DNA from: Phlyctochytrium arcticum
Taxonomy: Eukaryota > Chytridiomycota > Chytridiomycetes > Chytridiales > Chytridiaceae
Assembly (NCBI GenBank): GCA_025602905.1
Contig: JAHLKI010000035.1
Coordinates: 178,963 to 242,962 of the forward strand
Length of the DNA: 64,000 nt
Direction of reading: 5' to 3'
Shown: positions 1-64,000 of the stretch, in pieces
How the letters are laid out: each line of letters opens with the position of its first letter
Position numbering within the stretch: position 1 is the stretch's first letter
Position numbers and translations under genes: made by a program
The notes under the pieces: generated by a model
Told to the model about the DNA's origin: nothing
Databases searched by the model: none
Seen by the model: the letters and a program-made list of their open reading frames with translations, nothing else

Positions 1-2461
1 GCTCTGGTTGAGTTTTGGATTGGACGTCGCTCATACTTTTTCCCCTTGGTATGGACAGTCGATTTACAGACTCGATGATGCTCTTTGACAGCCGGATATG
101 TGACATTTCGCTTCCTACTTTTCGGCGACCGCCACGTTTTCGCCGCAACTTTTGCTTCACTTCGGTGGCTGTAACATCATTGCTACCATCCGCAAGTTCG
201 GTAGGCTCCGCTGGGGTAGGTGGAAGAGATGGTGTAGGCTGAATTGCGGCAATGAAAATGCCATTGCCGGTCTGCTCTGATGGAGGTATTTTAAGACATT
301 CTTCTACGCTCATGTCATTAGAAGACCGCTGGGGCGTGTGTGTATATTTGCCTCAAGTGCAAACCTAGTTCGAAATCATCGTGTCTCTCAACCGGCACTT
401 CGGGTAGCACATATGCCAACTCCCACGGAGTCGGCGTGGATGACAATGCCTCCATTACCACCTGCTCATTCTCTTCCGGATGGATTGAGCGGGTAATGTA
501 CAACACCATCTGAACATTTGGAACTGATTCACTGGTGAATAAAAAGACAAAGCATTCATCTCGCATTCCCTTACATGACAGAGCGTGTCTCAGCATGCCA
601 AGCTGTTGGGTTTTCAACGACCACAGATCTTTTTGCGAGTATTGATCATTCGGAAATTCTAAACATGATTAAGTCCGGTGGTGGGAAAGTAATACTTTCA
701 AAAGGCCAGCATACCCTCCTCTTGCAGTAAGTACCCGAGTTTGTCCAGAACGGCCGAACCAGAATTTGGTGGCTCAACTACAACCACTGATACCTGACTA
801 TCCATTAAGTGTCAATTCGGAACCAAGCTCTTCACGGCGTACCTTTGCGAATCTCGGATCTTGCGGATTTACATCGACAAAGTCTTGCTCGAGTATCTCT
901 ATATCTACTCAAGATAAGTCTACCAGAATTCACAGTCTTTCACAGGGCGGTCGTACTTTCGCATCCCTGTGCTTGACAATGCATGCGAAAAGAGTCCAGC
1001 CGGCCGGGTCGAGATTCACAGGCAATCAGCTTTCCCATTCCGTCAATGACAGAGGCCAAATGCAGAGCCTTTATACCTGATTGCGGGATTAGATTAAGTA
1101 AGTTGAACAATATCATTTCCCTTTACCGCATCCAGCTCGTGCATCCAGAATATGAATTTCGCCAAACTGAGATGATAGTGCAGGAAGTAGCGTACGAATA
1201 TGTTGAGGTCCCCAGAAGTTTGTCTTATCCTAGAAACGCCACGAGATTGGCACACTGGCCAGATATAGTATGTAGAAGCTACACACCTCAAAGATGAGTT
1301 TTCCATCGACTATAAACCTACTGGCCTTGATGTCAGAGAAGCGAGTAGGGCTCACTACCAGTAAATCATCAAAATCTGGATCAACGATGATGTCCGTTTG
1401 ACCTCTACACTAAAGATATGAGTATGAGAGGCTGCGCAATTTCTCAGCGTCAGGGCCCACCTTTCGTCGGCGTACCGGGAGAGGTCGTTCATGATTTGTG
1501 CTCGAGTAGTCTTCTTTGTGTTAACGCGAAGACACTTTGGCATCTCGACTATAGCATTTTATGAGTGTCATATAGTATGCCAAACCCGCAAAACAAGCGA
1601 ACCGGCGATGAATTCTTTTTCTCGAACATTCTCAGGGAGAACATTGGCCATTTGTTCCTGCGCTGTTTGACCGCTAGCTCTCCTCTCGACGCGTATTCTG
1701 GCATAAGCGGCCCCCAGCTTCACCTCGAAGTTTCTTAAACATTCATCCAGAGATTTCACTTTCTCTACAGCCATCTTATCTGCCGGTGTGTGATTCGGTG
1801 GCAGGCGATATGATATAGAAGGGTATCGGTGATAGTTGAAGTGATATTTCATAAGATCGTATAGCATGACTTTCACCAAGCCTAGGTCATTGAGAAACTA
1901 ATGTGACCTTGGTCAATGGAAGTGGGGTCTTCGCCCATGGGCCAAAAATACTCGCATACCTCGGTATGGTAAACTAGGAACTGCGTCTTGACAAGGATGA
2001 TATCAATATATGTCAAATCTGTTTCCCGAATGTAAGCAAACACTTATGCATGGAGAATTTGGACACTCAAACTTGCATTTCATAGTCCCATATACAAGCT
2101 TCAACACTGTGTCCCCCATTGTACTTTTCCCTGCGACATCTAGTCCTCCTGATTTTGATTTCCGGAGCGGTGCCGCGCCCACAAATACACTTTCATTGAC
2201 AATATTCTCCAATGTCTCGGCTGCTACAATCAGTTCGGCATAAGAGTGTTGTTTGGTGGTATCAGTATCGTCCAGTAATGAAAAGGACTTTCGCAGGCTG
2301 AGTGATGATGCAGCAGTCGCAGTTGATTCACGTCGCGATAGGGATGCCGCAGAAGGGCCTCCCGGAGCCAACGATATGTCTGAGTGGTACGCCCGTAGCC
2401 CATGCCGCCTTGGGCTGGCAGGCCGATTCATAGCTGAAACCTTGCTCATTCTCGTCTTCAA
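1..2461 (-). CDS. NSUN7-like RNA methyltransferase-family protein (3' end beyond window)
   Basis: Multi-exon gene read leftward from the Met at 2461. It belongs to the NOL1/NOP2/Sun family of RNA m5C methyltransferases and resembles NSUN7 most. The N-terminal helical part contains VMLYDLMKYHF and FEVKLGAAYARIRVERR, followed by VLPENVREKE, the pre-catalytic pattern of NSUN5/NSUN7. The Rossmann part follows (KALHLASVIDGMGKL, then DFVDVNPQDPRFAKV). Motif IV is EPPNSGS around 755-775 and motif VI is YITRSIHPEENE around 462-500. Both positions that normally hold cysteine (PPCSG, TCS) are Asn (codon 764-766) and Arg (489-491). Removing a likely 66-nt intron near 308-373 joins DDFEL to EECLKIPPSEQTGNGIFIAAI, matching the family's last strand. 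A basic Ser-rich tail then runs off the window edge. Family membership is fairly secure, inner exon borders are approximate, and catalysis looks unlikely. Confidence 0.75.
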
Positions 2462-2644
2462 TTCTGACGTTTTGGCACCTCTCGTCTGGTCACACCTCTG
2501 TTCAAACTTCCAAGCCCCGACGCTTACGTACGAGACGGAGCTAATATCGCCAAAAGTGGATACATTGCAAATCTTTGGGCGATGGACGCTTCATGAATCG
2601 AGCAAACAGAGGAAACCGCTCAACACTTTCACGCTGCCACTATA
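2462..2644. promoter_or_regulatory. Shared upstream region of the NSUN7-like and RPA49 genes
   Basis: These 183 bp separate two divergently read start codons, so both promoters must lie here or inside the first exons. I see no clear TATA box. Confidence 0.4.
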
Positions 2645-4325
2645 ATGTCCAAAGGGAAAGCTTCCAAGGTGCGACCGTCTGGTGAAGGAGACTTCATCAG
2701 GACAGTTGATACCGAGGGTGCTGATGTAGATTCGCCTATTTTAGGTAGGAACATTAGTGTCTTGTGCCAGCTTTGCAATTTTAACAAACTTTCTCGGCAG
2801 CGTCATTTCCGGATTTTCCAACAAAACCCTCAACATTGAATTTCGTCAACTATGCTCGTACGAAAGATGATGAATCTGGTGGTGCGAAGCGACGACGGAT
2901 CGTTGTTGGCGAAACGTCGAGCATTGAATATGTTGCCAGTAATGCTGGACAACACAACTTCTGCCGGTATGTTGAGGAGGGCCTTGAAATCGACTTGCTC
3001 TTATATCCCGGTACTGTTGTAGCTACGTGGTTGGCGTATACGACAAGAAATCCCAACAACTGTCATTGCAAGAAGCCGAAGTCTTTCGAGTGGATACAAT
3101 CGTCAAGTCGTTGAAGCACCACGTCTCTCGACATGTTGGGGAGAAGGTATGCTATAGCGATTTCGCATTGGAAGGCATCCCCTCATTTACATGTTCCACG
3201 ATAGAATACACTTGCTCGCAACACTTTGGGCGAGGCTTTCGGAACTCGAAAGCGACGCCAAGCTATTAAAGCTCTGGAAAAGAACGAGGTTGATGTAGCG
3301 GGCTTGGCCGAAGTCGAAGATGCTATTAAAGAAACAATAGACGAGAAATCCATGGGCCTACCGACAAGGGGTAAGTTCTGTCTTCTGGACGCCTCTGTCC
3401 ATTCGCACACCGCGATACTGACGACCGGTGCAGAGGAGGTCATGAAAGAAGCGCAAAACGATCGCAGCATTCCACCGTACAATATGAATGTACGAACAAC
3501 CCGGTTCTTCGTCGTTTCTTTACAGTATTGATTGTCTCCTAGGCCACGTCACCTTCGGAAGTGTACAATCCTGATGACTTGATATCGCCATTGGACTTGA
3601 ATGCCCTAAATATCAAGGAGCTTGTCAAAGCTCGTAACACTGAGACAGTACAGAAGCTGATTAAGCCCATCACGTAGGTTCCATCGGGGTCTTTGTCAAT
3701 GGCCTTTGCATTTACAACCATCTTGAGCAGCACTTCCAAATGGATCACAGAGCGCATCTGTCAAGTGCTGAAAGCGAAAAATGACACTGTGACCATTCGG
3801 AGGGTAAGATTTCGCCTCTTCGTGGAGACGTTGGCTGAATACTAAAATTACCGCGTGTTGTAGCTGGTGTATCTCGCCTATCTGATGAAGTTCCACAACC
3901 TGAAAATAAATGATCTTAACAGCGACAATCTTTCGGCTCGACTGGGAGGAGTGCCTCAAGTAATATGTGAATCCCTGATTCTGAAATTTACGGAGTACCA
4001 GGAGGATGAAGGACGAAAGCGATATCGCATGACCCCCAAACTGACAGATCTGTTGCGAGCATACATCTTGGCCATTTGCCTCACAGTGGATGGCTTCAAG
4101 GTGAATTCGACAGAAATCGCTCGCGATTTGAAGATACCTGCGAAGCAGTAAGTGATGACCGCCATTGTCTTGGCTTTGCTCTTGTCCTAACCAACTGTTT
4201 CAAGGATGCACGATATTGCCCGAGAGCTTGGGTGTAGGTTTCAGACATACACGACTGACGATGATAAGACGAAGAAAATCATGGGGTTATCTGTCCCATT
4301 GTCTTTTCCACAACGCACTCGTTAG
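2645..4325 (+). CDS. RPA49: DNA-directed RNA polymerase I subunit A49
   Basis: Homologue of the Pol I-specific subunit A49 (POLR1E), which with A34.5 forms the TFIIF-like heterodimer and helps rRNA transcription in the nucleolus. The exons splice cleanly: PIL|ASFPDF (intron ends near 2801), C|RYVVGVYDKKSQ, VGEK|NTLARNTLGEAFGTRKRRQAI, then further exons to a TAG at 4323-4325. The N-terminal half has the dimerisation-domain pattern (FVNYAR, VGVYDKKSQQLSL, then the LGEAFGTRKR linker typical of A49). The C-terminal half is the tandem winged-helix part (VYLAYLMKFHNLKIND, MTPKLTDLLRAYILAICL, MHDIARELGCRF). At least six introns are present. The start at 2645 (MSKGKASKVRP) is the first Met before conserved sequence. 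It is divergent from the NSUN7-like gene and convergent with acetate kinase. Confidence 0.9.
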
Positions 4326-4574
4326 AGACTTCACATGAGCATGTCACTTATTTCATTTCATATTTTTAAATTAACTTATTGCAACTATACCTTGTAGATC
4401 GTGTAAATACCTCCCTCGTTATCTGCTTGAGCATATGCGTTGTTATCTTGCCATTGCAAAGGAATGTGCAAGTGCAGAAGTTTCTCCTTCAAGTTTGGCT
4501 TTTCTGATGTCGTTGATTTGTGTATGTAATTTTAGAAAGCATAAACTAATGGAGCCGGCCGGTTCTATACCTAG

Positions 4575-6123
4575 CTATTCACTAATATGAACGAGTTGCA
4601 TCACATCGTTTGCGATTTCAAATTCCTCATCCGTTGGAACTACTAACACTCGCATCCCATCGTTGCCACGTGTTAAAGACTTCACTTCTGAGGTAGAACT
4701 CAGCTCGTCGTTCAATGCCCAGTCAATTTCCACATCTTTTAAAAGCGTATTGCTCAAAGACTCCAGGACACGTTTCCGGGCGCGGGCAGAATGTTCCCCA
4801 ATCCCCCCAGTGAAAAGTATACAATGCGCAGGGTTTAGCGCCGTATGGTAGCTCCCGATGTATGTAGTAATCCGATACTAAACAAAGAATATGAAACGTT
4901 TAGTAAATCTACAGATCCGATCATCAGCTGGAGTATTCCTTACACAAAACATGTCGAACGCGAGCCGCGCTCGGTCCCGATCTTCCTTGGACTTGCTTTT
5001 GTCATGTCCATCCATGATCTCAATAACATTCTTTATATTTGATTCGCCACAAATACCCTTCAACCCAGATTCTCTGTTCAGAATCTCCTCCACGCGGGAC
5101 ACGGTGGGGTGTCGAACTTTGTGACCTCCTTTGTGTCCGGGTGCGTCGTCAGAAATGTCAGTAGAAGGAAGAACGGGCACGCGCTCAGTCAATGGGCTCT
5201 GCACAGCAGTCTTGTCATCTTTGTCCTCTGAAAACATGTGAAATGCTGCTACCGGGTCAACATCCCCGCAGCGCGAGGCCATGAGTAGCCCCGAGACGGG
5301 GGTATAGCCCATTGAGCAGTCGATACTCTTGCCCGCTCGAATGGCGCATGCAGACGACCCATTTCCCAAATGCAGCGAGATGATATTCATCTTATCGTTG
5401 CCAGTAAAGGAAGCCGCAGTTCGGGACACATAAGCATGCGAGATACCATGGAAGCCGTATTTTCGGATATGATGACGCTCAGAAGGTTCGTATGGCAATG
5501 CATATCGCCACGTAGCTTCGGGCATTGTCTGATGGAAAGCCGTGTCAAACACACCGACCTGTGTGATATGCGTGCTCTTTGAGGGATACATTTCAAAGCA
5601 TTTCTTGATCAACTGCACAGCTGCAGCATTATGAAGTGGTGCCAGGATCGAAAGATCTTCTAATTCGGGAAGCGTCTTCTGTTCGTCTAAAATAGTTGGC
5701 TCTAGAAAACGAGTTCCCCCATGCACAATTCTATGCCCAATGGCATGTAGATTTGACAGGAACTCGGGGTGATGCAAGTTGATTTGATCTAGAAGATGGC
5801 TAAAGACGTTGCCGTGAGTAGTGACGGGGTCCCCAGCAAGGTTATCAATGGTAAAGTCAGAGCTATCATCCCCCTTCATAACCGTCGCCGAGAATGTAGT
5901 CTGTTCCTTGCCGACAGCCGATGCGGTAGCCTTGAACAATACGTCCAGTTTTGGAGTGTCATCAGTGTTTACCCCAGACTGGAGACCGAAAATGCGGAGC
6001 TTGATGCTCGAACTGTGATTGTTTTTAGGTGGTATGGAAAGGCGGGCCTACGCTCCTGTCTGACCTTCCTGCGTTAACCACCAGTATCGTCCTCTGGCCG
6101 TTGTTCTTCGTGTTGGTACTCAT
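4575..6123 (-). CDS. ackA: Acetate kinase
   Basis: Converts acetyl phosphate and ADP to acetate and ATP, and the reverse. Exon 1 starts at 6123 (MSTNTKNNGQ), reaches the phosphate-binding VVNAGSSS motif, and is split by an intron inside that motif (about 6020-6065). The large second exon has HRIVHGG, THITQVGVFDTAFHQTMPE, RYGFHGISH-like (KYGFHGISHAYV), the HLGNGSSACAI motif, DCSMGYTPVSGLLMASRCGDVDP and EEILNRESGLKGI. A third exon (after the intron around 4882-4943) carries ILFTGGIGEHSARAR and the end at the TAG 4575-4577. Length, about 415 residues, is normal. In fungi that have this enzyme, acetyl phosphate is thought to come from phosphoketolase (Xfp). No such gene is in the window. All core motifs look intact, so an active enzyme is expected. 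Confidence 0.95.
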
Positions 6124-6254
6124 CGCGGTGCTGATCGCTGTAGCATGAAACAGTGTCAAGAGGCCCCGTTCGACCGCGTGAAGCCTTTCCTGGCTTGACA
6201 AATTGCTCCACAGGCTGACTCTGAAAGGTGAACAGCAACAGTTGACAAAGGAAC

Positions 6255-8735
6255 ATGTTTTCAAAACTTCCAGCCTTCCTGGCGGACAGCAACAAACGGT
6301 ACAAGGAAGACACAAGCAGACTTGCCCACTGGCTAGCGACAACCAGTAAGTGCCTCGGCCGTGAGCTGGATATTCAGCAGGTTGCTCAACCGCAAGCGGC
6401 CCCGTCAAAACGACTCAAAGGAAAGGCCCGCAAGGCTGCAAGAGAGAAAGAGGGAAGAGTGCGAGGACATGAGGCTCCCGGGACAGGTGCTGCTACTCCG
6501 CGGCGGCCAGCCACCAAGTCCATATTGACCGTCAAACAATTTAAAGAGCTTGCCAACTATATCGTTCAAGCTGGTGTTACGGTTCCTAGCTATGTCCTTT
6601 CCCTCGCAGAGCGTGCCATCGCAGTGCGCAAAGAGTGTTCCGATTATTTCCGGCAGGTGCCTGGCAAGTCTCAGAGTGAGCTCAAAAGTGACAAGACACA
6701 TTGGAACTTTATAGAAGTTCTCCAGAATGTGGCGGACATGTTGCGCCCGTTGTGCCCTCGAAATGTCGAGGCTACGGAGCCGGTTCAGGATGCTGCGAAT
6801 GCCGATGAAACTGTAACACTGGAAAACAAGTTTGCTTTGCTTGACTTTGAAGACCTCCCAGACGAACTTGCGATTGATGAATCAAGTCCATTGAGCTCGA
6901 GCTTACCCGCCGCATACGAAATAGACCATCAGGAATACGATGTTGAAGAGGATGATTCAGAGGTCTTTTTCAGTGTGTACTGCCTGTTCAAGGATCTTGC
7001 CAACATCCGGGCGTTTATTCAGGATCTTTGGAAAGAGTACAAGGCTGGGAAGGTCGACCTGGTCACAGCTTCGGTCACGACAAATACTGCCCTGGAAATG
7101 ATTCATGATTTACAGGAAGATTTTACCACCCTCCATCCCCTCATCGAAGACTATGCGAGCGCTCGAGACATACTATACTTATCGGTTGCTTTGAGGCGAG
7201 GAGAACATCCGAACAGTACGACCAACACTTCAGGGGACTTTAATCCGCGCATGGTAGATGTTCTGGAGTTCCTTTACATACCTGCACAATCATATTTGGA
7301 AACGCTGAGCCAAGTCATACAGCCCAAAACATGTCCCATTTACAACGGACAGTATGGCTATTATGATCCGAGCAATGCCAGCTCCGGACTTACGTATGAC
7401 CAAAGGTGCTGGGAAGACCGTCGGCTACTTATGGAGATTATGCCTGAATTTGTGCTCATGGCAAATATGGACATCGACTTTCCGGTGGAGGATGTTCTCA
7501 GCGCTGAGTTTGCACGGTTTGCAAAGACCAAAGAGTTGTCACTGGCTCTAATATTTGGAACGCAAGTCTTTCTTGACATCCATCACATCATGGAAAAGCA
7601 AGTAGGGCGTGGCTTTGTGGAACTCCAACTGACGGGTGCTGATCTGCTAAAATCATTGAAAGCGCGACAGGCCAATATGTCCAAAGTGCCAAGTACATGG
7701 CCTAAGCAGAACGAGAAGTGTTTCACACAATTTGAACTGATGGTTGAAGAATGGATCCTGAAAGACCGATTGCAGCTCATTAGTACGAGCGTTCGCGAGA
7801 CCGCTGCCTACCGCGTTAATGCTCGTCATTCGTATCTCCTTCTCAAGTGGCACCCATGGCTCAGTGGCATGCTTCAATTTCAGGCTTATCTTACATTTCA
7901 GGAATTGGGAATTGTTTACGCAAACGCGTGCGGCTCGATTATGTACGTTGCTCATCTTTATGAGGCGTGCAAGCATTCCATTGTATTGGGAGAAAACAAG
8001 CTTTGGGATGATATGGAATGGGTCATGCAAACGCATGGCAAGGAACGCATGTTTCGCGGACGAGTCCCACAGACGCCGCTAGAATCCCTGAAAAGCTTCT
8101 GTCTAACGATGGGAATGTCTCCGGCCGAATTCTCATCAGATCGATTGCGGAGACCCAAGAAAGCACCTGCGTTTGTTTCACACCCAAACGGCCCAATAGG
8201 TCTCACGGAAAGTACGACCGTGTCGCTCATATTTCGCCCTCGCCTTTGTTACAAAACAGGACAGCCGTTTACTATTGAGCATGTGAACGTTGCTCTCCAA
8301 AGAATCATGTCGACTGCTTCTGGTGGTCCATTATCAAAGTTACAACTGCAATGGGACCGTAGACATTGTTTGACACCCCTGCAGCTGCTTGTTGTTTTGA
8401 AAAACGGATTACGGTCAGAAAAAGACATGCTTCGCTTCGGCTATCTGTCCATGCATACTCGATGTATGAATATATTACAAGATCTGCATCAAGCTTTAGA
8501 TGTCACACTCACGCGATATTTTGGACCGCAGTATCTGGAGGATGAAACTCAGCTCCCATTTGTCATCGGGTATCTGCTTCAAATATCGACAGGATCGGAG
8601 GCGATCAAGCAGAAACTGAAACTTAAAGATGCTGATTGCAGCAGCAAACTCATGCACAAAGCGGGAGAGACTTTGTCGCCGTGGCTCGAGAAGGAAGGCA
8701 ATTTTGAGTTGGTCAAGATGAAGTCACGCAAATAG
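6255..8735 (+). CDS. DUF6604-type fungal protein of unknown function
   Basis: Single long exon encoding 826 residues. The N-terminus MFSKLPAFLADSNKRYKEDT followed by HWLATTSK has the pattern I associate with the DUF6604 domain at the start of many large fungal proteins: a Leu/Phe-rich opening, YKxDT, then a W-containing helix. A basic low-complexity linker follows at residues 50-80 (KRLKGKARKAAREKEGR). SILTVKQFKELANYI and VPSYVLSLAERAIAVRKECSDYF complete the domain. The remainder, from about residue 220, is helical, with no catalytic motif, membrane segment or signal peptide that I recognise. It starts only 131 bp from the divergent acetate kinase start, so the promoters must be compact. No intron is needed, which is unusual for this window. 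The biochemical function is unknown. Confidence 0.75.
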   Translation: MFSKLPAFLADSNKRYKEDTSRLAHWLATTSKCLGRELDIQQVAQPQAAPSKRLKGKARKAAREKEGRVRGHEAPGTGAATPRRPATKSILTVKQFKELANYIVQAGVTVPSYVLSLAERAIAVRKECSDYFRQVPGKSQSELKSDKTHWNFIEVLQNVADMLRPLCPRNVEATEPVQDAANADETVTLENKFALLDFEDLPDELAIDESSPLSSSLPAAYEIDHQEYDVEEDDSEVFFSVYCLFKDLANIRAFIQDLWKEYKAGKVDLVTASVTTNTALEMIHDLQEDFTTLHPLIEDYASARDILYLSVALRRGEHPNSTTNTSGDFNPRMVDVLEFLYIPAQSYLETLSQVIQPKTCPIYNGQYGYYDPSNASSGLTYDQRCWEDRRLLMEIMPEFVLMANMDIDFPVEDVLSAEFARFAKTKELSLALIFGTQVFLDIHHIMEKQVGRGFVELQLTGADLLKSLKARQANMSKVPSTWPKQNEKCFTQFELMVEEWILKDRLQLISTSVRETAAYRVNARHSYLLLKWHPWLSGMLQFQAYLTFQELGIVYANACGSIMYVAHLYEACKHSIVLGENKLWDDMEWVMQTHGKERMFRGRVPQTPLESLKSFCLTMGMSPAEFSSDRLRRPKKAPAFVSHPNGPIGLTESTTVSLIFRPRLCYKTGQPFTIEHVNVALQRIMSTASGGPLSKLQLQWDRRHCLTPLQLLVVLKNGLRSEKDMLRFGYLSMHTRCMNILQDLHQALDVTLTRYFGPQYLEDETQLPFVIGYLLQISTGSEAIKQKLKLKDADCSSKLMHKAGETLSPWLEKEGNFELVKMKSRK

Positions 8736-9436
8736 TTGGTTTGGAAAGTTTGCCTGATTAGTATGTTCTATGTTATGGGATGCTGGACTGCTACTCGAAT
8801 TCTTTCGAACATTGTGCTTAGTTGTATTCTGGTAGGTAGTTAGGTAGGGTAATTAGGCCGAGTACAATGGAACTGGGCGTTTTTGATCAGGATCACTATT
8901 TGGCCTGACCTTTTTTCAAAATCAGTTGGTTACTTATCCCGGGTCGAGTTCTGGCCCTTGAAGCAGAACTACCCCTTATCATGCCATGCCATTTTGTCAA
9001 AAAGGGAGCTAGACGTATCTCAAGTCCCCTCCAACGTATGCAGCATTATGCCTGACGGCGTCAGTAGCAAAGATGTTCATGCGAACGGGTAACGCTGCAC
9101 CCGACTTCAATACAAGGGCACGAGAGAGGAAGGATTTTCCCTGTGACTATCAACAACAATCGAAAAGAACAACTAATGGGGCGGCACCGACGGTTCGCTG
9201 ACGCTTCGTACAAAAGATATGTATGTATTTGTGCAGAGTGCGTGATCAGATTGAATCGTATCGTTCGATTCAATAAATAAACAAAACTGAAACCCAGGAG
9301 AAACGATCGAGGAAGTTGGTGTGGTATATGTACATGGGGTCTCGATAATAGTTGCTGCCAGAGATTCTCGCACAACCTACAGGATATCGAGGGTGTTGTG
9401 ATCTTGCCGGCCTAATCGACGGAAAGAAAGTCGGAT
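8736..9436. other. Convergent intergenic region, no gene seen
   Basis: About 700 bp lie between the stop codons of the DUF6604-like gene and the CS/Sel1 gene. The stretch is moderately AT-rich, with an AATAAATAAA string near 9271-9280 that could serve as a polyadenylation signal on the plus strand. The short open frames here lack conserved sequence and look like chance. Confidence 0.5.
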
Positions 9437-11014
9437 CTATTGGCGTGACCGTTTGAAATAAACCCAGAGACCAATGCCGATGGCGACTAAAGCTGTCGAT
9501 GCACCCAAAACTTCAAGTGTCGTAAAAGTCGCGTCGCGCTGGGACTTGCGATGTTGTCGTTGAGCGGGTTTGCGATCCCAGCGTTGGTTCCGCCGTTTAT
9601 TGGAAGAAGGCTTTTTGCTTCCGCGGTTTACCGGTGCGCCATCTTCTCGTGGTTGACCTTGTGAAGCACGAGTGTCACCATTCTGATTGAGAAATGATAC
9701 ACTATCACCATCATTTTCGCCAATCGTTTCTACTTTCACCACATTTACGGCTAGCTCTTTCAGTGCCTGATCGATGGCTTCTTCCAGGTGCGCCGTACCC
9801 CCCACTTGAAGCAAAACACCTCGTGCGACTTCGACGAGACCAGCGACATCCAACACCTTTCCCGGTGCTACCCCTTTGATCTTTCGAACTTGTTCTTCAA
9901 CTCCTACCAGAACGTCAAGACCAATCCCTTCTAAGCCAGCTAGTTGTGGGGGAAGATCGAGATTGTCGTCCAGCTGCATCGCTTGCTTGAGCATTTGGAT
10001 GCCGTCCGACATGTTCTGATCGCAGCCAAAGCCATTACTAGTATACAAAGCCAAAGACCATAGAGCTCGTGGGTGTTTGCAATCAACGGCGGCCACTCGG
10101 AAATATTGATAGCTCTTGTCAATACCTTGTGCCGATTCAGGAAGTCCATAGCCTCCTTCAGCATACAATACTCCCGCACGCCACATTGATAGGCCCAGTA
10201 GTTCTCGGTGGCTGTCGACAGCTTTATGAAGTTCCAAAGTGGCGCGCAGTTTGTTCAAATACTGCACACTTTTCGCGAAATCCTTCGGACGTACTGGGTC
10301 GGTTGTCAATTGTGTGCCATTTTCTTGATTTCGTAGCTTTATAAGCATTTCCTGATTCATTGGCGCAAATCCCTGGCTAACCACCAAACACGCTTCGGGG
10401 TGTCCAGCGTCGGCAGCCTTCAAATGATAATCGAATGCTAAAGAGGCATCTCTGTCCACGGGTATTTCGGGATGACCCTCCTTACCAAGTTCATACCAAG
10501 CGCCTAACTTGAGACACGCTGCGACGCTACCTCTCTGGGCGGCAGCCCGATACCATTTGATAGCTCGTTCGGGTGATGACAATTTCACAAGGAACCAGTC
10601 CGCAAAGCAAAATAGAGAATGGGGATCCACATCATCCAATGTTGCATCTTTCGGCATTGGCGCAGGTGTATTCCGACCGGAAGAAAAGAGAATTGGGTAC
10701 ATTTGTGGTTCCCCAAACATTTCGTCAACCACTTCCTTGGTCAGATGTAAGTTAAGAACCCTCAGGCCGGATTTTGACGCATTTTGCAAGTCGTAGATCG
10801 AGTCTTCTTTTGAAATTGGGGAGTATAGCCACCCCGATAGAAGCGGTTCCGTTTCGCCCTCCACTGTAACAAGGAGCTTCTCCCGGTCAATGACTACGGA
10901 ATCCCCCTTGCGTTTCTTTGGGTCAAACTCTTTGGGGACTCGGCATGTTACCGTGAGAGACGTTGCGGTTTGTTCCACAGTATAAGTTGCGCCATCCAGG
11001 AAAGTTTCTGTCAT
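9437..11014 (-). CDS. CS (p23-like) domain plus Sel1-repeat protein with C-terminal membrane anchor
   Basis: Single exon, 525 residues. Residues 1-70 form a beta-rich CS/NudC-like domain (YTVEQTATSLTVTCRVP, KLLVTVEGETEPLLSGWLYSPI), as in Hsp90 co-chaperones and NudC. Residues about 140-340 hold Sel1-like repeats (RAIKWYRAAAQRGSVAACLKLGAWYELG; YHLKAADAGHPEACLVVSQ; KSYQYFRVAAVDCKHPRALWSLALYTSNGFG). A Ser/Arg-rich linker (about 460-500) leads to one hydrophobic helix, STALVAIGIGLWVYF, followed by KRSRQ at the very end. That is the layout of a tail-anchored protein facing the cytosol. Sel1 repeats often scaffold ER or mitochondrial quality-control complexes. A chaperone-linked role at a membrane is inference. 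The start at 11014 is the first Met of the CS domain. Confidence 0.75.
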   Translation of the reverse strand: MTETFLDGATYTVEQTATSLTVTCRVPKEFDPKKRKGDSVVIDREKLLVTVEGETEPLLSGWLYSPISKEDSIYDLQNASKSGLRVLNLHLTKEVVDEMFGEPQMYPILFSSGRNTPAPMPKDATLDDVDPHSLFCFADWFLVKLSSPERAIKWYRAAAQRGSVAACLKLGAWYELGKEGHPEIPVDRDASLAFDYHLKAADAGHPEACLVVSQGFAPMNQEMLIKLRNQENGTQLTTDPVRPKDFAKSVQYLNKLRATLELHKAVDSHRELLGLSMWRAGVLYAEGGYGLPESAQGIDKSYQYFRVAAVDCKHPRALWSLALYTSNGFGCDQNMSDGIQMLKQAMQLDDNLDLPPQLAGLEGIGLDVLVGVEEQVRKIKGVAPGKVLDVAGLVEVARGVLLQVGGTAHLEEAIDQALKELAVNVVKVETIGENDGDSVSFLNQNGDTRASQGQPREDGAPVNRGSKKPSSNKRRNQRWDRKPAQRQHRKSQRDATFTTLEVLGASTALVAIGIGLWVYFKRSRQ

Positions 11015-11233
11015 CTTGCTTCTTGCTAAACGGTCTTCAAGTGCAGTGGTATCTGTAGGTAATTCAGGCGATGATTGTGTCTGCCGGGTGTCTCAAAAAT
11101 CCAGTTTGGCAAAATCCACAAAAAGTTCATAGACTTCCGCAAAAATACCGCATATATTCGCGTGGTACGAAAAATTCGAATACCATTTGGATTTTGACAT
11201 TGGCAAAAACATCCTTCACAAAAGTACTCGAAC

Positions 11234-12544
11234 ATGTCATTCCTCTTTGATTTTGGTGCGGTAACGCCGTAGAAGGTTCTTTCCCTTCTGTCGTTGTCAA
11301 GACTCATCCTCACAACCTGAATAGACAAGTCTGATCGGGAGGTGGAACCACCACCAGCCGTCCCTGCTCTGCCCGCTAAACGAATCTTACCTAGCGAATG
11401 TCTGGTAAGAGAGTAGGTGCTTGATGTTGAGCTGAGGCAAAGAATATTGAGTCGAGATCCTCGCTATGATAGGTTTACCAGCAGACGTTTGTGCTGGCAG
11501 ACGCTGTATCAACAGTCGGCGGAACACTTTACAAGCGCAACGTCGCAGACGTAAATTTTGACATTGCCGACAACGACAACTTGGATGGAGAGAATGAACT
11601 GGCTAAGGCAATTGTCTCGCAGACAGATCTTATTCCGGGTGTTTATGAAGGTGAGGAGATACGTTCGGTGGAACCATGGAGGATCTCAAATATATCCATA
11701 TAGGTGGCCTGAAAACTTGGGAGTGTGCAATAGATCTGGTCAATTATCTTGCATCGCTTGGGGAGCGCCACTTTTACGGCAAGCATGCAATAGAGGTACT
11801 ATTGTTTCAGTGTTTACCAACTAGCATGCCTTCACACATGGACATTGTCATATAGTTGGGATGCGGATCTTCTTTACCCGGACTATTCTTGCTGAACATG
11901 GGGGCAAGGGTTGATTTTCAGGACTATGTCTGTATCCTTTTTCCGGTACTGGAAAGGCTTATTCACTGACCGAATGATCCAGAACGAGAGTGTGCTGAAG
12001 CTAGTAACAGTTCCTAATGTCCTGATCAACTTGATTAGCAAAATTCGACCCCCACAGGTGGACGGCTCGGGAACTTGCGAGATTGATCTGAGCGGCTCAC
12101 GACCTGAAGATTTTGTGGGGCAATTGTGGTCTGGTGACTGGGATTCTCTAAAGGTATAGCATCTTGGCACGCCTTTCTTTGGAAACAGTCGCTCACCGAG
12201 TATTGCAGCACTCTTTGATGGGGATTTCCGAAGCGGACAAATATGATGTAATAGTCACATCCGAGACTATTTACTCATCGCAATCGCATAGTAAGCTGGT
12301 CGATCTGATGCAAGCAATTGTCAAATCCGACGGAGTAATGTAAGTGTGTGAGCTACCAATTATATTATCTTATCCGAACGTATTGGCTCGCAGATATCTG
12401 GCAGCGAAGAATGTATACTTTGGATGTTCAGGATCGTTATCAGCGTTTCTCAGCGTTGTACAGGAGAAAGGGGCAACAGAAGTATCAAGGGTTTGGGAAC
12501 TTAACGATTCTGTTCGACGAGAGATTGTTCGAATTCGATTTTAA
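11234..12544 (+). CDS. HPM1: Protein-histidine N-methyltransferase, HPM1/METTL18 family
   Basis: Family members methylate a histidine of ribosomal protein uL3 (Rpl3) using S-adenosylmethionine. The start at 11234 gives MSFLFDF, like the MSFxFxF start of yeast Hpm1. The first intron must join MSFLFDF to DKSDREVEPPP, and a second joins LPSEC to LTFVLADAV. Family hallmarks follow: LIPGVYEGGLKTWECAIDLVNYL, the SAM-binding LGCGSSLPGLFLLNMGA, DYNESVLKLVTVPNVLINL, SGDWDSL, YDVIVTSETIYS and YLAAKNVYFGCSGSLSAF. The protein ends REIVRIRF with TAA at 12542-12544. At least six introns split the gene. Assignment is strong from the YEGGLKTWE, SETIY and AAKxxYFG motifs. Exon 1 is the least certain part because its donor (GTGCGG) is weak. 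Confidence 0.88.
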
Positions 12545-13531
12545 TACACAAGGAATCAGATGGTGCCCCGAAATCGCGAAAGAGCACTGCTGATATTACG
12601 GGAGCTCCGCGGAATAAGGGGCTTTTGGGGCGGTTGTAAATGCGGTGAATTTAATCCCGCTATCTTTTCTCTCTATCTACATTTCTCTCCATCTCCGTCT
12701 GCAGCTATCCATCGAGCTATCGAGTGGACATCTGTGCAATGGCCTCAAGAGGACCAGCTACTGAGGATGGTGTGAATGATGTGTAGCAGAAAGAGCGTGA
12801 GAAAAAGGGTAAAGCGACAGATAACTTCCCAGGTTGCGAGAGTTCGGGGTGTCTTATTGTAGCTTGCAGTGCAGAGGAAGAGAGAAAGCTAGCGAGCTCA
12901 TGCAAAAACGCATGGCAGCCTTATATACAGAAGAAAATAAAAAAGATACAAAAAGACATCACTTGTAATCACTGCGCACCGTTTCAACAATGCCTTCCGC
13001 CCAACGGATATGCATGGCCAAGGCTTCCTCATCAGATGGGCCATTGGGATTTCCCCGCCGGTGGATGGTCCGGCTGTCAAGGACTCAAGGGCTGAAACGC
13101 GATGCGCAGCCCTATGCGCAGCACTCCCGCAATGGCTGGGGGATACTCATCAAACCTCAAACCCGCTGCAATCTGTCTCTACCTGTCAGATATCTAATAG
13201 CTATCTTCTCTCACAATCTGCTTCTATTTGCTATTCTCCCATCGTCCTTCTCCTTCCTACTCTTCCTCTATCTCCGTCTGCAGCAATTTTTGAAAATTCA
13301 AATCGCGCCGGGGGTTGTGAGGACCCTGGACGGAGTCCATTTTTCATTTTTAAACTTGATAAATGAAGCCATTTTGTAGTCAGATTGAGTCAGGGCGTCA
13401 GTATTCTCATTCAATGCATCATATCATGATCATGGGTATGCTTTCCGGACAAAATATGGAGCAGAAAATGATATTTGCAGTTATAACAATCGCACAGAAA
13501 CTAGAAATGAACAAACATGCATGAGGTCCAC
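12545..13531. other. Intergenic region with C/T-rich tracts and a repeated 15-mer
   Basis: Nearly 1 kb between the 3' end of HPM1 and the 3' end of the unrecognised gene to the right. No convincing coding sequence on either strand. Two pyrimidine-rich tracts (about 12664-12700 and 13195-13275) both end in ATCTCCGTCTGCAGC, at 12691-12705 and 13270-13284, so a diverged duplication or the remnant of a small mobile element is possible. I could not find terminal repeats or target-site duplications. Confidence 0.35.
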
Positions 13532-15338
13532 TCAAATTTCCAAAGGTCGCCAAGATGTGGTGGAGATGGGTTCCATCGGAAACTCCCTGAGTAGCGCTCG
13601 TACAGCCGTTGCGCCCGCTCCAGGGATGGGAAACAATGCTTCGATGTTACCGAAAATGCCGTTTTGCACCTCTGGCGCTGATCCGTCCCATTGCCCGAAG
13701 TAGCCCGCCAGGATGAACGGGGCAGCTTCATGGAACACCTTGACGGCGTTCCATGTCACAACCCAGTCCTCCTTCAGCCCCTTCAATACCCCCTTCGAAT
13801 GGTTGCGCGAGCCCATTTTGTTATATTTGTTCACCAAAGCTTCCCAGACTAGGTGTTCGTCTCGATGCTGCCTGGTGGCGGCAACGATAAGCCGGGACAG
13901 AATGGAATGTGCCCGGGTGGTGTTGCATTCGGCAGGTAATTCGTACTCGTAAATCAAGTCGAATGCTTCGACGTGGACCCGTTCCAAGATCGATGAAGTA
14001 TACGGGCGGCGCAAGGCAGTTGCAATGAGTTTGCATATGAGGTCGATGAGAGGATACAAGGCATTCTCCAGAGTCTCTGCCTTGCTGGAAAAAAAATTGC
14101 AAATTCGGAGGAAAACATCGGAAGCCTCGCTTGGGCGCATTTCCTTGATGAGGCCTAGATCGAGTTAAGCAAGTCAGTAAACTACGGAACGGATGGTCCT
14201 GCTCGATCAAGCGTTACATACCTGTAATGGTATTCTGGTAGTCCTCGAAAAACTTCACGGAGATGTCCATTCCACCACCGACGGTGGATGCTATACGGAC
14301 AAGAAGGATCAAAATTCTTCGCACCATCGAGGAGATGAACTGAGACTTATCCTTGCGCGCTGGAATGCACGCGGTCTTGATAGCCCCTCCAGTATGAATA
14401 ATCCCAAGGGCGTAGGGGAATTGCTTCAAAGATCGTGGGAACGACCTTCGATCAAACTTTGGGACAATATTGTTCTGCCCTTGGACTTTCCACCAATGTA
14501 CCAATCCCGCCGAAATGTCGGGCCATTTGGCGCAAGAACCCGCAAATGTCCCCAAATAACCCGCAACCGCGGCAGGTTCCTGGTATCTTTCAACACCCGA
14601 CGAAAGCGCTTCTTCGACGACCTGAACAATCGATGCGTCGAAACAAAGGTCAGTCAGGCGTGATAATTTCAAGGACGAAGCTGGAGATTTCCGTTTTGAC
14701 ATTGTCTTCAGTTGACCAGCACGAATGACGTCATTTTGAGCGTTGCTGACCATGTCCTCCAGTCGAGAATTTTGGGCGTTGTCGCCGTCGTCGGTTGGAG
14801 ACTGGTGGTAGCTGTCGACGGGACGTTGGCTGGCGACCTGAGAATGAGGCGCCGGGGAGAGGGGTGGTGAAATTGAGCGATTTCTTGATGAGGCAGGAAG
14901 CGGTGGGGGCAACTGCGACAGGGTATTGTTGGATGGCCAAGAAGTGGGACGAAATTCAGAGGTAGGGGGAGAGGAATTGGAAGATTTCTTGCGCGGTCGA
15001 CTACTACTTGGGTCATTCTCTTCCGAAATTCGACGTTTTTGGGCCATGGGGACAAGGGGCACGACTTCATCCGAATCAGACTCGCGATCATCCTGGTATT
15101 GGTCGAGGGGGTCGAACTGAGACTCTACGAGCAGTCTTACATCCTGATGTCGCTCGAGGGGGTCGAAGTGGAAATCTGTGGCTGGTCTTTCATTCTGACG
15201 TTGGGTGATGGATTCGAAGAGAGAATCCGAGGGTCGTCTTTCATCCTGGGAAGTACTGTGTACTTTGCGTAAATGTTTGGTCCGGGAGCTGAGGGGTTTG
15301 ACCGTTTGAGAAACGCGAGTCGATCTTTGCATTTGCAT
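13532..15338 (-). CDS. Unrecognised protein with disordered N-terminus and helical C-terminal half
   Basis: Two exons joined across a well-formed intron (about 14163-14218, donor GTATGT): QNTIT|GLIKEMRPSEA. Total about 580 residues. The first 220 are low in complexity and rich in Ser, Pro, Gln and charged residues (degenerate FDPLxxxQDxR repeats near residues 57-90, then RPRKKSSNSSPP, a possible nuclear localisation signal). From about residue 225 the sequence becomes ordered and mostly helical: RLTDLCFDASIVQVVEEALSS, YQEPAAVAGYLGTFAGSCA, MVRRILILLVRIASTVGGG, LYPLIDLICKLIATALRR, GIFGNIEALFPIPGAGATAV. I recognise no family. The start at 15338 is the first in-frame Met after an upstream stop-rich region. 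It is divergent from SEC16, with 188 bp between starts. Confidence 0.6.
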
Positions 15339-15526
15339 TTGGGAGGAACCTGCTTGTCGCGAAAGGTACGATCGGAGTACGATAGATTCACTGCACGTGA
15401 CCCCAATGACTTGCCTGTCGAGCGTTGGAACTCAGTTGGAATTTGGACGTAATTCGAAATATCGACGGCAATTTGACAAATTGACACCAACAAGCTGATA
15501 CATAGACGAGCCAGGATTGGAGAGGA

Positions 15527-18500
15527 ATGACAGAGAAGCGCAACAGGCAGTCGGTTGCTGGTGACGCGTCAAGCCTGTTCCAAGTACCCGACGGTGAAGG
15601 TGAGAAAGCATCGCAAGGTTCTGGAAGATGGCGTGTAGGGTGCTCACGGCAAACATAGATATCTTTGCGTCCTTCTCGGCCCCGAGTCCCTCGAAAGGTA
15701 CCAATCGTTCGTTGTTTGTGTGAGTTCGCTGCCCATGCAACCCATTTTGACCCAACTTTGTCAGTAGGCGGTGAAGTATCATCAGCATATTCAGGACAGT
15801 TTCACTCCAGCCTCTATCATTCACGGCCTGAATCCAATCCCCCACCCACCAGTGTGAGCAAAGATGTTTTCTACCAGCATGCCGGAGCAACTTCAAATGG
15901 AAATGTAACGTTGCTCCCGAACGCGGGCAACCTCAACTCAGGCAAAGCTGCAGAAGTGTCACAGCAGCAACAAAATCTATGGGAAACGGAGTTTGATATT
16001 CCCATCGAACAGCTGACCACTTTTGATCACATCGAGCCAGAGTCAAGCGGCCCATCCGATCAATTGCCGGTAGTTCATGAATTTGCCAATTCAACTAATG
16101 TAGATACTCGGCTTGGTGGCGACGCCAGTCTCCAAAGTACTTCCGCAGCAGTGGCTTCAGATTCAGGGTCATCTGCGCTAGCCCCGCCACCGGCAGCCGA
16201 AACTTCATTGAGCACCACCTTTGAAAATCTGCAACTTGGACCAGAAGATTTTCAGTACCAGGAAAACGAGCACAGTGAAGCACCGCAAACAATCAGTGAA
16301 CCAGCAACTTTGCCAACCATAGATAACTCTGAACCTCAACACGCGGAAGAACTATGGCGTGGTATTGTAGAGGTTGGTCTTGATACAAATAAAGGTGAGC
16401 TGATCGCATTTCAAACAGGGCATACTCCATTCGAGTTCCAAAATGCCAGCGATGTTGATGAGTACGCCGGTGTCGCTAGTTCCACCAATAACCTTCCTAG
16501 CGGATCTTACGCCCAGGATGTTACCGACTACAACAGCGGCTCCGTGAATTACGCACAGGGAATGGCCGTTGACGCGAATATAGTCTCTGTTTGCCCGAGT
16601 TGCTCAATTCCAAATGGTTCTTCCGCAAATTTTTGCGCAAATTGCGGATTTCGAATAGCTCCCGCCAATTCGAACCAGTCATCCAATCTCCAACTCACTG
16701 CCGGTCAGTCTTCATCTTTACCTGCCAGCGAAAGCTATATTCCCGCAAACCATTATCCAGCTCCTTATACGCTGAGTGATCCGTCATCACAATACTCGTC
16801 ATTTGACCTAAACTCTTCCGCACATTCAGCAGCAGCGCAAAACATCGGGAGGGCAAGCTTGACAGAGCAAGCAGGCTCTTTTTCTACGCCACCCTGGTCT
16901 GGACCAGCTCATACCGCATCGCAATATGCAGGCCAAGAAAGCTATACTCCTACATCGACAGTACCCTATACCACAGCATCACAGCACTTTGGACGGTCCG
17001 CATCCGTACCTCCGCAACCGGAGGCAGGTCGAGATCCAGCCCTTGTTGATAAATTCCAGCCGAAGCGCTCAAAAACTCCATCACATACCGTCAATCGTTA
17101 TGGTCAATCTATCCACCCTTCGCAGACTGGAGTTGTGACGAGCGCAGTTTGGGAAGGGCAGGTATCCGAAAAGCCGACACATGTGTTACCCTCGCATGTA
17201 TTTGTTGATACTTTAGGACGGACTGGCGGACACTGCCTTGCCTCGTTCTCAGCGTCCGGACGTCTCACATACATCACGGTTACCAGGCAAACGCGATATG
17301 TCACGGACAGGCAAGGTCAGTCCAGTACGGTTCGCAAGTGCTACTCTAGTGCTGTGACTCTGCAAAGTGTAAATCAAGTCTTGTCACAAACCGTCAAAGA
17401 GAAATTTCAACAGTTCCCTGCCCCACTTGTAGGGCCCAAGGCGAAACTTAAGAAAAAGGATATTTTGGCATATATTGACCAAATACAGTGTTCCCAATAC
17501 ACACCAGAAATCACACAATCTGAGGACCACAGCTCAACTCTGTTTGATACGCATGAGGCCGAAAACTTTTCGATACTACTTTGTATTCTGAAAGTGATTA
17601 TTGAACACGATGGATTGCCCTCTTCTTTTCTGTAAGATACGATGTGCTGCCGAGGCGCTTTTGTGAAGTGTCTAACTGCTTTATCAGTGCGAAGTTTGAC
17701 CTTTCAGAGATTAAGAAAATTTTACTTCTGGCAGATGCACCAAAAGGAACTTCTCCTCATGCAATGATTGAGGATGCTCTGGTCGATGGAAAGCTAGAAG
17801 AGGCATACGAGATTGCAATTGCCCACCGATTATGGTCATATGCTTTAATTCTTGCTGCCTTTGCTGGCAAGCAAACATACAATCGTGTGGTCGCGTTGTT
17901 CATAGCGTCGGAATGTGAAAGATCCCCCGGTTTTCGAACAGACGCTGGAAGTGGCGAGAACTTGGAGGAATTTCCCGTTCTGAAGTTTTTCGTCCAGCTG
18001 TGTGCTGGTTCCGACTTGGATTGTGGTAATTTGAGCATTTCTTAATCCGAACTTACAACTTACGATCTTGATAGTAGCCGCGCTGTTTGTTCAGCAGAAC
18101 AACAATCAGGAATTCAACCCAGACATCTCTGGCAGTATTTCTCATTGGCGCCGAATACTCTGTCTTCTTCTCGCCAATCGCGCGCAGACAAATCAAATGA
18201 TGATTGTGGCGCTCGGAGATCGCCTACGCCAACTGAATTTGGAGATGGCTGCACAGTGTTGGTAAGCTCTTCAAATCGAATGACGTATGAGCATTGCAGC
18301 TAAATACCATTGTAGTTTCCTGTTTTGTGATCCGTCCCTTGTCGGTGGCACAGAGTCCACCAAGAGCAGAATTGCAATGATTGGGGTTTCACATGTTCAC
18401 CGCCCATTGACGTACTTCCGAGGAATAGTGTGTTTTCGCCTTACTGAAATCTATGAGTTTTCACAAACGCTCAAAGGCCGAGGAACGGACGGTATTTTGC

Positions 18501-21141
18501 CCCACTTCCAAGCACACAAATTATTGTACGGACACATTCTAGCGGATTTGGGAATGAGAGATCTGTCTCAGAAGTATTTCGACAGTGTGGAGTACACATT
18601 GAAGGGATATGCGCGTGGTAGCCCTTACTTTCACCGAGTCTTTGTGGAATCGCTTGCAATATTATCATCCCGTTTACATTTATCCAATCCGCAGGCTGTG
18701 CTTACTGGAAAGGATCCAGGAGGGTGGCTCAGCAAAATAAGCAGTTTCGGAGTTCGGAAGTTGGATCGTTTAATGAGCAATGCAATTGGAGAGAATGATC
18801 CAATTTTGACATCAGGAGCATCAGGGCCCGGAGATGGGAACATCAATACGTCAACTCAATATCCATTCCCGGTACAGCCCGGAAATCTTGATGGCACGCA
18901 AATACATACCGATGCATCTCTCACGCAATCACCGCAAAACATGCCCAACCAAGATTACTACCATGGCATGACCCAACCAACATATGATGGTACGTCATCC
19001 TTATCCCACTATCAACATGACAGTCTGGGTCAACAATCATGGCCAACGACGCAGCAATCGTACTCCGCACATTACAATTACAATAACGCTGACTCCACCA
19101 CCGGGGATTCTGGCATTGCGCAATACATTCACATGAACACTGACCCCACCACCGGGTACTCTGGCAATAACACCGCGCAGTACGATTACACTAACACTGA
19201 CCCCACCGCTGGGTACTCCGGCAATAACACTGCGCAGTACGATTACACTAACACTGACCCCACCACTGGGTACTCTGGCAATAACACTGCGCAGTACGGT
19301 TACAATACCACTGACCACACCACTGGGCATTCTGGCGATAACACTGCCCAGTACGATTATCATCCCACTGACCCCACTACCGGGTATTCCGGCAATAACA
19401 CTGCGCAGTACGATTACAACTCTCAAGGTGCAAGTACATACCCCCAGAACAACACTACACAATACGAATACAACGAATCTACCGGTACCCCTGCATATTC
19501 TGGGGTTAATCACTCACAGCCCGATTACAACCATCCCAACAGCGCATATGCTTATCCCGGTGCCAGTGATCCACAGTATGATTACAGCAGTGCTTCGGTT
19601 GCACCGACGTACGTAGGCGCAGGTAACGCTCAGTATGACTACAGCGTTCCGGAGAACACAGTCGCGTATCCAGTGGACGGTGGTGCTCAATATGATGTTA
19701 ATGGGTACTCACATCCTCAAGCTGGATCGTACTCTGAAACTCCTGGCGAGGATAACACACAGCAACATCCAGATGAGGGGCGTCACCAACCGCATCTGCC
19801 GAACTATCCGGAACCATTAATGTTGGGTAATCCATCTACAGCGGAAGATGATCATCCTACGGCATATTATGGATTCCAGAATACACCGGCTGACTATCGG
19901 AATGACATACTGCAGCAGCCAATGCATTTCCAACCGCCAGCGCAGAAAAAAGCGGTTCAAGACCACGGCATCAGTCATGCACAAAGTGAAGCACATGAGC
20001 TACAGGTAATTAGCGTCGCTCGAAAATATAACTTGTGGCTTATTTTTGTTCGTAAAGCACGAGAAGACAAACAGTTCCATATACAACCCTGACTTCACCG
20101 CAACAGGAGGAGATCAAACGATTCACTCATATGGATCCCAAACATATGCTGGAAGTTCAAATGCACGTAACGACCAGGTTTCCAATCAGACCCAAAATTC
20201 CAATCAATCTTATTTGCCGGCGGCGGATGACGACGATCTCGGGCTAAACAATTCTTCTGCTAGTAAACGGGGTCAGAACGCTACACAGGATAACAAGTCG
20301 CGGGGCTCAGAGCAGGACTCCAAGAGCAAAGATAACTTGGATGACAAAACAACAAATGAAAAATCTCGGGGGATCTTTTCCGCGTTTGGCTCCTTATTTG
20401 GTGCACGCGGCAAAGCTGGCGAAGAGAAACAGGCAAAGGACGTAGGCAATATACCCACCAAGGCCAATCTCGGAGAGAAAAGCGCATTTTTTTATGATGA
20501 GAAATTGAAGAAATGGGTGAATAAGAAGGGAGGAGCTCAGGAAGATGAAGCGAAATCTTTGCCACCACCACCCATGTCTAAATCAGCTTCTGCCCCTGTT
20601 TCACGTTTGGCGACACCAGGTTCGTACACCCAGATCTGATTATGCATCAGCGCAAATCTAATGGAAGCTTAGGCCCTCCAAATGCACTCACAGGTGATGA
20701 TCGCACTAGTAGCATGGTTCCTGAAGCACCACATTCCATGGGCATCGGTGGAGTAGCTAACAAACGCGCCGGTGGTACACGAAGAGGTGCCAGAAATCGA
20801 TACGTGGATGTGTTCAATCCGAACCCGAGTCAATCTACGAACAGCCCCCCTCCTGCCGCGTCATTTTTACCTGCTGCAACATTTACTGGAGCCGAACCCC
20901 GAGTGCTAACAGTAAGTTGTGAACATATTTGAAACCTGTGTTTATGCTGAACGATTTGCATTGTTAGCCTGTTCTGGCAGCTCATTCAAGCACGTCATTT
21001 ACCAACGTCTTCGCGAATCCCGCGAATCCATATGAGACTTTACGCGAAGATCAACCATCCGGGCACGATTACCCAGATCGAAATGAGGCACTTTCTCCCG
21101 CAACGATCGCCCGTGTAGCTGCAGCCCCTACCGATATCTGA
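15527..21141 (+). CDS. SEC16: COPII coat assembly protein Sec16
   Basis: Scaffold of ER exit sites that organises COPII coat formation. The start at 15527 gives MTEKRNRQSVAGDASSLF; two short introns then join DGE|DIFASFSAPSPSK|VGGEVSSAYSG. The N-terminal ~450 residues are disordered, apart from a zinc ribbon CPSC-CANC at 16592-16645. The central conserved domain and alpha-solenoid follow (KSRTPSHTVNRYGQ-like sequence, FDLSEIKKILLL, MIEDALVDGKLEEAYEIAIAHRLWSYALILAA, RILCLLLANRAQ, HKLLYGHILADLGM, GSPYFHRVFVESL). A Tyr/Asn/Gln-rich section contains 57-bp tandem repeats (19157-19420). The C-terminus has the Sec16 signature LGEKSAFFYDEKLKKWVNKKG and RRGARNRYVDVFNP. The splice near 20598-20650 is uncertain (weak donor). 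The last exon ends with TGA at 21139-21141. The family call is secure. Confidence 0.9.
16592..16645 (+). other. Zinc-ribbon motif inside SEC16
   Basis: Two CxxC knuckles, CPSC and CANC, spaced by 10 residues and followed by GFRI, match the zinc-ribbon pattern seen at the ends of many proteins (CPxCG-x10-12-CxxCG). It lies in the otherwise disordered N-terminal half of Sec16. I do not recall such a motif in yeast or human Sec16. Confidence 0.65.
19157..19420 (+). repeat. 57-bp tandem repeat coding 19-residue units in SEC16
   Basis: Units begin at 19157, 19214, 19271, 19328 and 19385, exactly 57 bp apart, so the reading frame is kept. Each codes for a variant of YSGNNTAQYDYTNTDPTTG. The last unit is partial and decays into further QYDY-containing copies to about 19700. 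The composition is prion-like (Tyr, Asn, Gln, Ser, Gly). Confidence 0.85.
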
Positions 21142-21387
21142 TTCATGCTGCGGCAGACGCCTTTTGGCACCAACTAGCGGACTCTACATACCAGACCCAT
21201 AGTGCAACTGTTTCATGGCCTATGCTACGTTAAATATTCAATTCTATCTGATCTATCACAAAGAGACCTCATTTTCTTCATTCCAACAACTGGTTCCTAA
21301 TTGATGCCGTTCTATTAAGACATACGTTATGTAAAAGTGTACCTATCTAAAGTGAATATTGCGTGTCAGTGAAAGCGGGTGGGTGCC

Positions 21388-23079
21388 TTATACTTTCATC
21401 GTTTTCACGCCTTTTGCAATAGCATCTGTCCCAGCCTTTGCTCCCTACAAACATTGTCAGTGGATAGAAAGCGAGCCTAATAAAGGAAGTCATACCTTCT
21501 TTGTAATGGGTGCTTCTTTCACAAAGGGCAAAAATTCCTTCCCTCCCATGTATGAGCGCAAGACCGGGGGAACCACCACACCCTCCTCTGTTTGCCAATT
21601 CTCCAGAAGTCCACAAATAGTTCGCTCAGTGGCCGTTAAAGTGCTGTTCAGGCAATGAACGTATTGTTTGGTGCTGTCATTCATCTTCTTGGCCCCAATT
21701 CGAATGTCCAAAAGCCTGCTCTGGTAATCGGTGCAGTTGCTACAAGAGACGAGCTCTTTGTACTCTGTTTGGAAGGGGAACCAAGCCTCCAAATCGTATT
21801 TCTTGGCAGCAGCATTGTTCAGGGCGCCAGCCACAATGCTAACAACTCGATAGGGAAGACCCAACTATGACCGAGATTAGAATTGGCGTGCATAATGCAG
21901 AATTATTACTTACGCTCTGGTAAAACTCTTCAGAAGTAGCCAGCATCTCCTCATGCATCTCCCAACTTTTTCCAGGCTCGCACAGAACAAACTGTTCGAT
22001 CTTTTCAAACTGGTGGACACGGAAAATACCCCACGTATCACGGCCGTGGGCCCCTGCCTCTTTCCGGAAACAAGTCGAGAAGCCAGCGTACTTTTTGGGA
22101 AGTTCTTTTTCGGGTTCTGTGAACCATTCTCCGGCATGAAATCCACTGATGGGCTGCTCACTGGTTGCAATCAGATACTTTTCCTCCTCCGTTGCCACAG
22201 TTGTATCGTCACCAAGCTTATACAGAGCTTCATCGAACTCCTCAAGTTGCGCAGTCTTTGCCATAAGCTCCCGCCTCATGAAGTAAGGAGTTTGCATTTT
22301 GGTAAATTCCTTTTTCTCCAAAAAGTCGAGCCCATATTGGATAAGCGCCATATTGAGCGAAACACCTGGGCCAGTCAGGAAATAGCCACGGTGACCGGCC
22401 ACTTTCGCACCTAATCAACCCATCACCAACCGAATCTCTGTTCACACTGTATATAGCAAAATACCTCTCTGTGAATCGTAACCACCAATGCGTTCCAAAA
22501 CTTCATGGTGACTGTACAATCCTGGTACGCCCTTTGCTTCAATTCCTCCCAACGCCTTCCTTTTATCAGTTTCGCTTTTCTCGTCCCGGCCTTCTGGCCA
22601 CCAAGATTTCACGATCGCATTATCCCTCTCGTCTCTCGAATCAATGACGCTGTCGGGCACTATGTTGCCGATCAAAGCAAGCTTGCGGTCTCTTGCTTCT
22701 TCTTTCTCGTTTGCTACCTGGTTGGCTGCGGCCTTCTTAACCTCTGCATCCTTCTTGCGCTGTTGAGCTTCAAGCCATTCTGGGGTGCCCTGTTTCTTGG
22801 CTTTCGCCAAAGCCTTGATGTCATTTCCAATGGCGTTTATCTCACGGTTTGACTCATCAGCTTGGAAACGAGCTATGTTTTGAAAACTAGGTATGAGCGC
22901 ATGTACTTTCCAAATATTGTAAATACATGTACAGTCCTACCTCGAACCCAATCTGCATCCAAAGTTTGAACAATTTCAACCAGAGCTTCTTTTTCAGCCC
23001 CACCACGCTTGCGTTGAGAGGCTTTAACAGCTTCAGGGACACCCCCCTTCTCTGGTCGTAAGAGATTGATGTCGATCAT
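21388..23079 (-). CDS. SES1: Cytosolic seryl-tRNA synthetase
   Basis: Class II aminoacyl-tRNA synthetase charging tRNA-Ser. The start at 23079 gives [18 protein letters not shown], the usual eukaryotic cytosolic N-terminus; an upstream in-frame Met at 23163 precedes no conserved sequence. The tRNA-binding coiled coil follows ([30 protein letters not shown]). Then come [16 protein letters not shown], the catalytic core with [23 protein letters not shown] (motif 1 region), the [10 protein letters not shown] serine-binding TxE-type loop, [27 protein letters not shown] (motif 2), and [20 protein letters not shown] (motif 3). A C-terminal exon across the intron near 21445-21495 codes [18 protein letters not shown], a short basic tail like those of eukaryotic SerRS. 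Introns lie near 22870-22940, 22400-22465 and 21840-21913. No mitochondrial presequence is seen. Confidence 0.93.
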
Positions 23080-23208
23080 AGCTGGTGCTGATCTATGCCA
23101 AGTAGAAACCTTCCCAAATTTTTCGCAAATGTCAGATACCCAGACGATGCGTGGCACGGTCACGGCACGCAGTGACCAACACTGACCTGTCGAGAACCTG
23201 TCGGGATC

Positions 23209-24571
23209 ATGAGAATCTGGAAAATAGCAACAACCAAGATGATTGCAGCGTACAGCACCAAGGGGCTGCTAATACTGACCCAAATTGCCCTTTGCCTTTT
23301 TGGTAAGGCATTATCCAGTTTTATTTCCTACTGTCAGGTCTAACAGCAGAAGAACTCGTCCACGCGAATGTTCGCCCAGGTAGGAAATCATCAACCCTGA
23401 ATATCGGCGGACAAAATCATAACAATTGGATGCAAAGTGGTGTTATGGCATGGGATGGGCGATGACTGCTGCAATCCAGAAAGTATGGATGTAATTACTG
23501 GTACTTTGCGTGAAGAGCTTCCAGGCGTCTATGTTCACTCCATCCGTATTGGTGAAAACCGCGATGAAGACCGGCAACACTCGTTCTTTGACCGCATTGA
23601 TCGTCAAGTAAGACGTGCATAGCCGGCAGTCGACTCTCTGACAAATTTTATGAAGATCCAAGAAGTTTGCCAGCAACTCAAAGCTGATGAAGCATTGAAA
23701 GATGGTTTCAATGCGATCGGCTTTTCACAGGGAGGACAATTTCTCAGAGCATACGTCCAGTACTGCAATGATCCGCCTGTCCACAATCTCATCACATATG
23801 GCGCCCAGCATGCGGGCGTATCCGAATGGCCCGGCTGCCGGGACAAAGGAGACATCAACTGCTCTCTAGCTCGAGCTTTACTGCTGCGTGGCGCGTATGT
23901 TCTACATCTCTGTAATCTCATGATGAATTTCTCACAAATTTGGAAAACCAAAGATATATTCCTGCCATCCAGAATCGCGTGGTTCAAGCGCAATACTATC
24001 GGGACTATAAAAATCCAGCGGCATACCTGCAGTCAAATATCTTTCTTCCGATGCTCAATAACGAGTTGGAAATCAAGAACTCAACATTCAAAAAGAACCT
24101 GCAACAGTTGAATAAGTTTGTGATGCTATCATTTGCCGACGATGACATGGTTGTTCCCAAAGAAAGCGCTGTAAGACATCTTCACTATTTAGGCGCTACT
24201 GTGATATTTCTAAGGCCTGCATCACCCCTCAGTCCTTTGGCATCTTGAACGAAGAGGGTGAGTTGGTTCCACTAAAAGATCAACTCCTATACACCGAGGT
24301 AAAGGGCCAAGAACGTATCGTGCGTGATGCAGCAACAAACATTTCCGGTTTAGGACTGGTTGGGATTGCGGCAGATGGAACGTGAAAATAAATTACAATT
24401 TCATACTATACCAGGAAAGCATGTGAGAAATGGTGATGGATCGAAAACCTCGTTCACGGCATACTTATGAATTTTCAGATGCAAGTTGACTTGGAGTATC
24501 TTCGGAGGGAAATCATTCCCCTATATTTGGCCGATAGCGATAGCGCAGCGTCATTCATTCAAGTGCAGTAG
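23209..24571 (+). CDS. PPT1: Palmitoyl-protein thioesterase 1-like enzyme
   Basis: Lysosomal or vacuolar hydrolase that removes palmitate from cysteines of proteins. The start at 23209 gives a hydrophobic leader (about residues 1-35, containing GLLILTQIALCLFGLTAEE), a likely signal peptide. After two short introns, VVLWHGMGDDCCNP opens the alpha/beta hydrolase fold. GFSQGGQFLRAYVQYCN carries the nucleophile serine, and ITYGAQHAGV is typical of PPT1. The acid is probably the Asp in SFADDDMVVPKESA, and the histidine lies in TIPGKHMQVDLEYL, so the triad appears complete. The KESA|SFGILNEEGE, YTE|DWLGLRQM and GKH|MQVD junctions all use good splice sites. The TAG is at 24569-24571. It is divergent from SerRS, with 129 bp between starts. 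Confidence 0.9.
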
Positions 24572-24858
24572 TTCGATTCGCATGTAGCTTAAATCGTAAA
24601 TTGTGGAGAGGTCCAAATTCCAAATCCCCCAACAATGCGTGGGAAAATCCAACTTTCGGTGGATAAAAACAGCAGTCATTGCGTTCAATCTGGGCCGACG
24701 TGTGCTTAGACTTATATTTAGTCGGCCAAAAAAAGGGTTGTTGGTTGTGGAGGGTGGCTTTGACACCGTGCCCATGACGTGGGAATATTTCGGGGTTTGA
24801 ACATGTCAACAAATGCCCCAAGAGGTGTCGCATTGTGTTTAGTTCAGGATCGGTGAGA

Positions 24859-26166
24859 ATGGACAGAGCAGACATTCACAGACTTTTTTCGAACACGTCC
24901 CGTCGGTCTCAGCACTTGCTGGAACATCATGAGTGGGACTTTGCGCAACCGACAGCCAAGGACCATGATCGGGAGGAAGCATTTATACCAGTGAAAACGT
25001 CAAAGCCAAAACTTTGCAAAATCCGAAATGACTACTCGGAATACTATGCAAGATCAGGTCAACGACCCCAAAATCACATTACTGACGCTCACCCGATGTA
25101 TCGATTTTTGGATTATCCAAAACTTGCGCAGCTATCAAAGTTGAAAAATGAACTGACCGATAGCTATGCTACCCCGCCAATGTACTTGCAGCTTGACATC
25201 CTAGCGGGGGACCTCAAAGCCGTGTTTACCAATACCCGTTTTGATGTAGTACTTATAGATCTTATGGGGCAAGTAAACTCAAAACAAAATCTCCATATAC
25301 TTCTGAACAGTACTTATGATAATTCCCCTATTCCATGTAGGGGTGGAGAGCTGGATTCCTTGCGTTCGATCGACAAATGGTACGTTTTCTAATGAGGGAC
25401 ATTCGCGCAACGATCCATTTAACAAAATATGTATTGCATCAGGGAAATATTGTCTCGTTTGCCACTTTCGGAAATCGCAGCCGTTCCATCTTTTGTATTT
25501 GTGTGTGTCGGTGACGGAGAAGGAATAGATAAGGGGCGAGATCTACTCACGCGCTGGGGATATCGAAGATGCGAGGATATATGCTGGGTGAAATCGAACA
25601 AAGAAGGCAGGGTAAGACTCCTATATTTGACACATTCGCAGAAGTTTAATGAGCAGGTAGACTATAGGCTGCGCGATACCGCCATCCATAATTGTCCAAA
25701 CCAAAGAACATTGCTTAATGGGCATACGAGGGACTGTAAGACGATCGACCGACGGACATTTCATTCACTGCAATGTTGATACCGACGTTATAATCACGGA
25801 GGAGCCAAAGAGTTCAAATTGCCGCCCACCGGAAGAACTGTATCAGACCATCGAACATTTCTGTTTGGGTCGCAGGCGATTGCAATTATTCGGAGACTCG
25901 TACAACATCAGGAAGGGTTGGGTTACAGTTGGGAAGAGCATTCCATCAACAAATTGGGATGAGGCGAAATTTGACGGGTGGTTGAAAGGCACCGGGGCGC
26001 CTTCAAAAATACCCAGTGGAATGTTATTGCCGACAACAGCTGGTATGGCCTGACTCTATCTATCTGCACACCATCACCACGGGCTGAACGTTACCCCAAA
26101 GAAATTGATCAATTAAGGCCAAAGTCTCCACGTGGCGCGCTTACAGGAAAAGGGATGCGGATGTAG
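24859..26166 (+). CDS. METTL14: METTL14-like m6A methyltransferase subunit
   Basis: MT-A70 family member closest to METTL14, the RNA-binding partner of METTL3 in the nuclear complex that makes N6-methyladenosine in mRNA. Matches include NDYSEYYARSGQRPQNHI, the LSEIAAVPSFVFVCVGDGEG strand, RWGYRRCEDICWVKSNK, LMGIRGTVRRSTDGHFIH, ITEEP, IEHFCLGRRRLQLFGDSYNIRKGWVTVG, and the end EIDQLRPKSPRGALTGK. The last splice (near 26031-26099) joins LLPTTA to EIDQLRPKSP. Where METTL14 has EPPL after FDVxx, this protein reads FDVVLIDLMGQ. The segment just after it (25260-25390) is poorly resolved: it either stays in frame as an insertion or holds an intron I could not place. The start could also be the in-frame Met at 24835. 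A METTL3 gene is not in the window. Confidence 0.85.
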
Positions 26167-26332
26167 ACTAGTCTTGAGTATCCCCGAAAATAGGTTATTG
26201 ACCTTTACTTCGAGGGTCAATACGAGAAGCTATGGACTTGGGTGCACAATGGTTGAGTGTTGGGATTTCGACCCAATATCAGAAAGATAGTCGGGATCAG
26301 CGGTTAAGGTGTGGCTGAAAACCTGCACATTT

Positions 26333-27437
26333 TTAAGACTGGTCGTAGTCGTGTGCAGCAACAATGCCTTCATCCACGGCGGCTTGCACAATGCTGTCAC
26401 ATAATGTCTGCGCTTCTTCAACAATATTATCCACATTGAACTTGAGCAGCGCCCTCTCCCTTGTTTGCTACATGAAGGGCCATCAGGAGTTGGATTACCT
26501 GCGAAACTGTGCACTCACATACCTGATACTCCGTGTCCTTGTGAACGGCCTCGTGGAGGGCTTCATGATGCCCAAAATAATCAAAGAGTTTGCGACGCAA
26601 CTGCGAGTTACTCAGGGACGCGGTTCGGGCGAGGCGGAAAGCCTGCGTCCTATTGTACATCACTTGCTGCTTCGAGATTATATCCTGTAGGTGGTCTGAA
26701 ACGGAATACGCGGCTTTCCTATCCAGTAGCGCAACGGCGGTGGCAATGGCTGCAAACGCCCATGCCCGATACTTTGAGGTCAAATCATGTGTGTAGAGCA
26801 TAGAATCGTCCAAGTCTGAAGCTAGCTGACCGCGAATGATTGTGCTGTATGCGTCTCCAATCGCAATTATTGTCAAGCCAATGGTACCGTAAACTCTCCA
26901 ATGCTGCTTCCTCTTGCTGACGGTGCCCAGTCCTAGCCACAGAAAGGCTATTCCATAAGAAAATAGTACGGATGAAAGTGAGTACAACAAGTGGTCGCCC
27001 GGTTCCTCACACCAGCTGCACCGCAGGAAATCCTCATGTCCATATTTAAGGTAAATCCGGCGAGCCTCTACTGACTTTAAGCGGTCGTAGAGTGTTTCCA
27101 ATTCCTGGATTTTGACGAGATCTCGCGCGGAAAAATTTGCAACTTTGGACCCAAAGTGCACATCCCACCCGGGATAAGAGTTTTGCATATGCTCACGAAA
27201 ATGATTCCGGAGTACAAAAGTGGGGCTGTCATGACTAGCTCCAATCTGACGGAAGAAGTTCTGAGAGTTGTTTGCAGTAAATATGTAGCCAAGAGCAACC
27301 GCCAGAAGAAGGAGCGAGATCAGTTTATCTTGGCGAGTCCTTGGCGGACCGGGTTTAGGCTTTGTAGACCAGAACGACCTCGCTTGTGAAATGAGGAAAG
27401 GTACGGCGAAATAGAGGATTATACTGTATGCAGACAT
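26333..27437 (-). CDS. Multi-pass membrane protein of unknown function
   Basis: Two exons. The first (27437 down to about 26518) ends DTEYQ; an intron GTATGT...TAG joins it to QTRERALLKFNVDNIVEEAQ and the stop TAA at 26333-26335, giving about 346 residues. Hydrophobic segments lie at residues 3-18 (YSIILYFAVPFLIS), 37-52 (LISLLLLAVALGYIF), 150-175 (LYSLSSVLFSYGIAFLWLGLG), 185-200 (TIGLTIIAIGDAYSTI) and 230-245 (AWAFAAIATAVALLD). Between the second and third sits a soluble section with a CSWCEEPGDHLLYSL motif. A CxxC followed by DxLLYxL seems familiar from uncharacterised fungal membrane proteins, but I cannot name the family. The C-terminal 100 residues are helical and probably cytosolic. The gene is convergent with the METTL14-like gene (166 bp apart) and divergent from COQ3. 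Confidence 0.7.
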
Positions 27438-27640
27438 TCTCGTACGAGGATTGGACGGCCTTTGTGATGGAAAAGTCTGTGGGGAGTTGGCTGGGGAGTG
27501 TTTGATCTCGTCGGGTGTAACGTGACTGCACTGTCACTACTCGAAGACCACCGGGATTTCAACACTTCAGCAGTTTGACAACAAGGACAATAGATCAACT
27601 ATCGAACTTCAACCAGATCAACTTAAATTTTTATCTTGGA

Positions 27641-28664
27641 ATGCGCTTAACAAGTAGCTTGCGAACGGTCTCATTTGCCGGTCGCAGGTTGCAAGCCGGG
27701 CTCCCGCGCCGGTCAATTGCCACATCAGTAGATCAGAGCGAAATAGCCAAATTTGCCCGTGCAGCACAGGACTGGTGGAATCCAAGGGGGGAATTTGAGA
27801 TGCTTCATCGGATGAACCCGGTCAGGGTACGGTATGTGCGAGACACTTTGGAGGACATGCGACGGCAAGATCTCGTGGCCGCCAGCGAAACGCACCCGTT
27901 GAAGAATATCCGAATGTTGGACATAGGCTGCGGAGGTGGATTGTTGTCGGAGGTAGGGTCAATCTCCACACCTCTTTGTCCACCCCCATTGACTGCTTTC
28001 ATCAAAGTCTCTGGCGCTCCTGGGAGCAAATGTCGTCGGTGCCGATGCCGCAAAAGAAAATATCCAGATGGCCAGCCTTCATGCGGAGCAGAACCCTCTT
28101 TTGCGCGAGAATCCATCACTATCATATGTTCATGCAACAGCAGGTGCGAAGTCGGCTTGATTCAGGCACATTTGAGTCGCATATGAATAGTTGATATTTC
28201 TAGAATCCTTGGCGAGCCAGGGACAGAAATTCGATGCTATATGTGCGCTCGAGATTATTGAGCATGTTGTGGACCCAGCTGCTTTTATCAAGACTTGTGG
28301 CGAACTTTTGAAGGTGAGTTTTGCCAGGTAATCATCTAGTGAGCACCTTTTCAATCCAGTACCGCAGCCAAGGGGAGTCCTTTTCCTTTCAACCATAAAC
28401 CGCACGACATCTTCATATCTCCTCACAATACTGCTCGCTGAGCATGTCTTTAAATGGGTTCCGCCAGGGACACATGAGCATGCCAAATATGTCACGCCGG
28501 AAGAAATGGACAAGTATCTACGTGACGGAGGTTGCGAGCCACTAGACATCAAGGGAATGGCCTACAATCCCTTGACCAACAATTGGCGGGTGCTTGAGAG
28601 TGGCATTACCGATCTGCAAATGAATTACATTGTCACCGCGCAAAAGAATTCCCCCTCTACATGA
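27641..28664 (+). CDS. COQ3: Ubiquinone biosynthesis O-methyltransferase, mitochondrial
   Basis: SAM-dependent O-methyltransferase that carries out both O-methylations in coenzyme Q synthesis, on the matrix side of the inner mitochondrial membrane. The start at 27641 gives MRLTSSLRTVSFAGRRLQAG, an Arg/Ser-rich amphipathic presequence. The family sequence follows: EIAKFARAAQDWWNPRGEFEMLHRMNPVRVRYV, the SAM-binding MLDIGCGGGLLSE, then across an intron LGANVVGADAAKENIQMA, FDAICALEIIEHV, FLSTINRT and MAYNPLTNNWRV. The end is at the TGA 28662-28664. Three short introns are needed, including one right after LLSE (donor near 27952). An in-frame Met at 27575 would add 22 non-conserved residues and is less likely. 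Length (about 290 residues) and motif order are normal. Confidence 0.92.
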
Positions 28665-28777
28665 TGACGCGGCATCCAAAGCCCACGCACCTTTCGTACA
28701 TACTTCTTCATTCGGCATAGCATCCATGCTATATACATCTATTCATAAATTATTCATCAAGCTACAAAAGCCATCAC

Positions 28778-29684
28778 TTAATCTGGGCCAAAGCGGGCCT
28801 TTAATGAGCGCAATTTCTTCTCCTTCTTCCGTTGTTTGTAAAATTCGACATCCTTCTTGCTGAGTTTTTGCGTTTTACGAGGATTCATTCGCTCCTCCAT
28901 TCGTTGCTGTGATCGCTCCTCCTGGTATTTATCGGTATCAAAATAGAAGCCCATTTGGCGGAAGGCTTTCGAGTTCTGATCAAAGTGCTGCTCGGGGGCA
29001 GCGTAACGGGCGTCACGGTCAACATTTTGAAATTTGCCAGTATAAGTACTGAATGCTCCAGTGACGCTATAGTCTGAGAGTGTACCGGTTAGAAAAGTAA
29101 AAGCAGATATGAATAACAACAATACCTGACTGATCGACGGTGCCTACGACCCCTTGTGAGCTCGGGGGATATGTTGTGTTGCTCATTTGCGGTCCTGCTC
29201 CAGCAAGATACACAGAGTAGTACCAGTCTCGATATGCCTTCGAGGAATAGTAGTCCGAGCTTCTTTCATGCGTCTTTACGCTGTCCTGACTTTGGGAAGA
29301 GTTGGGTTTGGCTGTTTCCGACTTGACCCCTTGCCCGTCCCCCGTTTTGGAGTGGTGGGGTTCTGCGTCCGATTCTGGAGGCGGGCTTGCGTTTGGTTCG
29401 ATACTGAGTTCCTCTGTATTTGTGTCGTCCACTTCCTGTTTGATAATTGGTTGATCCACCTCCTCTTTGATAACTGGTTGATCAACGACTTCCTGTTTGA
29501 GAACTAGTTTATCTGCGACATCCTCGGTTGGAGGAGGTGGAGGTATGCTATGAGCAAGGTTTGGATCTTCCCAAGTGGTTTGGCCAGTCTCGACATTCCA
29601 CCAGTAGTACAATTGAGACTCTTCGTTCCAACATGGCTTCCACGTGGCTGAAGTTTCCGCTGTTGATTGCGCTGCTAAACTCAT
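28778..29684 (-). CDS. WW-domain protein, possibly spliceosome-associated
   Basis: Two exons; an intron near 29083-29127 joins VGTVDQS to DYSVTGAFSTYTGKFQ. Residues about 14-44 form a WW domain (WKPCWNEESQLYYWWNVETGQTTWEDP) with both tryptophans and the Tyr/Trp cluster. An acidic low-complexity part with three imperfect VDQPxIKxE repeats follows (about residues 55-85). The C-terminal half has SKAYRDWYYSVYLAG, SKAFRQMGFYFDTDKYQEERSQQR, and ends in a Lys-rich helix KDVEFYKQRKKEKKLRSLKARFG. This layout, a WW domain plus a FYFD-containing and basic helical tail, recalls fungal homologues of WW proteins linked to splicing, but that is from memory only. No catalytic motif is present. It shares a 172-bp upstream region with the divergent helicase gene. 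Confidence 0.75.
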
Positions 29685-29856
29685 TTATGTGTGTCAAGGG
29701 TTGTCGTGAATGTGAATGGGCCAAGTCCGCCAAAGTTCGATGGAGGCACAGTCTGGGTGGTGGGAGTGGTGGGTGAGCAAGTCGGCAGCCTGCTTCCCTC
29801 AACAGCGTTGCTCCAAAAGACTACTACACTGGTAAATCGTACAGAAGCATTGCAGG

Positions 29857-32800
29857 ATGCCTCGTCGTCCATTCACTGCGGCGTTACGCACTTTCATTGA
29901 ACAAAAAGATGCAAGTCTCTCCAATGCAATCGACTTTGATCTGTATCAAGCTAGCCTGCAGAACCACGGTAACAAAACTGAGGAAGATGCGGAATGGGAC
30001 CAGCTCCGCCAAGAGATTCTCGATACTGTTTCGGATTCGGCTTCGGAACTTGATTCCGTTAACTCATGGGGCTCCCGGGACGAGTTTGGCTCTGATCTAC
30101 CGTTTGGTGCGAAATATGAACTCATTGACAACGGCGGCCCTCAACCTTCGGTCTATCACAATGTTGACGCAGTTGAGGCGAAGGACGTTCTGACAGCACC
30201 CACATCGTTCAGTGCTCCTGCAGAAGCCATTACTTCAGACCCTCCGGTGTATGACAGACATTGGCTGCTGCGACAGTGCGAGCTGCACGTTGGCAGTGCA
30301 GAAAGCGTGACATTGACACCTACCCAATTTTGTACCGACATCTTTGCGATGCTGCGGTCTTCGCGTAATGATGAAGACATACAGAGTGGTCTGGTGGACC
30401 TCCTCGGCTACTCCAATTTTTCCTTGATTCAGACACTTCTATTGCATCGGCAGACTATTGTGAAGCAGATTACGGAAGATGCTGCGACAACTCCAGAGCG
30501 CAAAGTGGATCAGGATCAACAAGTGGAACGACTCTCGAATCAAAACGGTCGTCCCCCTGTGTATGGAGCGCAAGTTACCATAATGTCTGAAGCTGAAAAG
30601 CTTCACGTGAAGCAGTCAAGAAAAGAGCAAAAAAAGAGAGGCAAGACTTCAAAAGAGGAAACTACCATGATGGCCAGTGCTACGATGCTTGGTCTGGATG
30701 GCGATCATCTTCGAAATGTACGGGAGGAGCAACTTCGAAATGCCACCAGCGCGCCTTTACCAAGTTATGATGGACTTGGAGCCAATCAGGAAGTGCTTCC
30801 GAACGTATATCAATCGTCGACGGGTGGCTCCACTCTATCATCGTTTGGCTCACGGTTCGTGTTACCCCGTGGAACTACTCGAGAAGATTATAAAGATTAT
30901 GAGGAGATCATCATTCCCACCTCGCGTTTAGAACATCCAGTAGTCACGAATAAGTTAATTCCGATAAGTGACTTGGATGAGTATGCGAGGGCCGCATTTC
31001 AAGGTTACAAAAGTCTCAACAGGGTACAATCCATTGTTTATCCTATAGCATACAAAACGAACGAGAACTTGCTTATTTGCGCGCCGACGGGAGCCGGAAA
31101 GACCGACATCGCTATGCTTACAGTATTACGCACGCTTATGCAGAATGTGGTGAACGGAAACTTGGCGAAAAACAATTTTAAAATTGTGTATGTTGCTCCC
31201 ATGAAAGCACTTGCCGCAGAAGTGGTAAGGAAATTCTCCAAGCGCCTGGGGGGTTCCGAGAGCAGTGGCGGACTTGGGATTTCCGTCCGCGAATTGACGG
31301 GCGATATGCAACTTACAAAGGCGGAAATCAGTGCAACACAAATGATTGTAACAACACCCGAGAAGTGGGATGTTGTGACACGGAAGAGTGTTGGAGACAC
31401 CGAATTGACACAGAAAGTACAGCTTCTAATTATTGATGAAGTTCATCTTCTTCATGAGGACCGTGGATCTGTTATTGAGAGCATTGTGGCCAGAACCCTA
31501 CGTCAAGTTGAGTCCAGTCAGTCGATGATTCGGATTGTAGGCTTATCCGCTACACTTCCAAATTATCTGGACGTTGCATCGTTCTTGGGCGTAAACAAAT
31601 ACCAAGGACTGTTTTACTTTGACTCCTCCTTCCGACCTGTCCCGTTGGAGCAACATTTCATTGGCGTGAAAGGAAAGGCTGGGTCACATATGATGCGGCG
31701 CAAAATGGATGAAGTATGTTATGACGAGGTTTCCAGACTGATAAAGGACGGCGGGCAAGTTATGGTGTTCGTTCATTCTCGTAAAGACACAGTGCGGACA
31801 GCGCAGATGTTGAGAGATGAGGCTTTGAGCTACAATGAGCTTGGTCTCTTCGATACGTCGCAGGATCCGGCGCATGGACTTGCTGTCAAGGATGTACAAC
31901 GGTCCCGAAACAAGGAACTCCGGGAACTTTTTTCGTCAGGCTTTGGTATCCACAATGCGGGAATGTTGCGATCAGATAGGAATTTGACGGAACGGCTATT
32001 TGAAAGAGGACTTTTAAAAGTTTTGTGCTGTACAGCGACACTGGCCTGGGGTGTTAATTTACCCGCATTCGCCGTGGTGATTAAAGGAACTCAGATATAT
32101 GACGCGAAGAAGGGAGGCTTTATAGATTTGTCTATTCTGGATGTTTTGCAAATCTTTGGACGGGCTGGTCGCCCTCAATATGAAGACCGGGGCCTGGGAG
32201 TCATTCTAACTTCCCACGATAAATTGAGTCACTATGTATCTGCAATGACCCAGCAACATCCTATCGAGTCACGATTCGCTGAGAACTTGGTTGACAATCT
32301 GAATGCGGAAATTTCCTTAGGAACCGTCACCTCTTTAGACGAAGGTGTACGATGGCTATCGTATACTTACCTTTACACCAGGATGAAGAAAAATCCATTT
32401 CAATATGGCTTGAACTGGTCTGAAATACAGAATGATCCATCACTCAGCAAACGGCGGAGGGATCTACTGATTGCAGCTGCCAAAACTCTGTCGAAGGCGC
32501 AAATGATTATTTTTGATGAGGAGCGAGGTTATCTGAACCCGAAAGATTTGGGCCGAACTTCCAGCAGCTTCTACATACAAACTGCCAGTATTGAGATCTA
32601 CAATGAGATGATGCGACCGCGCATGACAGAAGCGGACGTTTTGTGCATGCTTAGCATGAGTACGGAATTTGAAAATATCAAAGTACGCGAAGAGGAAATC
32701 AAGGAGCTCAAAGGTTTAGAGGAGAATGATTGCATTTGCGCAGTGAAGGTAATGCTCTGTCTTATTCTATTTCATTCACCGTTTGCTAAATCTGGGGCTG

Positions 32801-35800
32801 TATTTGAAAGGGCTCCGTAGATACCAATTATGGCAAAACAAACATTCTTTTGCAGGCTTATATTTCCAGAGCGCGAATCGAGGATTTCGCTCTTGTATCC
32901 GACACAGCCTATATTGCACAAAATTCCGCCCGCATTCTCAGAGCTTTGTTTCAAATTGCAGTGAACCGAAATTGGGGCCCATCCGCTGCTGTCATCCTGT
33001 CGCTTTGCAAGTCTGTGGATAAAAGACTATGGCCCTTCGAGCATCCACTTGCGCAATTTGATGTTGCACCTGAAATTGTACGCAAATTGGAAAATGTGTC
33101 ACCCCCTATCACGGTGGATGTCCTGCGCGAAATGGATGTCGTTGAGATTGGGCAGTTGATCCGACATCAAAAGATGGCACCTACTGTCATACGGTGCGCC
33201 GAGCAATTTCCATCCCTATTTTTGCACGCTACCGTTGCCCCCATCACCCGAACGGTACTCCGAGTTGCTCTCACAATAACCCCAGATTTTGTTTGGAATG
33301 AGCGAGTTCACGGATCTGTTGAGCCATGGTGGATCTTTGTGGAGGACTCTGAAAATTCGGACATTCTTTACAGCGACTACTTCCTTCTTCGTAAACGGCA
33401 ACAGGATGCAGATGTAGAATTAAACTTTACAATTCCGCTCCCGTCCACCCAATCCACTGTCGACGAGCTGCCATCACAGGTCTACATTCGCGCGATTTCC
33501 GACAAATGGATAGGTGCTGAAGTGGTTATCCCTGTTTCCTTCAAGCACTTGATATTACCTGCTTTGAATCGTACACCACATACAGACCTATTGAACCTTC
33601 AGCCTCTACCCATTACAGCGCTGCAAAATGAAGTTTTGGAGAACATCTGTCGGCCGCGTTTCGAGTACTTCAATCCAGTACAAACGCAGGTCTTCCATAC
33701 TCTTTATCATACAACTCACAATGTGCTTGTTGGTGCCCCTACAGGCTCTGGCAAGACTGTAGCGGCAGAATTGGCCTTGTGGGCTGCTTTCCGCGATTCC
33801 CCCAAGAGTAAGGTCGTATACATTGCACCTTTGAAAGCCCTGGTTCGAGAGCGGGTGCAAGATTGGGGTGGCCGTCTGACTTCCGCCATGGGTCGCAAGC
33901 TTGTCGAGCTGACAGGGGATGTCACACCTGAGTTGCGAACGATACAGTCTGCGGATATTATCATCACTACACCTGAGAAATGGGATGGAATCAGTCGAAG
34001 CTGGCAATCACGGTCTTACGTTAAAGACGTGTCGTTGGTCATCATTGATGAAATTCATCTACTAGGAGGAGATCGTGGTCCCATTCTGGAGGTTATTGTG
34101 ACACGCATGAATTATATTGCCGCGCAAACCAACCGGAAAATTCGAGTCGTTGGCTTAAGTACAGCACTTGCCAATGCGAATGATCTGGGTGATTGGCTTG
34201 GAATCGGCCATGTGGGGCTTTTCAATTTTCGACCCTCTGTGCGTCCTGTACCTTTGGAAATTTACATTGATGGCTTTGCAGGCAAGCAATATTGTCCTCG
34301 CATGATGTCAATGAACAAGCCCACGTACGCCGCGATAATGACGCACTCCCCCAAGAAGCCGGTGTTGGTTTTCGTTTCGTCTCGGCGACAAACTCGTCTT
34401 ACGGCTCAAGATTTGATTTCTCTATGTGGATTGGATGAGGATCCCAAACACTTCTTACATATGGCAGAAAGCGATTTGGAGATTCTATTGTCGCAGGTCA
34501 AAGATCAGCACTTGAGGTTAGCTCTCGGCTTTGGCATTGGTTTACATCATGCCGGCCTGGTAGAAAGCGACAGGAAGATCTCGGAAGAGCTGTTCATCAA
34601 TGGCAAGATACAAGTCTTGATCGCCACCAGTACCTTGGCTTGGGGAGTCAACTACCCGGCCCATCTTGTTGTTATCAAAGGCACTGAGTTCTACGATGCG
34701 AAAAGTAGAACTTACGTTGACTTCCAAATCACTGACGTATTGCAGATGATGGGTCGGGCGGGTCGGCCACAATTCGACAATTCCGGAGTGGCAAGAATAT
34801 TGGTGCATGATGTCAAAAAGAATTTTTACAAGAAATTTCTGCATGAACCATTCCCTGTTGAAAGTAGCTTGCACACTTGCCTGCACAACCATATCTGTGC
34901 CGAGATAGTCAATGGTAGTATCAAGAGCAAGCAGGATGCAATGGATTATCTAACCTGGACATATCTCTATCGACGCTTGCAAATGGTAAGGCTAGAGGAC
35001 TTTCTTCTAATAATAACTGTTCTAATTTGTTTCAGAATCCCACTTATTACGGCGCTCCTGATGGCTCCCGAACGAGCATCAACATTTATATGTCTCGCGT
35101 TGTGGAATCCGTGCTCAGGGATTTGTCCGCGGCGTCATGTATCGAGGTTGACGATGACTTTCACGTAAAGTCCACTGATCACGGTCGTATTGCATCGTAT
35201 TACTATCTGGATTACAAAACAATGGATACCCTGTCAAAGCGCTTGGGTCGCGGATACGTCATGTCCTCGTCCAAGCTGGGAGATTTTGCGACTTTGGTGC
35301 ATATTCTTTGCGACGCTACCGAATTCGCAGAACTTCCGGTACGGCACAACGAAGACCAATTAAATCTTGATTTGGACCAACGGCTTCCCGTCGGATTAAA
35401 TGAAAGACCGACGAGTGTTTTCGCGGCCCGGGCGTACCATCATGTACCACCCTACCAGCACGATGACCCTCATGCAAAGGCGTTCCTCCTTCTCGCGTCT
35501 CATTTCACCCGCTTGAGCAGTCTCCCATCCCCCGATTTTTACACCGACCTAGTGTCTGTACTTGATCAGTCTGTCCGAGTAATGCAAGCCATGATCGATT
35601 TAGCCGTGGACGAGGGGAGCTTGTCGACATGCCTTGGGATTATGGAGTTACTCCAATGCGCTAAGCAGGCAAGGTGGCCTTCTGACTCTAGTCTAACAAC
35701 TCTACCGAACGTGCATCAAGATACAGCGCAATTATTCCGTCACGAGAATCGTCGTCTTGCAAGTACGGCACAAATAGCAGGATTGGCACCAAACGACCTT

Positions 35801-36292
35801 GAGAAGGTGCTGCGAAATGCGAATCTTTCAAAAATAGCAATCAATGACATCACTCGAGTTGTTGCAAATCTGCCTTTGCTAGAAGTCAAATGCACTGTTG
35901 TTGGAGGTGTTGAGAAGCTTCCGGGACTGTGGAGTGTGAGAGCTGGACAAGAGCATGAAATACAAGTCTCTGTGACTCGGTTGAATGCCTTCCGTCAGAC
36001 TGGAAAGGGTCAATCATTTAGAGTACATTCCCCACTGTTTCCCAAAGCTCAGTATGAAGGATGGTTCGTTGCTCTCGCTGATGTAGCTGAAGATGAAATG
36101 ATTGCTATGAAGCGAGTTTCTGCTTCTGGTGACAAAGCGGGGAAGGACAGCCGCGGAAAATACAAGCTAGAATCAAGGCTTTCGTTTGTAGCGCCGGATG
36201 AACCAGGAGAAGCTGACCTCCGCATCATGGTGATCAGTGACGGGTATAGAGGCCTAGACCAGAGTATTAATGTCCGGCTCTTAGTCAAGTAG
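29857..36292 (+). CDS. SLH1: ASCC3/Slh1-type Ski2-like RNA helicase
   Basis: Large helicase with two RecA-Sec63 cassettes. Human ASCC3 and yeast Slh1 pull apart collided ribosomes in ribosome quality control. Three exons: 29857 to about 32747, about 32813-34985, and about 35036-36292. Cassette 1 has [28 protein letters not shown] and [13 protein letters not shown]. Cassette 2 has [19 protein letters not shown], the STALANA motif III usual for the second cassette of this family, and [12 protein letters not shown]. Two Sec63-type units follow; the C-terminal one spans about 35190-36280. The first splice joins CAVK to [17 protein letters not shown]. Total length is about 2,100 residues. The N-terminus (no Brr2-type PWI region, region ending [11 protein letters not shown]) favours ASCC3/Slh1 over Brr2. 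All ATPase motifs are intact in both cassettes. Confidence 0.9.
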
Positions 36293-36323
36293 ATAGTCCT
36301 TTTAGTGTAAGTGTTTTCAAATA

Positions 36324-37883
36324 TCAATTGCGCAGGCGAAGTTTCGCCATTGATTTTTCAAGTTCTACCACATTGGTACCTGTCGGAATATGGGTAGTTT
36401 TCAAAACATTCGACTCCAATTCGAAGTCGGACGTATATCCACATTCCTCAGACAAGTCTATCAGTGAATGCACTATATACTTATTCCTATTCCGCCTCCG
36501 GGGATTTGCATTCTCTTTACTGTCAGCTCGTGCTTCGTCTAGCGAAGCCGCAACTGCAGAGCCATGCTCTGGTTGCACTTTGCGCGTTCGTTTTGCTGCC
36601 ACTGGCCGAACAACTTCCCCATTGCTGGGTATATCCGGCCGTTCTGGCCGTTCTGGAGGGCATTCAGATACTTCACGAGACTGCCCCTTGGTACCCTTCT
36701 TGGCCCGCCGCATTTCCACAGGTATTGCGTCGAGTGCATCGCTGGCGGCCGAGGTTGATCCAGACGCGCGATGATCATTTGTTCTACTCAGGACTGAAAC
36801 CGTCGCCGCCTTGACCGTATTACGTGTCACTCCCCCTGCTTTCCCAGTGCCCGCATTAGGTCGCGAAAGTCGTGCTGTTGACTCCTCTGAACTATCTGAA
36901 TGGAAGTCCTCAGCATCCAATTCTCCATCCTGCGCTAACCTTGACGACATCGAACGAATCATATCGCCCCACTTGATGTGATCAAGACAGAGCGGGCACT
37001 CCCCCATAACAGGTAGCAGCTGCCCGCCGTCCTCCCGATCGTCCTGGCATTCCGTCTCCAGAAACCGTTGGGAGAGGCAATATAGGTGGGAGACCATCTG
37101 ACAATCGGAGTTCGGACATGTTAGCCATTCCGTTAGGTTTCCCATCTCTATCCTCTTGAAGCAGACGAGGCAATCTCTCTCGTCGGGCAAAGCTATTGAA
37201 TCCTCATCTACGATTCATTCAGTCGATGTCTAGTACGCTCGAGACAGGCATTCATACCATTTTTGGACGCCAATTTGCTCAATGGCCCATACTCCACTTT
37301 AACATGAGCTGGTGGTTTGCTCGGGAGGCTGGCAAAGCTCGCGGAAATATCCTTCTTGGTAAAGTACACACTCAGTGGCCACCGTTGCCAAGGATCTACC
37401 AGTAGCATGTCCAATAGCACCCGGAGCTTTGCAGTGATCGTAGATTCTGAGCGAGCCCCTACGTACGCTCCAGGATATGCGACACGGAAATGCCGGGATA
37501 AATGGGGCTTTTGCCATGCCCATTCAAACTTTAAAACAAAGCAAAACCAAATTTAAGTGTCATCTCGAGTGTGCCCTGCTTGAGGTGCTTACTTGTAAAG
37601 CCGCATATTTATTTGGAAAACCGTGAACAACAGCTACCATGAGCCCTACAATAGACATTTCAGTTCCAAAGACACTTCAGATAAATGGTGAAGTGCACAA
37701 ACATGGACGATTCCGCTCAGTCTTTTTCGCTCCACCTTGAATCTCCCCGTTATGTTGTCGCAACCGACGCATGGGATCGGGAGTTGAACCAACATATGTA
37801 TTTCGACACCCGGGTTTCTCGGACGAGAGAAGATAGCAGCCATAAAATAAGGGATCGACACTCCGTTGTCCGTTCTGGGTCAT
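36324..37883 (-). CDS. SLX1: Structure-specific endonuclease subunit SLX1
   Basis: Catalytic partner of SLX4 that cuts branched DNA such as flaps and Holliday junctions. The start at 37883 is followed by the GIY-YIG nuclease domain: [30 protein letters not shown] with the conserved Arg, then across an intron ([18 protein letters not shown]) QFEWAWQ. A second exon part has [14 protein letters not shown]. The exon starting near 37190 carries the SLX1-type zinc-binding RING/PHD-like domain ([41 protein letters not shown]). After it comes a disordered Ser/Arg-rich tail of about 180 residues, longer than in the minimal yeast protein. It ends SMAKLRLRN with TGA at 36324-36326. The stop codons of this gene and the convergent helicase gene are only 31 bp apart, so the 3' UTRs probably overlap. 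Confidence 0.9.
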
Positions 37884-38110
37884 ACTCGCACTATTGCACA
37901 GAGTGTCGCGCTGGGATCTAAGATTGAGTCAAACACGTCAAGTAACGCAGTTGTCTCTGTGACATTTGGCCATGCCAACTGTATGTGGAACATCAGCACT
38001 CACTCGGCAAAAAGGCCATCATCAAAACAGTGTTTGCGCGAGAACAATTGTTAGAAAGGAAGAAGTATAAAAAATAATCTGTGTCCCAGTGTTGAATAAA
38101 ACACTGCTCA

Positions 38111-39787
38111 TCAGAGCCGCTGTGGGGATGAGTCTTTTCCCCGCATACTACCCCCGCCCTTTCGTTTCTTCTTTTTCTTTCCAGGACTTGTGCCCGACGA
38201 GATTGGATCTCGATCTGACACCCCCGTTGATTTTGTTGGGGAATTCGGTTTTTGAGATGACGGGGGTTTTGGCTCTTGGCCTTCCTTCGGTGGTGAACTG
38301 GAGTATGCCGCTGTGTCGCCTATATCGGATTGGACGTCTGATTCTTCGGAACAAGTTTTTGGCAGAACATCCCCACCCGGCTTGTTGTCACTTTGAAGCA
38401 GATCGCCTGAATGTGAATCACTACGATCCGCAGCGGGGTCATCATCAACAACATCATCCAGGACGGCTATTGTTAAATTCGCGGCCTCCTGGCCATCCAT
38501 GTCGTCATCAAGGCTTGTCACCGAGGGACCCAAATCAGCGTCCTCCATTGGTTTATAAGAATCATCATCGTGAGTCGCTGACAAGGGCGCGGTAATTTGA
38601 TCTGTAGGATGATGTAAAGAATATGTGAACATCAGTGGCTGCAAACAGCAAAATTGACTACAGTACTGCATACCCGGAGAAACTTTGGGGACAGGAAACA
38701 GGGATGTAGGCCGTGCCGGTGTAACTGGGGCGTGAATTTGTTCGTTCCTTGGATCGTGAGACGTGTCATCCTGATGGACATCTGCGCTGATCAGTGATAA
38801 TGGTTGTGGTTTAGGGGTATCCAATTCGGTCATTTCTGCCAACACGACGTCCGTTGGGGAAATTATTGTCGGGGTAAGACCTGGCACCTCTGTCTGGCAG
38901 GCCTGCAAAGGAATGATAATTGCATCGTCTGCCATGATCTGATGATTCGTTAGGACAAAAGCATTCACAGACGTTCAAAGACTACAAATTGTCTCACGTT
39001 GTACGTTTTGATCATGTGCAAGAAGCGCGCATAGAGATGTGATTCGGCCTATGATTTTGTTTTGGCATAACAACTTGAAATCGAAAACAACTTGGCATAC
39101 CTCAAACTCTATGAAAATTTCGCGATGATGGAACCATGCGTGGGCAAAGATACGATAAAGTCGCCGAGTAATGCTTGTCAAATGCTTCAGGGAGTTGCGG
39201 GGTATTGAGACTCTGGTGGGGATTTAATTCAAGACTCGTAATACTTGTTTGATTTCAGGCATACCTGCTGGGGAAGGACTTTTGATTGTTTAATTGAGCA
39301 ATAGCAGCATCTAATGTGTGAACTGTATAATCTAGAGCCGTACACTGCAAAATTTCCGTCAAGCCGAGAAGGAGTGACAGATATCGTAACGGCTCACCTG
39401 TTGAGGCTGAACATGCCCTGCACATAGGTACAACCAGTCAAGGGCCTTCATTTGAGGGCATGTTTCGGCAGTGCAATCGCTTTCCAATGCAATTACTAAA
39501 CCATTCAACTCCAAGCAAGTTTGTCGCAGCAACTCGTATCGCCACAAGTCAGCGTCTTGATTCTCGGGACTTGGGCAAAATAGTGCCAGGGCCGCAGGAT
39601 TGATCCGAAGGACAGATTGCAGGTACTCTTGTATGGCAAACGTTGAGTCCAGTTTGTCGAGTGGAACAGAATCCCAAGAAGACCAATCCTTGTGGGACCC
39701 ATGGGTTAGTTTACGAAGTAGCTTGTCTAGACGCCGCCCTGATACCTCATGACGGATCCCAGGACGATTCCTGCGCTGTTTGCCCAT
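38111..39787 (-). CDS. MOB4: MOB4/phocein-like protein with long C-terminal extension
   Basis: MOB4 (phocein) is a core part of STRIPAK phosphatase-kinase complexes. Exon 1 starts at 39787 and contains [49 protein letters not shown] and DWLYLCAGH (zinc ligands in C-x4-C). Further exons code [54 protein letters not shown] (the His ligands) and [15 protein letters not shown]. Where MOB4 usually ends shortly after this, a splice (intron about 38939-39003, GTGAGA...CAG) joins TYN to [14 protein letters not shown]. The protein continues about 250 residues through an acidic, Ser/Pro/Asp-rich tail ending in a Lys-rich patch ([10 protein letters not shown]). Another intron near 38605-38675 in the tail is likely. 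The MOB part is confident; the extension depends on that one splice. Confidence 0.82.
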
Positions 39788-40195
39788 GATTCACAAAGCC
39801 GCTGTCGTTACCGGCGTTGCTTTCCTGATTCCAATCGATCTTTACCGCGCGTCCGCGCACGACAAATTCCAATCACGCGCAATGGACAGAGAAACAAATT
39901 GCTTTAGGGTGAGCCTTGACGGTACGCCGTGCCCAGTTTGAGACGACTGGCAGGGACGGAGCTTGAGCGAGAGAAGGTGAACTAACTTGAGCTTTTAGTC
40001 CGGCGATTTGCAATGGCACATCCCTGTAACCCTCACGCTTCTACATGTGTGGCGCCGCTGGAAATTCAATTCAACAACTGGCACTCTAATGTTATGGCAA
40101 ACGGAGTCGAGAAACTATACAATTTATGATGACGGGCAGATTACAGGAATGCACATGGCAATGAAAAGAATGCTAAGACACAAAGAGACAAAGGT
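39788..40195. other. Upstream region of MOB4 and 3' flank of GAPDH
   Basis: About 400 bp between the MOB4 start and the GAPDH stop, both genes reading leftward. It should hold the MOB4 promoter and the GAPDH terminator. I see no conserved coding sequence or RNA gene. Confidence 0.4.
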
Positions 40196-41280
<1,085 letters not shown>

Positions 41281-41372
41281 TTAGAGTGTGTTTTGTGCGT
41301 GCGGGAAGATGCAGATGAGCAGATGAGATGAGCGAGGAAGGCGAGAGAACGCTGAACGAGGGGGGCTGGGGC

Positions 41373-41379
41373 TTTTATA
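41373..41379 (-). promoter_or_regulatory. TATA box of the GAPDH gene
   Basis: The complement reads TATAAAA within CCGGTATAAAAGCCCC, about 100 bp upstream of the GAPDH start. It is the clearest core-promoter element I found in the window. The 273 bp between the GAPDH and kinase starts must also serve the divergent kinase gene. Confidence 0.7.
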
Positions 41380-41547
41380 CCGGAAACTTCCGGAGGCGGC
41401 AATCGATTCCTGCGTCACAATGAGCTGGCACCAACCCTAGCTCGCTGCTTGCGGGGTCGGAGTTTGTTATGTCTTTCAGTCCAGCTTTCAGTCTCCTGAC
41501 GCGGCGGCCATCTCCAGGGCCATCTGAGCAAAGATTCAGAGCCTAAG

Positions 41548-42765
41548 ATGAACACTTCGCGGCAACCTTTGATGACCCCCGGTGGGGACGCAGACTCCCC
41601 CGTCCAGCATCCGCCTTCGACGACCACCCGGGACCAAGCTGGAGGGTTTGGCGGCAGAATACCGTCGACTTCGTCGCGACGAACGCTCCCGGACCATGGT
41701 CCAGGAGCAGGACCTGGGCCCATGTCCAAAGTAGCATACTATTGCTCGCTGCTCGTGACTTTTGTTGTGACATTCTTTTCTCGCTTCAAAAGTCAGGCAC
41801 GCATTCGACTGAATAATCGCAATTTGATTGTATTGCGTTCTCTGGGAGAGGGAGGGTTTGCCTTTGTTTCGCTAGTGAAGGATGCGAGTACTTCGGAATT
41901 GATGGCCCTCAAACGCGCTCGGATTCAACTACCAGAACATGAACAGCGGATCAAGAAAGAAATTGAAGCCCATGGAAAAGTGCGTTCCAACCACGTCGTT
42001 CCACTGATTGACTCTGCTCTCGTCAGAGGCTCCAATGGAATGCAAGAGGGCCTTTTACTTTTGCCGTATTTCGAGCGCGGGACTGTGCAGGATGTGATAG
42101 ATCGGAAAGGCCCACTGCCGCTGGCGGCAGCTTTGCGATATACGATCCATGTGTGCGAGGGCCTTGCAGCTTTTCAGTAAGCAAACAAAGACCTCCCGCA
42201 AATAGCATCATTCGCTAACCTGTTGATCAAAGCTCCTGCAATCCCCCGCTGGCATTTCGCGATCTGAAACCTGCCAACATCCTTATATCGTCGCCTGATA
42301 ATCTTGGGGTCTTAACGGATCTCGGGTCGGTAGCCCCTGCCCGTGTCTCTCTGACCAACCGCCAAGATGCCCTGGCTCTTCAGGAAGAGTGCGCGGAGAC
42401 TGTGACAGCTCCATACCGCGCCCCTGAGCTTTTTGATACTCCAAGTCAAGGCTTTCTGACGGAACAGTCTGACATTTGGGGATTGGGCTGCACGATATAT
42501 GCCATGCTATATGGAGAGTCCCCATGTATGTATCCCGTTGATCCGTACAAGAATCTTTCGTAGGCTAATGTTTTGTGTGACAGTTGATGGGTCACTTACC
42601 GCAGCCATGTCAGGCCAAATACCATTCCCAAATAAGGATTCCTATCCCAGTGCCATTCGGGAAATAATATCAGATTGTCTAAGAACAGATTGGACGAAAC
42701 GGCCATCAGCACAAGGAGTTGCGGAACGATGTCGTATTTTGTCAGACGCCTCTGGGCAGGTATAA
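41548..42765 (+). CDS. STK16: STK16-type serine/threonine protein kinase
   Basis: Kinase of the NAK family STK16/Env7 branch, membrane-associated kinases linked to Golgi, TGN or vacuole function. Three exons (introns about 42179-42231 and 42526-42582). A disordered Pro-rich N-terminus is followed by a hydrophobic stretch with cysteine (VAYYCSLLVTFVVTFFSRF), perhaps a membrane contact. The kinase core then has LGEGGFAFVSLV (glycine loop), ALKRARI (ATP lysine), catalytic loop FRDLKPANILI, TDLGS in place of DFG (the DLGS form is usual in STK16), APYRAPELFD, and DIWGLGCTIYAMLYGESPF joined to a last exon ending RPSAQGVAERCR. The HRD histidine is Phe here. The Lys, catalytic Asp and metal-binding Asp are kept, so activity is plausible. 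It ends with TAA at 42763-42765. Confidence 0.85.
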
Positions 42766-42902
42766 TCGGCCAACGCACTCTTTGTATTTATGTCGCTGGT
42801 CTGTATCATAAAAGCTGCTACTATCCGCTCTGACTTTCAAATATGATGATTGAGCAATTTTGGAAAATTCGCGTTTCTGACCCTGAACAGGGAATCTGTT
42901 GT

Positions 42903-43325
42903 TTATTTTGCTCTCCAGCGCTGACTGCAGGCTACGGCATGCACGGACCAGCCATACTCGCGAGTGTGCACTGCGCTGAAGGTCCTTTTTCCACAATCAT
43001 ATTTGTAGAACGTATCTATTCCGGACGCATGTAGGGTGTCTGGAACATTCGCTCCGTGTATCTTGGTTGCGGTGTGTGCGTCCGAATAGACGTAAAGGCC
43101 GGCGTAAGCATGTGTTCGGAGGTCTCGGAAAAGGATAAGAAAATGAGGAGACTTGGTGGCACCAAGGACCTATGTTTTATGAGCAATCTGTGGGATTGTG
43201 AACCGACTTTTCGTCTACTTACCTCTAGAGCCTCGAGCTGCACGGTCTGATTCACGGCACCCGCCAGGCACACTTGAACTAATGCATTTTTAATGAGAAC
43301 TCGATTGGATGGCTCTTTCTTGATG
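42903..43325 (-). other. CKK domain of the CAMSAP-like gene
   Basis: Two exon parts flank the intron at 43170-43222. The last exon is 267 nt, 88 codons plus stop, open throughout only in the frame fixed by the splice. Residues typical of CKK domains are present: SNR-LIKNAL at the start, the FLILFRD strand, GLYVY, and YKYD-x5-FS near the end. Confidence 0.82.
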
Positions 43326-46300
43326 GCTTTCGGGGGAATACTGGGTTTTGTGAGCCGTCGGTGTGGCGTCCGACGAGGAATGTGACTATCGTGTACCATG
43401 GGGGAAAGGCCAGAGCCCCCTTCGGAAGCTGTATCATCAATCCGCTTAAGAGGGGTGCTCTTCACGCCAGCGTGTTGTGAGACATGTGCTCCCTCTTGGG
43501 GCGACGGGGTATGCGTCTCCAGCTGGTGTACGTTCCGGGTTGAGCTTGCACTCTGCCGTCGTGACTTGGGTGATGATGTATTGGTACGTACCGAAGCGGC
43601 GCGGGAACCGTCCACCCGATTGACGTCGATGCGGGCGGTTTCAGCCTTTCCAGACTCATTATCATCATCAGTTTCAGCTAGCGGGTAAGATCTCAAGCCG
43701 ACAGCCCCTCGTCGCATTCCATTTTTACGCACAGAACTCTCAGTATGGTCCGGCGTTGTAGCTTCTATTTCCGCAGCAGGTGCAATTTGTGGGAGGCTTA
43801 TTTTGGTAGCATGAGCCGCGGAAGGTTTCGACAAGACCTCTACTACCTTGGTATCACCGCTCCGATTGCCTACGCTATCAGTAGAGGTGTGATATGGCTG
43901 CTGGGACATGGGTGGCAGGGTATCGTCTGCGGGTACTGGGAGGGGAGAAGGATGAGAGCGGATGCGGATAACATTGGCGGAGAGAGGAGTTTTCCGATAT
44001 GGTTTTACTTGCGCCGAGTTTTCCTCATCCGTCACCCAACCCTCATCTTCATCTATAGCAGGAGCGGCATCTTGCTTGTGCAGGGGGTCGGGGTCTCCGT
44101 TGTCGTCCGAGTCCGTTTCCCAGGCTTCATCCTCCACTGTAGCAGCCTCGCGTGTGGGCGAAACCTCCGGATGTGACCACTTCGGTGACCTTGAATCAGA
44201 ATGTTTGGTTCCCTCCCCTGTTTCTCCAAGTTCGAGCGCCATTGGTGATCCAATTTGCCGATCGGATGAGCTCAGATCGTCGATTTCGACACCGCGCAGC
44301 TGGGAATCAGCGGATGTAAGCCGTTTGCGAGTCGGCGGCCGCTTGACTGGTGGTATAATGTTATCATAGCAGACGCTCCGGGTTTGTGCCCCGGCAAAGT
44401 CTATATCCTTACTCGCAAGCGCAGTCGTTGGGGGGGAATCATGTGCGGCCGAGCCGTACCGGCTATCCGGCGCAGATTCATACATCTCTTCGAAGCTGCT
44501 GTTTTTCGGATTGATCAGCTTACCATTGCCTCGTAAAGATTGCGATGAGGTGACTGTGATAATCTTTGCTGTAGACAGCGCAGGGAGTGGAACATGCTTG
44601 GTGACTGCTTGCTTCTTTGGTGGCAAGATAGAATCCCTGCTGGCAGGTTTCACATGCCCTGTGGAAATATTTATATTGCTGTACCCCTCTAAGGTAGGCA
44701 AAACTGCCCTCAATTCCGCATCTCCCGTATTAGCCCGTAACTTATGACGTGGGGAGTCAATCAACCGTGTCTCTGGCCATAACTTCGATACAGGCATATC
44801 ATGTAATCCAAGGTCCTCATTCTGCTCATTATGCAAAACACGTTGCGAATGTGTATCTCGAGAACGGGGTGGTGCACAGAAGGATCTGGGCACGTTTGTT
44901 TCTTCACTATATCGGTAACTCGGGTCTTTCAGGTCTATACCGGCTGAGTTCCGGCAACTAGTACCTTGACTGTCCCTAAGCCATTTCCGAGCTGATCGGT
45001 GCGGATCAGAAGGGTTCGCAGAAGGCAGCGCATTGGATGCGGATTGGATATTGGCGTGAGACCCCTTGGCAAGGTACGACGCCGCGAATGATGTTATAGT
45101 CGAATGCACTTCGCTCGTGAGCTTCTGTTGTTCGAAAGAATCATGAGTAAGTGGGAGAGAACCGGCCGCAGGTGTAGCAGGAATAATGACTCCATAGCTT
45201 TCGGAAGGTATCTCGTGTTGCTCAGTGGCTGCAGCTTTCGACGACTGCGCTCCCGTATGGCTATTCCGTGAAGTCCTAAAAGCGCATCCACTTTCTCCTG
45301 AATGTCCAGAGTTTTCGTGCACCGCAGACTGCGGGGGCTCACTTTGGGATTGCGGCTGTGTTTCATGATTGCATGGAGGGGTATCAGGCGGTGGTAATGT
45401 ATCGGGTTTAAAGGGAACGTTATTCGGGAAAGTCACACACTCAGATGCCACTCCTGTAGCCGGTTCGGAATTATACTGTAGAATATTGCCAGCTACGGGT
45501 AAGTCCACTAATTTATCGTTACGCATCTCAGGTGGGTTTGCTTTCTTATGCAAGGTTTTTTGGCGACGCGTAATCGATTTTGAAAGCACTGCTGCACTTG
45601 TGCTAGCCTCGACACACCCACCCTGGTTTAGGTTAGGTCCAGTTTCAGAAATGTCTGTCTCTTTGCCCAAGTGGGAGAAGGCGCCCTTGATATTGTCTTT
45701 GGTAGGTGCCGCAGCATGCAAGCTCGATGCATCACTCTCTTTTCGGCTGGTAAGCACATATGTCTTAATTGATGTAGACAAACGCGTTTTAGTGACTGAT
45801 TTCAACGCTTCGCCAGCCGCTTTGGTGCTCGAGTGACCGACAAGCTTCCCGCAGTGCTCATCTTGTTCCTCGCGAGAATTCAAACTGCAGCCATCGCTTC
45901 TTTTCGGAAGTTCTAAGGCATCACTGGCCTCGCGCTCAAGATGCTGCATTCCGAACCTGTTTATACCAGAGATGATTATTAAAGAGATGCGGAATAACCG
46001 TCAAAAGATGTCGACTGACCGAACTAGTTGCGCCAAAACACCTCTCGCGCACGCGCTAATTATAGTACCCGCCCGCTTGCAGTTGTCTACCACATTCGCC
46101 ATTTCCTGTCCATCAAAACTGATTTCCAGTTTCATACCACTCATGATATCGTTAAGTTCAACCCAGGGATGGAGCGGGCTAGGGACTGTTTCCGCAGTTG
46201 TACGCGACAAGTGTCGGGCTAGTGTCACAAGGTGTTTGCCATCAATAAAATCGTCAATATCATCGATGTTCGGTATAATGCAACCGCGGCTCTCCAAAAA

Positions 46301-48018
46301 CGTGTGTGCCCACATACAGAGCCCGTCTTGCTGGTCATACGGTGAAACGGACATGCTCCATCCGTTGTTACTAGATCCGCAAACTGAGCTGCGCAGTCGT
46401 TGAAAATTGCATTACACTTTAGCTTACCGCATGGAAAGTACCATACTCGCCACAGTCAGATCGTGTGATTCGGCGACCATAAATGCCTCGATTAGGTTGG
46501 AGTGGATGCTCTGCCAGAAGTTCAAAAAATGTACAACTCTGAGCTACATTTTTTAAAGCCTACCTCATAGAAGGGTGTGTCATCTTCTATCATGGCTATC
46601 ACGTTCTCACGCCACCGCCCGGTAAATTTGGCATATCCTCCCGCATCCAGCCTAGCCAAGTATCCGGGAGAGCCAAAAATACTCAATGACATTAGTCGAT
46701 ACAGGGTCGAAATCCGAAGGAGGTTGATGATCGCTCGAGGAATGTATATCTGTGGGGATTGTTACATTAGATCACAATGATGAACGCGTCAGCCTAAAGC
46801 GAAAATACTTACGGATTCGCTTAACGATGCATCTAGATTATGCCAGGTGAGGTTGAGGTCGGTGCTAACAAAGCTCCAAGCATCATCACGGCCGTCAATT
46901 CGATCTTTGTTGTTTTGTAACCACCCTGTTGAAGCGTAAGTCTGCTTCAACTTTGGCATCCTCGCGCAGACGCTGCGCACCAACCATCGTACAGCAACTT
47001 TAAAGGATGGCTATCAAAAATGTTATGCCGGAGTTATTGCGTTGGAAAGAAGTTACACCAACCTCTGTGAGCTCATATTGCCTGTCCTCCCCACGCTCGT
47101 AGTCACCTTCTATTTCAAACTCGTTTTGAGAGCTTCTGGCCCCGGCCGGGGTTTCCTTCGCGAGCGTACTTTGCGTGGAGGAATTGATCGACTCTTCTTC
47201 ATCTTTCCCTTGCAACCTTGTTACCCCTTCGGAATCGTTTTCAACCCCCTTCTCAATTTTTGACGCGTCCCAGGTATTATGTGAATTCTTGGAACATTGT
47301 GATTCCGCCCAATTCCGTATCGCATGACCAACTGCCGTACAAGCGTTCCAATCCCCGTCTTCCATTCGCCTGATCAGAGTAACGATGATGTCGCCCGTAA
47401 AATCGGCATTTTCTGGCAAGTGGTCCATACGCAAATTCAATCGACTCAAAGCTGCTATCAGGTCGGATGCGACGTCTGTGCTCAGCAATTCTGCCGAAAT
47501 GAGTTTTCCGCCATATTTCTTCAAATCGGCGATGCTTGGGTCCAAATTGGCGATAATCTACCGAGTACAATAAGGGTAAGTGTAACTATTTAAGATGCAA
47601 GGCGAAGCGGTGCAACCTTCAGGTAGGGAACGCCGGACAAAAAATCTGCTTTTGACACTTGATCTTCATGGGGAAATATTTGCAAGTACCACTCCAAGAG
47701 CTTGGCGTCCACTTCCGGCTCGTGTATCTTCTCCGGTAGTATTCCCAATAAAGCGGTCTCCTCCATGTCGTTGAGCGATCCTGAATTCCCTTGATGGTCG
47801 GCTTTTCTAATCGCACATGAGATGCGTCCCTCTTGCAAATGCCTCTGGCAAACTGTTTCTTTTTGGATGTCCGCATATCGTTGAGTTGCTGGACCTGTGT
47901 GGTCGGGCCGTGCATTGTTATGATGATCGGCCTGTCCTGTGGGCGGGGTTGTCATTGTTAAGCCGTCATTTTCGTCTTTTCCGCTGCATGCTCCCTTCCG
48001 GCCTACGGATAGATTCAT
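42903..48018 (-). CDS. CAMSAP/Patronin-like microtubule minus-end protein
   Basis: About 1,500 residues from at least seven exons. The N-terminal part has KLISAELLSTDVASDLIAAL and IEDDTPFYESIHSNLIEAFMVAE, resembling the CAMSAP N-terminal region. A calponin-homology-like segment follows (DGLCMWAHTFLESRGCIIPN, DDIDDFIDGKHLVTLARHL, about 46000-46350). A long disordered, Ser/Pro-rich middle part comes next (about 43330-45949). The C-terminus is a CKK domain: SNRVLIKNALVQVCLAGAVN to LEALE, a 53-nt intron (43170-43222, donor GTAAGT), then HFLILFRD, AGLYVYSD, FYKYDCGKRTFSAV and the stop TAA at 42903-42905, about 120 residues in all. CKK domains bind microtubule minus ends. Reading through the intron gives a false tail, which would hide this domain. 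The start at 48018 and the 5' exon borders are less sure than the CKK end. Confidence 0.8.
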
Positions 48019-48102
48019 GACACACGAGAAACGCGTGAACGCGTCCAGACGCGTTGAGCCTTGTTGAGAAAAAGCGACTTTTTTTGCTGACTTCCATATA
48101 TC
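48019..48102. promoter_or_regulatory. Very short region between divergent starts
   Basis: Only 84 bp separate the proposed CAMSAP-like start (48018) and the start of the small gene at 48103. If both starts are right, the two genes share regulatory DNA. I see no named motif. Confidence 0.3.
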
Positions 48103-48825
48103 ATGCCGCGCACCAGGTCCAGTATAAAAAACGAGAGTTCTGACACAGCATTGCCAAAAGATCAATGTCGATTTACACCCAAACCTCCATCATCTCCCCC
48201 AAAATGCTCATCGAGACCTCTGTCGTTCACCAGGCCGACTAAAAGAGATACAGAACATATTGTTGCAGTCACTTTGCTCCCTCCAACAGTATCCGCCGAG
48301 ATTTTCTTACCACGGGGCTTTCATGGGACAACCTGCGCGGATTTATGTGACTTGATTCAGGCGTGTCCAGCTTTTGTGGCCATTCTCGGTCAAGGCGAAA
48401 CTTTACAAATACAATCAGGTACTGATCCGATTTCGGCATCACATACGCAAACGCAAGTTGAGGATGAAACAAGTCAATGCACATTGGACAGATTGGGCCT
48501 GAGCGTAAAGCATAATGCCATTTGGTGTTATATTATCTGCCAAGGTAATACATGCTTGGTTGTATCGGGTCGGGGAAACCACAACTAAATATTGAACCTG
48601 CCAGATAATTTGGTTGGAAGACCAGGTTTAGATGCAACATCTATGCCCAAAAGTGCGGTATGTTTGATTTGAAAGTTATCCATACTTCACCTAACATACA
48701 CTGAAACGTGCGTTGCATAATAGTCTGCGCTGTTCCAAGAAATCCATCAAGCTTTCAAGAAGACAGATTTTCGAATAGGCAGCCTAAAGAAGTTTGGGCC
48801 TACTGGTAAAGTAGGAATAGAATGA
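48103..48825 (+). CDS. Small unrecognised protein, three exons
   Basis: Exon 1 starts MPRTRSSIKNESS and codes a basic Pro/Ser-rich N-terminus, then an ordered part: HIVAVTLLPPTVSAEIFLPRGFHGTT, LIQACPAFVAILGQGETLQIQ, LDRLGLSVKHNAIWCYIICQG. A splice (donor GTAATA, acceptor near 48605) continues as DNLVGRPGLDATSMPKSA. A second intron (GTATGT, about 48658-48720) leads to SALFQEIHQAFKKTDFRIGSLKKFGPTGKVGIE and TGA at 48823-48825. All junctions keep frame, and total length is about 200 residues. I recognise no domain. The alternating hydrophobic pattern suggests a compact mixed alpha/beta fold. The name and function are unknown; the gene is probably real because the spliced frame stays open across three exons. 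Confidence 0.55.
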
Positions 48826-49926
48826 TGAACGACTTATGATAATTGTGTTATTGGCAAATGCAATCATAGAACGGTTAAAAATCCGGATTTTACTCAAGTG
48901 CCAACGCAAATGAGATCTGATGTGGCACGCTCAACGATTGTTCCCAATGCGATGCCTGCTCAACCTTACCAGTGCCGGACTTTGTTACGTAGCCTAGGCC
49001 CGATGAATCACCTCTGTAGGTCTTGACGACGACGAGTGGATTTTGAGAAAAGCAACATCCCATGCCATACAATGAGGGAGGTCTATCTCAGAGCTTCTGT
49101 CAAAGTAATGATCCCTATTTGGAAAATGCTCCGTGCCTTACAGAGACTCTTGTTTCAAACTTTGATCTGAACAACGTTACTAGCTGGCAACCGAAGTTCG
49201 AATGCATCGCAACGGATCATGAATTTCAGTCTTGCTAGAAAAAAAGACGTTGTACGCCATAACACGTACTGGAGCGATGCACCGATGCGCTCCGGTCTCA
49301 TTCGTCAGCATGCGCTTCATTCTCATTCAGATTATAGAAATTGGGCCTGTGTAAACGAAAACTGGAATTTTCACTCTGGTACTTACTCTGCGGACAGCAA
49401 GTGAGAAGATTGATCCACTCTGGGCAAGGAAAAATTTGGGGTGATCGGTGACATGTTGAACCTGATTTTACGGGTGTTCGACGCTTTACAAGATTAGGCA
49501 CCGCGTCGCTTCAAGAGACGTGAAAGCTGTCATTTCGGCGGAACACATGGAGCAGCTGGTCGACGGCATCTCTGCAAGCAGTATGGGAGTGATAACATCA
49601 ACACATCTCACTGATATTACTGATCCTCATTAAATGGGCTCATGTCAGTTTTTCTGATGGTTTCCCGGTCTTGCGGTTTTTTCCAGGCGATAACAACTTC
49701 CGTGAGACGCCATTTGCTGCTGTTTGGAGCAACGTCCCAACGTGGCAAGCTGGTAGGCAGCTGGTCGGTAGCCAACCTATTTATGAGGAGATACGTGGGT
49801 CTTGTTTGTCAGATAATCTGAGATTTAAATACAGACTTGCTGGAATCTATCTCTTGTGAAACATCTCGCAACCCTGGTGTTGTCGATCCACGGTAAATCG
49901 CAGAATCTTCCACCAAAAATAAACAA
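48826..49926. other. 1.1 kb stretch with possible but unresolved small exons
   Basis: No confident gene. On the plus strand, several open pieces look protein-like: one from Met 49062 (MPYNEGGLSQSFCQ...), one about 49230-49379 (DVVRHNTYWSDAPMRSGLIR, followed by a possible donor GTACTT), one about 49500-49590 (SAEHMEQLVDGISASSMG), and one about 49686-49859 after a TTTTTTCCAG acceptor, ending GIYLL and TGA. I could not join them into one frame. On the minus strand a good GTAAGT donor near 49388 gives a competing short model. A genuine small multi-exon gene or a decayed one are both possible. Confidence 0.3.
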
Positions 49927-51285
<1,359 letters not shown>

Positions 51286-51643
51286 CAGGATGTGCTCTCC
51301 CATACCCGCAGTATAAGTCATCGAAATCCAGTTCTTATCTCGCGCATTCTCATTTTCAAGACTCCTCGAATTGAACAACCAGCATCAGACATTTTGACTC
51401 GGTAACTTGCGTGACAAATTTGTTGAGAGTGTAGAATACACATCAGCGCGCAAGCGAATTCCAACAAGCGTATACATACCCCAAAATTTTCACTTTGTCA
51501 TGTACGAAACACTCCCAAATCATTACGGCAAAATCAAACCTCTAATGTAGTTTAGAGCGCAGTATTTTTTCTTTGTGATAAACTAGGAGAGATGACTACT
51601 ATATAGCTAAGTAAGCGTTAACGCAACCAAATTTCCTGACCCA
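51286..51643. other. Convergent intergenic region, nothing recognised
   Basis: AT-rich stretch between the stop codons of the CIAO1 and E2 genes. It should contain both 3' UTRs. No open frame or RNA gene is supported. Confidence 0.45.
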
Positions 51644-52542
51644 TCATATACTTCCTGTAAGTATCGCCTCCACTGCCTGCTGTTCATCCCCCTCATAGCG
51701 TCGCAAGGCCAAAATCACAAGATCCTGGTCGAAGCCCATCTGATGTATTTGAGACACACTTGTCGCTTCATCCACAGTTCCACTGTTCCCGCTGCGGCTC
51801 TTGCCCTCTTTCGCGTCCACTTTGATGGCGTACATCTCGGTCCATTTTCGGGCAGTTCTTTCAAAGTCTGCTCGGTTTGTGATATAATGTTGTGCTACTT
51901 GCGCATCCTTATTATCGTGTATTTGAATGCAGATATATTTGAAGAGACAGTCGAAGCAAACCTGAGGATTGTCCGGAGCTGGGTCGCACAGGAGCGACTG
52001 TAAAGAAAGCAGCTGATGGGAGGAAAGTTAGATGGGAGATTTGCTGCAAAATGCTGTACTAACCACAGTTTTCAGCGTTAAAACAGGACTCCATTCGTTC
52101 TTGAGAATATCAAGACCTGACAGAGCAAATTTAGAATGGTTCCATTGGAGAGTCTTCCCATGTTTACAAATAGCGCCTGTTTGAGAGGAAATATTGGGGT
52201 GGTAAACCGGAGTTTCAAATTTCATGACAGGAGGCTAGGATTTCGTATGTAAATTAGAAAGAGGTTGCGATTCTCTACATGGTAGCTTACGTGAAATGGA
52301 TATTCATTGGGCAGATTGATACTGATGGAGAACTCCCCTCCTTCGTATGGGCTGCCATCTGGTCCTCCGATCGTTCCAGACAATGTCGCTAATAAGAAGA
52401 TCACAGTTGGAGTTGTTGCTTCCGGCTGGCTAAGACTTCACTGCGTACATAGATTGTCGTCCAGCACCTTCACCCAAACTTTGGCTGACCTGTCAGCCTG
52501 GACCTGTCGAATTTCGCGCTCAACTCGTCGGATATCCGGCAT
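51644..52542 (-). CDS. UBC1: Ubiquitin-conjugating enzyme E2, UBC1/UBE2K class
   Basis: E2 enzyme with a C-terminal UBA domain, the layout of yeast Ubc1 and human UBE2K, which extends K48 ubiquitin chains. The start at 52542 gives [20 protein letters not shown]. Exons then code [48 protein letters not shown] with the HPN motif and the catalytic Cys at the end of that exon, [17 protein letters not shown], the [13 protein letters not shown] region, then [17 protein letters not shown]. The UBA domain is [38 protein letters not shown], ending at the stop 51644-51646. Splices checked by frame include [11 protein letters not shown]. Five or so introns are present. Active-site and UBA residues look intact. 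Confidence 0.9.
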
Positions 52543-53208
52543 TTCTTTGCATCAGCGGACAAGCTCGCGTTGGATCGGATGCTGGCCACTTTTTAGGAGC
52601 CAGAACTGAAGCACCAAGAAAGCAGAAAAGCGCAAAGGACTCCTGCCTCCACTACCCGCACGCTGCAGGTACTGCCAGCACCTGCCTGTTCCTTGGAGGA
52701 CTGTAAACATTTTTGGAGGGCATGGGAGGACCAACCAACCGATATGGGTATTATGGGAGTGGAAAACTCAGCTCGCCAGTCGCAAGCAGGCACGATAGAA
52801 TAGACAGAGCCGATGAATGTGAAAAATCTTTTATTATATGTGTCTCAGCTCAGATCAGTTATATTGTTCAGGCGTGCCCAAATGAGAGGAAGGCACAACG
52901 AGAAGTTGAGTACATTTTCCGTAATCATGCGTCTTGTCGAACCCTCACTGGAGAAGCGCCTTGTCTGCTTGCGAGTGGACTCCAGCCTTGTCACCAGATC
53001 ACTCTTGTCAGAGCCATCCGACGAGCTGGTCCTCGCATAGGGTCAATTGTAGAACATATGCCTTTGGAGGCCAATATATCCTTGGTCCCTGGGTGACTTC
53101 TGTTCCACCGGCTGTGGTTTGAATGGTACTATTATTTTTCGTTCATTTTGCAGTCCCAAATAGACGAATTTACGTGAGAAAAACTGCCAATGGACGCTTG
53201 CCCAATGT
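52543..53208. other. Upstream region of the E2 gene and 3' flank of TOR, no gene seen
   Basis: About 670 bp between two leftward-reading genes. Short open frames on both strands have no recognisable domain, splice structure or composition suggesting coding. No repeat or RNA gene was found by eye. Confidence 0.4.
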
Positions 53209-56200
53209 TTACCAAAACGCACACCATCCAATGTAGCACTTTACAAAAGAAGTTCAGAAAAATTGCAAGTTTCCACCAAGGATTTTGAATAATTACCTGA
53301 CAAAGATTCTCCAGCGAAGTGGCTTGCAATATCAGACGATGCACCTGATTACGAACGTCCAGTGTTTGTTGCGCCTTAAAATCCTTGCCTGGGTCCATAC
53401 GTTAGTGGACTGAAAGATCCTAATAATGGCTTATTTTACCAGTGAGCTTGTTCGAGACGCGATTTATTACTGAAAGAGCTCGAGTATTTAATGCCTCCGG
53501 TTTACCGACTTGGTCATCTTCTGTGTTTCACGAGTGAGCAAAGGGAATAGACATCGAATTTCAGCTACCAAGCTACCATTGGCGATCAAGTCATTCTCAT
53601 TCCTTTGCAGCTTTCTGCTGGCGGGGAAATTCCTGGTAGGTACCGGTTCGTCTAGCAGATCTGAGGGCACGGGGCACACTTAGTGATTACTGCTGCAAAG
53701 ATCATGATATGATACGTACCATTCTCCAATTTTGTTTGTCGCATTGGTTTCGAGTCTTTGCACTGCAGGTTAGATCGATAATCCTGCACTTCCATTCAAA
53801 TAGACCCCTTACCAGGCTTGGGACTCGCCGTCGATAACAACCGCCAATTGATAAGTGGATCGTAAACAAATGCCTCCAACACCGCCATAAGACTGTCTTT
53901 GTTTTCGCGAAGAACGCTCATGACGTGTTCGCAAGTGATCCTGAAATTTCCCTCAATGCCACTAACCTGAAGCAACGTACGTTAAATGGTGCACATGGCT
54001 TCAGAACTGCTCCGCTTCTTACTTCCATGGCATTGATCAGCATCCGAGTCAGCCGGAAAGGAATTTTCTCCGGGAATTTCTCTCGGTGCATCGCCACCTA
54101 CGCTATGAGTTGGTCATCTGCACTGGGAGGCAAAAACCGGTTGATAACTCACCTCGAAGCAATCACCGAAGTCGATATGTATAACTTTGCCCGTAAACCG
54201 ATCCAACATTAGATTGGAGGGGTGACGGTCCCCGAGTCCAAGTATATAGCCCACCATAGACATTACAGCAAGTGAACGGGTGTAATTTGTTCGCCTATCC
54301 AACCAAACCTTTCTTGTCGAGTTAATTGACGGGTTATAAGCCGAAATGTCCCCGCTTGTTTTACCTCTGAATTTTTGCTTTTCAGCCATAAAACCTTGTA
54401 CAGGTCTTGTCCAGTGGTGTTTTCAAGGGCATATTCAAACACTTCCACTTTCTGCAGCAATGTCAGATTGTCATAATCTGGGGCCATCTGGTTCACAAAT
54501 TTCAGCACAGTACTGAAACAGCGCTCGTCAAATGGTCATACTCACTTGTAACATCAGGCGGTGTTCAATATTCAGCAGAATTTTCCGACTCTCCCGATAA
54601 TCCCGGATCAGCGTGTGCAAGGTATCACAGTGCGGGACCCATCCGATTAATCCAGAGTTTGGGGATAGCGGAATAACCGGATATCGATGGATGCTCAGAT
54701 GCCGTTTGAAAGTTTCCGCACCGGTAGCCAATAATGTGTTGACAAGCCCGAACAACTGCATTACCCTCTCATCCTGTCGCAGATCCTCGTGACCTAGAAC
54801 AATGTTAACTAGGACTCATGTACATCTACTCCTTCAGTACCTTTGAGCAGGTATTGATAATCTTTCCCGTCGCTTCCCCGAATAGTCAGTCGACGGGGCC
54901 TTTGTTTCGAAGTCATAACGGTCAAAGTCGGTACAAATGACGCAATCTTGACAATGGGCTCGGAGCTACGATACGTTCCTATACCAAAAGTCTTTTAAGG
55001 TAACTGTCTCCGGAAACTCCAAGGAAAATGTAGTATGACCTGGTACTGCAAGCTCCAAATCCCTGGCGGCCAGAAGTTTCGGGGAGACATATTGTAACTC
55101 CAAAGTTGTAAGCTGCGGCAGTTGCTTGTTTATCCGACGGAAAACCTTTTTAAGGTTGAGAGAAGACTCAGAGTAGCTACTGCGGTTCTAATCTTACCAG
55201 GTAATACAAGTCCCATGCCTGGTTAATATCAATCACGTTTTGTGTTCGTTTAAACCGCTTGCACCAATCCAGTGCTTCCTGCAAATCTCGACCAAACGCT
55301 TGGTTGAAAGATATTTCCCGTAATGTCTCTGGTCCCTTGAAGCAAATGTAAATAAGTATCTTCGTATCGTCAATAAGATTTGACAAAAAAAAATCCCACC
55401 CTTTCCAACATTTGGTGCAAAGGCTCCAGTGTAGTAAACATCCCTTCAACGTTATGGTCACCAAAATACAGCCGCGATGCTTCCTCGAGTCCTTCGTGCC
55501 ACATCTCATGCCAAAGTATTGCCACTCGAATCAACTCTTGACTCACAAGTAGTGCCTTTTTGAAACACAACGTTAGTGTCATAAATCGAAATCACGGGAT
55601 GACAGCACCTGCTCGACTAGTAAGGCGCTATGCAATCGCATTTTCTCGATGATTGCGAGGGCAGACTTTTTCCGAGATACACTTTGCGATTTGGAGGCGA
55701 CAGTTAACGAATAAACCAAAGCTTGGGGATGTTCCTTGCCCACATCTGACAGTAGTTGGTGGATCAAGCGGCGAACGTGTGAATTTGGTGTGTGAATTCG
55801 AGCAATTAGCTGAGCAAAAAGTATTAATCTTCGCGAACTAACTGAAACACCAAGCCAAATTGTACATACTTGCGGAATCACCTGCAACCAAGTATCAATG
55901 CTAACGCTATTGAAACCCTCTCCGATAGCAATGTTGACATCCGGTTGATATCCATACTTGAACCATAATGTCAATAGACGCAATGTATCTTGAAGGGAAT
56001 TCCCTTTTGACAAGGCAATAGATCGGAAGAAACCTACAGCGAAATCATAAGAATTGTTGCAGTCAGCTTCTCCAAAATCTTCCTCTACCTTGTACGGATG
56101 GTACTACGTGCGCCACTAATATCTGTGGCGGAATGCTATCATGCACTTTTTCATAATGGGAGATAACCTCAAAATTTGCAAAAGCCCATGCGTGCCAGGC

Positions 56201-59200
56201 TTTATACCAGTCCTTGTCACAGTGAGTAGCAGCCAGGTACGAACGCAGGATTTCCGGGATCACACCCTGAGATGAGTTAGATAAAATTGTAAATAACGTC
56301 AATTACGAATCGCACCTCATTAAGTTCTTCTTGCAACGCGCTTTGCCACTCTCCCAGTTTTAAATAACATCGTGCGAGCAAGCGTACTGGTTCCAGCTTA
56401 ACAGCATCACCATTATGGCAGTCCACGTGGGCATGAATGTCATGTAGGGTAGTCAACCCAAGTCGTTCTACAATGCTCTTTGTAAAATCCTTCATAGTGA
56501 CAAAGGCCTGTTCTTTCATCCCCGAGGTCCAGTGGTGTTTAAGACAGGCATATATGACTTGTGGTGCATCATCACCGATCGCCTATATGGCTGGTAAGGG
56601 AGCAATACGACAACAAGCATACATAATAATCATACCAGACTGCCAAAGTCTTTGGTCTCAACCTTGAGCAAACCCGTGAGTGTTTTCTGAGACAATCCCA
56701 ATCTTCCGCTCTTTCGACATAGATTTGCAAACTTGATCCACATTTCCATATCCTCTTTGGGCGAGATAACCAATGCCCGAACTTTCAGGATTCGCTGCCA
56801 CACTTCGACGTTACGCTGGCATCCGCGAAGTCTGGAACACTGTAAACCAATGGTCTGAAAAAGCGGGGCGCCTTGGGTCTCACCTCGCCATCCAAGTCTT
56901 CCTGATAGCAGCTTGCCGGTGAGGTTGCTCATAAAGCTGCTTGTATGTAATAATCTCCTCCAATTCTGCGAGCATCTGAATACGCACAACCACACTTGGC
57001 AAGGAGTACAGTTAGTAAAGCCCCATAAACACTTTTGAGATCTTCACATACTTATAGGCCCGACTGTAACTTTCGCTCACCAAAGCCATCAGTTCTGTAT
57101 TTAACAGATCTCTAGCCTTGTTAATGAATTGTGACGCTTGGGGGTAAAGGTTCCGGTGCAAAGCGAGAATGGCTCGGAAGAAGACACTGTCAGGAGATTC
57201 CTGCTTCATTACCGCTATATATTCGTCCATCAATTCCCATTGACCCAATCCCCATGCGGCCGCTGCTGCAAGCGGGGCGACGGCCTTTCTGACATCGCTT
57301 GTGGCAAAGGCCCAGCGCTCTTGAGCAAGGTATGAAAGAGCATCCCATTCACCAAGATTGTGGAGACATCGCATTCGTCCGAGAGTCGCCTCAACGGCTA
57401 AAGGATCTTCGGCTTGCTTCTTCTCATACGCCGCTAGACCATCCTCCCAACGGTGAAGTTTTTCATACCATGACTCTTTCAATTCTACGTCGTGGTTCTG
57501 CTGGGCATATGTCAATATTCCTATGGCAGAGTCTGGCTGTTGCAGTTGGTTATTAATGCTGATGAGCGCTTCGATGGTGTTGGTGAGAGGCTCTGCGATA
57601 AATTCAAGCTCCTTGTAATGGAGTGCTTTAGCATAAGCATGACACTTGGCAGCATACAGCCCCAGCGTTCTGATATCTATTGGTAAGGCTTTGTCGTCAT
57701 GCTCCATGAATTCCGCTAAGTTGAGTAAGGTTTGCAGGATCTCAGGTGGTATATTTGACGATGTTAGCGCTGTTTCCAAACATCGGACTAGTTCGTCCTG
57801 GAACTGATCATAAAGTTCACTCCAGCATGACACAAAGCTTGCGTTGAACAATTCGCGTGCTAAAGGATAATAGACACCCGCCAAACTTGCGCATGCTCGT
57901 AGTGCATGAGATGGCGACTCTTTCAACAATTCAACACTGAAGCGACGTATCCACTCTGCCCAATCATCCTTGGTTGAGCGTTGGGAAGTCTCCCAAGCTT
58001 TCTTCAACTGCTGTTGATTGACAGGTAATTTTTTGGATGCGATATCGGCAGGAGCATCCTCAGTGAGTGTCTCATTGAACCTAGGTCAACCGTTGGTGGA
58101 CAAACTACATAGATTTCGTATGAATGGTACCTGTCTTCGCTTTCAGTGCCCAATTCCTGAGGTAATGGTTCATTTTTGAGCAACTTGGACACCAGCATTT
58201 CGTACTTTTGATGCTGAATATGATGTCGGACCAGGCTCTATAATCTGGTCGTTAGGAATGAGGATACGAAACGCTCGTGTTAATGTACCTTATTGATTAA
58301 CGGAACAAAAATCGCGAAGTCGTTGACAAGTTGATAAATCAATGCACAGAGAGTGTCCATGGCAGCTAATCGTAATTCTGGCTGTGGGATGGCAAGTACT
58401 CGTACAAGTGGATGGATAATGCGCGAGGCCTGGTCAGTGAAGTTGATTTTTTTGCATAAATATCCGATGGTTTGAATGGCGTGGCGTTTGAGATGCGTTG
58501 GTGCATCGGCTTTCTCGAACTGTCGCACAATGACTGGTACAACCAAATGCAGATATTCTTCCAGGTTTGACCCGAATGTTATCATCGCATGCAAAACCTT
58601 CTGAGTGAGTTGGCGCTTCTCCGTAGTGTCCGCCTCAAATATCTGGAGCATTTGTGGAAGTAGGATAGGAAGGTAAACCTTAAACTCTCCATCTAGCGCC
58701 ACGGCGATGGCTTCTACTAGCGATAAAATCGTAATCTGAATGTTGGACGTCGGACTCCAATATTCTTGAATCAGTGATAAAAGATCTTGCAAATATCCAC
58801 GGATATGCTGCTTCACAATTGAGACTAGGAGACCAAGTTGTTGAAAGTGGAACTCCAACATGCCAATGGGGCACGCTCTCATCATGCTAAGGAATGGTGG
58901 CATTATCTATTGCAAAGATCAGAAGAAATCCACTTTCACGCAAGTGACCACATTACTTGAGGGAGGAAGGGGACGCATTTCAAGCTCAAGGTCTTAAAAA
59001 TATACATGACTGCCTGAATGACCGCTGTATGATGAATGCTGAGTGACGAATCTCGTAGGATCTTCATCAGAGCAGACACGGCCACCGTAGGGTAATAGTC
59101 CTCAGATGATGGACTGCCTGCTGTGGAACTGGACACTTCCTCCCCCTGCCCTCCTAGCACACGCTCCGGGTCCCTTGATGTGATCTGTCAACGAACTTAA

Positions 59201-62200
59201 TTATGTCGACATTTTCCGCTTTATGAATGCCCAAACCGACCTTGTGTTTGTAAGGATCAAGAGCTCCAATTATTCCCATAACTTTTACTGTTTCTCTCCG
59301 TATGGTAAGGCATTGCTCTGTCTTCAAAATATCCACCAGCACTCCGAGCAAGTTTGGGAAGCGCAGGTAGGGCTCTATTACCCAGCCTGTGTTGCTGCAT
59401 AACTGGCCCAATGTGTGAAGAGCTGCTTCTCGTTTGGTCGGGCTACTCTGGTCCTGCAATGTCTCCATAACGATGGGCATAAGCTCATCCAAGAAGGGCA
59501 GGAGAGATTCTCCGCCTACTTGCGCGAGTTCACCTATGGCGGTGAGGACCTGAGATGCAACGGCAGAATTGGTATCGCGGGCCTTCGGCAAAAGCACTTT
59601 CAGAATCGGTTGCACATATGGCCGAATCAACCTCTGAGCGGCGGCAATCAAATGTCCTAACAAGCGGGCACTTTCTTCCCTTTGCCGGCTTAGCGCGCAG
59701 ATATAGTCAGAATGAGCCAAAATCATGATTTCATGAGGTTGATAATCACCTAGCTCCAGAGTACTCCAGCTCCGTGAGAAGTTGAATCAGAGTTTTTCTC
59801 AGAGATGGTAAAACATATGCGGGGTTGTGGACAGTCAGCCGTCCAATGATGGATATCGCAAGCTCCCTTATGATGAAAACCTCATCGTTCAACGCTATGA
59901 ATAATGTGCGAATGTGATCAGCCTGAGCCAAGTGAAAGTCAAAGCGTTCATCTAAGGATGACAGCACCGCTTGACGAATCAATGCATCTGCAGGAAATGG
60001 TCAGCCGCTCGCCGTCAGTAACCAGAAGCATATAACAAACCTGGATCGGTAATACCGACTGTCAGCAGCTTCTCGAGAACCTCGCTTACCACTTGCATAG
60101 CGTGATTGCTGGTCTACTCCAGAGAGTTTAAACGGTCGTGGCGACCTGCGAGTAATACACATCAATATACCTGATAGCAAACTGGGTCGCGGGCCAACAA
60201 ATGGCAACAAGTCAATGCGGCCGCTTTTCGAATGTCGATGTTGTCATCCTCCAGGTAAGATACGGCGCAGTCTCGAATTAACTCATGGAGCATGTAACCT
60301 ACTCAAAGTTGGTGTTCTTGCGCCATTGTCTGTTGAAAAATCTTCGTGGGCAAAGCTTACCGGTGAAATCGAAAGAACCTAGTGTGGAGAGCGCCAAAAT
60401 AGTATTTTCAACATCACGAGGCTCGTTGGTTGCCTGTGCTCGATTAGGAAAAAACATAGATGCACCACAAGCGAAATGTCTTCCGTCCATACCGATTGAA
60501 AGTCGCGAAGAGGCGGTGGTATAGGCGCTTGGATTGTCCGTGCAGGGGAACCGGGGTGGCGATATGGCTGCCCACAGAGGATAACAGACAGTAGATTGAG
60601 TAGTCGATCTTTACCAGACGTTGAAGTTAGCTCAAATCGACGTCAAGCATAATAAAAGTTCAGTGTACCTTGAATGGTAGTAAGAAGCGGAGGTATGTAC
60701 ACAGACAAATCTACCAGTGCTTGGCGCAGTGGCTCCGACAGCCCGCTCGCAAACATTTGCTCCAGAAGTTCATGCATGTATTTTGTGAGCGCCGGCCCCA
60801 CTGCTTGCGCCAGCATACTTATGCATTGGAATACTTGTGCCTCACTAGACGATGCCCGGTTTCGTCTGCATGCACATGCTGTAGAATTAGAAAGATGTCA
60901 TCCGCTGGCTGCTACACGGCTCCACACACCCTTTACTGTTGAGCCCATCTTTGATGTTTTGCAGCGCGCCGTCGAGATACGGCCCAATGCTGCTGCCTAC
61001 GGCAATAGCCACTTTCCCGATAGCCAAGAAAGCTAAGTGCATACGGTAAGTATGGAAGAGACGGTAATTCGTTCCACGGTGGTGCAAGACATAGAAATCT
61101 ACGGCGCGAAGAGTCCTTGCCCTTCCAACCACCGTGGTCTCACAGCGACGAGTTGCTCACCAAATGATCGGTCTCGGTCTTTCTTCAATTGAGACAGCAA
61201 ATAGACCATACAGCCATTAAGATATGTGCCTACAAAATCAACGGGATCGAATTGGGCTAAATCCGGAATCATCATAATGACAGTCCTTCGGACAAGTGCG
61301 TCTCGATGGTCTTTGTATTTTAGGACGGATTCGCAGAGACCTTTGAATTTATCTGGTGGATACTGCATTTCGATGCATTAATAGACCGCTCAAAACCATG
61401 CGAATCGTATGTAGGACGCACCATTCCGGGTTGGGCGATCAGTTCTTTCAGTATAAGTAGTGACCCATGAATTGCATCGGCAGTGCCGGCTTTAAAGCCG
61501 CGCTGCGTCTCCTCGAGGATCTTTTGATACCACTGTTTTCGCTGCCGACTGTCACGAACTTGCACGAGCGATAAAGTTGCACTCAGTGCTTCCGCAGCCC
61601 CCTCTCGAATAACGACCTATAATCAGATAATGTCAGGCACCCAATCTTAACTGCCTCCTATACGGACGTACACGCGTATCCCGTAGTGCACCCCATATTA
61701 GATCAAGAATCTGCCCCACGAAACTGTAGATGAGGGTAGGAGCACTGACTGCCAGTTCCTTAAGCACCAATACTGCTGCATATCTTCGAGCCTCATGACG
61801 GTCGCCTGATTTTGTCATTAGACTTGCTCATTGAGGCTTCAAAGAGAATTCTCAGGATCACATGAGAAAGAACTCACCTTGAAGCCATTCCAAAGCCCGC
61901 TTGACCTCAAATTCAACAAACTCAGCAGTAAGGGTTCCCCCCGACAGTGCCAGGCGACCTGATTCAGGATCTCATCAGTGACTTTGGGAGAGACTCGAGA
62001 TGGGGATGATCAAGACCTAATGCTTTGGTGGCCAGAACAGTAATCTGTGGGTCAGTTCCCGGTAGTACGATTCGTAGATAGTTTGCAAAACGAGTCACTT
62101 TGGTCGTATTTTCTTCTCCATCAAATTCGATTAATTTGTCTGCGCGTCGTTGACAAAAGTTAGCCACTACTACTTTGATGCTCGTAACCAGTAGCGGTAA

Positions 62201-62559
62201 CCTATTGCAAGAATGCCTCCGATCTTGTCATTGTTGTCGGTGCTGTGAATCAATTCGAAAATCCTGCGGTTGACGTCGTTGATGAAGCGTGTAAAGCTTT
62301 CGCCGGATAGCTCCCGCGCCACTGCTGTGACCTTTGGGTACGTACATGTTAATCAAAGCATGTTCTGATACCCAAACTGAACCTGCAGGGTGAGATATTT
62401 ACATGATCGCGGAGGTCGTTCGCAGCTCGTAAACGCAGCTCGTCATTTCTACAATAGACCAATCAGCGCGCGATTTGGGAAAAGAAAGAATGCTCTATAC
62501 CTGGAACGGAGGTCTGCGAGTATCTTGGCCAGCGGCTCCTGGGCTGTATTTGCGCTCAT
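53209..62559 (-). CDS. TOR: TOR serine/threonine protein kinase
   Basis: Central growth-control kinase of TORC1/TORC2. The start at 62559 gives [17 protein letters not shown], then [16 protein letters not shown] and [20 protein letters not shown], the usual TOR N-terminus. Many exons carry HEAT repeats (62.4 to about 58.1 kb). The FAT domain spans about 58.0-55.6 kb. The FRB domain follows ([20 protein letters not shown], then SRLYFGDHN and [13 protein letters not shown]), with the Ser that contacts the FKBP12-rapamycin complex kept. Kinase motifs: [38 protein letters not shown] and HIDFGDCFE (53.9-54.8 kb). The FATC end reads [23 protein letters not shown] with TAA at 53209-53211. Well over 20 short introns are present; individual exon limits were not all fixed. 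It is probably the only TOR gene if the genome follows most non-yeast fungi, but that cannot be seen here. Confidence 0.95.
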
Positions 62560-62712
62560 TGTCCCGCGTCGTGCATTGTCGCTGTGATGTTGCCGACCTT
62601 GGTCAGAGCCATCAAGGCAGAACATGGTGCTGTGCCACCAATGCTGCGCAGCACTGCTGCCGTCACGGCCGTCGCTCCATATCATCAGATGTGTCAATTT
62701 CGCTCCAAACCC
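62560..62712. promoter_or_regulatory. Shared upstream region of TOR and the BSD-domain gene
   Basis: About 150 bp between divergent starts. The plus-strand gene might instead start at the in-frame Met 62584, which would leave only about 24 bp, so 62713 is preferred. Confidence 0.35.
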
Positions 62713-64000
62713 ATGCAAAATCTAGACTCGACCGAGGAGCTCCCGACGGCAGCCGACTTGCGTGCATCTTCACCGCAAAAGAACGAAGCGTCCGATGCTG
62801 AACTTCCGCCCACACCCGAAGTCCTATTGCAGAGGGAGCAGGAACAACTCCCCGAGAAGGGCGGAGCAAGCAGCAGCTGGGGTAGCTTCTCCTGGGTAGC
62901 TCTGGTAGACGCGGTAAAGAAGCAAAGCGAAGCCGTTGTTGATGTTTATAAGCGGTTGGTATGGCCTTAAGTGCCCGTTGAACACTTCCGGCTAACATAG
63001 ATCCGCCGCAAGTGATCTATCCGAATTCGTTGCTGTTGTCACCACAGAGTCGGCTCAGCAATTTGACAAAGTCGCCCAGACCATCATTACTGGGGCGCAA
63101 TTTGAGCTTCCAAACTCTGAACAGTATCAAGACTCAAGCGTGACAATCAAAGGGGGGCCCCCTCCTTTATCTAATCCCTCGACCGCCCAGTCGCACTCGT
63201 CTTTGGCCGGTCATACGCAGTCCAAGCAGTCACCACTATTCTCTCGAACTACTGGGGACCCAACTGTAAGACAGGATGAGAAACTGGACGTTTCCCCTGG
63301 CATGTCCGCTCAAGCAGAGCAAATGTTTGGAATGTTCAAATCTGGATTCACTAGTCTGATTAGCTCCGCGGTCGAGGTCGTGGAAAGCACGGTTACAGAA
63401 GTTCGCTCCAGTGTGGCGGTCCAAAGTCAAGATGGGCCTTCTCGTGATGAACATATGTGAGAGCCTACTCCATTGGACTACCCTGAGCCATTCGCTTGCT
63501 GAAATGTATATTTGCTAGCTTCACTCGCAGGACGACTGATCGGGAATCTCTTCAAAAGGATCCAACCACGTACACAATTGACCCTTCCGAAAGCCAAGAT
63601 CCCAAGGTGCTCAATAGATTCCAGCAATTTGCTAGCTCATTCGAGTTCTCAGCAAAGTCATCTGAGGTGGAGGAGTTACATGCATCAAGCGCTCCCATAA
63701 GGTTAATGCACAATACACTAGGTATGCTCAACGTTGTGATTCAAAGAAAATTACCCTAAAATGGAACGTTTTACGCAGTGCCTGGAACTGTTTCTGAGGA
63801 AACGTTTTGGTTACGCTATTACTTTCAATTGTTGGAATTAGAAAGAAATGATGAAGCAAGAAGGCAAATTGTACGTCAAGTAGAAAGCAAGTCCCAAGTT
63901 GACGAGGAATTTTTTTCATGGGGTTCTGAGGATGAAGACGACGACGAAACGAGCAAAAGTAATGGGAGCCAAGAAATGGAGGATCAACAGCGTCAAAACA
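62713..64000 (+). CDS. BSD-domain protein (BSDC1-like), cut by the window edge
   Basis: Resembles BSDC1, a BSD-domain protein of poorly known function. After the proposed start MQNLDSTEELPTAADL and a Glu/Pro-rich part comes SSSWGSFSWVALVDAVKKQSEAVVDVYKR, matching the W-rich amphipathic start of BSDC1 proteins. An intron (about 62957-63008) leads to DLSEFVAVVTTESAQQFDKVAQTI. A disordered Ser-rich section is followed by FKSGFTSLISSAVEVVESTV. The last exons carry the BSD domain: DPTTYTIDP, PKVLNRFQQFASSFEF, and after another intron VPGTVSEETFWLRYYFQL with the hallmark FW and FxL positions. An acidic stretch SWGSEDEDDDE then runs to the end of the window, where the frame is still open. The start codon choice is uncertain. 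Confidence 0.8.

Follow-up and report, generated by a model that had tools for sequence, protein, structure and literature searches.

One published account describes the CAMSAP family as animal-only (PMC6678760), and another states that it arose with animals (PMC4016758). CKK domains have already been reported outside animals, in Naegleria and Phytophthora, by a third study, which names Phytophthora a fungus and points, through its reference 2, to a proposal that CKKs bound minus ends in the last eukaryotic common ancestor (PMC6868217). A 2025 study that surveyed chytrid genes for centrioles and MTOCs does not name CAMSAP in its accessible part (PMC12659703), and the main text of an atlas of flagellar proteins in fungi, from 2026, contains zero occurrences of 'camsap' or 'patronin' (PMC13358043). 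Our search of the literature on CAMSAP, CKK and Patronin in chytrids, fungi and early eukaryotes yielded, among the matches listed and in their accessible parts, no report of one in a true fungus. Phytophthora infestans is an oomycete. The common-ancestor proposal is reportedly that of Atherton et al. 2017, which may already include chytrids. A fungal member means that the animal-only view of the family is incomplete; it is surprising under that view, and less so if a CKK is accepted in the eukaryotic ancestor.

Here we describe a CKK-bearing gene of Phlyctochytrium arcticum, a species placed in Chytridiomycota by the NCBI taxonomy. Like animal CAMSAP1-3, Patronin and PTRN-1, its predicted product has a C-terminal CKK, a long linker ahead of it and a probable N-terminal region of CAMSAP type. 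We assign a probability of about 75% to the reading that this protein is a CAMSAP/Patronin member that combines its CKK with that N-terminal region, would hold microtubules, and has ancestral retention as its most likely origin. Such a protein would provide a means to test how a CAMSAP acts in a fungus whose cells possess centrioles and a cilium.

The gene model and its CKK domain

The window, the whole 64,000-nt stretch of DNA that we analysed, comprises bases 178963-242962 of contig C35 (242,962 bases), within an assembly of 31.5 Mb in 91 contigs. The CKK-bearing gene occupies window positions 47955-42903 on the minus strand in 8 exons, and its spliced product is identical, letter for letter, to the 1550-aa hypothetical protein DFS34DRAFT_330209 (P0001), deposited under P. 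arcticum. Its 7 introns are of the short GT-AG type, each 52-63 nt long. The first-pass annotation had begun the gene at 48018; the deposited model begins instead at the ATG at 47955, in the same frame. A splice model made by hand (start 48018, intron 2 at 47058-46998, intron 5 at 46427-46389; 1574 aa) was set aside in favor of the deposited one, in which intron 2 is 47062-47011 and intron 5 is 46427-46371. The 1574-aa model served as query for the spliced PF08683 score, the PDB search and the full-length protein search reported below. The features of the gene are, in window coordinates:

47955-47617, 47557-47063, 47010-46813, 46749-46564, minus strand: exons 1-4 (deposited model)
46510-46428, 46370-46020, 45956-43223, 43169-42903, minus strand: exons 5-8 (deposited model)
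47063..47955, minus strand: N-terminal extension, 278 aa, exons 1-2 (composition)
46310..46818, minus strand: P0001 residues 343-454, exons 3-6, resembling the CH-like region at the CAMSAP N-terminus (alignment to an approximate CAMSAP1 sequence)
46022..46369, minus strand: possible CAMSAP CH domain, exon 6 (likeness by eye only)
43313..45956, minus strand: long linker with few hydrophobic residues and without long Pro/Gly-free runs (composition)
43223..43312, minus strand: first part of the CKK, exon 7 (PF08683 positions 10-51, 27.8 bits, C35:222140-222274)
43170..43222, minus strand: CKK-internal intron, 53 nt, GTAAGT...ATAG (sequence, with the CKK profile continuous across the splice)
42930..43169, minus strand: second part of the CKK, exon 8, with FLILFRD, GLYVY and FYKYDCGKRTF (PF08683 positions 41-118)

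A complete CKK lies at the C-terminus (residues 1433-1542 of 1550), behind the long linker. Applied to the spliced CKK alone, PF08683 scores 94.9 bits (E 4.6e-27) over profile positions 11-118 of 119, and within the whole protein it scores 89.5 bits (cut-off 27). Exon 8 by itself reaches 54.5 bits (C35:221892-222128, window 42930-43166), and the unspliced match in exon 7 runs on to window position 43178, beyond the splice site. The claim that the 53-nt intron at 43222-43170 splits a complete CKK is thus borne out by the gain on joining (94.9 bits, versus 54.5 and 27.8 bits apart), and the CKK match that the first-pass annotation had set as a test for the C-terminal ~120 residues was found there, at residues 1433-1542. 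These two exon pieces were the only 2 candidates in a six-frame PF08683 search, making this the sole CKK found in the assembly.

Comparison with known structures gave the same assignment. A PDB search with E up to 1 returned 7 distinct sequences, every one of them a CKK: 6 from CAMSAP1 or CAMSAP3 (E 1.5e-11 to 1e-8) and the Naegleria domain 6QUY (E 1.2e-4). The chytrid CKK is 32% identical to that of human CAMSAP1 and 30% to that of mouse CAMSAP3, and its local alignment with mouse CAMSAP3 has a z of 27, with 0/500 shuffles scoring as well. Judged by sequence, the C-terminal CKK of DFS34DRAFT_330209 is beyond doubt, and the protein almost certainly belongs to the CAMSAP/Patronin family, broadly defined. 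The proposal that a fungal genome encodes a CAMSAP-like protein with a CKK likewise held up, and the fungus in question has a ciliary gene, IFT57.

N-terminal region, linker and candidate partners

Residues 343-454 resemble an approximate CAMSAP1 N-terminal sequence, not a database record (local alignment, z 10.4, 0/2000 shuffles as good); three other stretches of the chytrid protein, used as controls, give z of -0.7, -0.8 and 2.1. Taken separately, the N part of this region has a z of 7.9 (0/2000) and the CH part a z of 2.7 (48/2000). This CAMSAP1 sequence, whose individual letters are approximate, can be taken as a CAMSAP N-terminus because the two CAMSAP CH families match it with 182 and 122 bits and it aligns to mouse CAMSAP3 with a z of 85. 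The contrast between z 10.4 and the controls argues against a different history, in which a CKK became fused to an unrelated chytrid protein, so that the tail alone would be CAMSAP-like and the N-terminal part would have another function.

The database sequence of mouse CAMSAP3 fits such a fusion better, as its comparison with the whole N-terminal region was not significant: shuffles scored as well in 94/500 cases (BLOSUM62, gap -11), 32/500 (BLOSUM45) and 390/500 (BLOSUM62, gap -8), and for the three control stretches in 109, 442 and 300 of 500. For the N part and the CH part, respectively, the counts were 78/2000 and 554/2000 in local mode and 752/2000 and 1199/2000 in global mode. In the N part, mouse CAMSAP3 nevertheless finds its best local match in the same place as the approximate CAMSAP1, which counts against a fusion. 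When mammalian CAMSAP3 N-termini were set against the chytrid protein by profile-profile comparison, the match was not significant (local E 0.078, probability 0.7%), and hmmscan found no family above cut-off outside the CKK; both observations are in line with a fusion. Weighing these, we regard a fusion as unlikely and retain the reading of a family member, in which homology of the N part to CAMSAP is probable and that of the CH part possible on present alignments.

Searches aimed at the CH domain gave no match in the protein. Neither PF25532 nor PF11971 (CAMSAP_CH) was matched by hmmscan in fragments (E up to 10) or in the whole protein, and six-frame searches of the assembly with both families, run exon by exon, gave nothing in the window, which for PF25532 does not amount to absence; CAMSAP_CH appeared in the assembly as 5 rows on 4 other contigs, one pair of them over cut-off. 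Residues 270-590 used as a PDB query retrieved no sequence up to E 10. The AlphaFold model of exon 6 was unusable (pLDDT 36.2), and the methods disagree on where the CH part aligns, with Smith-Waterman aligning mouse FPNV to chytrid IPNI and MAFFT aligning it to another site. Pfam E1_dh matches in the protein (E 0.048 and 0.014) were below cut-off and were taken as chance. In the N-terminal extension, residues about 60-230 are moderately hydrophobic (33%), and residues 60-209 match no Pfam family at E up to 10.

The linker (residues 576-1430) looks disordered: it is 20.1% hydrophobic and 8.9% Pro, and its longest Pro/Gly-free run is 35 residues by a crude composition test, which is not a coiled-coil predictor. 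The spectrin-binding CC1 region (PF17095) had no match in P0001, whereas mouse CAMSAP3 scored 88.8 bits in the same scan; across the assembly, PF17095 gave one weak match on another contig, below cut-off. Compared with animal CAMSAP1-3, Patronin and PTRN-1, the chytrid protein thus differs in having no Pfam-detected CH domain, no CC1 match and no Pro/Gly-free linker run above that length, and in its additional 278-aa extension. The first-pass annotation had called it a full-length CAMSAP with a CH-like segment and an N-terminal region resembling animal CAMSAPs. The CKK and a probable N-terminal homology survive from this description, the latter through the approximate CAMSAP1 and not through the mouse CAMSAP3 database sequence; the CH-like segment is weak, a resemblance by eye for which Pfam gave no CH domain up to E 10, and CC1 was not found.

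Spectrin itself is likely absent from the host, because the 2 spectrin-repeat matches in the assembly are both below cut-off. A katanin con80 domain, which in animals is part of a CAMSAP partner, is encoded at G000:C40:164531-164955. Its presence counts in favor of a family member and, together with IFT57, fits a fungus that is ciliated and possesses a partner of katanin type.

CKK residues and minus-end preference

That the chytrid CKK binds microtubules can fairly be inferred from its sequence. By analogy with the solved human and Naegleria complexes, it would wedge between neighboring protofilaments, and the protein would hold microtubules. The most plausible sites are the free minus ends of cytoplasmic microtubules that do not arise from centrioles, or the vicinity of those ends. 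Targeting or regulation of the CKK may fall to the linker and the N-terminal part.

Individual positions bear on how such binding might be directed. The positions of human N1492 and R1528 (numbered by our own count) are Asn and Arg in the chytrid CKK, with a spacing of 36 in both proteins. When human N1492 is replaced by Ala, affinity goes up and minus-end selectivity goes down, and R1528 bears on affinity, according to PMC6868217. At the position of R1535 the chytrid residue is not Arg. Loop3 is one residue longer in the chytrid by phmmer and Smith-Waterman, not by MAFFT (two of three methods), and the MAFFT alignment contains no insert of the Naegleria type in loop4.

The Naegleria gruberi CKK (PDB 6QUY, 6QVE) is a point of comparison for a CKK that is likewise non-animal. 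According to PMC6868217, its loop3 is one residue longer, its loop4 carries a 34-aa insert, and it binds the whole lattice without a minus-end preference; the CKK of Phytophthora infestans, also from outside animals, is reported there to be without this preference as well. Because the Naegleria CKK has no minus-end preference, such a preference is not to be assumed for the chytrid domain. The chytrid protein could accordingly be a Naegleria-like lattice binder that coats or bundles microtubules and does not cap their ends. The whole-lattice binding of the Naegleria CKK, the missing equivalent of R1535 and the probably longer loop3 shared with Naegleria all speak for such a binder, but the chytrid CKK has no 34-aa loop4 insert, retains the equivalent of N1492, and is less similar to Naegleria than to CAMSAP1 and CAMSAP3 (best E 1.2e-4 versus 1.5e-11). 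We hold lattice binding to be a serious possibility, somewhat short of an even chance; it is a variant of a CAMSAP/Patronin member that holds microtubules, and the odds of the two overlap.

Origin of the gene and its genomic surroundings

A full-length protein search with E up to 10 recovered the protein itself alone among at least 7995 scored candidates, and a search with the CKK region recovered it alone among 54. The latter search was blunt, missing the mammals found by a consensus-CKK query, which recovered 3027 proteins out of 3056 candidates; of these 3027, the best 120 are 83-85% identical to the query, and the organisms named are mammals. At least 80 stretches of viral contigs fit a CKK pattern, none of them a relative.

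A gene acquired recently by horizontal transfer from an animal or protist, or contaminating DNA of such a source, would accord with the description of the family as animal-only in PMC6678760 and PMC4016758, and with the lack of a fungal relative among the matches listed in the protein searches. Several properties of the gene make such an origin very improbable, however. It sits 16 kb in from the end of a contig of 243 kb and has 7 introns of 52-63 nt; its GC of 51.2% and GC3 of 50.2% lie within the ranges of 7 neighboring open frames (47.0-53.8% and 45.6-65.3%); and its CKK is only 32% and 30% identical to those of human and mouse. The deposition of the protein under P. arcticum, the position within the contig and the GC and GC3 values also mark the contig as fungal, the condition set by the first-pass annotation.

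Retention from a common ancestor of animals and fungi is most likely. We consider it an even bet that a CAMSAP with both the N-terminal region and the CKK was already present in that ancestor and is still working in ciliated fungi, apparently without spectrin or CC1. If so, CAMSAPs would originally have served single cells by handling their free minus ends independently of spectrin, and this role would be no invention for animal tissues.

Several other genes in the window have features of their own. A PI3K-related kinase gene lies at 53841-58007 on the minus strand, with a FAT domain within 57012-58007 and kinase-domain pieces at C35:233103-233765 and 232803-232934 (window 54141-54803 and 53841-53972); stops inside one of these pieces may be introns. 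A 57-bp tandem repeat of 6.2 copies (19073-19419) falls within the open frame at 18287-20092, which has a Sec16 domain. Three open frames at 29857-36292, which we take to be a BRR2-like helicase, together carry two DEAD domains and Sec63 Brl domains. GAPDH (40196-41068, minus strand) has a GC3 of 65.3%, versus 45.6-50.7% in the other 6 open frames measured, which may reflect high expression.
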